From contig JAYJMM010000070.1 in the NCBI GenBank assembly GCA_037349105.1, positions 310,001-374,000 on the forward strand: DNA of 64,000 nucleotides, in the 5' to 3' direction. The translations under genes were made by a program, and so were the position numbers. Origin of the DNA: Limnomonas spitsbergensis. Taxonomy: Eukaryota; Chlorophyta; Chlorophyceae; Chlamydomonadales. Positions 1 through 64,000 of this stretch are shown here, piece after piece; position 1 is the first letter of the stretch, and every line of letters starts with the position of its first letter. Below the pieces are notes generated by a model that did not search any database, was not told the origin of the DNA, and worked only from the letters and a program-made list of their open reading frames with translations.

Positions 1-3000
1 TCTCTCTTTGATCCTTTGGGAGGCTCAACACCGTGTTTCTTTTTCGTATCATGTCTCTAAGGTCTCTGTCTGCACCGGGTCCGTTGTTTGCCATGACTGA
101 GAGTCTGTTTAAGGCTATGATGTGCTTGTCTTTGACATTTCTCCCGTATCTGTTTCTCAGGCCTCTCCCATCCATCACGTGCTTGCCTCCCTGTTCCGTC
201 AGGTCTGCTAGGTGAGTGATCCCCAGGTGAAACAAGGGTTGAAGCAGGGTGTACGCATTGAGGGGGTCTGTGGCAGGGAGGGCAGCAGTGGCAGGGTTAA
301 GCTGTTCTAGCGCTTGGGCGAGTTCCGGGGTATGTGCAGTGAATTGTTGCACATTGCTTTTCATGATGACCAGGTCATTATCTGTGATATGGGACAGTTT
401 TCTGAGCCGCATGCAATGTTTAGCCTGTTGGGTGTCTTTAAACCCTGTGGGGCACCCGCCCATGTATTTGAGCTGCTTCTCCATGAGACTTCGAGTGACT
501 GTGCCCATGCGTCCTTCATCGCGTAGGGATGTGATGAGCAGTTCTGCATTCTTCTTTGCGTATTCTGTCGCCAGGGATGCACACCCCAGCCCAAAGGACG
601 CGACATCTTGGTGTACGGTAGCTGAGTTGGCACATCTCCACAGTCCGTACGCCTTCTTGACGGCTGTGGCCATGATGCTGTCTAGAATCTGAAGGTCAGC
701 TCTTGTGCATGGGGTTATGTGAGGCTTGCAGCTCCTCAATCTTTTGCCTTGCCTTCTTTATCAAGTTTTGGTGCTGGAACTTCCAGTCTAGTGTCATCGT
801 GAGCTCTGCACCGAGGTATCTGAAGGGATCTATGGGGGGAAGGTGTTGCACATATTGTCCTTGGACCGTTATCTGGTTTTCTAGTTGTCTTCTTATTTGC
901 ACCATAGCATCCTTGTTCCCATATAGTCATGTGCGGATCTTTGATAAAGGACACCTGATACTAGAGTTTTCCCAGTGTTGACCTTCATTTTCGCAAAGTC
1001 GGAGTAGAGACTAAGTTTCTCTGCTTGTACGTGCAGGTCCGACAGTTTACTTGTCAGCATTGACAAGTCGTCAGCATAGGCTGCATTGCTGAGTGAGTGC
1101 TCCATGCGAGCGTTAATGTCATCTATGCATCCAAACATGTAGCCCCTGGCCCCGACTTGGGCCCACCGGAGCAGTGGTTCAATGTAGATGAGGAAAAGGA
1201 GGGGTGACAGAGTGTCCCCCTGTATGCTGCCCCGCCCCATGGGGATCTTTCCAGTGAGCTCTGTGCCTTATCGGACCTGGGTTGTTGCCCCCATGTACAG
1301 GTTTTTAACTGCATCTACCGCATCTGTAGGGAACCCTAGGTCATACATGATCATGAGGAGAATGTCGTGATCCATCATGTTAAAGGCTGATGAGAAGTCG
1401 ACTTGTAGGTTATAGATATTCTGGCCGGTGTGTCGCGCATCTTCGAGCGCCATGACTAGCATCTGAAGTTGGTCCATGGTGTTGGCTTTTGTCCTGAACC
1501 CCTTTTGGGTAGAGCTCAGAAGCAGGTGTTTTTCAGCGTAGTCGGACATAGCCCTTGTTTGGAGCCTCGTCCAGAGTTTGTATAGGGCATTTAGCATCCC
1601 GATAGGCCTCTTCTTATCTATCAAGGTTCCATCCGGCGCCTTCTCCAACAATTGTGTAGTGCTTTGTTTCCATTCGTCTGGGGTCACACCGGTTGCCCAC
1701 ATAATGATCATGAGCATGTGCATGCACTCCTTGAACTCGTAGGTCATCATTTTTAGCAGTTCATTCACGATCCCATCTGGTCCCGGTGATTTCCCATCAC
1801 TTAGGGTGTGCAGGCATTCTTCAAATACTGAGGATTGCTGGATTATTTTGTGCAACCATGTTCGGTTTGGGAGACGGGTTGCCAGCGTTTCCAAGGTAAA
1901 TTTATCAGGGCCCTTTGTCCATGGATACTGCCGAGTGACCTCATGAGGGTGGTATTTGCCGCTCTTGGGGGCACATGGGGTCAGCAATTTGGTGAAATGT
2001 TCCTCGACAATTGTAATCATTTTCTTGGGGTCGACAGTGATTTGGTTTGTGGCCGGGTCCAGAAGGGCTTTGTAGTTGGTTCAGGAGGTTGGTTTCTTGA
2101 AGATGTTCATGTTCGCCATCTTTGGTTTTTTGTTAATGAGGTCTCTGGTAGCTTTGATCGCTTGGTCGAGATTTTGCTTGTCCTGTTCCTTGTCCATGGT
2201 CCGGATCTCGGACCTAATGCCTCTGATGACTTGTGAGAGGATCTGCCCATTATTCATGCCCACGTTTGTCTCCAAGGTTGTGGCTTTGTTCAATCTCTTC
2301 TCCATACCGCTGGGGAGATCAGTTTGGTTAGCTATGATTTCTTGCATCCCTGTAGTTGTGTCAATAGCAGTATTGCGGACTTCATTTCTAATCTCACGAC
2401 TCGCATGAAAGTGCTTGCATAACATTACTCTTTTTCGGGACAAAACCCGTGAGCGGAGGTGGGTGCCAGAGGGGTTAGTGTTTTTGCACTCGCATGTATG
2501 TAAGGCGATTGCTTGTGTCTTCTGTAGAGCACTCAACAGTTGTTCACTTAGCTCATTCACTTTTACCGCCGCATGTTGTCCCTGAATAATGGGTAGGCGA
2601 TTGCTTGTCTTCCCGTCTTCGGACTCAATTCTGTCGAAGTACGGCTGGATATCTTCTTTAATTACCAGCTGCATTTTCTGGTGTAGGTCTCGAGTCTCAC
2701 CGGCGATACCCTCTGAGAAGGTGGAGATTTTGTTGGCGAAGGCTGTCTTGTCGGTGAGGCTGATAGGGCGGACAAGGACCCGGGTGGAGGGGCGTGTGGG
2801 CTGGTTTTTTATGGTGGGGATGAAAATCCCTGTGTTTCTCAGTTCAATGATGCCTAGCAGGGGTGTGTGATCTGATTGGGTTCCTATTTGGAGGACGTTG
2901 GTCTTACTTTTGATGATGCCCATATCCAGGTTTGTGAGAATATCGTCAATTCTGCTAGTCGTCTGGGACTCACTAGTGCTGTTTAGGTGGGTGTAGGTGT

Positions 3001-4081
3001 GGCCTCGAGGGCTAAGGCCTATTTCTAGGGGTGAAAGTTCAACTGCTTCAACAAATTTACTGTGTGTCTCATCCTTGTGGTAGGTGTGTCCGCTGCTCAT
3101 GTCACCTTCAAGCAGCGTTGCATTCCAGTCGCCTAGCATAATATGGCAAGAAGGGTTGCAGTTTTGTGTTTCTTGCATGCTTTCCGTGAGTATGCTGTAC
3201 ATTTTTAGTCTCTCTGTCTCCTCCTCTGGCGAGCAACCTGCCGGCGCATAGACCCCGGTGATGTTGATGGGCCTGGAGTGGGGCAGGTGGATGGCAACGT
3301 TCAGAATTCTCCCATTGCAATTGTCGCCTTCTGTTCGGGTGGCCTTGCCTAACACTGCAATGTGTTCCTTGATGGCAATGATGACCCCTCGCAAGCCTCT
3401 GCCTTGTTCGCTGTGTGTACACGCCCAGTATTGATACCCCTGCAGGGCTTCTTGCAACCATCTGGCCTTTTTCCGCTTGGGGAGCATGTTTGTCTCGGTG
3501 AGTACGAGGATATCTGGGTTATGCTGCTGGATGGTCATTTCTATGTCATACTTTGCAGTGTAAGCACCCTGGACATTGGCTGTGATCATGCGCAACGTAG
3601 CCGGTTGGCAGGCTGTTTGATCTTCTCCGTGGAGTGGAGCACTTGGTTGGCGTGGTAGGCTTGTATTTTCTTGGTCAAGCCTGTTCTTCAAGATCTGTTT
3701 CACCCTTGTGTTTTGCTTAGCTGGTTTGGGCGTGTCAGTGATTGCGGTAGTGATATATGATAAAATGAGGGCCTGTGACAGTTTTTTCGGTTTCTTTCCT
3801 TCCGTTGTGTGCGGTAGGGCATTGTTGCGCTTGGTTTGCTTTTTTTTGAGCTTACGTAGGTTTCCTTTGGGAGCCATCTTATTTTGTTTTGTTCTCTCAA
3901 TATCATGCGTCTTCTCCTGTCCTTTGTTAGTCCTACCTTTGATGGCACATCTAGGTGAGTCGGGGAATGTGACCTCGGTTAGGGGGGCTGCATTTGTGCG
4001 CGAAGGAGGCAGTGTTGTCCGAGCAGGCAGCAGAGTTGGTAGTGTCAATGGCGTTTCTTGGAGCTCTGGTGGTTGGGGCAA
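1..4081 (-). pseudogene. LINE ORF2: AP endonuclease plus reverse transcriptase, damaged, 3' end outside window
   Basis: This is the polyprotein of a non-LTR retrotransposon read leftward. The ATG at 4081 starts a 666-codon block with a basic, Pro/Lys-rich N-terminus of about 160 residues. An APE-type endonuclease follows, with the N-terminal ITANVQG...LVLTETN stretch, a GDWNA motif and a C-terminal SDHTPLLG motif. After an in-frame TGA at 2083-2081 the same frame resumes with the pre-RT region and RT (KKRPIGMLNALYK, LQVDFSSAFN). A TAA at 1270-1268 interrupts it before GSIQGDTLSPLLF and the catalytic AAYADDL motif near 1075. A frameshift near 900 moves the thumb-like part (FRYLGAELT) to another frame, and a second near 700 restores the first frame, which is then open to base 1. 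Two stops and two shifts mean this copy is dead unless recoded. The clade cannot be assigned. Confidence 0.85.
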
Positions 4082-7000
4082 ACCCTTTCAAAAGGACACG
4101 CGTTGTGCGCTTCAGGTCCGTGGCGGACTTCTCCCTCACGACAGTGATGGGCGCCTACGGGCAGACTTCGTGACTACTCACTGGCTGCGGGTGCTCAACG
4201 AGTTAAGCTTCTAGATTTGTATTTGTATGTCTGGCAATAGCAAGGGTTGGCGCAGGCCTTCAGGCCGTCTGGTCGCGATCCAGCTAGGCAATATCAGGTG
4301 CACTTACCGCGTCACACGCGGTGAGGGTACGGGATCGTAGACTGCGAACTACTGTTCTGTAGGGATCTCGTTCCTCAACTGAGGTCTTGTTCTCTTGCTA
4401 TCTCATCGGAGGCTGAGGTAGTCTTGACTTGTTGTAGGTACTGACTTAAGGAACACCTTGGGTCTTACACACTGGGTGACGGCCGGAGCTTGTCACAGAA
4501 GAGGTCTGTCCTTTTGAAAGGGACGAAGTAACTAGTTTAGGCAATTGCCGGGATACCGGGACCCGACAGGCCCAATTCAGAGTACGGGACAGCTAAACCC
4601 CTGGCGTAAGCGGGTTTCTAGGTTCCTATTCAAATAAGGAGGATCCGCAGGGAAGCTGCGAAGCCTCCGCGGTCGCAAACTGCGGCCTAAACGGTTTTGG
4701 CACGTATACCGTAATATACCGTGACAAAAACAATGTCATGCATCATGTGGTGGAGATCCGCTAGTAACCTTCAAGTTGGCTTCATGCCCCTCCGGAGAGC
4801 CAACACATTGGCATTCCAATTGTTATCAGCTTCCTTTGCTGCGGCATGGCTTGCATACATCCCAAGCCATGATCTCAGCCTCTGTTCCTAGGGCTACCCC
4901 GCCTTCTGTCCAAAGCACATAGTCATATTCCAAGAAAAGGAGGAGGAGGCTGATGGGGAGTTCTCCCGTTGCCGTCTGCAGAAAAGCCGGGCAGTATTCG
5001 AAATCGATGATGCCCACTCTCTTTTCCTTGAGGATGCCCACCATGCCCTTCATTGCCTTCAGTTCACAACCCTGCATGCATGCAAGGTATTCAACCACAT
5101 TATCACTTGAATGCTAGTCTCGTAAAACAGATTCAGAAACAAACGGCTGTCCGCGCTCAGAAAGATAATAAGAAAGAAAAGTACGCCTCCCTAGGGGCAT
5201 GCAGGTCAAGGGAGCAGCGCAGCTCGGGGCCCAAGCCACGTCTACACCGGAAACATCAGTTGGCGCTCAAGAGGCTGCCCCTCGCCGTGCGAGAGATACT
5301 GCATGAGCAGGCCCTCGACATGTATGCCTTGAAAGGTCTATTCTGAGCCATAAACGAACGTTGCAGGTTTGTAACGAGATCTAACATGACGGATGGTCCT
5401 TAAGCGGCATCGCTTGGGTGATTGGGCAGGTGGCCATGCCTGAGGCTGAGCACAGCTATGGTAGTAAGCCCTCGCCTACCGTATCCTGTTGACCGCCATC
5501 GGCTTTACGGTAACGGCGCTTATGCGGCTTCGGCCCAGGCTGCGTTGCTCCCTTATTAACCTGCAAGTTTGCAATATGCTTCATCTCAACTACCGTAGCG
5601 TATGTGCCCCGAGAGTCTGCGATGTACCCTTAACCCGCACGCCCCTAGGGGACGTGGTTTTCTTTCGTCCTTTCTGATCTTGACGAGCTCACCTGGCAAT
5701 CCATTTTGATCAAATGGATGTAGGGAGCCGTCTTGGCCTCCAAAATATCGTCAAGTCGAACGACCTTCAGGGTGGGAGCGAGCAAGAGGGGAAACAAATG
5801 TGAAATCTCATTGCTATGCTTACAAACGTAGTATGCCTAATGGTTTTAAATGGGAAATGAATGCAGTGGGACATGTGCTCATGCTGCCCCGGAATTTCTG
5901 CTTCCCATCCCATGGGGCAACTTACAAACAAGATCGAAGAAATCATGACTGAACAGTGCACAATGTACCTGACCGTGGACAAGTCAGCATCCACCCAGGG
6001 CAGCATGTGGATCTCGGCATTTCAAATTTACCGACTGTTCACAACCAATGCCATGGGTCCATGCCAAGAGGCGCTGGAGACTTGCAATGAATGGGTCAAA
6101 AATGCGGAGGGGGAAGGAGAGTGCTGTCTAGATCGGTCCCCAGACCAACTAGTAAGTCGTCCGAAAGCTTTGCGTCTGGGCTTTTGCGACGTATGTCCAT
6201 AAGTGTGAGTGATATCTGTTTTTGTTTTGATGATCATCTCCGCCCGCAGGCAGTCAACCCCCGGACATGAACGTTGGTGCTGGGACAGGCATCCACGCTG
6301 ATGCATCTGACAGGATTCTTGCTGCTGGCGGATCTAGTAGATCTGCTGGTTTCATGGATCCAACAGGTCTTGATACGCAAGCTGGCGAGGGTGGATCTTT
6401 GTTTGGATCTGGATCCGGACAGAACCAGCAAGTGGCGGCAGGAAGCTATGATGCTTTGATCTCGAATGCACTTCCCGGCAGTGGTGGTGCATGGGTCAGC
6501 CAGGGGGAGAAGAGGCAGGGGTGCTCGAGGCCGGTCAGGGGGGCGAACTAGGCTGGGATAGTTGGGGAAGATGATGATAAATGCAGTTGCTCACTTCAGT
6601 GCTAGCCCTTCATCAGGTTAAGCAGTTGAGGCAGTTTCATGCAAGCGATGCACATGGAGAAGATTGCGTTGGACCTGTGGTTTCCTAGCCTCTCAGCGAG
6701 AAGCAGGCTTGGCTTGAAATTTTTCGGAGGTGAACCAAACATTGTAATGAAGACTGATTCATTGCCATGCTGCTCACATGCCAGCACCGAAGGGGCATTG
6801 GCCTACATGACCCGAAATCAGATGTGCAATCAGCAGAGGATATCGAATCCGTGAGGAATCTGTTTTACCGGAACTGGGCCTTGAGTGCCCTTCATAGTAC
6901 CCAAAGGGGGACCTCTGGTCTTTTGAAATGTTCGTTGGATTTTGGAGATGGGCTGATAATGCAGATCTGTCGACATAGCATCTCAGGGTGTGAATTCCCT

Positions 7001-7342
7001 GATGGTTTGCGGGTAAATGTCCCATATTGGCCTTACGGCATGTCGTCTTCTTGCTTGGCGCCTCCCAATCCCATTGGACTGGTGATTGCATGACGTTACA
7101 GCTATGACGTGCTAAAAGGCTCGGCCGCAGAATCTGAACATGAAGTGGATGACCATGTGTTGACACAAATTTCGTCAGCCCTTGGCTATAACTGATGGAA
7201 ACTAACCGGGTATTGTTTGAGAATCCATGAAGATATTAAATGTTGAAGTATAGCCGAACAAATTGATGCATGGGACAGGTGCCCGCAAACTGGTCCTTGT
7301 ACTGAATCAATAGGGCAGCAAACAAGGGCAGACCGGTGGCCC
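4082..7342. other. Mostly unassigned sequence upstream of the LINE
   Basis: The first few hundred bases after 4082 probably include the LINE 5' untranslated region, but I see no boundary or target-site duplication. Short open stretches at 4826-5098 (minus) and 5053-5346 (plus) overlap each other, lack start context and match no family I recognise. Apart from the doubtful two-exon ORF at 5861-6551, I see no supported gene. Confidence 0.4.
5861..6551 (+). CDS. Putative two-exon hypothetical ORF (doubtful)
   Basis: A stretch open from 5861 codes for a soluble-looking segment (KIEEIMTEQCTMYLTVDKSA...) and meets a strong donor, GTAAGT, at 6152. A pyrimidine-rich tract with a CAG acceptor ends at 6249. 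A Gly/Ser-rich open frame then runs to a TAG at 6549-6551. The two open frames do not join in phase with exactly these sites, so either the splice choice is wrong or this is a gene remnant. No family is recognised and no promoter or poly(A) signal was found. Confidence 0.2.
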
Positions 7343-7524
7343 CTTTTGAGCTTCCTGATAGCAAAAATGGGCACTTTGTGTGTTAGGAATGAACCTCAGA
7401 AGTCAGAATGCGGTTGGTGAGCCCAGGCCAAAGAAATGGATCAATGACACATGTTTTGCAACTATCACATGGCGTATCAGGGTGTATCTTTACTAACAAG
7501 ACGGGCAAAAAGGCCAGTCCCCTC
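7343..7524 (+). repeat. Dispersed repeat, copy 1
   Basis: About 180 bp here is closely similar to 53,356-53,547. Shared blocks include TTTTGAGCTTCCTG, AGTCAGAATGCGGTTGGT and CATGGCG(T/C)ATCAGGGTGTA. The copies differ by scattered substitutions and small indels. No coding capacity and no terminal repeats are visible. Each copy lies a few hundred bases upstream of an LTR of the same retrotransposon family. Confidence 0.7.
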
Positions 7525-7642
7525 ATGCCACATCAGTTGGGACGACAAGGGCAGCAGCGGCTTTTGCAGCCCCTAGAAATTGATGCGGGGCAGCAGGGAT
7601 GTCGACTGCAATTTCAGCCCTTTCCTGGCCGGCATCCTGTCA

Positions 7643-7991
7643 GGGGTTTCACCCTTGATGGGCAGAGCTGACATGACAGCTTATAGGTTCTCACCCTCAC
7701 CTGCCTGCCAACTCTAGTCCCCACGCATGATTTGGCCCATGCATCCATCCATGCAGTCATGTCATGTTTCATGAGCTCTGTCAGTCTCATTTGCTGTAGG
7801 ACGGATGCGTCAACAGCCGGGACTGCGGTGGCTGTGGATATGATGCACATGTACCCAAGGGCCATTGAGAGGTTACCTCAGGATTCAACATTGCTCACAC
7901 AGCCCTGATCTGAACCAAGAGTTGGGAGGCAAGTGAGGGTGGTAGCCTACAAGCAATCATGTCAGCTCCGCCCACCAAGGTTGAAAGCGCC
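7643..7991. mobile_element. MITE-like element with about 70-bp terminal inverted repeats
   Basis: The left arm (7643-7712) and right arm (about 7918-7991) are imperfect reverse complements. For example, GGGCAGAGCTGACATGA on the left pairs with TCATGTCAGCTCCGCCC on the right. The roughly 205-bp core has no ORF of note. No clear target-site duplication was found. The LTR retrotransposon begins 19 bp beyond the right arm. Confidence 0.6.
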
Positions 7992-8002
7992 GTGCAATGC
8001 GC

Positions 8003-8010
8003 CACCCACC
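8003..8010. repeat. Target-site duplication, left copy
   Basis: CACCCACC directly precedes the TG of A1 and recurs directly after the terminal CA at 23463-23470. The inner repetition (CACC twice) means the true duplication may be only 4 bp. Confidence 0.6.
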
Positions 8011-8827
8011 TGTCACGACGTATGGGTGCACCGCACGTATGGGTGGCTTGTACCGCTTTTTGGTTTCGGATTTTATCTGTTTGTGGTACTTAGAAGATGC
8101 CTGGCTAACTCCAGGCATTCTTCTCTTCTTACTCAAGTAACATACCGAAGTTGAATCACCCTGCTATCTGTAAACTGTTCTGGGATTAACGTCCAACTGT
8201 GATATTTCGGTCTCTTATCAAGGCCAGGACACTGCACTAATAGGAGATCTCTAGTTTACACTACACTGATCCTATTTCTCCAAGACCACATCATTCAGTA
8301 ATAGGCCCTCATCGTTACACTGATCGAATATCTCTAGTTAACCACTACACTTATTCGTGATCTCTAGCATCAGCTTCTCTACTTCATCAATCTCAGCTCT
8401 ATCTCTCGATTATACCCTACACTGTGAGCTTCAACAGTTCTATCTCCAGGCTATAATTCGACACTGTGAGCTGCTACCCAGGCCTTTTCTGGCTACCCAG
8501 GCCTTTTCTGGCTAAGTCGATTTACTGCACCAGCAGCCGATCCTCCTTATCAAAGAGTCGCCTCTTCGGCTCCTCCTTTCTCATCACTTCGGCTGGATCG
8601 ACTCTCAAGTCCGTTCCACACCATTTCCTACTGTCAACAGTCGGCTTCAGTATAACTAGCCCCAGCAGGAACGAGTTCACTTCGCTACTTTTGTCAACAG
8701 TAAGAGAGGAATCATCAAAGGTTAGTGCAGTAACCCGAGGATTAGTCGAGGATAAACTGTCTGCCAGCAGTTTATCGCTCCTGCACACGCTAGTTAACCC
8801 CTATAAAGGGCACTTAGCACTCCAATA
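8011..8827 (+). repeat. A1: left terminal repeat, lacking the last 49 bp of the LTR
   Basis: It matches A2 (22613-23413) from TGTCACGA to CTCCAATA at about 99% by eye. A TGTAA motif of the chlorophyte poly(A) type lies at 8169-8173 and at the same offset in A2. After CTCCAATA the sequence passes straight into element-specific leader (AGAAGAGAAGAATCC...). In A2 and in the copy near 54.5 kb, a 49-bp B segment follows instead. I found no canonical TGG-type primer binding site in the leader. Confidence 0.85.
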
Positions 8828-8964
8828 AGAAGAGAAGAATCCAGGTTCGCATCGCTTCGAATCTGCTGGCGAGTAAAAACCGGGAATAAGGAGCCAAATC
8901 GCTTTCTTAGGCCGAAAAGTGAGCGATATCAGTGACAGATCCTAATTTCGTGTTCAATTCTGGA

Positions 8965-11900
8965 ATGAATCACGATTCATTCCAGGGAAAGAAAGGGCAG
9001 GAGGACCCAATTCCTTCCAAGCCTGTAGTTAATCTCAAGCTCACAGCTGCTCAGAGAGAAAAAGAGGAGTCTGACAAGAACAAGGCCATGCAGGCGGTTA
9101 AAACCCACCAGCAAAAGTTGGAGCGCAATACCAGAGCTGATAAAGACAGGAGCGCCGACAGCCTGGACCCTCATGAGGCCGAAGTGAGCAGTAAGCTTAC
9201 CAGGGATGCGTCCGCTGATGCAGGAAGGGAGCCCCCAGTACAGGAGGCTAAGCCTCCCCGTGAGTCAGAGCAACGCATTCTGCAGACGCTAGCCCAAGAT
9301 CAGGCCATTCTAGCTAACCAAGCTTACATGAGGTCAAAGGCTCAGGCAAGGAAACTCGCTGCCGCGGAAGCACTCCATGCCGAACAAGTCCAGCAGCGTC
9401 AGCGCGAAATGTGTCGTCTTGATGCATTGCGGCGTGCGACTGAGGCGCAGGTACAAGCCAAGCAGGCTCATGCCGAGCAGGAAGCTGCGGATGAAAAAGA
9501 ATCGCGGCGCGTTGAAAGAGAATTGCAGGATCGCATGATTCGTAATGCGGATGAGAGGCTTGCGTTGACTCCTACAAAGGTAGTCAGGACCCGCTACGAG
9601 GGCCTTGAGCGAATCGACCAGTTGGTCGACAACCCTGCTTATATCGTTGCACAGGATGATTGCTGCAGCGTGCGCTCATTCCCTGTCTGTGCAAGGACCC
9701 AGGGTGCACCTGTGCTTGAAGGAAGGCAGACCTCCCTCCCAGTAATGACCATGCAGGAACTCCCGAAGGTCGCTGGACCTCACCAAGCTACTGACGTGGC
9801 TTACCAGATCAACTCAGCCGTCGCTGTCCGTGTACCAGTCGGCTTCGAGCAAGAGGTGATGCATGCGACACCCACGGCATCTCGTTCAACGGCTGGCGTA
9901 GCTGCGCCTGAATGCAACCCCACCCCTTTCTTCGTGAGCGCAATGTCAGGTATGGCCATGCAATCTGGGGGGCGCCCAGGTGAGTTCGCCCTTGATGGAG
10001 GACCGGTACGTCCAGGGCCCGACGGATACCACGGTAAGCAGGTGAACATGGGGCAGCAATTAGCCATTGTCACGGGAGGCACTGACACCACTGGCGTGGT
10101 CACCCGGGGTGAGTTAAGGGATTTGTTGCGGGACCTGTTCGGGCGAGGACAGTACATAGATCGTGCAATACCACCCGTAGTGGTGCTGCAGGAGCAACCC
10201 GAGCAGCATGCGCAGCAACACCAAGGGTTTGGAAGCGTTCTGTCAGAGGTAAGCCCGTTCAGTGATTCTCATCACCAGGAAAGGGAGGGCTTTCCCCAAG
10301 GCCAGTCACGGTCCCATGCAGCTGCCCCGCCAGCGCATGCATACGGAGTACAACCGCAGGTAGGCGCAGCTCGGGTTCAAGGACTTAGTCATCCCTGGGC
10401 AGATGGGAGTCAACGACGTCCCCATGACCCGCAAGGGCCCTCGATCCAGGGAGGACACATACACCGTGTTCCAGAAGGCTCAGGTGGGGCTCGCTCGGAC
10501 CCTGATCGGCCTCACGGGGGTTCTAGGTCATTCGGGCAGTCAGGATTCACCGGAGGTGAGCGCGAGAATGATAGGCCAGATCCCCCGCGTCGGGAGACTG
10601 GCGGAAGGTCAAGGGGCCATGGCGGACCCAATGACCCTGATGACCCAGGGAACTCCGGCAGTTGGGACACTGGACCCAACCGGGGCAATGCGCCACAAGG
10701 GAGGGGTTCTCAAGGATCAGGTTACCCGGGTGGGCCAGGGGGGTCTGGTGGACCAGGACACGACCCCAGCGCAGCAGCACCCGCAGGTGATTATGAGTCT
10801 GATGATGAGGTGTTCATCAATGACAGGGTGAACGTCCAGTCCAAAAACTTACCCGAGTTCACAGCCATAGCAGGTATGTTGTCATGGAAGAAGTTTTCCA
10901 CGGAACTGTACTCCTACGCGGCCGCTGCCAACAACAGCATTGGGAAGGCCTACAAGGTGCAGGTAATGCTCATGTTAGCCAAATCCAATCAGCAGGGGGT
11001 GGATTTCATGCGGAGGCACATCTCTGATATCACACTGCTGTGCCCTCAAGGAGGCAGGCACCTGCGAGAGGAGTTAAACTTCCGAGCCACTGGAGGTGGG
11101 TTAACAGTGGTAAATGAAACCGTGGAGCTCATGTCCAACATGCGGCGGAACGTCCTAGTCAACATGAACGTGGTGAGTCAGGGCCTGCTGACTCAGGAGC
11201 CTTACCCATCCTTCGGAGGTAACAAGAGGAATTTCTGGTACGCTCTGCTGGCGGTGGGCCACCGCTATCTCAATGTGGCTACTCAAGGTGAGATGAGGCT
11301 CTGGCACAGAGCCATGAAAATGGGTGCTCCCAACGCCCTGGATCCCACTATATCACCGCACGAAACGCCCCAGCAGTTCGCTGACCGCGTGTGCGCCACC
11401 TACGATGCCTTCCTGGCCAGCAACCGGGAGGCTTTCTTGGGTGTGTCTGCGAACAGGGCTGAGGTGACAGTGGTGAGGGAGGGCCTGCCTGTGAGTCTCA
11501 AGTTAGCCTGTGACGACGCTTTCAGGAGGGCAGGAATTTACACGTTCGGGCCCAAGGTGTGTTTCGCCAGAGTGGTAGAGGCGGCGCAACACGCGTTTGA
11601 AGCAGACATGTGGGATGAAGTCGCTGGTACCACTGACAGAGCTGGAACAGCTGTGGTTAAATCAACCCCCAGAAGTCACGCGGGGGCACTTGTCCACGAG
11701 GAGGAACAGGTTCGGGATAGGAATGATCACGAGATAGCAGACTCCTCAGTGGAACGCTCCAGTGCCCTGTGGAACAACGCGGCTCAGGTCAAACCGGTGT
11801 ACCCCACCACCGTGCACCCGCCCAGAGGGAACCAGAGTGCCATGGGCAGAGGGGGGGCAGTCGGTCAGGGACCACCCACTTCTGCACCAAGAACCTACGG

Positions 11901-12324
11901 GGCAACCATGCCTCCCACACCCAGAACGGGCCCTCCCGCACCTAGGCCTCCCGGTCGCCCCAGGATATGCCAACTCTGCTTTGGGGACCACTGGACTGAC
12001 ATGTGCAAAGATTGGCCTGAGTTCAAGGATTTTGCTAACAAAGGGAGGGCCAGCATCGCTAACGGTCCCCTCGGGAAGGACTCACCACCTCCCCTCGTGA
12101 GAGACTCCCACTTCGGACAGGTGCAAGCGTGGGCGTTCCTGGGGTACCAGGAGCAGCAGGAGCAAGAGCGCCTTCTGCACGAGGATCGAGTGGTCAAGCA
12201 GTTCGAAGGAGCCTCCAACTCCACACAGGCAGGTGCTTGCGAATACGCAGGTAAGGGCAGGTGGGGTGTATTGCCTGAGTCCTTCAACCACCAGATTGAT
12301 GTGGACCTCCAACAAGGAAACTGA
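8965..12324 (+). CDS. Gag polyprotein
   Basis: This is the structural protein of the particle. The frame is open from 8932; the first ATG is at 8965, giving about 1,119 residues. The N-terminal 250 residues are charged and rich in Glu, Lys, Ala and Gln, and are probably coiled coil. A Pro/Gly/Gln/His-rich linker occupies the middle. A predicted helical capsid-like segment follows (from about base 10830, with SWKKFSTELYSYAAAANNS). A zinc knuckle of CX2CX3HX4C form (CQLCFGDHWTDMC) lies near 11970. The frame ends at TGA 12322-12324, but the same frame stays open downstream into the protease, so stop readthrough or a nonsense mutation separates the two. Confidence 0.8.
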   Translation: MNHDSFQGKKGQEDPIPSKPVVNLKLTAAQREKEESDKNKAMQAVKTHQQKLERNTRADKDRSADSLDPHEAEVSSKLTRDASADAGREPPVQEAKPPRESEQRILQTLAQDQAILANQAYMRSKAQARKLAAAEALHAEQVQQRQREMCRLDALRRATEAQVQAKQAHAEQEAADEKESRRVERELQDRMIRNADERLALTPTKVVRTRYEGLERIDQLVDNPAYIVAQDDCCSVRSFPVCARTQGAPVLEGRQTSLPVMTMQELPKVAGPHQATDVAYQINSAVAVRVPVGFEQEVMHATPTASRSTAGVAAPECNPTPFFVSAMSGMAMQSGGRPGEFALDGGPVRPGPDGYHGKQVNMGQQLAIVTGGTDTTGVVTRGELRDLLRDLFGRGQYIDRAIPPVVVLQEQPEQHAQQHQGFGSVLSEVSPFSDSHHQEREGFPQGQSRSHAAAPPAHAYGVQPQVGAARVQGLSHPWADGSQRRPHDPQGPSIQGGHIHRVPEGSGGARSDPDRPHGGSRSFGQSGFTGGERENDRPDPPRRETGGRSRGHGGPNDPDDPGNSGSWDTGPNRGNAPQGRGSQGSGYPGGPGGSGGPGHDPSAAAPAGDYESDDEVFINDRVNVQSKNLPEFTAIAGMLSWKKFSTELYSYAAAANNSIGKAYKVQVMLMLAKSNQQGVDFMRRHISDITLLCPQGGRHLREELNFRATGGGLTVVNETVELMSNMRRNVLVNMNVVSQGLLTQEPYPSFGGNKRNFWYALLAVGHRYLNVATQGEMRLWHRAMKMGAPNALDPTISPHETPQQFADRVCATYDAFLASNREAFLGVSANRAEVTVVREGLPVSLKLACDDAFRRAGIYTFGPKVCFARVVEAAQHAFEADMWDEVAGTTDRAGTAVVKSTPRSHAGALVHEEEQVRDRNDHEIADSSVERSSALWNNAAQVKPVYPTTVHPPRGNQSAMGRGGAVGQGPPTSAPRTYGATMPPTPRTGPPAPRPPGRPRICQLCFGDHWTDMCKDWPEFKDFANKGRASIANGPLGKDSPPPLVRDSHFGQVQAWAFLGYQEQQEQERLLHEDRVVKQFEGASNSTQAGACEYAGKGRWGVLPESFNHQIDVDLQQGN

Positions 12325-13287
12325 CGGTACTGCCCTGAGGAACAGCCCATTTCCCTGGCAAACACCTTGGGGGCTGCAAAGGAGAGATATGCCAAAATGG
12401 GAGGATTTTTTTTTCCGGAATCGTTCGGGAAACCCGCGGGGGTCCCTATTCGCAATAAAGTTAAATCTGTCTGGCATGAGCGACCTTCGGGTTCGGAGAA
12501 TCAGAGGTTGGACCCAAGGGATAACGTCACAGGTGTGACAAATTCTTACGGTGCAGGATCTGCCAGGTGGCAACCTGTGATAACCGCCCCTTCTGGGGTT
12601 GAGAGTTCAGCCAAGGGTTCAGTGAGAGTTAAAGACGGGGGGAGCAATGACGGTGATCCTGCTTTCCAACTGCGTATCCCCGTTGTGCTCGTCCTTCCAT
12701 CTGGAGAAAAGAGGGTCTTGCCCGAGTCGTTCACGGTAGGTTCTCTTCAGGTCGCTGACCCGGTCATTCTATCAGCACTCGTGAGCTGTGCACCGGTCAT
12801 TACTGAATATTTCAAGCGCCTTCCAGGTCGTTTGTTCTACTTCCTGAACCCAGTCAACAAACCCAGTGAGTGTGTGGGGATCCTGATTCACAATCACAAG
12901 TTCCTGCCTCGAAAGGCTATGCTTGACTTCGGCTCGAACTGTTTCCTGATCACTGACGTTGAAGCGGCTCGCCTCGGTATCCCTGTTGTATCATATGATA
13001 TTGCGCTGAACACGAGCAATGGATCTAGCACGATTCTGGGGGTCACTGGACCGATCAGAGTATCGTATGGGGCTGGATCGACTGAGCTGCGCACAGATCA
13101 CTGCATGCTAGTCGTTAAAGAACCCAGCAATGCTTCATTTTCCGTTCTTTTCGGAAACCCAGATGGAGCGCAGTACAGTGCTGTGCATGATGTCGGGGCG
13201 GAATCGCTACGCTTGACCTCCATCAAGCCTCCCTTCGCCCTGTCGCTCCCGGTTGTGCTTAGGAGCCCGACCCCGATTTCTGACTGA
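12325..13287 (+). CDS. Retropepsin-like protease segment, in frame with Gag beyond a TGA
   Basis: The frame carries on from Gag without any shift after the TGA at 12322. The segment MLDFGSNCFLITDVEAARLG near 12928-12985 aligns with the retropepsin pattern of D-(S/T)-G followed by a hydrophobic stretch and (L/A)-x-x-L-G. Here the active-site triplet is D-F-G-S, which is unusual. It would cleave Gag and Pol if active. The frame ends at TGA 13285-13287. The first ATG after the stop is at 12400, so translation most likely enters from Gag. Family assignment rests on this one motif and on position. Confidence 0.6.
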   Translation, partial: RYCPEEQPISLANTLGAAKERYAKMGGFFFPESFGKPAGVPIRNKVKSVWHERPSGSENQRLDPRDNVTGVTNSYGAGSARWQPVITAPSGVESSAKGSVRVKDGGSNDGDPAFQLRIPVVLVLPSGEKRVLPESFTVGSLQVADPVILSALVSCAPVITEYFKRLPGRLFYFLNPVNKPSECVGILIHNHKFLPRKAMLDFGSNCFLITDVEAARLGIPVVSYDIALNTSNGSSTILGVTGPIRVSYGAGSTELRTDHCMLVVKEPSNASFSVLFGNPDGAQYSAVHDVGAESLRLTSIKPPFALSLPVVLRSPTPISD

Positions 13288-13831
13288 ATGTTTTGCTATT
13301 AGGATGACAGCTACGTTGCTTCCTCAGTGGCGTAGCCATTTATACATGATACCTCACTCATTGCAGTTTACCAGCCTAAATCTGTTCTTTCCCAGGCTGG
13401 GGGGGGGATGTTGCCTGCTTATCATTTCATGAGTACCACGTGCTGATACCAATGTGCTTTCGCCTTCCCAGACCCCGCAGGAGGATCTTCACTCATACAA
13501 GTGAGTACCCGGACCAGCGTAAGACAGTGTCTGCGAAACTCACGCTAAGTAGAGACCTGCCTCCTTCACGGTAAGGATCGTTCTACGCTTTGTGGTCGCT
13601 ACGCGACCAATCCAAGCTCCAAGTGAGTGGGGATTCGAGATAATAAAAAGCTTAAGATAGCATGAGCTCGTAGACAGTTCTGAGAGATTGGTCTTCCCAG
13701 TATCCCCAGTGCAAGCAAACAGGACAAGGCACGTCATTAGGACGTGCTCCGTGTCCTTTATCAGTCCTTCTCTATGAGAAGGATGTAGTAGTTCTTCCTG
13801 ATCTACCCTCCTCTATGCCTATGGCTGAGTG
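13288..13831 (+). other. Non-coding gap inside the retrotransposon
   Basis: Between the protease frame and the first accessory ORF lie about 540 bases with no convincing plus-strand frame. They contain a run of nine G at about 13400 and several stops in each frame. It could be an internal leader for a subgenomic or spliced RNA, or degraded coding sequence. Confidence 0.4.
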
Positions 13832-14425
13832 ATGGATGGTCCCTGCACTGTGCAGATGTTCCAGTCACGTGTTTCTGCCCAGCGACAGCAGTTGTCCGAG
13901 CGTACATTGCGTGCTAGGAATCGGGTCGCTGCAGCGGTCGACAGGGCGTGGGCGGAACATGGCTGGCAGCCTGACGGTTACACCGCGGAGCTCTTAGATC
14001 TCTTTGAAAGGATTTACGGCGATGCAGAGGAGGCCAAGAGAATTCTGCTGTCCACCATAGCCTCCTTAAAACGGCTACTGCAAATACCACACACCATGCT
14101 TATGGCGTTGGTAGATGGGCACGTGACCCTGCATCAGGTTGCGAAAGGGGCCCCCGTTTGCGCCGCCTTTGAGCGGGGCCCAGGCGTTATCGCCGAACCC
14201 GTTCCCCCAGCGCGCGCGCTGGAAACGCAGGAGCAAGTGGCACGCCTTGCTGCCTTCTATTCAGAGAGAAGAGCTGCCGCTGGTGCTGCGCTGGACCGGG
14301 CCCGTTCTGATTATCGCACGTGGCTCACGGGTTGGCCTGGGGTTCGCCATATGCCCGCCCCCTTCCCGCCCCAGCCATGGATTGCTGAACTGCGGGAGCT
14401 ATTGCAGAGGCCAGTCTTCGAGTAA
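13832..14425 (+). CDS. Accessory ORF 1, helical protein of unknown function
   Basis: It encodes about 197 residues from the ATG at 13832. The protein is rich in Ala, Arg, Glu and Leu and looks largely alpha-helical, with LSERTLRARNRVAAAVDRAW near the N-terminus and an ALETQEQVARLAAFYSERRA block near residue 140. No family is recognised. Its position between protease and RT is unusual, because Ty3/gypsy elements normally run straight from one to the other. Codon use looks coding. Confidence 0.5.
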   Translation: MDGPCTVQMFQSRVSAQRQQLSERTLRARNRVAAAVDRAWAEHGWQPDGYTAELLDLFERIYGDAEEAKRILLSTIASLKRLLQIPHTMLMALVDGHVTLHQVAKGAPVCAAFERGPGVIAEPVPPARALETQEQVARLAAFYSERRAAAGAALDRARSDYRTWLTGWPGVRHMPAPFPPQPWIAELRELLQRPVFE

Positions 14426-14457
14426 ATGCTCTGCTATTCCCTTTTCCCCATGCTGGC

Positions 14458-15200
14458 ATGAACGTGCCTGGGTCCGCGTGCTTTCCCCTCCAGATGGATC
14501 AGCAAGCGGGAGGAGCTGATGGAGGTCGCGGCGGCGGCCGCGAGCAGCGAGGGCGTGGCCCAGCTGGGCCCAAACCCCGTAGCATGAAGCGCCGGGCTAA
14601 CGGCGCTTATTACCGAGAGGAAAACGCCTTCCGCTTCCGAGTCAGCAGCGCCTTCGACGCCTTCTTTCCGGAGTCAGCCGCCGAGGGCCATCAGCCACCT
14701 GTAACACACCGCGGCCGTGGAGGCCGTGGACGCAGCAACAGCGGACGCGGCCAAGGTGGCCGTGATCAGCAGCAAGCCGCTGGGCCATCTGCTCCCGTCT
14801 TCGGGGGGCAGGCTGGTCAGCTGGCCGACCCCGAGCCCGTTGACCCTGCGGAAGTGGCTCGGAGGCTGGAGATGTCCCTAGACGCCTACTTGGCCGAACG
14901 GAATGATCTCCTAGGAATTCAACCAGCCGCAGCAGCAGCAGGTCCCGTGGAGTTGATGGCCGCAGAGGAGCCAGCGCGGCGCTTCAACGCCTCTAACATC
15001 CATGAAGTGGTGAACTGGATTGACCAGGATGGGTTCAAGACAGCCCGGAAGGAGCTCGACCGGGACCCGCGATCCACTGCCTAGAGGGACAGGATCGAAG
15101 AGCTAGTCGTCGATTCCGGCATCCACGTTGATGACCAGGACCTCTGTCGAGCCTACTGCAGGGCTGCGATGGACCTAGACGCAAATGGGAATCCTAACCC
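14458..15200 (+). CDS. Accessory ORF 2, RGG-rich protein with an internal TAG
   Basis: The ATG at 14458 opens 208 codons with two Arg/Gly-rich blocks (GGRGGGREQRGRG and RGRGGRGRSNSGRGQGG), a signature of RNA-binding tails. A KRRANGAYYREENAFRFRVS segment lies between them. A TAG at 15082-15084 interrupts, but the same frame stays open for 38 more codons (RDRIEELVVDSGIHVDD...) to a TGA near 15203. It may be a nucleocapsid-like accessory chain; this is inference from composition only. Confidence 0.5.
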
Positions 15201-15210
15201 GTGAAGGTGT

Positions 15211-18200
15211 GTGCGGCGCAGGGATTGGGGGCTGACTAAGCAAGTTCTCAGGATGTTCCCCATTCCCCGCGTTGCCCCCCCGATCGTGGCTCAGCCGAGG
15301 TTGCACCAGCTAGGTAGCACCCCTCTCCTGCGTGCACTACGCATGCAGCGCCTGCGGCTTTGGCGCTCTCGTCTGAACCTAGTCAAGGCAGGCCTCAGGG
15401 ACAGGAGGTTGAAGCGCAAGGCAGACAGAGTCAGGGAGGCTTCAGAGCTAGCAGTGCGAGCTGTGGTGAACGCTTGCAAACGGGATGAGAGGGTAGCACA
15501 AAGCCGGATGAGGCTGGCTCACTGTAAGAAAGTGCGCTGCAACGTGTGTCTACCTGTCTCTCGTGCCTTCACTGGCTTCGGCCGAATTGCGCTCGTAATA
15601 GTGCTCACCCTGTTCCTAGTGGTGGGATCAGTCTGGGCCACTCCAGGCCTGACAGCTATGCCCACCCTGGCCCAAGAGGCTATCTTCTCCCGCCTCCCAT
15701 GTGAGCCGCTACATGATGGGCAGCCCTGGGCCGCTTACCAGGATGATGCCAGCGCCTACCCAGATCCGTTTATAGAACCATACCTGCAGCCAGCCCTGGG
15801 AATGGGCGATGTCCCGCTGGTAGAGTCGTGGACGTTAGATAGTCTGACACCTGACAGTCCTGCTGACCCCATTGAGCCTGGACGACAGCACAAGACTAAG
15901 GACGGCTGGACCATGGGGGATCACCCAGATATGACTGTGAGTGACCGGGAGGGATTCTTGGCTGAGTTGGGTGGGGCCATCAAGGCTGCTAGTGCTTACG
16001 AATTAGCGGATCTGACTGGGTATTGCGGGCGGGTGCCAGATTTCACTATTGGGCCACCCGGGGTCCCAGTTGTCGTACCCCCTAGCGCAATTGCCAGGAA
16101 AAGCCGGCGCCGCTCCCCGTTGGAGACAGATGTCATGAATGAGCACATGGAGCCTCTGTTGGCTGCAGGATTTATTGTACCCTGCCCCTATGCCTCACTA
16201 ACGCACGAAGCTGTAATTGCAGCCAAGAAAGATCCAGCCACTGGGGCCTGGACGGACAAACGTTGCTGTATCAATTACGGTAAGGCCGCTGGTGGCATCA
16301 ACGCCTATACCCCACCTGACCCGTACCCGCTTCCCTTGCCTGAGGAGTTGTTCGCCCAGACAGCGGGCAGCAAGTTCTTTTCTGTCTGTGATATGAAGTC
16401 TGGATTCGGGCAAACCAAGCTTGACATTAACTGTCAGCACCAGACTGCGTTCTGGTGGAACCGCATGCTTTGGCAAACGAAAAGGAACACGTTTGGGCTG
16501 TCTAACATGCCTGCTTACTTCCAACGTGTCATGACTACCACCATCACGGACGCCGGCCTGTCCAATTGTTGTTGCTGCTTTATTGACGATGTCCTTATCT
16601 TTACCAAGGACCTTGCCTCGCACAAGGTGGCAGTAGCTGCCCTGCTTGCTGCATTACAGGCAGTTGGGCTCAAGGTGCACCCTGGCAAGTGCAAGTTCTG
16701 TTTTGACTCAGTTGAGTATCTTGGGCACATGATAGGGTCTGCGGGAATTAGCCCCAGTGAGACAAAGGTCACGGCTATCAGGGCCCTCCCCACCCCCACC
16801 TCTGTGCATGAGTTGCGGAGGGTGATTGGGTTTGCCAATTACTACAGATGCTATGTACCCAAGTTTTCTGACCTTGCCAGCCCCCTCAATGAGCTGCTCA
16901 GAAAAGGCGTCCCGTGGGACTGGACCCCGGAGAGGGACGCGGCATGGAACGCTCTCAAGGACGCCCTGTGCTTGCCTGGTAATGCACTGCGAAACCCCGA
17001 CATTGACCGAAGGTATATCTTGCATACCGACTGGTCACAGAAAGGTATGTCTGCAATCCTGGGGCAGATGGATGATAATGGGCAGGAATTCCTGGTGGCC
17101 TGCGTCAGCCGTACGTGCAACGTCCATGAGGCCAACTATGGGTCTTATAAAGGGGAGATGCTCGCCGCGGTCTGGGGAGTAAGGGCCTTTAGGTTCTACC
17201 TGCTAGGTGCCAGGCTTCCTTTCTTAATGATCAGCGATCACAAAGGCCTGTCCTGGCTTATGTCCAATAGGGAGCTAGAGGGGCAGTATGCCAGATGGTC
17301 TGTCATGCTCAGCCCGTTCTCCTTTGAACTAGAGTATAAACCTGGGGTGAAACACATTGTTGCAGATGTCCCCAGCCGGTTCCCTGTTCCCTCTTCCGCC
17401 GATACCACTGGCACGAGAGAAACCCACTTTGGCAGTGACTGGCCGGCGCAGCTAAATGAGGATTACTGCAAGAAAGCGAAAGACGATGGGCCGCATGCCT
17501 TTTCACTGATGGCTGCCTGCTTCTCAAGAACGCCGCAGGTACCAATGACGTGGTCCATGTCAGCCATGGCTCAGTCGCTTGGGCACGTGGCAGAGGCCCC
17601 TGACTTCCACCCAGTCCCTGACGTTGTCTCCATCCCTCGACCCAGAGTGTGGCCAGGAATAGATATCGAAATCACCCTCTCTGAGCCTATACTGTTTGGT
17701 CCTTCCCTGACTTCTCGCATTCAATGTCTGGCCGATCAACTAGCTGAGGCGCCACCTGTCAGTTATCACGCTGGTACGTGTGACCCCGTAGGAGCCCATG
17801 CAGTGTTACAGTCGTTTGATGCAGAGATTGCTGGACTGCACTGTTTGGCCACCAATTGTTCAATCTATGATTCCTTGTGTTTGACCCGTCAACAGGCTGC
17901 CCTGCGCACATTAGCTGCTACGCAAGTGGAAGCTTGCCTCCTGCGGCTGCGCCGTACACCGGCGGCTGTTCCCCGGCAACTTGTCGTGGGTACTAGCTCC
18001 ACAGGCGATTTCAACCAGTCCATTGATTCTACCCCTGTTCATGAGCTGGACCTTGCTGTTGCACTGCGTGATGGAATATCCCTCATAGAGCTGTTTGGCG
18101 GCATGGCCAGTGGCCTGGATTGTGTCATGCGCAATGGCATTCGAGTGAACCGTTACTTCTTCTGTGACACATGCACCTCTGCAAGGACGGTGGCACTGTA

Positions 18201-18345
18201 CCGAATGCAGCAATTGTCTAAAGACCACCCATTGTTGTTTCCCGAGGAGTCTTACGCAGATGCGTTCTCGGTGCTGCCCCAGGACGTGTATGACATCTCT
18301 GAAGCCCACCTGATAAACGCTGGTGCACTAACTAAATGGCACCCA
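15211..18345 (+). CDS. Pol: reverse transcriptase and RNase H, running into a methyltransferase domain
   Basis: This frame is open from 15211 without an early ATG (the first is at 15253). Residues near 125-142 form a hydrophobic segment (IALVIVLTLFLVVGSVWA), odd for a Pol protein. The RT core follows: VCDMKSGFGQTKL, the template-grip motif FGLSNMPAYFQRVM, and the catalytic FIDDVLIFT near 16579-16605 (FIDD in place of YxDD). The RT connection (RRVIGFANYYRCYVPKFSDL) leads to RNase H, with the catalytic Asp in LHTDWSQKG near 17021, the Glu in YKGEMLAAVW, and SDHKGLSWL. A tether of about 250 residues then leads to motif I of a cytosine methyltransferase. A frameshift at about 18330-18345 moves the rest of Pol to the next frame. 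Confidence 0.85.
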
Positions 18346-19090
18346 ATGGATGTTGATTGCAGGATTCATGTGCAACGACCTGTCCTCGGCAGGCAAACGA
18401 ACTGGGTTGAAGGGTTAACACAGTTCCACCTACTTTCCCTTGCTCAGAATCCTGGGGACCTTGCAGACCATGCAGCAGAACACTGCCCTGCCTTTGTATC
18501 TGATTGAAAATGTGGCGGTACAACATGCCATTGCCGCATCCGCTGCCATGCGTGACAGCTTTGTAGAGTTGAGAGAGCGCCTAGGTGACCCAGTCACCAT
18601 TGATGCGGCACAGTTTGGAAGCTGTGCACACGGGTTACGTAACTTCTGGTCCAACTGGTGTGACCCCTTGGCACTGCAGGTGGTCTTGTCTTCATTCGTG
18701 AGAGATGACACGAAGACAGCGGTCTCCCTGTTAGAACGGGGCCGTTCTACGCAAATATGTTCGCAGGTCAACCGACCGCCTTACTACCAAGCGAATGTAA
18801 TCGGATTACCACTCATTGTGTTCCCCACCTTCCTTGCCCGACAACACTCGTGGGCTTACAGTGCACTTGGGGCGCTCGGTCCTGCTGGTCAGGGACTGGT
18901 AATCGACAGTGACCGCGGCCTATCTGACCTCACTATTTTGGAGAGAGAGTGATGCATGGGTTACATGGATAATTGCACTGCTGCGCCAGGTATTTCTTTT
19001 GCCGCCAGACACAACCTGACTGGCAGTGCATTTGACGCAAACGCGGTGAGTCACTTGATAGCGACTAGTCTTGCCATTCGTCTCACCTGT
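18062..19090 (+). CDS. DNMT3-like cytosine-5 methyltransferase domain within Pol
   Basis: The domain lies between RNase H and integrase. Motif I is SLIELFGGMASGLDCV (about 18078-18125), corresponding to the SAM-binding D/E-L-F-x-G-x-x-x-G. After a shift into the next frame comes motif IV, LIAGFMCNDLSSAGK (18353-18397), holding the candidate catalytic Cys; the usual Pro before it is Met. A TAA follows at 18416. Motif VI is LYLIENV (Glu-Asn-Val at 18506-18514). A motif VIII-like TIDAAQFGSCAHGLRNFWSN resembles the DNMT3 pattern of R-x-R-Y-F-W-G-N. After another in-frame TGA (18950) a motif X-like AARHNLTGSAFDANAVSHL ends the fold. If translated, it would methylate DNA at C5; the shift and stops make activity of this copy doubtful. 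Confidence 0.75.
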
Positions 19091-20191
19091 GACCGTGGGC
19101 CCAATTCTTTCACGACTTCGGTTGACGCCATGCCTGGTCCTGAGCTGGGGGGGGGAAGCAATCAGGAGCATCAGGAATTGCATGACAGGATTTGTGCAGG
19201 ATCCTTCCTGATTTTTCAGTCAGCCCAGGCCCTGGCAGCCAAGAATGAGGAGCTGAGTAACTGCCCTGACCCCCTGAACCATCTAGATGTCTGGTTGGAC
19301 TCCGCTGTCATGCAGTATTTGCAGCACCCTGACCCAGACTGTCTAGATCAGAGCACGGCCACAGAACGCCGCAGGATCTTGAGACGATCATCGCATTTTG
19401 AGTGGACTGTCAATCAACAGTTGCACAGGCGCATGCCTGGGGGGGGGCTAAAACGTGTACCATCCCCAGAAGAACGCATTCCGCTTGTAAACCGCATGCA
19501 CACTGAGAATGGGCACTTTGGCAGACGCCGTGCAACGGCCTTAGTCACCCTGACGCATTGGTGGGAGGGCCTATGGAACGATTGCAAATTCGTGGTGCAA
19601 ACCTGCGCAGCCTGTGATTTCACCAAGGCCGCGTTCAATCAGCAGCAGGCCGTGCTCAACCCCCTACCAATTAAAGGCATGATGTACCGTTGGCACCTAG
19701 ACTTGTCTGGCCCATACGCTGTGTCCAACCAGGGGAACAAGTACGTCATGGTCGCTATCGAGAGCTACTCTGAATGGGTGGAGGTGTTCCCAATGAAGGA
19801 CAAGTCGTCAGCCGAGGTAGCTTACCACTTCTTGCATGGCATTCTGGCCAGGTATGGTGTCTGTGCTGAGGTAGTCACTGACGGAGGAGGTGAATTTCAG
19901 GGTGAAATGGATGAACTGTTGGTCAGAGCCTTAATAGATCTCAGGGTCACCACCCCTCATCACCCGCAAGCTAATGGGGCCGCTGAACGGCTAGTGCAGA
20001 CGGTCAAAACTGCATTGTTTCGTCACATGCATGAGGATGAGGCAAATATTAAGTCCTGGGACACATACCTGCCATGGGTTGCCCTGGGCTACCGTGTGAC
20101 GAAGCATCAAAGCACGAACATGAGCCCGTACCAGCTGCTGTTTGCATGCGACCCTATCATTCCCCCTGATGTGATGGAACGAATGCCTTGA
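18956..20191 (+). CDS. Pol: integrase, HHCC and DDE core
   Basis: This frame continues from the methyltransferase after TGA 18950-18952. The HHCC zinc domain is visible as HTENGHFG...CAAC (19498-19617). The catalytic triad follows as D in WHLDLSGPY (about 19700), D in VVTDGGGEF (about 19883) and E in HHPQANGAAERLVQTVK (about 19985). This is the DDE recombinase that joins cDNA to the chromosome. It argues against a DIRS-type element, which would use a tyrosine recombinase. The frame meets a TGA at 20189-20191, yet the next codons continue the integrase C-terminus in the same frame. Confidence 0.9.
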   Translation: MGYMDNCTAAPGISFAARHNLTGSAFDANAVSHLIATSLAIRLTCDRGPNSFTTSVDAMPGPELGGGSNQEHQELHDRICAGSFLIFQSAQALAAKNEELSNCPDPLNHLDVWLDSAVMQYLQHPDPDCLDQSTATERRRILRRSSHFEWTVNQQLHRRMPGGGLKRVPSPEERIPLVNRMHTENGHFGRRRATALVTLTHWWEGLWNDCKFVVQTCAACDFTKAAFNQQQAVLNPLPIKGMMYRWHLDLSGPYAVSNQGNKYVMVAIESYSEWVEVFPMKDKSSAEVAYHFLHGILARYGVCAEVVTDGGGEFQGEMDELLVRALIDLRVTTPHHPQANGAAERLVQTVKTALFRHMHEDEANIKSWDTYLPWVALGYRVTKHQSTNMSPYQLLFACDPIIPPDVMERMP

Positions 20192-20887
20192 TTGGTTGAC
20201 ACGTTTTTGGATGAAGACGTTGCAGCTGAGCACGTGCTGCAGCGAGCCAAGATCATGGCTGAGGACTCTGCAATGGCTGGGCAAAATTTGTTAGTTGCCC
20301 AGCATCGCGACACACTAAGGTATGCCAAGCTACGGAGTGGAGCATACCTGCCAAGGATTGTCACGTTCCAGGTGGGGCAGTTTGTGTACGTCCGCAGCGA
20401 GGACAGATTGCATCATACTGCCAGGCCTGTAGTGCTACGAGTACATGATGTACGCCCAAGTGGGGTTTTGGTGCTGGTTGGCAGGGATGGTCGTACCATA
20501 TCAGAGAATGTTCTCAATTGCGCCCCTTGTCACTTGCCGATTGAAGAGATGAGAGGGCCGCCTTTGCAATACTTGCGCCCTTCCTTAGATACGCCGTGCG
20601 AGGTGTGCCTGTTGCCAGACGTTGACAGGCTGCTTGTCCTTTGTGATTCATGTAACCGAGGTTGTCATACTTACTGCATGAATCCACCTTTGAGCAGGGT
20701 TCCGAAGGGCAGCTGGGTCTGCGAACAGTGCAAGGCACTTGGTGCTGGCACCCCAGCTCTACTGACGTTAAGGGAACAGGCTATGACCGAGGGGAAACCC
20801 AGAGCCAAAAGGTATCGCTCAAGCCACAGCAAGTCAGCTCATCACCACCGCTGCCAGCGCCATGGTCGCAAGCTGCACCTTGGCTGA
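20192..20887 (+). CDS. Integrase C-terminal domain followed by a PHD finger
   Basis: In the same frame as the integrase and separated from it only by a TGA. The first part (AGQNLLVAQHRDTLRYA, then FQVGQFVYVRS...VLRVHDVRPSGVLVL) is the SH3-like integrase C-terminus of Ty3/gypsy elements. A C4HC3 PHD finger runs from 20597 to 20731: CEVC, CDSC, HTYC and CEQC, with the usual Trp two residues before the seventh ligand. PHD fingers typically read histone H3 tails, so it could guide integration to marked chromatin; that role is inference. The remainder turns basic (GKPRAKRYRSSHSKSAHHH) and ends at a TGA. Confidence 0.8.
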   Translation: MVDTFLDEDVAAEHVLQRAKIMAEDSAMAGQNLLVAQHRDTLRYAKLRSGAYLPRIVTFQVGQFVYVRSEDRLHHTARPVVLRVHDVRPSGVLVLVGRDGRTISENVLNCAPCHLPIEEMRGPPLQYLRPSLDTPCEVCLLPDVDRLLVLCDSCNRGCHTYCMNPPLSRVPKGSWVCEQCKALGAGTPALLTLREQAMTEGKPRAKRYRSSHSKSAHHHRCQRHGRKLHLG

Positions 20888-21852
20888 ACCCTGCGCCGCG
20901 GCCGGTCCTACGGCCGCGGCCTCCCTCAGAACCACGAGCATCGTCAGCAGTTCCGTCATCGGGCCGGACCAGCCAGCAACTCCATATTGCACAGGCTTGC
21001 GAACCGCCATCATCCCCGCGGGTGATGGTAAGGCCGCCAGAGGATCACACGTCCTACCCGGACGGTGAATCTTCTCAGTCAGCGGCACCCGCCACGACCA
21101 CCGTTCCACTGAGACCACCGAGTGGCCAGCCAGCAGCCCGGGTAAGCCGTCTTCCGTTGCGGTTGCAAACCCATCTCACGACGGTACCTGATCAATGCTC
21201 ACCCGCGTTGTTTCTCGACTGGACCACTAAAGACGGTGTCCGCAGTGGATCGATGTGGCTGATGCCAGGATTATGGGCGGGACGAGACGCTGCAGTCGAG
21301 TTAATCATTACTGAGTTAAACCGTGATCCAAGAACCGCGCTGCTAGAGTGGTTGCCATTATCTGTCATTGAATGTGATGTGATGTGCGCCGCTGTTGATT
21401 TCAGTCTCTCTCCTAGCGTCGTGCTTATGTGTTCTGAGCCCCGTGTTTCTGTTGCCATGCTGGAGAACCGATGGCCAGGTGTCATCACCAACTGCAACGA
21501 CCCCGCGGGCAGGACGGATTATCACTTGGACCCCATGCAGCCCGCCTCGTATCGGTTTCTGAGGAAGCATCACGGTCTCCACGTCATCATTGTCCACCCA
21601 GCGGCAGCACTTGAGGACATTGTGCTCGCTGTCGCAGTACATGCAGTCCCACACGTGGTCTGCTGTTTGGTAGCGGTTAGTTTTCTGAGGTGTTCTCCAG
21701 CAAGATTTGAGTGGCTCTGGCAACTACAGTTGCAGGGGAGGATGGCCATTAAGGCGGTGTCTGGAGGGTATGGGGAAGGAAGTGGGGCTAGGCCTAGGGT
21801 GTGGATTCTGGTCTTTGCGTCACGGGAGGTCATGGGGCGCATGCTGCGATAG
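20810..21852 (+). CDS. Pro-rich linker and C-terminal domain, possibly a degenerate N6-adenine methyltransferase
   Basis: The frame beginning upstream at 20662 becomes convincing from about 20810, overlapping the end of the PHD frame, so one more frameshift is implied. About 120 residues are rich in Pro, Ser and Arg. The final 220 residues look globular: HLDPMQPASYRFLRK, then VIIVHPAAALEDIVLAVAV, then VVCCLVAVSFLRCSPARFEW. This spacing recalls DNA adenine methyltransferases, in which a (D/N)-P-P-(Y/F) motif is followed by a hydrophobic strand and a P-x-S-F-L-like segment. Here the motif reads H-P-A-A, so catalysis is unlikely. The assignment is tentative. The ORF ends at TAG 21850-21852. Confidence 0.4.
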
Positions 21853-22549
21853 TGAGTGATAGCCCGGGTGCGTTGATTTGGGGGTAGTCAGCAGGATTAG
21901 AGTGGAGTTTGGGGACAATGGGAGAAATTAGTGTGAGAAATCTGCGCATCAGAGGGGAATTGAGGAGATCGAGTCGGGGCGTTAATGCTGGCAGGTCTAG
22001 TGCATCAGAGAGTTGAGTGAAGGAGCACGTAGGGTGCAGGAGACGCGTGCACGCGTGGGATTGTCCGGGGCGCATAAAGCGAGTTGAGTCAAGTAGTGGT
22101 TTGGGGCGCATAACGCGAGGAGGGATAGGGTGCCTGGTTAGGTAGGCCTGCCAATAAAGGACGCGTCGTGGAGTGGAGCCTTGGAGCCGTGGTCGGCTTG
22201 CGAGGGATGGACTGATGGGACAATCGACACTGGCGCTGGCGGGGAAGCTGATAGTGTCAAGAGCTGGGGGGGAGAATCTTGTGGTGTTTGAGTGCAGACG
22301 TTATGTTGGCAAGAGGGCTTCCTTATGACCGTCAATGTCGTGCCCCATAACGCCACGTAGCCTACTGCACAACCACAGGATTATATGCTATGGATCGTTA
22401 ACCTCCATAGCATTTTTGAAAGGTAACTGTTTACAGTCCTTTATTATGGCCGTAAGGATTTCCCCACTGGGGTTTTCATCCTGCGAAATTGGCCAGGGAG
22501 GTACTTATACAGTCCTCCCTTAATTAAGCTCTTGCATTATGAAGGTCGG
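21853..22549 (+). other. 3' non-coding region of the retrotransposon
   Basis: No credible coding frame is present. The stretch contains repeated GCGCATAA(A)GCGAG-like words near 22070-22110 and a G-rich run before the right repeats. Confidence 0.5.
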
Positions 22550-22561
22550 ACTGGGGGGGGA
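22550..22561 (+). promoter_or_regulatory. Candidate polypurine tract
   Basis: A run of eight G followed by AG lies directly before TGTCTTCTG, the start of B1. In LTR elements this is where plus-strand synthesis is primed. Its position before B1 rather than before A2 is one of the oddities of the element. Confidence 0.5.
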
Positions 22562-22610
22562 GTGTCTTCTGTGCGCAGTGAAACTTCATGTTCACTGCTG
22601 CCTCGTGACA
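22562..22610 (+). repeat. B1: 49-bp segment of the LTR 3' end, placed before A2
   Basis: Identical to B2 (23414-23462). It can form a hairpin with an 8-bp stem (GCAGTGAA paired with TTCACTGC). It ends in TCGTGACA and, after the dinucleotide GC, meets TGTCACGA of A2. Confidence 0.9.
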
Positions 22611-22620
22611 GCTGTCACGA
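22603..22620. repeat. Perfect 18-bp palindrome at the B1-A2 junction
   Basis: TCGTGACAGCTGTCACGA equals its own reverse complement. It looks like two LTR ends joined tail to head through the two bases GC, as in a two-LTR circle junction. Confidence 0.9.
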
Positions 22621-23413
22621 CATATGGGTGCACCGCACGTATGGGTGGCTTGTACCGCTTTTTGGTTTCGGATTTTATCTGTTTGTGGTACTTAGAAGAT
22701 GCCTGGCTAACTCCAGGCATTCTTCTCTTCTTACTCAAGTAACATACCGAAGTTGAATCACCCTGCTATCTGTAAACTGTTCTGGGATTAACGTCCAACT
22801 GTGATATTTCGGTCTCTTATCAAGGCCAGGACACTGCACTAATAGGAGATCTCTAGTTTACACTACACTGATCCTATTTCTCCAAGACCACATCATTCAG
22901 TAATAGGCCCTGATCGTTACACTGATCGAATATCTCTAGTTAACCACTACACTTATTCGTGATCTCTAGCATCAGCTTCTCTACTTCATCCATCTCAGCT
23001 CTATCTCTCGATTATACCCTACACTGTGAGCTTCAACAGTTCTATCTCCAGGCTATAATTCGACACTGTGAGCTGCTACCCAGGCCTTTCCTGGCTACCA
23101 AGTCGATTTACTGCACCAGCAGCCGATCCTCCTCATCAAAGAGTCGCCTCTTCGGCTCCTCCTTTCTCATCACTTCGGCTGGATCGACTCTCAAGTCCGT
23201 TCCACACCATTTCCTACTGTCAACAGTCGGCTTCAGTATAACTAGCCCCAGCAGGAACGAGTTCACTTCGCTACTTTTGTCAACAGTAAGAGAGGAATCA
23301 TCAAAGGTTAGTGCAGTAACCCGAGGATTAGTCGAGGATAAACTGTCTGCCAGCAGTTTATCGCTCCTGCACACGCTAGTTAACCCCTATACAGGGCACT
23401 TAGCACTCCAATA
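22613..23413 (+). repeat. A2: right large terminal repeat
   Basis: It is the counterpart of A1 with the TGTAA motif at 22771-22775. It lacks the 19-bp internal duplication seen in A1 near 8475-8515 and is followed directly by B2. Confidence 0.9.
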
Positions 23414-23462
23414 GTGTCTTCTGTGCGCAGTGAAACTTCATGTTCACTGCTGCCTCGTGACA
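23414..23462 (+). repeat. B2: terminal 49-bp segment of the right LTR
   Basis: Identical to B1. Its last eight bases form the inverted-repeat terminus of the element, and CACCCACC follows directly. Confidence 0.9.
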
Positions 23463-24239
23463 CACCCACCTACGAATCCATCACGTTGACAACCGACGAC
23501 GCAATGACTGTTCTGGTGGACGATGGAGGCGCAAAAGATGTTTAGAATAAGCGATAGTTATGAAGGTTGGGAGAAGATAGGAGCATGTGTGCAATGTCTT
23601 CTTGGGGTGAGAGAGGCAGGTCGGTGGTGGAGTGGTGCACTCTAAGAGAAGAGGCAATGCATCAACGTTGGCATGCATTGATGGCGCATGACTCTGTTGT
23701 GGGATCCCCTCGATGTGCACTTTTCTCACTACCTTTTTGAAAAGTGGAAGGTCGCTCAATGACACAGAGGGAAACTTGAGGGTCACTGCTTGTTGTTGCT
23801 GCTGAGGACGCCTAGTTGCGCATAGGACAGCGTAGCCTTGTTGGACGTTTGCGGGCGCACGGGCTGTTCTTGGCGCTCAGCGAGCCCCCCTCCCTGGGTG
23901 CATGGGCAGATGAGAACATACTCTGCTGCCTCGAGATACACTCTTAGAGAACGCAGCATGTGGCAGGACTTGTTCTCCATTACCACCGCGGATGCAGGGT
24001 CAAGCCTGAGCTGAACTCCTTTGAGCTCTGCTAGCCAGTCAGTGATCAAGACAAAAATGCTCGGTGGGAATGGGACACGGCAACGGCCGACACATGCCTG
24101 AATTTGACGAACCCTGATTTTCGCAACTTGGCAGTGCAAGCAGCATTGTTCTACCCTTCATCTCACACATTGTGTCAGATTCTGCCCCTCTCCCCGCCCT
24201 CCCTTCCCCGTCTTCGGGCTGCAACTGCGACGGTGGGCA

Positions 24240-24401
24240 GAACAGTGGCAAGAGCGCTCCGACAGCAGGCTGCTCGAACGCACGCCGTGGACCTGGTGGA
24301 CGACGGCGGCCATGAAAGCATGCCGAGTCCGTCAAGGAAGCGCTACATGGATGATTATTGTTCGCAGCTGGCTATGCGGCGGAGCCCGTCCCTGGCGGGT
24401 G
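24240..24401 (+). CDS. Putative exon of an unrecognised host gene
   Basis: A GC3-rich open stretch (TVARALRQQAARTHAVDLVDD ends near 24300; then RKRYMDDYCSQLAMRR) ends at a strong GTGAGT donor at 24402. An AG acceptor preceding AACAGTGG near 24240 is plausible. No family is recognised and the partners are uncertain. Confidence 0.3.
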
Positions 24402-25034
24402 GTGAGTGATCTGGGGCAATGGCGAGAGTGTATGGGGCATGTCACCATGTATTCTTCACCTCTTCACATGAGCCGTGGTTCTTTCCTCGCAATGCCTCAC
24501 ATTTAGTGGGTCGCCAAATCTGGACCAACTTCTGAGGGAGGTGGCAGCCTGACCACACTTTTGTGTTTGCTCCTGCCCCATGCTGACGCACCTAAGACTG
24601 CCCCCCGATTGTGTGATCGTAGGGGTGCACGTTGAAAAAGTGTGGATGTTGGCGGAGCTAGCCGCGCCGCCGCCGCCGCCGCCGCCGCCAGCTTCCAGCT
24701 GGCGGGGTGGAATGCAGTTTCACTATGGTGTTTGATTCCAAAGGTGAGGCGAGGGGTAATGTAGATGGCGGGGCCTTGCTTGCGTGCGTGGGCCTAGAAT
24801 GGGAGAGAGGGAGGGGGGGGAATTCTAGGAGGGAAATAAGTATTGATATTTTGTATTCGGGCAAGCTTGCCTGATGGGAACCAAATAAAACTAGGCAGGT
24901 GTTTTTTCGGAAGCAGCATGTCCGTCCAAATGTCATGGGGAAGGTAGGAAAACACTGTGATGCAAGGTTAAGTATGAGGCCTTGATGCAAGGTTAAGTAT
25001 GAGGCATCCATTGCATCAAGGCGTCAAGTAAAGA

Positions 25035-25203
25035 TCCCCTTTTGTCCCGTGTCACTCCCATGCCGAGCCACTTGAAGGTGTCTATGCCGTGCTCTTGGCC
25101 AACACTGACCCGGACATGTTTGATCACCTAGCTGAGTTGGGGCGTGACGACCCGGACGCTGAGGTCCCGGAAGGCCGGAGGTGGGTGGAAGAGAGACATA
25201 AAG
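25035..25203 (+). CDS. Putative exon of an unrecognised host gene
   Basis: The frame reads EPLEGVYAVLLANTDPDMFD and then an acidic segment (LGRDDPDAEVPEGRRWVEE), ending at a GTATGTG donor at 25204. It could belong with the exon at 24.3 kb, but the joining phases cannot be fixed from sequence alone. Confidence 0.3.
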
Positions 25204-26628
25204 GTATGTGAGTGAAGAGCTGGGGGATTGGAACAGAGATGAGGTACCGGGGAACGGTTGCAAGGATTGAAGTGAGGAAGATAGGGGTGTTTGGCTCATG
25301 TGTCGGAGTCTGAGTGTCAGGAGTCCAGTCCATACCGTTCTGTTGTGTCAGCTTGGTTCTTGTCCATAATCTTGATGAGGGGGTCGTTCTTTGCAGCAGC
25401 CTTGGCTGCCGTTTTTTCCATGGCGTATGGCAGGGTAGAGGCGCATGGCAAGGGTGCAGGCCAGGGGCGCATGAGCTCATGGCAGGGTCGCATCACAGGT
25501 AAGTGGCGCATAGCAGGGGCGCATGGCAGGGCAGAGGTCCATGCCATGGATGGATCTAGCAGGACAGCTCTAGGGAGCTAGCGAGGAAGAGGAATTTACT
25601 TTAAGGTGGGGGCGTACTGCCCATGCCCCCCATGCCACCGCCCATGCCAGCCATGCCGTTGCAGCCCTTGTCACCATACTGTTGAATACAATAATACCGC
25701 AGAATATCGTGAGCGGGCTATCCTACCAAAGTGGAATATGGATAGAGCTGTTGTGGGTCGAGCGGTTCTCACGCTTCCTGCTTTGGCGGAGGAGTAGTCT
25801 TTCTTTCTTTCTTTCTTTCTGAATACAAGACCGTCCAATACAAAACTTCACCACCACAGTGGTCATCGTGCTCCACTTTCCCTGGGTTTTCATCACACCC
25901 ACAGCCATGATCAAGATATAGGCCTTTTGATGCGCCATCATCTCGTAGATGGGGTCTGAGTGCCGCCGACAACCTTCATTGGAACTACCGGTAGTGGTAG
26001 TTGGTATACCGGTAGAAAGAACTACGTATAACAGTAAATGAAGCTGTGATTTGAAGATCAGTGCGCGGTATGTAGGCCACAGCGAGTAATTGCATGCCCC
26101 GGACGCCAGGCCGATCGGAGAAGGTCGCGCCAAAAAACATTGCTCGGACCTGAGCCTCGTGTCAAGAACAGGGTTGGTAGAGGTGGGTTTGGGGTTTTCA
26201 CCTTGTGTCTGTCGGCAGCTGGGTAGAAGCTACCCTTACAGCTCGTATCATAATGAATGTGGGGCGAGCACTTGGACCGTGTTTCCACTGGCGATTCCTG
26301 GTCCAACCAACTCGGATTAAGGACGTTGTAGGAGCGATAAAGAGGATTTTTTCACGGCCAACTGCATTACGGTAATCAACCGCCCCCGATTAAGGAATCC
26401 AAAATCGCCAGTGAATGCACATCCTTACCAATCCAAGTTGGGTGTGTGGCCGATGGAAATATTCCATTTGCAAGACATATGATAGTTGACTTCCTACCAG
26501 TAGCATCGAAAATCGAATATGTTAATAGTGTGCGAGTTCCATAATTTAGTTAAGTTTGCGAGGTTCATAAAAATAGTTACGCTTGTGAGGTTCATGAGTT
26601 AGTTAAGTATGCGAGGTTCATAAAAATG

Positions 26629-28240
26629 GTTACGAACGTCGTCAGTAGCCCAAGTGCCTCAGATTTTGGAGAGGTTTTCAGGGTTTGGTGGGAGAGGTCA
26701 TAGCGCTTTTAGGGTTGACTGCGTCCCCGAGGTAGACATCGCGTCAGGCCTGGCCCGTCTTGGAGGGTCACGTGACATTACGCATTTTTGTGCCTGTCGA
26801 ACTCTTGTTTGATCCTGACCGTTCCTCCTTTGTTTGTCTTGCCTACGTTCGGGTACCTAGTTACGAACGTCGTCAGTAGCCCAAGTGCCTCAGATTTTGG
26901 AGAGTTTTTTCAGGGTTTGGCGGAAGAGGTCATAGCGCTTTTAGGGTGGACTGCGTCCCCGAGGCGCCTGGCCTGGCCCGTCTTGGTGGGATACGTGGCA
27001 TCTATCACACTTTTTGTGCCAGCCGAACATCTATTTTCGTGACCGTTCCTTCTTTGTTTGTCTTGCTTACGTTCGGCATCCTAGTTACGAACGTCGTCAG
27101 TAGCCCAAATGCCTCAGATTGTGGTGCCAGGTTTACAGGATTTGGCGGAGGAGGTCATAGCGCTTTTAGGGTGCACTGCTTCCCCGAGGCAGGCAGTCGG
27201 ACGTGACGTCAGGGACGCGTGACATCACACTTTTGGTGCCTGTCGAACTCTTGTTTCATCCCGACCGTTCCTTCTTTGTTTGTCTTGCCTACGTTCGGCA
27301 CCCTAGTTACGAACGTCGTCAGAAGCCCAAATGCCTCGCCATACGTCGAGGTTTTTCAGGGTTTGGCGGAGGAGGTCATAGCGCTTTATTTTAGGGTAAA
27401 CTGCGTCCCCGAGGCAATCATCGCGTCAGGCTTGGCCTGTGTTGGAGGGATACGTGGCATCACACTTTTTGTGCCAGCCGAACATGTCTCTTTTCTTGAC
27501 AGTTCCTTCTTTGTTTGTCTTGCTTACGTTCGGCATCCTAGTTACGAACGTCGTCAGTAGCCCTTATGCCCCAGATTTTGGAGAGGGCTTTCAGGGTTTG
27601 CTGGGTGAGGTCATATCGATTCTAGGGTCAACTGCGCCCCCGAGGCAGTCGCTCCCCCGCGTCCCCCACCCTCCCACCCCCCCGGCGTCGCCGCGTGCGA
27701 CCGACAAGACCGTCGAGCATGCCGTCCTGATGTGATTGACGTGGTCATGTCAGTCCGTCAGGGTCACGTCAGCGGTGTATGCCTGAACACCTTTAAAGCG
27801 AACGTCGTCAGTAGCCCAAATGCCCCAGATTGTAAGGAGGGCTTTCAGGGTTTGCTGGGTGAGGTCATAGCGATTCTAGGGTCAACTGCGTCCCCGAGGC
27901 GCGCGCCGTCGGACGTGACGTCAGGGACACGTGACATCACACTTTTTGTGCCAGAAGTCGAACTCTTGTTTCATCCTGACCGTTCCTTCTTTGTTTGTCT
28001 TGCCTACGTTCGGCGACCTAGTTACGAACGTCGTCAGTAGCCCAGATGCCTCAGATTTTGATGTCAGGTTTTTCCGGGTTTGGTGGGTGAGGTCATAGCG
28101 CTATTAGGGTAAACTGCGTCCCCGAGGCGCGCGGTCGGACGTGACGTCAGGGACACGTGACTAACGTGACATGAAGTCGAACACTTGTTTCATCTTGACC
28201 GTTCCTTCTTTGTTTGTCTTGCCTACGTTCGTTGACCTAG
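26629..28240 (+). repeat. Satellite array, about seven units of 220-255 bp
   Basis: Units begin with ACGAACGTCGTCAGTAGCCC at about 26631, 26861, 27087, 27309, 27542, 27798 and 28023. Each continues with a block around TCAGGGTTTGG(C/T)GG, GAGGTCATAGCG, ACTGCGTCCCCGAGGC and ends with TTTGTTTGTCTTGCCTACGTTCG. Several units carry the palindrome TGACGTCA and CACGTG-type sites. The short frames inside are a by-product of repetition. The array ends about 630 bp upstream of the NRPS-like start codon. Confidence 0.85.
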
Positions 28241-28768
28241 TGTACGTTTGCAAGGCTCATAAGTTCATATTCCGAATGTTTGAGATGTGGCGAGGGCAGG
28301 TTCGACGCAGTCGACGGGTGCGTGTACCGCGGTGAATACATTTTTTCTGCCCCATACGTTACGGGATTTCCACTTTATTCGACGGAATCTCTTTATTTGA
28401 TTCGATTTAAACCCATGTTTGCCGTTCGAAGTTCCTTATATAACCTCTCGAACTACCAATTACTAATATTGACACGAAGCTAACATATCAGCCCGCTATT
28501 ATTTAACAATGTTTTAGTCGAAACAAAGCCAAGATCCTCCCTACCGCACCGTTTCTTTATTTGTTCGGAATCATCTTATAGCATATGTGTAAGTGCCAAG
28601 CGCTTTCGCTCCCATTATCACCCCTGACCCACCCCGCCTCAATCCCTGAAAACAATTGAACGCCAATTGTTTCGTCTCCTGCCTTCGTTCCAGATATAAC
28701 TAGAGTTCGTATCGGAAGTACTTAACACTCACGGTATACGGTAGTGTCGACTTTAAGGTCGCCATGCA

Positions 28769-28775
28769 TATATAA
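28769..28775 (+). promoter_or_regulatory. Candidate TATA box of the NRPS-like gene
   Basis: TATATAA lies 95 bases upstream of the chosen ATG, which predicts a transcription start near 28,800. No transcript evidence is available. Confidence 0.5.
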
Positions 28776-28813
28776 GTCCCCTCATCCCTCATCACTTCAT
28801 CAGAGGGGGCACT

Positions 28814-28861
28814 ATGAGGCTCGCAGTGTTGCGTGCACGCAGATTCCATCAACGAACATAA
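28814..28861 (+). CDS. Upstream ORF of 15 codons
   Basis: An ATG at 28814 opens 15 codons ending in TAA at 28859-28861, eight bases before the main ATG at 28870. If the transcript starts near the predicted TATA-driven site, this uORF is in the leader and could reduce translation of the main frame. Confidence 0.35.
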   Translation: MRLAVLRARRFHQRT

Positions 28862-28869
28862 CTATCTTC

Positions 28870-31800
28870 ATGTCCGCCTCCAAGCTTTCCTCACCGTATC
28901 TGGACGCGCTCCTGGCGTTGGGGTGTAGCGGCAAGGCAGTCCAGTCCAGCCTCCAATTCCACACACTCTCCGACCTGCTCCACAGTGGCAGCGATGAGAC
29001 GGCCATATTGGGCACAGCCCCAGGCTCCCTGCCCCTTACGCACCGACGTCTCCTTACGTTTCTGATGGAGGACGTGAGCGCACACCTGCAGTCAGCAGGC
29101 CTTGGGGACCTTGGCGTGGCCGACGACTGTCGTCGGGGGGGACGTCGTATCGGCATCGTTGTCCCCAACGGACCCCATGCCGGCTTGGCTGTCTTGACTG
29201 CGTTGTGTTACGGTAGGCGACTCAGTGATACATCCGACACACCCATGCACCCCTCCTCCTGCGAACCTACACTATTTGACTTGTCGGTCATCTCTGCCTT
29301 GCCATTGCGGTATATCTTATGCCTGCTGACTGACTGCACCTCATCCACCCCTCCCCGTCAGGCATCTGCTGCCCCATCAACCCAGCGGCCACAATGGACG
29401 AGATGGTGCAAGAGCTGCTGGCGTTTTGTGTGACCTGCTGCCTCGTCATGGGGCAGGCTGCTTCAGATGCCGCCGGGCTGTCGGCTCTTCCAAATGGTCT
29501 GATGGAGGCGCTGGAGACGGCCGGAATCACGGTTCTGAGCCTCGTCCCAAGTACTGAGGGCCCCGCAGGACTCTTCAGCCTCCACTCTCTGACCAGCTAC
29601 GCCCTGGGGCCAGGGAACGAGCCCACCTCTCCATTACCACGCAGTGACTCGAATGTGGCCCGACGGCTTGGAAGGATCGCCAGCCTGCGAAACCGGCCAG
29701 TCAGCCAGACAGCAAGGGATCAGGTGGTGTTGCTGCTGCACACTTCTGGTGAGTGGGGAGCAAGGGTTCATGCTGACAGTGTGCTGTCTTCCTTTGTCTG
29801 CCCGGATCCTCTCTGGTCCCCTTCGAAAGCATTTTTTTCCCCGCGACTCAGCTACATGTCAGCTACATTCCAGCCTCTGGCTGGAGGCCACATTTGTGGC
29901 CAGCTATGCTACTTTGGCCATCAGTAGTGGGCTGGTCCAGGTTTGGTCCCAATCGGGTCTTTGGCGGCCGCGGGGCGGCCTGCCAAAGTTGGACTTGCAG
30001 CTGAGAAAATTAACACTGTTCAAAGGAATGTGTACGTCCAGCCAATCCGCAAGGTTGCCACAACTCCAGGGCTGTATGTATCCTATTTATACATCATAGG
30101 GGACCCATAATTGAGTCTCCATGCGCTGCCTTTGATGCTCAATGTGGGCCGCCGGTATGGACGGACGGGCTTGCACCAGCAGCTTCAATGCTATGAGTGA
30201 TCAGAGGGTTGTAAAACACTCTTTTACGCTAGACAGTGGACACCCTAGTAGCAGCAGCAGGCACCACTTGGGTCATGGTGCTGAGTGTGCTGTGTGGAGG
30301 CTTTATGGGCGGGCTGTGGATATTAGCCTCTGCATGACAGTACCCTCTTAACGTGTGCGCCCCCCCTCCTCCTGGCCCCCCAACCTCCTTCCAGGCACCA
30401 GCGGCAAGAAGAAGATTGTCCCCTACACTCTCGATGCCTTGGTCGTGGGCGCGGCCTGCGTGGCCGCCTCGTGGGGGTTGCGCCCCACCGACGTGTGCCT
30501 GAACACGATGCCCCTGTTTCACGCCGGAGGCATCGTGCGCAACCTGCTGGCGCCCATCCTGGCCGGCAGCTCCACTTGCCTCGAGACAGGTTTTGATCCG
30601 GAAGCCTTCTGGCGGGTGGTGGGGAGCCACCGCATCACATGGTACTATGCCGCGCCCACCATTCACCTCAGCATCGTGCAGGTAGGCTGTGATGGGGCCA
30701 ACCTGTTTTTGTAAGGTTCAAATCGTCGCCACCTGCCTCGACATGGGTTTGGAGCCAGAAGCCTTCTGGCGGGTGGTGGGGAGCCAGGGCATGACATGGT
30801 ATGGGGGGGGGGGGGGGGGAGCCTGGGCATCACATGGTATAATGCGGCTCCTACAATCCACTTGAGCATGGTTCAGTTTGGTGGTGGGGCCGGTTGTTGT
30901 GAGGTCCAGCCGCTGTTTTGCATCACTCTCGCCGCTAGTATCCCAGCATGCAGAAGATCATGGCGGACCCTAAACCCTAAGTTCTAATCCTTATAAAAAC
31001 GGGGGCAGGTTTTGCTCAGAATCCGGCCTAGTGCCGTCAGCCATGGTTTTGTTGACTGACAAAGAATGCTGGGTATGCCGGAGCAGCATAACAGCAGGCC
31101 AGGGGGGACGGGAAGTGTGTTATTTGGGGTTTATTTGCTGCTAGTATATTACCATGCGACCATGACTCTGATTTCCCCGCTATTTCTCGCGCAGAGCGCC
31201 GCCCGCATGGAGTATATCCCAAAGCACTGTGTGCGTCTGGTCGGGAACGCGGCCGGACCACTCATTCCCGCCCTGGCAGCAGATATCAAGGCCACGTTCG
31301 GGTGGGTTCATGGCGCATGCCCATTGGTATGAGCTGCACTGCCACCAGGACATATTGTGCAGGAATTCATGCAGCTTAAGAGCAATATGCTCCCCATAGT
31401 GCGTTCCTGCCTCAAGCCCCACCTTAAGTTTTCAGGCTCGAGATTCTTTTTAGTCCTTATCACCACACCGCATAAGCACATATATCCAGTACACTATCAT
31501 TCTCTCTCTACCCTCGCCCACCTAGACACTCTTCCATAAGAAAGAAAGAAAGAAAGTTACGCCCTGCGTTGGGCGTGATAGTTAAGGAAACAGCGCGGCC
31601 TGGGCTGAAGCCACATCTGCGCCATTGCTGCCAAAATATCCTAAACGAATTAAGGTGGCTTGTTGTTCCGTTTCTGCTTCGTGCTGGCTCTGGCTGATCC
31701 GGTGGGGCCATTTTTAACTCTTCCTCCATATACGGTACTGAATAATATAGGCGCTCTCCAAACTTATAACTTAAATCTGAACCCCTGTTTTTGCTTTTCC

Positions 31801-34800
31801 GCAGAGCTGCCACAGCCGTGCTCCCATCGTACGGGATGTCCGAGTGCATGCCCATCAGCTGCCCACCCCTTGACTATGCTCTGGATCGCCCTGGGACCAG
31901 CGGCAAGGCGGTCGGACCCGAGCTGTCCATCAGAGACGGGTCTCTGAATCAGGAAGTACCCGAGGGTGAGATCGGCCGGATCTGTATCCGAGGCCCGCCC
32001 ATGTTCGATGGCTACCTATGCGATGACACGGATGCCGCCGCTGCCGACTCCGCCACTCCCTCCACCTCCCCCTTCAGCCCTGATGACTGGTTTGACACAG
32101 GGGACTTGGGGTACATGGATTGCGACCAGTACCTTTACATCACTGGTCGCTCAAAAGAGGTGATCAACCGAGGCGGGGAGATAATATCTCCGGCTGACGT
32201 GGAGAACGCGCTGTCATCCCACCCTGCGGTGCTGTCCATCGCCGCCATCAGTGTGCCTCATGATACCCTTCAGGAGGTGGTGGGGGTCGTGGTGGTCACG
32301 CGGCAGGGCAAGGCCCGGCCCAGCCTAAAGCAGCTGCAGGTGAGAGACAGCTGGGGGCAGTGGGGTGCATGTGTGTGGGCTGGGGGGCATAGACTCAGAC
32401 TGGATGGGCTGGGTCAGCAGGCTGTAGTGGATGTCTATGGCTGATGCTGATAATCAGGGCTTACAGATTCGATTGGAGAATTTGTTTGCAGACTCATGCC
32501 AAGTGGCTAGCGGCCTATGGCTCAGTTTGAAATCCTGAGACTTTGTTCGCAGACTCGTGCCCAGTTGCTAGCAATCTATGGCTCAGTTTGAAATTCTGCC
32601 GACAGGTGCACTCCGCTCAAAGCCTGCACCCTTCAAAGTGGCCCCAGCTGCTGGTTTTCATGGACGATGGCCTTCCCATTACCTCAACCAACAAGATCAC
32701 CAGGTGAGTGCCGTCTGAGTCCCATCCCCCCAGTGCCTGTTGTTTGACATGATATACCAATTGGTTAGTGATGCCAGGGGGGCTATTTGGGGGAGTCACA
32801 GTAACAATGAGGCCATCTGCATGAGCAGCTGACTGCATGGCGCGGGCCAACCTTAATTCTGCTGTCACACCCCCTCCTCTCCCTGTCTTCCTGCCCCACC
32901 TAGTATCGCCTCACATGTATGGGGCCCCAACCCGCAGGGTGGACATGGCGAGGCGGCTGGATCTTGCTGAGATCACCGACAAAACGCCGATGGCCGCCCG
33001 CCTGTTTGAAGCTTACACGCCAGCGAAGGGCTCTGATGTCAAAGGGCTGATCTCATGCAGGTACTCGGATGGGGCCTATCGTTTTTTGTAGTCAATACTC
33101 TGTACTGACAGTCAACCTTTGGCAGGCCATCACCAAAGGCCTCATTGGCTTACTCAGGCCTATGGTGGCATCTTAGGTACATCTTAGGCCAGCCCCGAAG
33201 ATGGGCTGGCCTCCGTCTGGAGGCCTGAGTGTATGTGTTAAATGCATGTGTTCGGATAAATAGTGCACACTCAAGATGCATGCTTCACGCCGACCCCGTA
33301 GTATGCAAGCTGATTTCCAAACATTTTCCGGAAGTGCATTCTTGATTCCGATCTGAATGCCAAATGTGCTCATGCAGGCCCATTGACCTTGAGCCGGCAT
33401 TCACCGAGGGGGTCATCAGAGACGCCATCACGTTCGCTTCTGCCCGCCTGAGCTGCACGCTGACAGACCTTGCCGTCGCCGTGCCGCCTGGCAGTGATGG
33501 GCCCTGCGTTTTTATGGTGCTAAGTGATGGCATGCGCCCGGCTCCAGCAGTGGCCAAGGAATTGAAAAAAGTGAGGCCCGGCAGTCGTGGCAGTCGATAT
33601 TGCTTCGCACCCTTGCCTAGCAAAATCTGCTGTCCTACAAGTGAGACATGCAAGGGAAACATCCCCATTCGTGGGGCCCTGAAGAAAATGATTGACCAGC
33701 CTGCCCCGCCTTGCCCTCCTTTGTCATCATTGCCCTCTTGCCATTAGTGTATTCTTTAGTCGATGCTCAGTGCTGGCTCAGTACTGGCAAACCACCTAAG
33801 GCAGGCCGCCTCACAGCCGCCCAAGACCCAACTGCCCCCCAGGAAAACTTAATTGGCCATCAGCCGGGGGATCAATGAGTATGCCTGGCAGGTTTCCTTC
33901 TAGTGGGCACCAGACCACATTCAGCTACAATCCAGCGTGTGGCCCGAAGCCCCTGTACGGCCAGCCCTGTTGCTTGGGCCTCTGGCCACAGGCTGGTCCA
34001 CATTTGGTGTGAATCAGTCCAGTGGTGCCCGCAGGGCAGCCCATGAAAGCTGGTCCGGTACCCTCTAAAAGATACACTAATGCCTAACCATACCTGGGGC
34101 CTCCAGCTGAAGTGTATCTGACGTTTAGCTGAACCTAACTTCAAGATACTCTGCTTGCCATTTCCACTTTGCTTGGCCATCAGTACCTCCTGCCTTAACT
34201 CTCTTTGCATGGTTCGTGGCTCCATCCCTCACCCACCAGCTGCCTCTTTGGGTTGCATTGCCACACATGAGCTGCTGGCTGGCATGCGCAAGGCCCTGCT
34301 CCCGAGTAAATGGTTTGTGGCTCCTTCCCTCACTCACCAGCTGCCACCATTGGTTGCATTGTCTCGCAGGAGCTGCTGGCTGGCATGCGTGAGGCGCTGC
34401 TCCCGAGTACATGATTTGTGGCTCCTTCCCTCACTCACCAGCTGCCACCATTGGTTGCATTGTCTCGCAGGAGCTGCTGGCTGGCATGCGTGAGGCGCTG
34501 CTCCCGAGTACATGGTTTGTGGCTCCTTCCCTCACTCACCAGCTGCCACCATTGGTTGCATTGTCTTGCAGGAGCTGCTGTCTGGCATGCGTGAGGCGCT
34601 GCTCCCGAGTACATGGTTTGTGGCTCCTTCCCTCACTCACCAGCTGCCACCATTGGTTGCATTGTCTCGCAGGAGCTGCTGGCTGGCATGCGTGAGGCGC
34701 TGCTCCCGAGTACATGGTTTGTGGCTCCTTCCCTCACTCACCAGCTGCCACCATTGGTTGCATTGTCTCGCAGGAGCTGCTGGCTGGCATGCGCGAGGCG

Positions 34801-37800
34801 CTGCTCCCGAGTACATGGTTTGTGGCTCCTTCCCTCACCCACCAGCTGCCACCATTGGTTGCATTGTCTCGCAGGAGCTGCTGGCTGGCATGCGTGAGGT
34901 GCTGCTCCCGAGTACATGGTTTGTGGCTCCTTCCCTCACTCACCAGCTGCCACCATTGGTTGCATTGCCTCGCAGGAGCTGCTGGCTGGCATGCGTGAGG
35001 CGCTGCTCCCGAGTACATGGTTTGTGGCTCATTCCCTCACTCACCAGCTGCCACCATTGGTTGCATTGCCTCGCAGGAGCTGCTGGCTGGCATGCATGAG
35101 GCGCTGCTCCCGAGTACATGGTTTGTGGCTCCTTCCCTCACTCACCAGCTGCCACCATTGGTTGCATTGTCTCGCAGGAGCTGCTGGCTGGCATGCGTGA
35201 GGCGCTGCTCCCGAGTACATGGTTTGTGGCTCCTTCCCTCACTCACCAGCTGCCACCATTGGTTGCATTGTCTCGCAGGAGCTGCTGGCTGGCATGCGTG
35301 AGGCGCTGCTCCCGAGTACATGGTTTGTGGCTCCTTCCCTCACTCACCAGCTGCCACCATTGGTTGCATTGTCTCTCAGGAGCTGCTGGCTGGCATGCGT
35401 GAGGCGCTGCTCCCGAGTACATGGTTTGTGGTTCCTTCCCTCACTCACCAGCTGCCACCATTGGTTGCATTGCCTCGCAGGAGCTGCTGGCTGGCATGCA
35501 TGAGGCGCTGCTCCCGAGTACATGGTTTGTGGCTCCTTCCCTCACTCACCAGCTGCCACCATTGGTTGCATTGCCACACAGGAGCTGCTGGCTGGCATGC
35601 GTGAGGCGCTGCTCCCGAGTACATGGTTTGTGGCTCCTTCCCTCACTCACCAGCTGCCACCATTGGTTGCATTGTCTCGCAGGAGCTGCTGGCTGGCATG
35701 CGTGAGGCGCTGCTCCCGAGTACATGGTTTGTGGCTCCTTCCCTCACTCACCAGCTGCCACCATTGGTTGCATTGTCTCTCAGGAGCTGCTGGCTGGCAT
35801 GCGTGAGGCGCTGCTCCCGAGTACATGGTTTGTGGCTCCTTCCCTCACTCACCAGCTGCCACCATTGGTTGCATTGTCTCGCAGGAGGTGCTGGCTGGCA
35901 TGCGTGAGGCGCTGCTCCCGAGTACATGGTTTGTGGCTCCTTCCCTCACTCACCAGCTGCCACCATTGGTTGCATTGCCTCGCAGGAGCTGCTGGCTGGC
36001 ATGCGTGAGGCGCTGCTCCCGAGTACATGGTTTGTGGCTCCTTCCCTCACTCACCAGCTGCCACCATTGGTTGCATTGCCTCGCAGGAGCTGCTGGCTGG
36101 CATGCGTGAGGCGCTGCTCCCGAGTACATGGTTTGTGGCTCCTTCCCTCACTCACCAGCTGCCACCATTGGTTGCATTGTCTCGCAGGAGCTGCTGGCTG
36201 GCATGCGTGAGGCGCTGCTCCCGAGTACATGGTTTGTGGTTCCTTCCCTCACACACCAGCTGCCACCATTGGTTGCATTGTCTCTCAGGAGCTGCTGGCT
36301 GGCATGCGTGAGGCGCTGCTCCCGAGTACATGGTTTGTGGCTCCTTCCCTCACTCACCAGCTGCCACCATTGGTTGCATTGTCTCGCAGGAGCTGCTGGC
36401 TGGCATGCGTGAGGCGCTGCTCCCGAGTACATGGTTTGTGGTTCCTTCCCTCACTCACCAGCTGCCACCATTGGTTGCATTGTCTCTCAGGAGCTGCTGG
36501 CTGGCATGCGTGAGGCGCTGCTCCCGAGTACATGGTTTGTGGCTCCTTCCCTCACTCACCAGCTGCCACCATTGGTTGCATTGTCTCTCAGGAGCTGCTG
36601 GCTGGCATGCGTGAGGCGCTGCTCTCGAGTACATGGTTTGTGGCTCCTTCCCTCACTCACCAGCTGCCACCATTGGTTGCATTGCCTCGCAGGAGCTGCT
36701 GGCTGGCATGCGTGAGGCGCTGCTCCCGAGTACATGGTTTGTGGCTCCTTCCCTCACTCACCAGCTGCCACCATTGGTTGCATTGCCTCGCAGGAGCTGC
36801 TGGCTGGCATACGTGAGGCGCTGCTCCCGAGTACATGGTTTGTGGTTCCTTCCCTCACTCACCAGCTGCCACCATTGGTTGCATTGTCTCGCAGGAGCTG
36901 CTGGCTGGCATGCGTGAGGCGCTGTTCCCGAGTACATGGTTTGTGGCTCCTTCCCTCACTCACCAGCTGCCACCATTGGTTGCATTGTCTCTCAGGAGCT
37001 GCTGGCTGGCATGCGTGAGGCGCTGCCCCCGAGTACATGGTTTGTGGCTCCTTCCCTCACTCACCAGCTGCCACCATTGGTTGCATTGTCTCGCAGGAGC
37101 TGTTGGCTGGCATGCGTGAGGCGCTGCTCCCGAGTACATGGTTTGTGGCTCCTTCCCTCACTCACCAGCTGCCACCATTGGTTGCATTGTCTCGCAGGAG
37201 CTGCTGGCTGGCATGCGTGAGGCGCTGCTCTCGAGTACATGGTTTGTGGTTCCTTCCCTCACTCACCAGCTGCCACCATTGGTTGCATTGCCTCGCAGGA
37301 GCTGCTGGCTGGCATGCGTGAGGCGCTGCTCCCGAGTACATGGTTTGTGGCTCCTTCCCTCACTCAACAGCTGCCACCATTGGTTGCATTGTCTCTCAGG
37401 AGCTGCTGGCTGGCATGCGTGAGGCGCTGCTCCCAAGTACATGGTTTGTGGCTCCTTCCCTCACTCACCAGCTGCCACCATTGGTTGCATTGTCTCTCAG
37501 GAGCTGCTGGCTGGCATGCGTGAGGCGCTGCTCCCGAGTACATGGTTTGTGGCTCCTTCCCTCACTCACCAGCTGCCACCATTGGTTGCATTGTCTCGCA
37601 GGAGGTGCTGGCTGGCATGCGTGAGGCGCTGCTCCCGAGTACATGGTTTGTGGCTCCTTCCCTCACTCACCAGCTGCCACCATTGGTTGCATTGTCTCTC
37701 AGGAGCTGCTGGCGGGCATGCGTGAGGCGCTGCTCCCGAGTACATGGTTTGTGGCTCCTTCCCTCACTCACCAGCTGCCACCATTGGTTGCATTGTCTCT

Positions 37801-38506
37801 CAGGAGCTGCTGGCTGGCATGCGTGAGGCGCTGCTCCCGAGTACATGGTTTGTGGCTCCTTCCCTCACTCACCAGCTGCCACCATTGGTTGCATTGCCTC
37901 GCAGGAGCTGCTGGCTGGCATGCGTGAGGCGCTGCTCTCGAGTACATGGTTTGTGGTTCCTTCCCTCACTCACCAGCTGCCACCATTGGTTGCATTGTCT
38001 CTCAGGAGCTGCTGGCTGGCATGCGTGAGGCGCTGCTCCCGAGTACATGGTTTGTGGCTCCTTCCCTCACTCACCAGCTGCCACCATTGGTTGCATTGCC
38101 TCGCAGGAGCTGCTGGCTGGCATGCGTGAGGCGCTGCTCCCGAGTACATGGTTTGTGGCTCCTTCCCTCACTCACCAGCTGCCACCATTGGTTGCATTGC
38201 CTCGCAGGAGCTGCTGGCTGGCATGCGTGAGGCGCTGCTCCCGAGTACATGGTTTGTGGCTCCTTCCCTCGCTGACCAGCTGCCACCATTGGTTGCATTG
38301 TCTCGCAGGAGCTGCTGGCTGGTATGCGTGAGGCGGTGCTCCCTGAGTACATGGTGCCGGTGTCGCTGATCTTTGTACCCGTGATTCACCGTAAGGAAGA
38401 TGGTGGTGACGGACTGGACGACAGGTGGATGCTCAGCGAAAGCATGTCCAGCGATACAGAAGCCACGACGGAGCTGTGCGCATACGTCCTTCGCATAATG
38501 TCAGAG
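28870..38506 (+). CDS. Adenylation (AMP-binding) domain, exons 1-9
   Basis: Residues 1-757. The nucleotide-binding loop LLLHTSGTSGKKK (about residues 237-249, split by intron 2) is core A3. YGMSE at 384-388 is core A5. DDWFDTGDLGYMD (about 468-480) is A7, and YLYITGRSKEVINRGGE (about 485-500) is A8. LPITSTNKITR with Lys near residue 583 is A10-like. About 110 further residues follow, and then a second A-domain-end-like stretch at 692-708 (ELLAGMREAVLPEYMVP), so the C-terminal subdomain looks extended or partly duplicated. The family forms acyl- or aminoacyl-adenylates from ATP. Confidence 0.85.
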
Positions 38507-41500
38507 GTGAGAGGAGACTCTACGATTTTATCAAGGGTGCTCTTCATAAATGAATGAGCACGAGTAAAACCATGAACATGTGGGGCTATTGAACTCATCA
38601 ATGTTACCCCATACCAGCTTCAACCTAGTTGACATTCAGGTCGGCGGTGGAAATTGTGCGGGGAAAGAAGCATCTCCCGCAGCAGCCACACCATTTCACA
38701 TTTCCCCAACGTATGTGTGTCATATATATCATATTCACACTGTCTGCCGATGGTCCAGGGTGTAGCCGAAGGATCCATACATGTATGTGCATGTTTGCCC
38801 CTGCCCCTGCTCCCACCCCTGCCCTGCCCAGGGTGTGGCCATATGATCCACACATTTAATTGCCTGCCTGCCCCTGCCCCTGCCCTGTCCCGCTCCAACA
38901 CATGTCCTGCCCTTGTCAGGTGCTGGGCCTGAATATGGAGGAGCTGCAACCTGAGGATGACTTTTTCTCAAACGGTGGGAACTCGATGCGGGCGGGACGC
39001 CTCGTGAGCCTACTACGAGCGGCACTCCCCTCTCTGGAGCTGCAGGTGAGATGCACAACCATGGTAGCACAACCCGGCTGAACCTGTGCCGTATCGTAGG
39101 CCTTTGGTAGTGCAATCCGGATGAACCGTATTGCTTTGCGCCGTATCATGCCGTATCGGGCTACCATGTATTCAACATCGGGATTGGGGGAGTATTGCAA
39201 CCAAAATTGTGTGAATGAGGTTCAGCTACACTCCTATCAGCTGCATTTCAGCTATACTTCGGCCTACGGCCGGAGAGCCCAGGTGTGGCCAGGCATGTTG
39301 CTGGGGTGTCCATCCAGAGGCTGGTAAAGGTTCAGCTCCTACCCAGCAGCAGGGGGCCCTGCCATTCAGCTTTAAGCTACGTCACCTGTCACCTGTGTGT
39401 TCGTATGTATGCCCAGGGTGTGCGTTAGGGTGAGACCAGCAGCACAGTGTCACATACGGAGTCCTTCCCATGAAATTGTGGGAAATGTCACGGCTTACAG
39501 TATTCGAAAGGAAAATGTAATTCTGCAACTCCCTGTCCTTGGCCTGGTCAAAGCATAATCCTAAGCTCTTAACTCTCAACCCTTGGCCAGGTCAGCATCA
39601 TTTACACCGAGCCCTCTGCCGCTAAGCTTTCTTCGGCCCTGCGTGGCCTCGGCGCCGACGAGCGGATGCTCAGCGCTGGCAGTGGAAAAGACAAGGCAGA
39701 TGGTATCCATGAAGTCTTTGCCCCAGAATGCCGCCCCCACAGCCCGACCGCTCCCGCTGCCCTCATCATCCAGGTGCGCCGGGGGGCTGCATCCCCTCTC
39801 CGCTCTCGGCAGAATCTAGAGGTATAGGACCAGTGCTGTGCCGCTTACGGTCCTTACTGCAGCTGAATTGCGTAGCTGAGTTTCAGTCACCGCAATTGCT
39901 AGGCAAGTTCAGCTACTTTTACCCGCAAGGGACTGTAGTTACTCAGACAGTTTCTGAATTGCGCAATTGCACAGCACTGTATAGGAAATGTGCCAGCACC
40001 CCTCAGGATCCCTGAGGGGTTCAAGTGCGCAGAATGCCTCTGGACTATGGGCCACTGGGTCACGATTAAAGAAGAGAGAGTTGGACGTGGTCACAGAGCA
40101 TCCTGCGGTAGACCGGGTGTGGATCATGGCGGGTGTGGATCATGGCAGGTGTGGATCATGGCAGGTGTGGATCATGGCAGGTGTGGAGCATGGCAGGTGT
40201 GGAGCATGGCGTGTGTGAAGCATGCGGTGCATGGTGGCTGTATAGGGCACAGGTGCGTGTGGCTTTGGCCCAGTGAGCGGGGCTCTTATTCCTTGTCTCC
40301 CCCCATTACAAATGCACACACTCATTGTGCTTGGGTAGAACACAGGGGCATTGGCCCTGACGTGTGTCCTGGGTGCCACCCACTGGAATTCCCCTGGGCC
40401 GTTCGACCTGCTGCTGCTTACATAGATGCCCTCCTCACAGGCCCTGCCTCTGTTCCTGCTGAACCCCCTTCGCCGCCTGGCCACCTACTACCTCTTCCTA
40501 CTCGTCTACTCAGCCTTGCCCAGGCACCCGGGGATGAAAAAGACAGACCGGCTGATAGGTAAGTGACTTCAGCACCCTGTGTTTTGCAGCATGTAATTTG
40601 CATTCATGAATTTACCTTCCTTCCCTGCTGCGCATGTCCGGCCAGTACGTTGGCCTTCTTGTAGAAAGGTTCAGACACACTTAAGCTATTTTGAAGCTAC
40701 ACTCTGGCCTCCGGCCAGACGCCCCACATCTGGCGCCAGGCATGCTGCTTGGGCCTCTGGCCGGAGTCCAGTCTAGGTAGGGGACCAGCAATCGCGCCTT
40801 TGGCAGCACATGGCGGCCTGCTAAAGGTGGTCCTACGGTACTGACTAAAAGAAACACTGCCTAGCCTAATGCCTAGGGTTCAATTCATCAGTCATTGAAT
40901 CCTACAACCTCCACCCCCCCAATCCTCTAACCTCCACCCCCCCAATCCTACAACCTCCACCCCCCCAATCCTACAACCTCCACCCCCCCAATCCTACAAC
41001 CTCCACCCCCCCAATCCTACAACCTCCACCCGCCCAATCCTACAACCTCCACCCCCCCAATCCTACAACCTCCACCCCCCCAATCCTGAACAATTCAGTT
41101 GATATCATCATGCTGGTGGGGGCAGCCGCGGTTACGGGCCTCATGTCAGCCATTGGGATGCCTTGGTTCGGCATCGCGCTCAAGTGGCTCATCGTAGGCG
41201 TCTATCGCGACAACGGGGACAAGCCACATGCTCTCTTTGGATACCAGTACCTAAGCTGGTGGCTGGTACGACAGATCCTCGAAGTGGCGGGGAAGGGATG
41301 CTTTGAGTGGTCCGAGTGAGTGTCCGACGCAACCCCATTCAATTTTGAAGTGTGTGTCCAAAAGTTCAAAATGCCTGTGTGAGTGCAGCCTGCCTCTCAA
41401 CTATTGGACCTGAATGACTGACCTGTTAGAACCGTTGTCAAGTTCGCCTTTGACTCGCCTCCTACACCCTGGGCCCTGAGCCTTGAACACTGAGCCCTGA

Positions 41501-44500
41501 AAACCCTGAAAATCCAGCACCCTGCGTCTGTGCCTGCTGCGCCTGCGCCTTTGCCTGCACTGCTGACACACAGTGGTTTTGACACCTGCATTTCATCCTA
41601 CCTACCGACCTCCCTTCCTTCCCTTGCAGCTGGCTGCTCGTGGTTTACTACAGGCTCCTGGGCGCCAAGATCGGAAACGGAGTCATCATCCACAGGAAAG
41701 CAGACTTGGGAGAGTACGACCTGCTTGACATCGCCGATGGCGTGTGGGTCGGCTCCGGAGCCACGGTGCGGCCCTTTCACCTCGTGAGCGGCGGCTTTAG
41801 CACTCATCGCATCGTCATCGGGGAGGATGCCACCGTGAGCTCTCAGTCCATCGTGCTGCCTGGTGCCGTGCTCCCGAGCCGGGCGGCCGTGGGCTCGTGC
41901 TCAAGCAGCGAGGAGATGCGGTTGGGAGTCGGGCCTGAGGTGGCACGCATGTACAACAGGTGTGAAGGCTCCACACTTTGCATAACCATAAGTTACCTGC
42001 TACCCCCCTGCCTCTGCCCCTACCTGCCTTCCCACTCACCGCCCTCATACCGTGGCGCCACCCTCCGCAGAGTCGTGGTATGAGGTTACACCATGCTGCA
42101 CCAGTAGTATTTTCTTTTGCTGTGACTTTCAGGGTATGAGACTGGCCGCCCAACCCTAGAAACCTGAGTCGCCACCACAAATTACACAGCCCGGGTACGC
42201 AGGGGGCCCTCGTCGACAGCTGAGAAAAGGCCAGAAGGAACAGGAAAGGCACACGACCAACAAGCACCAGTAGTGCAATCCAGTCCGTTGCACAATCCAT
42301 GGCAGTAATTCCCTTAAGTGTTTTTTTCTCTGATGATCTCACTCTCCCTGTCCTATTCCACGCATATGCATCAACCCTAAAACCTGCAGCGCTCAACTCA
42401 ACTACGTCCTCTGCCCCTCTGCTGCAGTAACAATCTCCCGCCCCCCCACTTCCTGATACTACAATTCGTGGCTTGGCCCCTTCTGCTGCAGGGACAATGC
42501 CCCGCTTCCCCACTTCCTGATGCTACTATTCGTGGCTTGGCCCCTTCTGCTGCTGGTCGAGGTCATCGCCCGCACCCCGCAATTCTTCGTCCTCGTGGGA
42601 CTCATCAGGGCGACAAATGGTAGCCCCATCATCTTCTCCATTGGCGCATTCCAGAGCATCCTGATCTGGTTTGGAAGCCCAGGTGAGGTGCCGCTGCATC
42701 CACGGCATCATGTACAGTCACTTCCCTTAGTGTCCTTTGTTTCATGGGTGTACGTCAGACCGCCTGCCTGCTGCCCAGGCCTCTCCCACTGCCTACCCAG
42801 CAACCTCTGACCCTCCCATCCCAAATCCCACCCCCTGACCTCCCATACAGGCCGCCTGACGACCCTCCTATCCCATTCCTGCCTGGCCGCTTGCCCTTGC
42901 TTCATCATCACTCTGGCAGAGGACTGCCTTCCCCTCCCCTCCCATCCGACCACATGCCTTGGCTCCTCCCACATCCAACCTCTGATCAGCGTCGAAGCCC
43001 GATATCCCTCTGGCAGTGTCACAGAACCTTCCGGCCTGACCTTCCTTTCCCGTTCCTGCCTGCTCGCCCTTCACCACCCTGCCTACCTTCCCCTCCCTTT
43101 GCATCCAACCATCTGCCTGCCCCCGGCCATCCTCTGCTCAACAGCCCGCTATCCCTGGTACATCCTCAACAAGGCCACCCAGGTGACCGCTGTCCCCTTC
43201 CTGCGACTCCTCCTTGCCATCGTCCTGAAGAACCTCATGTTCCGCCCGCTCCAGCCAGGGCCTCGCACTCATAGCCAGTGGGAGCGACTGCACTACTACC
43301 TGCTGGAGGCGTGGTTTGTGGGCCCCAAGCTGAGCAGAGTGATGCGGATGCTGGGACCCAACCTGTCAGGTGAGGGTCAGCAAGGTGCCTAGCAGGACCT
43401 AGTACGCTGAGCAACTTGAGACAGGACCTAGTCCGCTGAGCAACTTGAGACAGGACCTAGTACGCTGAGCAACTTGAGACAGGACCTAATACGCTGAGCA
43501 ACTTGAGACAGGACCTAGTACGCTAAGCAACTTGAGACAGGACCTAGTACGCTAAGCAACTTGAGACAGGACCTAGTACGCTGAGCAACTTGAGACAGGA
43601 CCTAGTCCGCTGAGCAACTTGAGACAGGACCTAGTACGCTAAGCAACTTGAGACAGGACCTAGTCCGCTGAGCAACTTGAGACAGGACCTAGTACGCTGA
43701 GCAACTTGAGACAGGACCTAGTACGCTGAGCAACTTGAGACAGGACCTAGTACGCTAAGCAACTTGAGACAGGACCTAGTACGCTAAGCAACTTGAGACA
43801 GGACCTAGTACGCTGAGCAACTTGAGACAGGACCTAGTCCGCTGAGCAACTTGAGACAGGACCTAGTACGCTAAGCAACTTGAGACAGGACCTAGTACGC
43901 TGAGCAACTTGAGACAGGACCTAGTCCGCTGAGCAACTTGAGACAGGACCTAGTACGCTGAGCAACTTGAGACAGGACCTAGTACGCTGAGCAACTTGAG
44001 ACAGGACCTAGTACGCTAAGCAACTTGAGACAGGACCTAGTACGCTAAGCAACTTGAAACAGGACCTAGTACGCTGAGCACAGGCCGAATATGCAAAAGG
44101 CCTCAGGCTGTGGTCGGGAGAGTCACTGCCTGCGTGTGCCCTCAAGTTTAGGACCTCAACTGGTCTCCCCCCCATTTGAGTGGCAGCCCTCCACTGGTCT
44201 CCCCCCCATTTTGAGCTGCAGCCCCCAACTGGTCTCTCCTCCCCTCAGGTGCCTCCTGGCTGCTGCGGCGGCTGGGCTGCAAAGTGGGCACAGGCGTCTT
44301 TCTGAGCGGAAGCGGCTTCGACACCACAGATTTTGACTTGATCGAGGTAGGGTCTACAGGGTTTTGGTCCCCGGGGTCAGTACGGTACTTGACATGATCG
44401 AGGTAGGTCGAAAGGGTTTGGATCCCCGGGGTCTGTACTTGACATGATCGAGGTAGGTCGAAAGGGTTTGGATCCCCGGGGTCAGTACTTGACATGATCG

Positions 44501-47500
44501 AGGTAGGTCGATAGGGTTTGGATCCCCGGGGTCAGTACTTGACATGATCGAGGTAGGTCGATAGGGTTTGGATCCCCGGGGTCAGTACTTGACATGATCG
44601 AGGTAGGTCGATAGGGTTTGGATCCCCGGGGTCAGTACTTGACATGATCGAGGTAGGTCGATAGGGTTTGGAACCCCGGGGTCAGTACTTGACATGATCG
44701 AGGTAGGTCGATAGGCTTTGGATCCCCGGGGTCAGTACTTGACATGATCGAGGTAGGTCGATAGGGTTTGGATCCCCGGGGTCAGTACTTGACATGATCG
44801 AGGTAGGTCGATAGGGTTTGGATCCCCGGGGTCAGTACTTGACATGATCGAGGTAGGTCGAAAGGGTTTGGATCCCCGGGGTCAGTACTTGACATGATCG
44901 AGGTAGGTCGATAGGGTTTGGATCCCCGGGGTCAGTACTTGACATGATCGAGGTAGGTCGATAGGGTTTGGATCCCCGGGGTCAGTACTTGACATGATCG
45001 AGGTAGGTCGATAGGGTTTGGATCCCCGGGGTCAGTACTTGACATGATCGAGGTAGGTCGATAGGGTTTGGATCCCCGGGGTCAGTACTTGACATGATCG
45101 AGGTAGGTCGATAGGGTTTGGATCCCCGGGGTCAGTACTTGACATGATTGAGGTAGGTCGATAGGGTTTGGATCCCCGGGTTCAGTACTTGACATGATCG
45201 AGGTAGGTCGATAGGGTTTGGATCCCCGGGGTCTGTACTTGACATGATCGAGGTAGGTCGATAGGGTTTGGATCCCCGGGGTCTGTACTTGACATGATCA
45301 AGGTAGGTCGATAGGGTTTGGATCCCCGGGGTCAGTACGGTACTTGACATGATCGAGGTAGGTCGATAGGGTTTGGATCCCCGGGGTCTGTACTTGACAT
45401 GATCGAGGTAGGTCGATAGGGTTTGGATCCCCGGGGTCAGTACTTGACATGATCGAGGTAGGTCGATAGGGTTTGGATCCCCGGGGTCAGTACTTGACAT
45501 GATCGAGGTAGGTCGATAGGGTTTGGATCCCCGGGGTCAGTACTTGACATGATCGAGGTAGGTCGATAGGGTTTGGATCCCCGGGGTCAGTACTTGACAT
45601 GATCGAGGTAGGTCGATAGGGTTTGGATCCCCGGGGTCAGTACTTGACATGATCGAGGTAGGTCGATAGGGTTTGGATCCCCGGGGTCAGTACTTGACAT
45701 GATCGAGGCAGGTCGATAGGGTTTGGATCCCCGGGGTCAGTACTTGACATGATTGAGGTAGGTCGATAGGGTTTGGATCCCCGGGGTCAGTACTTGACAT
45801 AATCGAGGTAGGTCGATAGGGTTTGGATCCCCGGGGTCAGTACTTGACATGATCGAGGTAGGTCGATAGGGTTTGGATCCCCGGGGTCAGTACTTGACAT
45901 GATCGAGGTAGGTCGATAGGGTTTGGATCCCCGGGGTCAGTACTTGACATGATCGAGGTAGGTCGATAGGGTTTGGATCCCCGGGGTCTGTACTTGACAT
46001 GATCGAGGTAGGTCGATAGGGTTTGGATCCCCGGGGTCAGTACTTGACATAATCGAGGTAGGTCGATAGGGTTTGGATCCCCGGGGTCAGTACTTGACAT
46101 GATCGAGGTAGGTCGATAGGGTTTGGATCCCCGGGGTCAGTACTTGACATGATCGAGGTAGGTCGATAGGGTTTGGATCCCCGGGGTCAGTACTTGACAT
46201 GATCGAGGTAGGTCGATAGGGTTTGGATCCCCGGGGTCTGTACTTGACATGATCGAGGTAGGTCGATAGGGTTTGGATCCCCGGGGTCAGTACTTGACAT
46301 GATCGAGGTAGGTCGATAGGGTTTGGATCCCCGGGGTCTGTACTTGACATGATCGAGGTAGGTCGATAGGGTTTGGATCCCCGGGTTCAGTACTTGACAT
46401 GATCGAGGTAGGTCGATAGGGTTTGGATTCCCGGGGTCTGTACTTGACATGATCGAGGTAGGTCGATAGGGTTTGGATCCCCGGGGTCAGTACTTGACAT
46501 GATTGAGGTAGGTCGATAGGGTTTGGATCCCCGGGGTCAGTACTTGACATGATCGAGGTAGGTCGATAGGGTTTGGATCCCCGGGGTCAGTACTTGACAT
46601 GATCGAGGTAGGTCGATAGGGTTTGGATCCCCGGGGTCAGTACTTGACATGATCGAGGTAGGTCGATAGGGTTTGGATCCCCGGGGTCAGTACTTGACAT
46701 GATTGAGGTAGGTCGATAGGGTTTGGATCCCCGGGGTCAGTACTTGACATGATCGAGGTAGGTCGATAGGGTTTGGATCCCCGGGGTCAGTACTTGACAT
46801 GATCGAGGTAGGTCGATAGGGTTTGGATCCCCGGGGTCAGTACTTGACATGATCGAGGTAGGTCGATAGGGTTTGGATCCCCGGGGTCAGTACCTGACCG
46901 CCTTTGCTGATAACACTCACTTTTGTTAGTTAGTACTCAGTACCATATACCAGATTGGCCCCCAATATTAGCCAACCTCCAGGTGAAGGCTCAAGCAGCA
47001 TGCCTGGCCTTACCTGGGGCCAGAAGCTGGAGTGCAGCTGGAATAAAGACGACTTGCAGCTGTTGTCGCCAAAATATTCAAGACATTTGCACTATTCTAG
47101 TCCCTGCCAGTTTTGTTTTAGTGGGTACTGGGTACCAAAACCCCACCTTTGGAAGGCCGCTCCGATTGGCCCCAAACCATGATCGGCCTTTGGCCGGTGG
47201 CCCAAGTAGCATCCCTGGCAACACCTGGGGCCTCCGGCTGGAGGCCAGAGTGTAGCTGAAATGTAGCTGGAGGTCACTGATAAAAACGCTGCTCCCTGTG
47301 TCCCCTGTTGTCCACCTCCTACGTTTCAGGTTGGGGACTACGAACGTGTTAAGCTCGTGCTGCATCCTGGTCTGCTCCGGAGCCCCACTTTAATGTAACT
47401 GCCTTGTTACTGTATGTAACTGCCTTGTAACTGCATGTATCTGCCCTGTAACTGCATGTAACTGCCTGCTTCAGATTGGGGACCATGCAGTGTTTGGCTC

Positions 47501-50500
47501 GCGCAGCTCCTTGGTATGCTCCGGAGCTCATGCGCGGGCCCCCATCAAGATCCAAGCCGGGGCCATGCTGGCTGACCGCTGCTGTGTTCAGCCGGGAGGG
47601 GGCTTGGGGCGCAACACTGTCATGGTGGGTGGGTGGGTGGGTGGGTGTTGCAACACTGTCATGGTGGGTGGGTGGGTGGGTGGCTTGGGGCGCAACACTG
47701 TCATGGTGGGTGGGTGGGTGGCTTGGGGCGCAACACTGTCATGGTGGGTGGGTGGGTGGGTGTTGCAACATTGTCATGGTGGGTGGGTGGGTGGGTGGCT
47801 TGGGGCGCAACACTGTCATGGTGGGTGGGTGGGTGGGTGTTGCAACATTGCCATGGTGGGTGGGTGGTGGGTGGCTTGGGGCGCAACACTGTCATGGTGG
47901 GTGTTGCAAGGCATCTCACGCCCCTGTACTGCTGGAATGTTGGAATTGAGGGGCCTCGTGTCAACTGGGTCCAGCAGCACCGAGAAGGGTCCGTTCAACA
48001 AGGCTCAGTGTTTGGAGTTCCCTCCCCCTCTTGCTGCCAAACCACAGTATCCTTGCCATAGAGACTGAAGCTGTCCGCAGTGTTATTTTTAGTCAGTGCT
48101 CAGTACCATCGAGGCAACTTTGGCAGGCCACCACGCGGCTTCCAATGGCCCGATTGCCCCCAATCCAGACCAGCTGCCGGGGGGCCATGCAGCTTGCCTG
48201 GCCACACTCTGGACTTCCGGCGAAGTTCGTACAGTAGCTGCAATGTAGCTTGTGTGTAGCTGAACCTTGCTAAAATCTGGAAGTGGGGATGTTTGACCGT
48301 GTATAACAGGTCTCCAGCCATGAATCTGAACAACACAATTTGACCCTTAACCCTCTCGTAGAGGTCTGGACAATTCCGGATTCTGGAGTTTGACACACCC
48401 ACCCCTGTCAACCCCTAGATATGTAAAACGTTAACCCACAATTTGACCCTTAACCCTCTTGTAGGGGTCTGGTGGCTTTATCCCGGCAGGAACAGTTCTC
48501 CCAGACGGGTCCACCTGGATTGGCTGCAAGCAGGGTGTACCCTTGCTGTGGAGCAATGGTGAGGACGTCCGGAGGTAGTTGGGAGGGCACGTTGATGGGG
48601 GAGGGGAGCAGAGGTTGGGGGGAATAGAGGGGGGCAATAGTGAATGTATTTGGCGACGGTGGTACGGTGGAGGAAGGGCTGAGGAACTGAAGGCATGCAT
48701 CCACTTGTCCTTTCCCCAGCTCTCCATCACTCATCTGAACAGCCTTGTGCCCTCGCAGGCCCTGTGGACGCAGCCACTGCTCCCACGGACACCCCTTACA
48801 GCCGCGTCTGCTCAAATCGTGCAAACGCGCCCTACTTCCTGTGGCCCACGTGGCTGCACACGGTGTTCAGTGTCTCGGTCACTGCCTTCGTGGCGGGGTA
48901 CTGGCTGATCCCGCTCATCGGTGCCCTGGCCCTCAGTGAGGTCCTGGTGTACAACACGCACAGGGTGCTCAACAAGTAAGTGCACTCACCATTGGGGACG
49001 GAGGGGGGCGGAGGAGGACTGTTAAGTGGGGGAATAAACCCTAACCCCACGCACTTTCTGGGGGCCTGAGCACGAGACACTAAGGGGGGTACTTAACCCT
49101 CGCCCCTAAACCCTTCCGGGGAGCTGGATGATTAAACAACATGTCATGTTGTTTTCAGCATTTGAAAAAACAAGCATTTTTCGAGCTCCACAGCTGAATG
49201 ATGCGAACTCATGATACATATACCCTCCATGCACTGCAGCGATGCAAGCTTCAGCGCCAGCCTGCTCGGCGAGCTGGCCCTGATGGCTGCGTTCTATCTG
49301 GCCATCAATGCTTTGGTTGTCTATGGCGCCGTCCTGGTGGACACCTCTGCAAAGTGGCTCATCATCGGGCAACGCAAATCTGGTGGGTCCTGCCACAATC
49401 ATTGCTCGTGCTCGCTCCAGTCCGGGCCTTTCCCGGCCGCGTGGCGGCCCGCCGAGCAAGCATGGTCCGGTATTGGTGTTGAATGATGTTGGGGAGACGC
49501 TTGAGGTTGCTTGCCCACAGCCGCCTGTAAGGGTCTTCTGCGGGCCTCTCAACACACGGCATCATCTCAGCCATTCGTCTGGCCCCTTTTCATCTTCACC
49601 TGATTATTCAGGGCAGGGGAGGGGACCTGGACATGACATCTCGTGTGTCAGGTTCGCCGTTTGTTGTGGCATGGTATAGGTACTGAAAACCCTGATATCC
49701 TTAACACTAGACCTTACACCTCAACCCTAAACTGTGTAGCCTATCCTAATTAGTGTGTCTTTTAGTGGGTACCGGACCAGCTGTCAGGAGCTGCCCTGCG
49801 GGCACCACTGGGCTGATTCACACAAAATCTGGACCAGCCTGTGGCCAGAGGCCCAAGCAGCAGGGCTGGCCTCACAGGGGCTTTGGGCGACAGGCTGGAT
49901 TATAGCGGTATGTGGTCCGGTACCCACTAGAAAAAACCCTGCTCCTTATCCTGACAATGAAATCAAATCTCGAATTCCCGGCCTGTTTATTGACAGGCGA
50001 GTGCTCCTGGGACAAGGCAGACTACTGCCAGCGGTGGATCATTCACAAGGTGCTGCAGTCCATCCGGAGCAGCTTTATGTGCAAGATCTTCGACCGCACA
50101 TGCGGCAGCCAATATTTGACCTGGTACCTGCAGGCAAACGGCGCAAAGATCGGGAAGAATGTCTGCATGTAAGCCCTGCTGCGAGGAATGTGTCGAGAGT
50201 CCCAGCTGAATTTGACTTAGTGTTGAGGCGGCACATTGCATGCAGGACCTACCACAGCCTCTCCCACAAGTTCCATCCTGCCTGTGTTCCTCTGTAACTT
50301 CTCTGTAACTTCTCTGTAACCTCTACAACTTGTATGTAAGACTGTAATTCATCTGTAACTTCTCTTCAACTTCTCTGTAACTTCTCTCACCCCTCTCGCA
50401 TCCGGTCTCACCGTCGTCCCTTTGCTACTTCATCTCGCCATCCTCCCTCTGTTCACATTCACACTTCCCACGTGACCTCGTCACAGAGGTTCACACTTCC

Positions 50501-51545
50501 CGTTCACATCTAGCACTGTTCCACCTGACAGTTACTCGAACATGGGTGACCCGGTCATGACCGAAACAGACATATCACACAAGTTCACACTTCCCGTCCA
50601 CACTTTTCCACCTGACAGGTACCCGAACATGGGTGACCCGGTCATGACCGAACCTGACATGGTGACCATTGGCGAAGGGGCAGCCATCGACAACGCCTCG
50701 CTCATCACCCACATCAACAGCCGTGGCGTGTTTCAGTTGAACGAGCTCGTGGTGGGGGAGTACGCGGTGATGCGCTCCAAGACACGCCTGCTGAGCGGTG
50801 CCTCCATGGGTCCCCACAGCATGCTGCTGGAGCACACGCTGGTGGCCTCTGGAGGTGAGTGAGTCAGCCCCCCCCCACCCATCCTACCTTGCTCCACCTG
50901 ATTCTCTGTCACCATCAAGACCACAGCGGGTCAGGTGACTAGGCAGAGGGGGGCCGTGTGCATGCATAGCTCCCTTGGTATGTGTCTCTTTGTCGGCCTT
51001 ATTGTAAGCCTTGCCATAAGGGGCATCCAGCGAATCAAAACATTTGTTATGCTGGAAGAGAGGGTGATATCCCTACCCCCCCAGACCCCTTGCCCTGGTC
51101 TCATGTGGTCGTATTTCAGAAACTCTAAATTCAAATTATATCAGGTATCTCTCAAGCATTTTTGCTCTTCATCTGTTTTCAGGTCTGCTTCATCATGCTG
51201 CATGTGAATGTGCCGCATGCCCTGTATCCCCGTATCTTGTCAGTGGACTGCAGCTCATCGTGCACCTCATGACACGCCCCTAACCTTGCTTGAGGGGCCA
51301 GTTCAGAATGGTGCATTCCCTGCCACATGCCCTGCACAGAAATGCTCCCAGCCGGTGCTGTGTGGCAGGGCTGGCCAGGACGCTTGGTGCGCAAGCGGGT
51401 CCCCAGCAAGCTGGACGCCATTACCTTGGAAATGAAGACGGGGCCTGAGCGGGTAGAGGGATGTGCTGAGAAGGCAGCAAAGGAGGATCTGAAGGCGGCA
51501 TGGTCCTTGTCGACAACGGAACCTCAGCGACCCTTTTGCATTTGA
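28870..51545 (+). CDS. NRPS-like protein: adenylation domain, carrier domain, membrane/beta-helix C-terminus (24 exons)
   Basis: Exons: 28870-29212, 29362-29748, 30395-30681, 31195-31301, 31805-32339, 32606-32703, 32938-33060, 33378-33570, 38309-38506, 38920-39045, 39591-39773, 40441-40558, 41099-41315, 41630-41959, 42492-42682, 43145-43369, 44249-44346, 47475-47624, 48465-48558, 48759-48975, 49240-49382, 49997-50168, 50619-50854, 51352-51545. All introns are GT-AG, all phases agree, and the sum is 4,965 nt (1,654 residues plus TGA). The ATG was chosen because the frame opens there after a TATA box and a leader with stops. The layout matches NRPS-like proteins with a terminal Pls/PosA-type domain: one adenylation unit activates a carboxylic acid, the carrier holds it as a thioester, and the membrane-bound hexapeptide-repeat part probably transfers it. 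The substrate cannot be read from sequence. A TGTAA lies at 51849-51853. Exon 19 has the least certain acceptor. Confidence 0.85.
29749..30394 (+). other. Intron 2 with a degenerate inverted-repeat element
   Basis: The stretch 29850-30080 contains CTGGCTGGAGGCC, GGGCTGGTCCAGGTTTGGTCC and GGCGGCCTGCCAAAGTTGG. These match the intronic MITE-like family seen at 33.9, 40.7, 47.1, 48.1 and 49.8 kb. The rest shows no feature. Confidence 0.5.
30720..30905 (+). repeat. Partial duplicate of exon 3 inside intron 3
   Basis: The text CCGGAAGCCTTCTGGCGGGT of exon 3 recurs here as CCAGAAGCCTTCTGGCGGGT, followed by copies of the ACATGGTA...ACCATTCACCTCAGCAT stretch. A G run of about 17 interrupts it. The copy reads PEAFWRVVGSQGMTWY and then NAAPTIHLSMVQ, but has lost the donor and is out of frame. 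Confidence 0.8.
32466..32597 (+). repeat. Two-copy repeat of about 65 bp in intron 5
   Basis: TTGTTTGCAGACTCATGCC...CTATGGCTCAGTTTGAAATCCTG is followed by a second diverged copy, just before the exon 6 acceptor. Each copy contains a GCAG, a possible weak acceptor. Confidence 0.7.
33895..34072 (-). mobile_element. MITE-like element in intron 8
   Basis: It begins CTAGTGGGCACCAGACCA and ends TGGTCCGGTACCCTCTA, imperfect inverted ends. As a whole it is the reverse complement of the element at 49,764-49,934, sharing the blocks GGCCAGCCCTG, GCTTGGGCCTCTGGCCACAGG and GGGCAGC. No ORF is present. Confidence 0.75.
34269..38308 (+). repeat. 101-bp minisatellite, 40 units, carrying decoy copies of the exon 9 acceptor
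   Basis: The distance from the first GAGCTGCTGG (34269) to exon 9 (38309) is exactly 40 x 101. Each unit holds about 47 bases almost identical to the start of exon 9 (GAGCTGCTGGCTGGCATGCG...), then 54 bases of intron ending in TTGCATTGTCTCGCAG or a close variant. Unit copies read CTCCCGAGTACATGG where the true exon reads CTCCCTGAGTACATGG, so they would be one base short in frame. Variation between units is limited to a few positions (TCTCGCAG, TCTCTCAG, CCTCGCAG). Confidence 0.95.
38920..39773 (+). CDS. Peptidyl/acyl carrier domain, exons 10-11
   Basis: Residues 758-860. DDFFSNGGNSMRAGRLVS holds the phosphopantetheine attachment site, with Ser at about residue 779. The following VSIIYTEPSAAKLSSAL is the usual last helix. 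A phosphopantetheinyl transferase elsewhere in the genome would be needed. Exon 11 then adds a low-complexity linker before the membrane part. Confidence 0.85.
40111..40226 (+). repeat. 16-bp minisatellite in intron 11
   Basis: About six to seven tandem copies of GTGTGGATCATGGCAG, the last ones diverged to GAGCATGG and GAAGCATG. Confidence 0.8.
40441..51545 (+). CDS. Membrane and left-handed beta-helix transferase-like region, exons 12-24
   Basis: Residues 861-1654. Hydrophobic segments lie in exon 12 (YYLFLLVYSAL), exon 13 (IIMLVGAAAVTGLMSAIGM), exon 15 (FLMLLFVAWPLLLLVEVIA), exon 16, exon 20 (VTAFVAGYWLIPLIGALAL) and exon 21 (FYLAINALVVYGAVL). Between them are hexapeptide-repeat stretches: exon 14 (RLLGAKIGNGVIIHRKAD, IADGVWVGSGATV, IVIGEDATVSSQS), exons 17-19 (KVGTGVFLSG, APIKIQAGAMLADRCCV, GGFIPAGTVLPDGSTWIG) and exons 22-23 (NGAKIGKNVCMYPN, VTIGEGAAIDNASLIT). 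The family is known from NRPS terminal domains in bacteria and fungi; its reaction is not settled. The last 50 residues are charged and unrecognised. Confidence 0.75.
40663..40870. mobile_element. MITE-like element in intron 12
   Basis: It holds GCTTGGGCCTCTGGCCGGAG, CATGGCGGCCTGCTAAAGG and TACGGTACTGACTAAAAG, words shared with the other intronic elements of this gene. The ends are too diverged to place exactly. Confidence 0.5.
40905..41092 (+). repeat. 23-bp C-rich minisatellite in intron 12
   Basis: About eight tandem copies of AATCCTACAACCTCCACCCCCCC directly upstream of the exon 13 acceptor at 41098, where it may serve as an extended pyrimidine tract. Confidence 0.9.
42410..42491 (+). 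repeat. Duplicated acceptor and start of exon 15
   Basis: CTCTGCTGCAG at 42417-42427 is followed by a diverged copy of the first ~60 bases of exon 15 (CCACTTCCTGATACTACAAT). It leads into the true CTTCTGCTGCAG acceptor at 42491. The offset is 64 bp. Confidence 0.85.
43393..44085 (+). repeat. 29-bp minisatellite in intron 16, about 24 units
   Basis: Unit ACAGGACCTAGTACGCTGAG plus CAACTTGAG, with variants TCCGC and CTAAG. It starts about 25 bases after the exon 16 donor. Unlike other arrays in this gene, the unit has no obvious exon sequence. Confidence 0.95.
44353..46890 (+). repeat. 50-bp minisatellite in intron 17 with 50 decoy copies of the exon 17 donor
   Basis: The exon ends GACTTGATCGAG with donor GTAGGG after base 44346. 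Each unit carries GACATGATCGAG followed by GTAGGT, plus CGATAGGGTTTGGATCCCCG. GAG ends fall at 44402 and then every 50 bp to 46857, with one unit five bases longer near 45335. The decoy GTAGGT is nearer to the GTRAGT consensus than the annotated GTAGGG, so true donor choice needs transcript data. Confidence 0.95.
46930..47290. mobile_element. Two degenerate MITE-like copies in intron 17
   Basis: Both stretches contain CCTGGGGCC and GGAG(T/G)GCAGCTGGAATA/GTGTAGCTGAAATGTAGCTGG words and TAGT(T/G)...TACC-like ends. They belong to the same family as the elements at 48.1 and 49.8 kb. Boundaries are uncertain. Confidence 0.5.
47320..47395 (+). repeat. Diverged duplicate of the exon 18 acceptor and start
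   Basis: TACGTTTCAG followed by GTTGGGGACTACGAACGTGT...GTCTGCTCCGGAGC mirrors the true CTGCTTCAG followed by ATTGGGGACCATGCAGTGTT...GTATGCTCCGGAGC at 47475. The copy lies 145 bases upstream and is out of frame. It is followed by short TGTAACTGCCTTGTAACTG-type repeats to 47470. Confidence 0.75.
47625..47915 (+). repeat. Tandem copies of the exon 18 end and donor
   Basis: Exon 18 ends GGGGCGCAACACTGTCATG and is followed by GTGGGTGGGTGGG. The words CGCAACACTGTCATGGTGGG and TTGCAACA(C/T)TGTCATGGTGGG recur about seven times in alternation, each with a perfect GT donor context. The G-rich GTGGGTGG runs also code for Gly/Trp-rich spurious frames. Confidence 0.9.
48085..48285. mobile_element. MITE-like element in intron 18
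   Basis: It starts TTTTTAGTCAGTGCTCAGTACC and includes GCAGGCCACC, AGACCAGCTG and GTAGCTG words of the family. No ORF is present. Confidence 0.45.
48334..48464 (+). repeat. Duplicated acceptor region of exon 19
   Basis: ACAATTTGACCCTTAACCCT plus CTCGTAGAGGTCTGG (AG at 48361) repeats 103 bases later as the same word plus CTTGTAGGGGTCTGG (AG at 48464). Both include a branch-site-like CTTAAC and an AG. Confidence 0.85.
49764..49934 (+). mobile_element. MITE-like element with 17-bp perfect terminal inverted repeats in intron 21
   Basis: The ends TAGTGGGTACCGGACCA and TGGTCCGGTACCCACTA are exact reverse complements. The roughly 137-bp core has no ORF. This is the best-preserved member of the family found in at least six introns of the NRPS-like gene. 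Confidence 0.8.
50280..50400 (+). repeat. Short CT/TGTAACTT repeats in intron 22
   Basis: CTCTGTAACTT and variants recur about seven times. They include several TGTAA words, which could act as premature poly(A) signals in this intron. Confidence 0.6.
50515..50618 (+). repeat. Duplicated acceptor and start of exon 23
   Basis: CCACCTGACAG at 50521-50531 is followed by a copy of the first ~45 bases of exon 23 (CGAACATGGGTGACCCGGTC). The same arrangement recurs 87 bases later at the true acceptor, 50618. Confidence 0.9.
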
Positions 51546-52146
51546 GCGCTTATAGTAAGCTGTCAGTGCTGACGTTCCTTGTGAAGTTGTGTGATGCTTT
51601 TACAGTCCAACAGAGCATCACATTTGGTGCATGGGATATGTGCCCGTAAACCGTCACAGGCACTAAATATGCTAGGACAGCGCGCAAAAACCAGTGACCC
51701 CCCTGGGCTAGCAACTAACACACAACCACCGGGTAGTGGCCATGGGAATGAACCTCATAGTGCTGAAGATTAGCCCCAGCCATAACACATGCATGACGTG
51801 GGTGCAAAATAATTCGTTTGCACACCGCTTAGGAAATTTGTGAATGTATGTAAGAGTTTTTGAGTATCAACCTGGAATTTCTGTGTGAAGCTATGTGACG
51901 TGAAACTTACGCGAAAAAATGTTTACAAGTGTGAACTGTTTGGAATCTGTACATATAAGAGTATTTGAGTGCAAACCTGAAAATTCTGTGTGAAGGTGTG
52001 TGACGCTTAAGTTACGTGAGTTACGTGATTAAAAGTGTGAAATGTGTGGAATCTGTGTATAATTCATTGATTTAAGCATGCGGAATTTCTGTAATTGAGT
52101 GATTCCAATGTTGAATTGGTGTGTTAGAAACGAACGTGTGTTAAAC
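51546..52146. other. 3' flank of the NRPS-like gene, AT-richer, no gene seen
   Basis: It includes the TGTAA at 51849-51853. Two related blocks (GTGTGAAG(C/G)T(A/G)TGTGACG near 51881 and 51991) suggest an old tandem duplication of about 110 bp. Confidence 0.5.
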
Positions 52147-52665
52147 TCATGCGGCTGACACCTCCATCCCATCGACGACGAGCCGAGCACACGTGAAAAA
52201 CGCCCTGAACTTCCTTAGCAAGCTGGAACTTTGGCCAGAGCTCATGCCGTGCTTGGCTGACAGCTCTGCAGGGGACATGTCATCCCAGATTGTGACACCC
52301 TTGACTGCCAATTGAATCCTCCTGTACACTATGCTCTCGGCCTCGCTGCAATTGTCCATGCGGAACTTGATCTTCCGCATTAACTTGCCGCTGGGATCCG
52401 GCTTACTCATCAGAAGGGCGCTTCTGACATTGATAGTGATACCCATGAGCTTGCACACTGTCTCACAGACCAGAGCTGCACATTTCTCCCCCAAACGACC
52501 CTCTGGCAGGCCGGATATCACGAAGCTGGAATCCCTGCTGTCCTGCATGGCGAGCAGCGCGGTGCCACTGGCACCCATGTTGTTGCACCGCATGATGGTG
52601 CAACCTCCGGGGCTGCTGCTCGTTGCTCTATGTGTTTGCTTGTGTTGATACTGATCCTTGTGCAA
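52147..52665 (-). pseudogene. LINE ORF1-like fragment (RNA-binding domain)
   Basis: The 172-codon frame carries SFVISGLPEGRLGEK, a middle INVRSALLMSKPDPSGKLMRK and an end LRKFRAFFTCARLVVDGMEV. This order (a beta-strand with a GLPE motif, a basic linker, then a DDMSPAEL-like helix and a GARLxVDG-like end) is typical of LINE ORF1 RNA-binding proteins and related endonuclease-linked fragments. No endonuclease or RT lies nearby, so it is a truncated insertion. It is not evidently part of the LINE at 1-4 kb. Confidence 0.5.
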
Positions 52666-53030
52666 AATGCATGTCCTGGATGACTTGTGCAGTCACGATA
52701 CAGGTGGCTGCAATGGCTATGGAGCGACCAGCCCAGTCTGAACTACATGCGGGCCGACACAGTAGAGTTGTTGCGTTTTAAATGCACCCCTGTCCTAGAC
52801 CTTTGCTGGTATGAAGGCTCAGGCGGAGTGGAGAAAAAGAGGAGAAAGTACTAGGAAACTGCAGGAGGATGGGCGTGTCTGGTTTCAATATTTATGAGAC
52901 ATCCTGCATTTATTTCAATAGTAATGGCTGCCGCCCAGTACCAGCTGCCTGAGTGAGCGGCCACCCTTTCAGCAGCCAGCAGGTGCACACGCAAGTGATG
53001 ACCAAGATTGGTAGCGCTCGTGGCTGCTTC

Positions 53031-53352
53031 ACGGTCCAACAGGGCACTGCCCCGCTCCGCGCGAGAGGTAGTCAGGGTCCAACAGGGCACTGCCCCTCTG
53101 CGTGCGAAAGGTAGTTGGGGTCCAACAGGGCACTGCCCCGCTGCGTGGGAAAGGTTGCTGGGGTCCAACAGGGCACTGCCCCGCTGCGTGGGAAAGGTTG
53201 TTGGGGTCCAACAGGGCACTGCCCCGCTGCGTGGGAAAGGTTGTTGGGGTCTAACAGGGCACTGCCCCGCTGCGCAAAAAAGGTAGTTGGGTCCAATAGG
53301 GCACTGCAACGCTGCGTGGGAGAGGCATGTAATTGGGGTCCAACAGGGCACT
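53031..53352 (+). repeat. 43-bp minisatellite, about 7.5 units
   Basis: Unit GTCCAACAGGGCACTGCCCC plus GCTGCGTGGGAAAGGTTGTTGGG, with variants. All three frames of both strands stay open through part of it, which produces spurious ORFs. Confidence 0.9.
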
Positions 53353-53355
53353 GCA

Positions 53356-53547
53356 CTTTTGAGCTTCCTGCAGCTAGCAAAAAAAGGGCACACTGTGTGA
53401 TAGGTATGAACCTCATAAGTCAGAATGCGGTTGGTAAGCCCTAGCCGAAGAAGTGGGTAAATTATAAAGAATTTGCAACTGCCGGTATCACATGGCGCAT
53501 CAGGGTGTAACGTTACTAACAAGGCGGGGTAGAAAGCCAGTCCCCTG
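53356..53547 (+). repeat. Dispersed repeat, copy 2
   Basis: Counterpart of 7343-7524. The word CAATAGGGCAGCAAACA also occurs near both copies (7309 and 53640), upstream of the first and downstream of the second. Confidence 0.7.
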
Positions 53548-53767
53548 TGCCCACAGATTTTAAAAGCCGCTACACCTCTGGACCCTGCTAAATAAGGCTC
53601 AGCGTTCAACTTCGCTTTGAGAGAGAAAACTTAGAAAGGCAATAGGGCAGCAAACATGTGAAAAAAGGAAAAGTCTGGAAAAGGGATTTCAGCCCCTCCT
53701 ATTATTTTGCGGTAAATTAAACTCCAGGAGAGGAAATACTGAAGCAGTGAAGGACTGCACTGATACA

Positions 53768-54572
53768 TCCTTTTTGGTTTCGGATCCATTATGTTTTGTG
53801 GTACTTCGAGAATGCCTGGCTCGTTCCAGGCATTCTTCTCTTCTTACTCAAGTAATATACCGAAGTTGAATTACCCCGCTACCTGTAAACAGTTCTGGGA
53901 TTAACGTCCATCTGTGATATTTCGGCCTCTTATCAAGGCCAGGACACTGCACTAATAGGAGATCTCTAGTTTACACTACACTGATCCTATTTCTCCAAGA
54001 CCACATCATTCAGTAACAGGCCCTGATCGCTACACTGATCGATTATCTCTAGTTCACCACTACACTTATTCGTGATCTCTAGCATCACCTTCTCTACTTC
54101 ATCCATCTCAGCTCTATCTCTCGATTATACCCTACACTGCGAGCTTCGACAGTTCTATCTCTAGGCTATAATTCGACACTGTGAGCTGCTACCCAGACCT
54201 TTTCTGGCTACCAAGTCGATTTACTGCTCCAGCAGCCGATCCTCCTCATCAAAGAGTCGCCTCTTCGGCTCATCCCTTCTCATCACTTCGGCTGGATCGT
54301 CTCTCAAGTTCGTTCCATACCATTTCCTACTGTCAACAGCCGGCTTCAGTACAACTAGACCCAGCAGGATCGAGTTCACTTCGCAACTTTTGTCAACAGT
54401 AAGAGAGGAATCATCAAAGGTTAGTGCGGTAACCCGAGGATTAGTCGAGGATAAACTGTCTGCCAGCAGTTTATCGCTCCTGCACACGCTAGTTAACCTC
54501 TATAAAGGGCACTTAGCACTCCAAGTGACTGCTGTGCGCAGTGATACTTCAAGGTCACTGGTACCACGTGAC
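53768..54572 (+). repeat. LTR copy (A plus B) of the retrotransposon family, 5' end diverged
   Basis: From TTTTTGGTTTCGGAT onward it matches A1/A2 with more differences, then continues directly into a B segment that ends ACCACGTGACA. The first 45 or so bases of the LTR are missing or unrecognisable. Here A and B are contiguous, which shows that the family's complete LTR is A plus B. It is either a solo LTR or the left LTR of a decayed element. Confidence 0.85.
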
Positions 54573-57000
54573 ACATGGCCCCCAAAACCAGCGGGAGGGC
54601 CACATGCCGCTTGGCAGCAGGCTGGTTCGGGCCTGCCAGGCCCGTCATCAGCAGACTGGCCTTCTTGGCCGCGGGCGCATTATCCGGCCACTCCCTTTCA
54701 GTACATGCAAGGGCATGGACAGGGCAACCGTCAGGGCCAGTCCGCCACGCCACCTACCTTATGCCAATGACAGGAGCCTGGACAGGTACGAGGGCATGGC
54801 TCGACCCTCCTGCTCTGCGACATATTCCCCTATCAGAAATGGCCCGGCGCGGTGGTTTCAGAGGCTTTCAGCCTCTGCACCATTACCTCCCTGTTTTGTG
54901 GGATCCTTTTCATGGTCCCCTAGGGGCCTCCCAGCCAGAATGAATTGTATCAACTAGCCTTTCAATCCATTGCCCGGAGACTTATTTCCGTAGGGCAGCC
55001 CGGGCTACATGATTCTGATAACAATTCCGGTGTAGTCCTCCAGAATTTGCAAAGGGCTGGGGGGCAGCCCCATGTGTTAATTGGAGTGGGGCTTTGTGGC
55101 GATGGTTGGCCAATACGCAGGCACGGGGGAAGCCTATCCCCGTTCTTCTTGGGCTCGTGGTCCTGCCTGAGGACCTGGAGCCTAGAATTTGGGTTGAGGA
55201 TGATGATTCTGATATCAGCTCTGACACCAAACTTGATCCCATTACTGATCTTGAGGTGTGTGACCCTGCCCTCTGCCCGTGTACACCCTATGCAGGGCCA
55301 TGAGACCGGAGCAGCTGTCAGCCACAACTGTTATGGTGAATTTTCTTCCCTGCTTATGGCTCCCGGACAGGGGGGCGTTCGGGTTTTGCCTAACGTTCCC
55401 ACGTATGATCATGGGTTGCCAGTTTGGGCTCACGAGCACGAGCTCAACAACAACCTTGTGGTTGCCATCGGCATCAACGACTGCCTGACCCGCTAGGAGG
55501 AGAGGGATCGGTATCTCAGATCCTGGCAATTCCGCCGGCAGTTCTGGTCTCATGGCCTGGCGAGCTGCCCGTTTGGGAGGCGGCCCACTCACCATCTAGC
55601 ATTCTGCTTTTGGCCCGCTGTGAGCAGGGCCGTCCCGGACTTCGGTGACCCTGATGGGCCGACCTAAGGTTCGGGAAGTAAGGATGGCAAAGACGGTGAA
55701 GAGTTCAGATGAGCAGATTTATGTAACGATCTTGCCCTCTGAAACAGAGCACCAGGTAGAGGCGGCTGCCATCATGTCCCCTTATGGGTACGAGCAGCCG
55801 TACAACATCCACACGGCCTTCGCCACCATCAACTTGACCACATGGCACATTCCTGACATGGCGAATGATGATATAAGGTTTGGCTGGGTATCAGCAGCGA
55901 GAGGTTCGCTACGGGGTCGCGACACCTCCCCGCCGCCCAACGGCCCAATGAGCTCAAGCTCCCTTGAAGCCAGTGGTTGCGCCGAATTGGTCGATGCCAA
56001 GGACCCTCAACGTCCAGGTTACTCTACGGGATGGGGTTTAATGCCTGACCAGGTCGGATCGGGGTCAATTACTTTCGTTGCCATGGGATCGGGTTCTCCT
56101 CCTATTCCAATTCCTAGGGCATGGGAGGAACCTATGGTTTCAGAACAGGCTGACTGGCCAGACCCCTCAGATCCCTGGCCCGTCTCCCATAGTCCCAGGG
56201 ATCTTCATACATATTATGATATGATCCCTTGACCTCGCTTTCCGAACCATGAGACGCCTGTCTCCTGAGTCCAGGGATCCACCATCCCTGGTCTTGGACT
56301 TTCCTGCTGATTATCATTCATGCACCGCAGAGACGGCAGCCCTGGTTCTCGACTAGAATATTCATTTTTCCTTGGGCCGGGCCTCTTCTGATGCTACCCG
56401 CCCCTAATTGATGTGGCGCCTTCGGCTCCATGCTGACCGGTCCCATGTGGCTTTCCTGCCCCCATGATAGAAGGCGGCATGCTCCACAAGCTTATGCCTG
56501 TCAGGGTTCATCGCCGGGGCCCTTTCCAACCCCACTAGTTCCAGTCATTATGGTGTCCAAGGGCCTCCGGTCCTGTCAGATGGCTCGTATGTGGTTCCAG
56601 AGGGCTATGGTTCCCATGACCCTGTCTCTAACAATGCAACCCTTCGCCCTCGGAAGCCTCCCATGCCCCCGGTTAGTATGGGCGACGGGCCACAGGGTGG
56701 ATCAACCACCTTGAGCGCTGGGTGCCTCGCACATCAAGGCGTTGATGAGGAGCTGGCACGCCGTGCATTGTGTGTCAAGTTCCATGGCATTCACAATGCC
56801 GCGGTGTAAGCATTACAATGCGTGACACCAGCCTCTGCACATTTTGCCTGCACACTATGCACACCTGCCCCGATGAGGGCATGTCTTGCAAATGGTGCGT
56901 GGCGGCCAACCAAGAGGTCAACAAAGACGTCAGGCAGTGTTGCCGCTGCTCTGACACTTTACTGTGCAGCATGCACCTGCCTCTTTTCCTTTAATGGCCG
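54573..57000 (+). pseudogene. Decayed ORFs downstream of the LTR copy
   Basis: A series of overlapping frames with coding-like composition but constant shifts. They comprise a Gly/Gln/Pro-rich stretch (MQGHGQGNRQGQ), a frame ending HELNNNLVVAIGINDCLTR near 55490, an ATG-led frame at 55645-56232 (KSSDEQIYVTILPSETEHQ), a Pro/Gly-rich stretch near 56590-56800, and a Cys/His-rich segment at 56820-56990. The last reads CTFCLHTMHTCPDEG, then CKWC, CCRC and CSMH, and could bind zinc. It may be the decayed interior of an element related to the 8-23 kb one, but no RT or integrase motif is left. Confidence 0.4.
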
Positions 57001-58850
57001 CCGGCAGGGCATGCGGGCATGCCCCTACAGCGCACCCAGTGTGTTCCCCGGTGTGACCACTGCGGATAGTAGGGCCATGGCCCGTGGGCCTGCCCAGTTC
57101 CTTCTAGCGAACACGGCTGTCTTTAAGGAGGGCCGGCTAATAATAAGGTAAATAGGAACATAGTCAAACCTACCCCCATCAGCTCGCGCAGGAATCCTGG
57201 CACATTGAGATACATGCATATCACATCCATGCTTGATGGCTCCTATCATATCAAAAATAAGGGACGGGGTTGAGATGAATTAATCAATGGTGTTGCAAGC
57301 ACCAACATTCTTGCCATGATGCAAATAGGATAAAGCACCAACGTTGGGATCCCTTTCTCCTTAGCCGCTTTGAACTGTGGCCAGAGCTTGCGGCGAGCCC
57401 CTAGCACCGCTGAGTTCAGGGTGTCTAGAATGGAACCCCCCGTCTGGTACAGCCTCCGCTATAGGTCGACCACATCCTCCGCCTCCCTAGCACTGGACGC
57501 CTGCTTGAGTATCTTACTCTCTTGTCTGTCACCAAGGGAATTTGCATGGCGGCCGCCAATGCAACAACAACTGCATGGCCTACCATAGCACCCACAGGTA
57601 GCATGACAAACACAAAACTCACAGACTACAGCCATTGCTTATATCATAGCAACTACTGGTGTACTGCTTGACTCGAGAGTGGGCATACCAAGAACAGCGG
57701 TTTTGGTTGCGGAGCCGCCCCCTCTGCAAAAATGGGATGTCTAGGGGATGTGGCTTTGTTACATGCTATGTTGTATGGTGCGAATCAATGGCATTTGCCA
57801 CGAGGAATGCTATGGTATAGCTCTCGTCTCAATCTGGTGTGAAAAATGTATATATGTGTCGATTATTTTGTCGCATTATATATGATCACTTATTTTAGTT
57901 ATTTCTTGTGAAGCCCCCCCCAAACTTTGCTCCCCTCATCTACCCCCCTCCCCGCTCCCTTGGGATAATTGTTTTGAGACCAGACGGATTGAGAAAGCTC
58001 TCATTAAGCTCTACAACTTAGGGGTGATGGGGTACATAAATACATGATTGTTGTATCCCCCCCCCCTTCGGTTGCAGATGGAAATCAATTTAGTGTACGA
58101 GGGTGGCTGATGTGAATGTGGCGAGTGTCTGGAGTGGCAGTTGTGGTTGCGATGAGCGTGTCGATGGTAGGTGGGGATATCGAGAGTGTGCGGTTGTCGC
58201 AGGTGTGCATGATGAGAAGGTTATTCATGGGTGCCTATAACACGAAAGTTTGGGGGTGGCGAGTGCGAACACGATTTTCAAAGGAAGGCTGGTGTGAAGG
58301 TGAAGCGTGTCTGGGTCAGCAGATTTGGATGACAAGACTGTGTTTGTGTGTATAGGGTCAGCAAGTTAATGACAAAAAGTGCCCGAGGGCGGGGGGGGGG
58401 GCAGAAAAAGATCGGCCCCATCCCCCTTTTTGTAGAGCTTGACGAGAGCGTGCCATAGCTGTTTTAAATGTTTTTTGGCCCAGGGGGATGGGGGATATGG
58501 GGGGGCAAAGTTGGGGGGGGGGGGTCTCCCAAAAAATCTAATATTTGGGAAACTGTGTATCTTTTTTTCTGGAGGTCTGTTGAGGCTAGCCGCGGCACAC
58601 CTGTGTTCTTCTTGCCAACATGAGTCCATTTACATCCTAAAATGTTGCTTGAATTACCACGTGACACCCTGGCCCCCCATGCTGAGGGTTTGACTCCTTT
58701 GAGACACCCCGACACCAGCTTTTAGCTCGGCATGCCCTCTGCACCACAAGATGTCATACGGCTCAGCGCACAAGGTGTCAGTCAGCAATCCTAACATCAA
58801 CAGGCCAGTGCCATGCCATGTCTGATTGTCTGCAGGAGCAGGGATCCGCC
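57001..58850. other. No supported gene
   Basis: Non-coding sequence with C runs at about 58060 and long G runs at 58391 and 58510-58525. A weak palindromic layout lies around 58380-58560. The frames in the region are explained by homopolymer runs. Confidence 0.4.
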
Positions 58851-59118
58851 CGTCCCCCGCACGTGGGTCTGGTACTATCACTACCTTCATCACATGCAGA
58901 CAGCCCATCCCGATGAGCAGCTGGTGGATTAAGATGTGGCAAGCTAGGCGGTGACGGTGAAGGAATTAGAGGGAGTAATGGACAAAGAGCTCCCGCTGAG
59001 GGAGAGGAATAAGGCAGTGAGGGAGCTCATGGCCAAGATGCGGGCTGATGCCAACGCATTGCCACCGCCATCCAGGCCATCTGCCCTCTGGAAACATGTG
59101 ATCGCTAGCGAGCAGTAA
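58824..59118 (+). pseudogene. Broken coding remnant, probably of a mobile element
   Basis: The plus strand reads PRTWVWYYHYLHHMQTAHPD, hits a TAA, and resumes after a small shift as VTVKELEGVMDKELPLRERN and then KAVRELMAKMRADANALPPP, ending at a TAA near 59118. Composition is strongly protein-like with no flanking splice logic. The family is not recognised. Confidence 0.35.
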
Positions 59119-60865
59119 TCGGTAGTCAATGGCGATGCTGAGATCAGTACCCAAATTGACTGTTTGCATAAATTGTGATCGCTGGCGAGCATTAGTCGGT
59201 ACTCAATTGCCTGGCTGAGCCCAGTACACAAATTGACTGTTGGCCTAGCTGTTGGCATGAATTGTCATCACCTAACGAATTGAAATATACCGGTAGAGGC
59301 GCCTTGACGAGCTGGTCAAAAACAAAACTTACATGCCTTGTAATTTTGAATTTCGACTGAGATATTTAAATTCCAATGGGTTCCGAAGGCGGTAGTTGGG
59401 TGGGTGGTAGGCTTGGTTGCTCGATTTTATATTCGGGGATGGGGTCCCCAGCTTTTATTTCTGCCCCCCCTCGCCCGAGGGTGCGTTTGTTTCAATAAAA
59501 ATAATGGTAAGAATTTCGACCAACTCTGGCCCAGTTCTCTATTAATTCAAACATTTACATCGGAGCTCGTCACACTTTTCAAGGGGAAATCTGTCGCAAG
59601 AGGACAACAAATTCATAATCTAAACACTGAAAAAGGAACCGGTAATTTGGAAGAGGCGCATAAGTCTATGCCATGCATTATCTTCTTTTTCCAGGCCAGA
59701 ATTGCACATTCTTCACCCCTAGACCTTTGCAACCAGCCACATGCCACAACGTGACGTCACGCTTCCCACATCTCCCTCGAGCAGGTGCATAAGAAATATC
59801 AACCACTAAAAACATCGTCACCGGATGCGGCTCATCGGCCTTGGTTGCTGGGTGCGTAAAAGAACAAACACCAACAGCAGCTGCCTAGTAGCCAATCCGA
59901 TCCTTTCGCACCGAGCAGTTCGCTTATTGCAGGTTTAACAGTCCATTCCGTGCCAAGGAGGCGCACAGGGCTTGTCCCCGCAAACCACTACATACACAGT
60001 CCCGTCTGCCCTAATGAACTCTCGACTACAAAACATAATTATCCTTCTGCACACTTCTAAAAGCAGCGCCGGCAATAACAGTTATGCTTCCGTTCTCTCT
60101 CTCTCTCTTTGGCCTGCTGTCATGTAGGAGGTATCCTTCATCACACTCAAAGGTACATAGACGCAAAGAAGGCAGAACTCTACGCTGGGGGGATGTGGGT
60201 CACTGCTCTTCTTAGCTCCAATCCCACCCGGCGCGGTACCGCAGGCACCCATGCACAAGGTGATGGGGACGCCGCATGTTTCTGCTTTCAGCGCGTTAGC
60301 ATTTGAATGAGGCTGCTCCCAACATGCTTTTCGTTTAACGCATGGAATCTTGAATGAGGCTACTCAAATGGAAGTTGGGAGCCAAATACCTGCACAGTTG
60401 GGAGGGTATCATAAATTCAGTTGCAATCACTAACTACAGTCAAAAACAAATTTCAATGTTATCAGCGTTTCTGCTAGCTTCAATAATCAAAATTTATTTA
60501 GTTAAATGACTGGCTGCCCCCTAAGTGCACATTACAAGTGGACAACCTCTTTCAATTTCATTCCGTTGCTCTCATCAGGAATGTCATTACATGAAACGTG
60601 GTTTGTGGCCGCGGTACGCTCATGTACTGGTAAGGTTCGTGCACATAGGTTCATGACTTCCCGAGCGTTAATGACTTCCCACTAGGCGTTCCCACTAGGA
60701 AACACAACACTCCTCCCCCCCTCTCCTTCCTACCCCCCCCCCTGAACCACCCCCTTGACACACAACCCCTGAATATCTTTACATCTGATCACTCCCCCAG
60801 TCCCCCTATGGCCTACTGGCCCCTATCTTGCCCTATCGCCTGTCCGCCCCCCCCTTTCTCCTCCT
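59119..60865. other. No supported gene; 3' flank of the U-box gene
   Basis: A near-duplicate of about 60 bp lies at 59101-59235 (GTGATCGCTAGCGAGCAGTA and GTGATCGCTGGCGAGCATTA). A TTACA at 60779-60783 is TGTAA on the minus strand, about 85 bases past the U-box gene's stop codon, and is a good poly(A) candidate. Pyrimidine-rich runs fill 60700-60760. Confidence 0.4.
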
Positions 60866-63800
60866 TCACCTATTAGCCAGCAACTGGCCCGAAGACGGGG
60901 ACGTCTCTCCCCTCTGCCCCCGCATCCACGCTTCGATCGCCGCCCGCTCGTACGTCACGCCATCCGCAGCCATGACGGGGTCAGCCATCACTACGCGCGA
61001 CAGTGGGCAGAGGAAGGACAGAGGCACAGGGCCCAGCGACGATGCCCCAGGGCCACCGGGACGCCCCTGCTGCTGCTGGTTCAGCTGCTGGTGCTGAGGA
61101 GGGGAGCCAACCTGCAGCTTGTGCAGCTGTTGCTGCTGCTGCTGTTGAAACTGGTGCCTGTCCCAGCTAGCAGTCCTGCTCCCTGAAGGAGGCAGCTTGA
61201 CCTGGGGCTCCCAGGAATTGTTGCCCAGGCCACCGCCCGGCGGCATCTGTCCAAGGTGCGGAGGCGCGGCCTGCCCAATGGCGTCCCAGATCCCCCCGAC
61301 ACCCGGCTCTCCCATGGAAGGATCTCCGCGGGCCTGAAGCAAAGCTACCGCGAGATCCTTCTGAAGCGACAAGTTGTGGTAAGCATCGCTGGTCATCCCA
61401 CCACCCCCGCCGCCACCAGCCATGGCACCCAGGTTGAGACCCCCCATTGCATCAGACATGCCTCTCCCTTGCTGCTGCTGTTGCTGCTGCTGGGGCCAGC
61501 CGTGACCAGCACCCCCTCCGCTCCCCACCGCGTGCTGCCCGCCTGCCTCCTGAGCCGCTAACAGCAGCTGCCTCTGATGCTGGTGCTGCGCGACCTGCTG
61601 CTGCTGCAGCTGGTGACGCTGCTGCTGCTGCTGCAGCTGCTGTTGCTGGTACATACCCATACCACCTACACCATGCTGCGGCATCAGGTTGTCGTTGGGA
61701 GGGCCGCCCATCTGCTGCTGCAGAAGTGCGCCTTGGTACGGGTCCATGCCCGACATGGGGTACAAAGGGCCCTGTCCGCCTGGCTCCACACCCGGGCCAG
61801 ATATATGGCGTGAGGCTTCGTGCATCAGCTGCCGGGCGGCTGCCGCCGTTGCAGCCGCCCGCTGCATGCCCTGAAGACCTTGGTGTGACTGGACGCGAAA
61901 CATGCCGCCCTGCGGACCCATCCCTCGGCCCAGCTCTGCACCATCGCCGGCCCACTGTTGATGTGGCTGTTGCTGTTGCTGCGGCTGGTGTTGCAGCTGG
62001 TGTTGCATCAGGTGCTTCTTCTGCTGGGACGCGGCAAACAGGGAGTCCAGGGCACCCGTGGAGAATACCCGGTTGATCAGCCTCTGCCTCTGCTGCTGCT
62101 GTTGCTGCTGAGGGAAGGGGGGGGCAAGGAGATGACAGACAACAAAGTGAGCAAAACGGAGAGGTATACAGCACTAAGGAGGCAAGGGACAGAGGAAAGG
62201 TGGGCTGCGCAGAAGGTCAATACCCAGGTGCCCAAGTTGGCCGCCAACAGTGCGGACGATGGATTGCGTAGGTGTGGCCACCCTCTAAAAGGCCTTAGGG
62301 CAGAGAGATCTAGGATACAGCATTGACCCTGGAGTGCTCTGATGACCAACAAGCACCTCTGGCCTTACCAGGCTTGCAGCGACTGCCGAGGGCAGCAGGG
62401 TGCCAGATGCCGAAAACAGGGGTGTAGACGGAGAAGAGTCCACATGAGTTTCGGAGCCGATGACGTCCCCCGATGGACCGAGCATGCCCATGGAGCCCGC
62501 CGTCAGCTGCTGGAAAGCGCGGTCCTGTGCCCACAGGGCTTCCTTCTCAGTCTTGGACATGCGCTTGTACCTGATGAAGGAGGGAGGCGGGGCTCAACAG
62601 GTTCAAGAGGGAGGCGGGGCTTCACAGGTTCCGACACTCCAACGAAACCAGGGGGGTGAGATGTAGAGATCTCCAACAAAACCTGCTCAGAAGATTTGGA
62701 TGGGCAGTGTTGACAGAGGTGCCGGTAGTTATACTGTGGAAGTGTGAATCAATCCAGTACCAAGGCTCCTCCCCGCACTCTCTCTCTGCTATACTGAGAG
62801 AAGTACACTACCACTGCATAGACAAATCGGACCCCACCACAGGGACGCGATACAACCATAACGTGCCATACCAGTTTCAGGTGATAATAAATACCGTAAA
62901 ACGCCTTAAGGTCCGCGCACCCCCCCAAAAAAGAATTTATTTTTCGGCCGCGCACCCCTAAAAGAATTTGAAAAACGGTCGCGCAGCGACGAAATTTTAA
63001 TTTAATTTAACGCCGCGCAGCACAAAATTTAATCAATCATCGCGCATCACTGAAATAATTTAAATTTCCGTCCGCGCAGCACTTTCAGCCAGTACTGTCA
63101 AACTCTGTTACAACTTCGCTTGAAGCTAGCAGGACCCGCATACCGTAGCCTCCTTCCCTTTCCTCCGACGATTCCTGGCCTCAGGAAACGTGTGGCTATT
63201 GGTGCCCAGGGGGCTCAGTGGTACTACGGAACTTGGCAGTCCACCCTGAGGTCTGCGGTTCGAATCACTGTCAATGTTCAGCACTTCCAGCCTGTAGTGC
63301 TCATCTGAGTCATCAGTAGTGTTGCTGTGCACGGCTACTTGAGCAGACTTGACCGGACAAGGATGGCTGAACGGATGTCGAATCAAACAGTCGCGCGCTA
63401 GCGCGCCATTTTTTGTGTGTGTAAAAAGTGCTGTTTTTAATTCATACCGCGCACCCTCAAAATAGTTTTTTGGGCACCTGACTGACGCTCCGCGCACCGG
63501 AAATTTTGGAATTAATATTAGTGCGCAGCTATGTCCGCGCACCCCTATAATTATTTAATTACGAGCGGAGTAAAAGGCGTTTTACGGTACGTTAATAGAC
63601 CCCGAATGTGGATAAAGCAAGCTGCCTGGTGGGCCATAGCACTGGACAGGCTACCCTAGCCCGAAAGACATGCATTCTTTCCTGTACAATGCCACACACC
63701 TCTGCGCCAGCTCCTTGTCGAAATGGACGTTGTTGGGGTTGAGGCGGTTGGAGAGGTTGATGGCAGGTTCCGGAGCACTGCTGTCCTCATCCAGCATGTG

Positions 63801-63881
63801 AGTCAGAGTCCCCACTGCCGCCAGGCCCCCAAGGGAGGCCAGGTTGGTGACGCTGCTGTTGTTGCTGGTCGGGCCTGTCAT
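60866..63881 (-). CDS. Glutamine-rich U-box protein, probable E3 ubiquitin ligase
   Basis: Minus-strand exons 63881-63700, 62570-62369 and 62107-60866 join in phase (2, then 0) with GT-AG introns, giving 541 codons plus TGA. Exon 1 encodes the ATG at 63881 and NPNNVHFDKELAQ; exon 2 starts by completing the Arg and continues YKRMSKTEKEALWAQ. Exon 3 is rich in polyglutamine and glycine runs (CAG repeats). It ends with a U-box: LSFLCPLSRVVMADPVMAADG, then TYERAAIEAWMR. U-boxes recruit E2 enzymes for ubiquitin transfer. The box stops early at SGQLLANR. A GTGAAG donor overlaps the stop, so an extra downstream exon is possible, but the TGTAA 85 bases away favours ending here. A CAG just before the ATG leaves open further 5' exons beyond the window. 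Confidence 0.75.
62894..63587. mobile_element. MITE with 14-bp terminal inverted repeats and TA duplication, in the first intron of the U-box gene
   Basis: The ends CCGTAAAACGCCTT (62894-62907) and AAGGCGTTTTACGG (63574-63587) are perfect inverted repeats flanked by TA on both sides, which fits Tc1/mariner-type mobilisation. Inside, a word of the form (C)CGCGCA followed by AT-rich sequence recurs on both flanks at spacings of about 35-50 bp. No transposase ORF is present. Confidence 0.8.
63205..63290 (+). repeat. tRNA-like sequence with A and B boxes (SINE-like)
   Basis: GGCTCAGTGGTAC at 63212-63224 resembles a tRNA A box and GGTTCGAATC at 63257-63266 is a consensus B box, about 45 bases apart. 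A full cloverleaf is not convincing. It is more likely a tRNA-derived SINE head, nested in the MITE, than a tRNA gene. Confidence 0.5.
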
Positions 63882-64000
63882 TGTTGCTGCACAGACGTTG
63901 CAAGGTTGTTACATACTACATAGTTGTTGCAGGGGCGTTGCAACAGGTGTTCATGTGACTTCGATGATTCTGGTACACCGCCTAATGCGCTAGTATATAT

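What the first reader, a model, noticed from the sequence alone, without database searches (positions are those of the whole stretch)
18062..19090. A DNMT3-like cytosine methyltransferase is built into the Pol of a Ty3/gypsy element
Motifs I, IV, VI, VIII-like and X-like appear in order between RNase H and integrase, in the same strand and in frames that continue Pol. Captures of DNA methyltransferases by retrotransposons are known in a few algal and protist groups. An element that carries its own de novo type enzyme together with a PHD finger could write a mark and read chromatin. Motif IV has Met in place of the Pro before the catalytic Cys.
Basis: partly seen in the sequence, partly recalled or inferred. 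Interest (0 to 1): 0.88.

Follow-up and report, generated by a model that had tools for sequence, protein, structure and literature searches.

The report
Algal jumping gene with DNA methyltransferase
A broken copy of a large retrotransposon in a green alga carries, inside its own enzyme polyprotein, a relative of the animal enzyme that puts methyl marks on DNA; intact copies and many relatives keep it, most of them with an unusual change next to the catalytic residue.

The parts
8007..8010 (.). target-site duplication, CACC (5' side; in this copy the match between the two flanks extends to 8 bases, CACCCACC)
   Evidence: 5 of 5 copies examined have a duplication of at least 4 bp
8011..8827 (+). 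repeat A1 (5' terminal repeat, begins TGTCACGA)
   Evidence: 97.2% identical to A2 over 821 columns, 7 mismatches and one gap
8923..12321 (+). gag-like ORF, with CX2CX3HX4C knuckle at 11962-12006
   Evidence: open frame; no Pfam match
12322..12324 (+). TGA stop between gag and protease ORF, same in sister copy L081
12325..13284 (+). aspartic-protease-like ORF (weak)
   Evidence: Asp_protease_2 E 0.002, 19.2 bits, under the 24.3 cut-off
16342..16734 (+). reverse transcriptase (RVT_1)
   Evidence: E 2.8e-19
16999..17319 (+). RNase H
   Evidence: PF17917 E 1.2e-24
18061..19081 (+). DNMT3-like C5-methyltransferase domain, broken here by one frameshift and by stops at 18416 and 18950
   Evidence: motifs located; its pieces match close sister copies at 90-98% identity
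18088..18117 (+). motif I (ELFGGMASGL)
18362..18397 (+). motif IV (GFMCNDLSSAGK): catalytic Cys with Met before it
18494..18520 (+). motif VI (IENV)
18614..18658 (+). motif VIII-like (in intact copies AHRLRNFW)
18932..19081 (+). motif IX/X region (ERE...GYMDNCTAAPGI...GSAFDANAVSHLIA), TGA at 18950-18952
   Evidence: the same region of L081 aligns with the C-terminal part of DNMT3A
19466..19627 (+). integrase H2C2 zinc finger
   Evidence: PF17921 E 7.2e-10
19685..19966 (+). integrase core (rve)
   Evidence: PF00665 E 5.3e-10
20597..20734 (+). PHD finger at the C-terminal side of integrase (after a stop at 20189 in this copy)
   Evidence: PF00628 E 1.7e-10
22553..22560 (+). G run (polypurine-tract-like) directly before B1
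   Evidence: sequence
22561..22610 (+). repeat B1
   Evidence: 100% identical to B2
22603..22620 (+). palindromic B1/A2 junction TCGTGACA-GC-TGTCACGA
   Evidence: 77 exact sites with any 2-bp spacer in the genome, 0 for the control pattern
22613..23413 (+). repeat A2
23413..23462 (+). repeat B2 (ends TCGTGACA)
23463..23466 (.). target-site duplication, CACC (3' side)

Best explanation
This is a decayed copy of a large Ty3/Gypsy-type retrotransposon whose Pol is RT-RNaseH-MT-integrase-PHD. SHOWN: the MT domain is homologous to DNMT3; it is kept under purifying selection; it has travelled with RT for a long time in a clade of elements whose named hosts are mostly green algae; this copy has no open frame for it. 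INFERRED: in living copies MT is made as part of Pol, acts in or near the integration complex, and methylates the element's own new DNA (or the chromatin where it lands), with the PHD finger on the integrase side helping to choose or hold the site. The integrated form (A-coding-B-A-B, 4-bp target duplications at the A start and B end, an unopened B-GC-A palindrome inside) is best read as a circular, two-repeat DNA form that integrase cuts at one palindromic B/A junction and inserts; this step is inferred from anatomy alone. Likelihoods: capture and old association 0.95; catalytically active MT in intact members 0.65; own DNA as main target 0.4; circular intermediate 0.5.
Against: The Pro before the catalytic Cys, near-universal in C5 methyltransferases (recalled), is missing in most of the clade, so activity cannot be assumed. 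CpG observed/expected is 0.68 in the element and 0.59 in window 26001-64000, so the element is not more CpG-depleted than its surroundings: no support for self-methylation. MT evolves two to three times as fast as RT-RNaseH in dN between close families (F1-F2 0.21 against 0.10; F1-F3 0.39 against 0.13; integrase 0.05 and 0.19), and its within-family dN/dS is about twice that of integrase and RNase H, or more, in two of three bins. One copy with an open 1,422-aa frame lacks MT and a second has lost part of the interval.
Confidence: 0.7

Rival explanations
1. MT is kept as a non-catalytic, DNMT3L-like module: it binds DNA, SAM or host chromatin and aids assembly or targeting, and the change next to the Cys marks loss of methylation.
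For: Position before the Cys is E, S, M, D, A or C in 140 of 158 domains; MT evolves faster than RT; one open copy lacks it.
Against: The Cys is kept in 158 of 158 and EN in 157 of 157 readable rows, which a scaffold would not need; Pro-bearing rows, including a group of ten, lie among Pro-less ones on the tree, which would be odd if the Pro-less form were dead for good.
Confidence: 0.22
2. MT is active but its main target is the host genome or rival copies, not the element's own cDNA (for example to shut down competing elements or to mimic silent host chromatin).
For: No excess CpG depletion in the element; shorter elements of 4.3-7.4 kb share its end junctions (19 of 28 paired ends; 12 of 40 ends unpaired), so possible rivals exist.
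Against: Nothing here shows a target; the PHD sits by integrase, which points to the integration complex.
Confidence: 0.22
3. Chance or recent insertion: a host methyltransferase gene landed in this one copy.
For: Window pieces alone do not match Pfam.
Against: The same domain at the same place in 86 of 88 RT-integrase pairs, the window's own among them, and in database proteins; MT and RT trees agree.
Confidence: 0.01

Closest known systems
KnitGypsy-Dnmt3 of Klebsormidium nitens (PMC5890265; parts 1-2 of 7, section 9 and passages seen)
   Same: Dnmt3-type domain inside the Pol ORF of a Gypsy element; repeats arranged as in DIRS elements with Gypsy domains; purifying selection (they report Ka/Ks < 0.2).
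   Different: Host here is a chlorophyte (inferred). PHD finger (the word is absent from that main text). Pro to Glu/Met next to the Cys (their residue not seen).
SymbioDIRS-Dnmt3 and SymbioLINE-Dnmt of Symbiodinium (PMC5890265)
   Same: Retrotransposons with a cytosine methyltransferase; SymbioDIRS has Dnmt3 in Pol.
   Different: DIRS uses a tyrosine recombinase and LINE an endonuclease; here a DDE integrase with 4-bp target duplications.
DNMT3A/3B/3C (solved structures)
   Same: Unpermuted motif order, fold, catalytic Cys, EN, motif VIII.
   Different: About 19-30% identity in structure alignments; Met or Glu instead of Pro in motif IV; part of Pol; PHD lies C-terminal, beyond integrase.
Chromodomain Gypsy elements (recalled)
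   Same: Chromatin-reader module at the integrase C-terminal side.
   Different: PHD rather than chromodomain; two database relatives (P0010, P0011) have both, by precomputed Pfam labels.
Spumaretrovirus integrase cutting two-LTR circles (PMC1180852, search listing only)
   Same: Precedent for integrase acting on a circle junction.
   Different: Here inferred from repeat layout only.

Membership tests
DNMT3-type C5 methyltransferase | Motifs I, IV, VI, VIII, X in unpermuted order (not DRM order) | tested here: met
DNMT3-type C5 methyltransferase | Closest solved relatives and fold are DNMT3 | tested here: met
DNMT3-type C5 methyltransferase | Catalytic Cys in motif IV and EN in motif VI | tested here: met
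   158/158 and 157/157 readable rows
DNMT3-type C5 methyltransferase | Pro directly before the catalytic Cys (PC) | tested here: not met
   Met in this element; E 126, P 18, S 6, M 3, D 3, A 1, C 1 of 158. Hence 'DNMT3-like', not a standard DNMT3
DNMT3-type C5 methyltransferase | Makes 5-methylcytosine | not testable with these tools
   needs an assay
Ty3/Gypsy retrotransposon | Pol order RT-RNaseH-integrase | tested here: met
Ty3/Gypsy retrotransposon | Same complete LTR at both ends | tested here: not met
   A at the 5' end, B-A-B at the 3' end. Gypsy-type by Pol, not by repeat layout
Ty3/Gypsy retrotransposon | Short target-site duplication from a DDE integrase | tested here: met
   4 bp in 5 of 5 copies examined, extending to 8 in the window's copy
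Ty3/Gypsy retrotransposon | Aspartic protease | tested here: inconclusive
   E 0.002, under the cut-off
KnitGypsy-Dnmt3 | Dnmt3 in Gypsy Pol with A-coding-B-A-B repeats | tested here: met
   against the text and figure legends
KnitGypsy-Dnmt3 | Sequence kinship of RT and MT with the K. nitens element | not testable with these tools
   no K. nitens protein is named among the rows listed
DIRS / SymbioDIRS-Dnmt3 | Tyrosine recombinase, no target-site duplication (second part recalled) | tested here: not met
   rve integrase and 4-bp duplications

The most novel reading that the evidence does not exclude
A large, old clade of green-algal retrotransposons has evolved a DNMT3 whose catalytic loop works without the Pro that C5 methyltransferases otherwise need, mostly with Glu in its place, giving altered chemistry or substrate (for example single-stranded cDNA, RNA-DNA hybrid or a circular intermediate); the same elements integrate from a two-repeat circle cut by a DDE integrase at a palindromic junction, so that marking and insertion of the new DNA are coupled in one Pol.
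Probability: 0.3. Interest if true: 0.82.

Novelty: new variant of a known kind. Interest (0 to 1): 0.66.

Why it matters
DNA methylation is usually the host's weapon against retrotransposons. A whole clade that has kept its own de novo-type methyltransferase under selection, beside integrase and a PHD finger, makes testable whether an element can gain from writing this mark. The clade-wide replacement of the Pro in motif IV is a natural experiment on one of the most constant motifs of these enzymes. The split-repeat layout with a DDE integrase is also unusual and gives a clear prediction about the DNA form that integrates.

Tried and rejected
Pfam on the broken window pieces gave nothing for MT; I went to intact sister copies. 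CpG depletion as a sign of self-methylation: not found. Rooting the Pro/Glu change: DNMT3A sits on a branch of about 5 changes per column, so the direction of change is left open; the tree of 74 rows needs at least 6 changes between Pro and not-Pro, and starred branches force 4 between Pro and Glu rows (14 rows of other residues not counted). Kinship with the K. nitens element could not be tested. dS between families is saturated in most comparisons, so dN/dS is quoted only within families; left out there are the dS 1-3 bins, with few pairs (MT 0.06, 1 pair; integrase 0.03, 5 pairs; RNase H 0.28, 4 pairs). A primer-binding site next to A1 was not identified. A second structure job (a Glu-type domain) was not run. 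Literature searches for a chlorophyte Gypsy-DNMT element gave the Klebsormidium/Symbiodinium paper and an opinion paper (PMC6338049, passages seen) that says DNA-methylase-carrying Ty3/Gypsy and DIRS elements occur in green algae among other groups; so the mere presence is not claimed as unprinted. A search for work on the Pro of motif IV listed three papers, none opened; novelty of the Glu form is therefore not claimed from the literature.

Full report
What is in the window. Pfam finds reverse transcriptase, RNase H, integrase zinc finger and core, and a PHD finger in the expected order. Between RNase H and integrase the motifs of a C5-cytosine methyltransferase follow one another: I at 18088, IV at 18362, VI at 18494, VIII-like at 18614, IX/X at 18932-19081. 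The copy is broken: motif I is in frame 1, the rest in frame 2, and frame 2 has stops at 18416, 18950 and 20189. Taken alone the pieces match no Pfam methyltransferase.

Sister copies. The window lies in a 260,226,709-base assembly of 124 contigs. Size, contig number and largest contig (C41, 10,736,355 bases; the paper's table prints 10.736 Mb) fit the published assembly of the snow alga Limnomonas spitsbergensis, 260.248 Mb in 124 contigs (PMC11228838, abstract and passages); I infer that host, and a difference of about 21 kb is unexplained. That paper puts Gypsy/DIRS1 elements at 4.41% of the genome; words beginning 'methyl' or 'PHD' do not occur in its main text. A PF00145 search of the genome scored 123 of 664 candidates, many of them in open frames of 1,000 to 5,315 aa. 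The window's own MT pieces hit close sister copies at 90-98% identity and wider families at about 63-70% and 50% (150 scored of 763 and of 800 candidates); open frames reach 2,213 aa in the close family and 5,499 aa in the most distant one. Counts are lower bounds.

Is it kept? Within families the median MT dN/dS is 0.08-0.10 in three dS bins from 0.02 to 1; integrase has 0.12, 0.04 and 0.02 and RNase H 0.10, 0.05 and 0.04 in the same bins. Between families synonymous sites are mostly saturated while nonsynonymous differences in MT are 0.18-0.43. MT is conserved, though less strictly than RT and integrase. Of 103 RT matches (47 distant rows left out) 88 pair with an integrase match within 8 kb; 78 have a 1.9-2.4 kb spacing, 8 a larger one, 2 a smaller one. 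An MT match lies in between in 86 of the 88. One of the two others, C124:2743396, has an open frame of 1,422 aa with RNase H running on into integrase; it is a close sister of family F3 (dS about 0.22, dN/dS 0.04-0.05 in RT-RNaseH and integrase). So MT can be lost without immediate death of the frame, but this is rare.

Wider clade. Three protein searches gave 31, 21 and 220 relatives (120 of the last listed). All 154 proteins held match the MT profile; 108 have RT-MT-IN-PHD, 25 have part of it in the same order, 20 are MT alone, 1 has a PHD match before RT. One carries the label of a bacterial bin (P0076), which I take for contamination. On 70 rows with both domains (of 109: all with a residue other than Glu, the named ones, and every second of the others) the RT and MT trees share 31 of 67 inner branches against 0.2 in shuffles. 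Of ten groups picked from the MT tree, eight are also one side of a branch in the RT tree; E4 and D3 are not. This is what one old capture followed by joint inheritance predicts.

The odd catalytic motif. In 158 MT domains (154 proteins and four families of this genome) the catalytic Cys is always there. The residue before it is Glu in 126, Pro in 18, Ser in 6, Met in 3, Asp in 3, Ala in 1 and Cys in 1. The three Met cases are the families nearest the window's element. On the tree Pro types form one well-supported group of ten and a few other rows among non-Pro rows; the direction of change is unsettled. That Pro is near-constant in C5 methyltransferases is recalled, not tested here, except that the DNMT3A row shows PC.

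Ends. A1 (8011-8827) and A2 (22613-23413) are 97.2% identical; B1 (22561-22610) and B2 (23413-23462) are identical. There is no B before A1. Four further copies begin at the same A start and end at the same B end (in one of them B2 carries changes), and all five have target duplications: CACC (8 bases match in the window's copy), ACAC, ATAA, ACTT, GGGG. A run of G lies directly before B1, where a plus-strand primer would mark the start of a normal LTR; so reverse transcription should give repeats of the form B-GC-A, yet the five insertions start at A and end at B. A circle with two such repeats, cut at one B-GC-A palindrome, gives exactly the observed layout and leaves the second palindrome inside. 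The palindrome with any two-base spacer occurs 77 times exactly, the control pattern never; some sites lie within a few kb of copies of the second family, F2. Among the best 40 matches to each end, 28 pairs form: seven are 13.7-13.8 kb apart, two 11.4 and 12.5 kb, and 19 only 4.3-7.4 kb; 12 of 40 stay unpaired. The short ones point to a smaller, probably dependent group. The same repeat layout is reported for KnitGypsy-Dnmt3 (PMC5890265, figure legends).

Function. Best reading: a working or recently working DNMT3-like enzyme that acts within the integration machinery, most simply on the element's new DNA. de Mendoza et al. report that retrotransposon DNMTs methylate CG de novo (abstract), which makes activity plausible here. 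Against it stand the missing Pro and the absence of extra CpG loss (0.68 in the element, 0.65 and 0.62 in two sister stretches, 0.59 in window 26001-64000). A scaffold role is the main rival.

Verdict. The observation and its core interpretation hold. The kind is known; the chlorophyte clade with a PHD finger and a re-made motif IV is a new variant of it.

Noticed in passing
L082 (G000:C38:604400-614399), minus strand: A second group of MT-bearing elements has very long open frames (up to 5,499 aa); the 3,261-aa part read here holds two PHD matches and motif IV reads WECHDLS.
   Followed up: partly
G000, pairs of ends (e.g. C24:1641953 to 1648492): Shorter elements (4.3-7.4 kb between the same end junctions) share the ends of the window's element and are probably dependent on it.
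   Followed up: partly
window 12322-12324 and 15202-15204: In-frame TGA stops (AAC TGA CGG and CCG TGA AGG) are the same in sister copy L081; candidates for stop readthrough between gag, protease and Pol.
   Followed up: no
L004, L008, L010 (PC motif seen); also L009, L012, L013, L018: Other C5-methyltransferase fragments, some repeated in several contigs; those read in frame have a standard PC motif and are not of the retroelement type.
   Followed up: no
L001, L002: C5 methyltransferases in one open frame (PF00145 E 1.8e-55 and 2.4e-26), which to my eye look bacterial or viral.
   Followed up: no
G000:C124:2742400-2744300 (L083): An element copy with RNase H running into integrase without MT, in a 1,422-aa open frame.
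   Followed up: partly
P0010, P0011, P0090, P0092, P0121, P0145: Relatives with a further chromodomain (PF00385) or PF01585 domain in Pol, by precomputed labels.
   Followed up: no
window 34001-38000: CpG observed/expected falls to 0.37-0.40 with TG/CA at about 1.9, well below the rest of the window.
   Followed up: no
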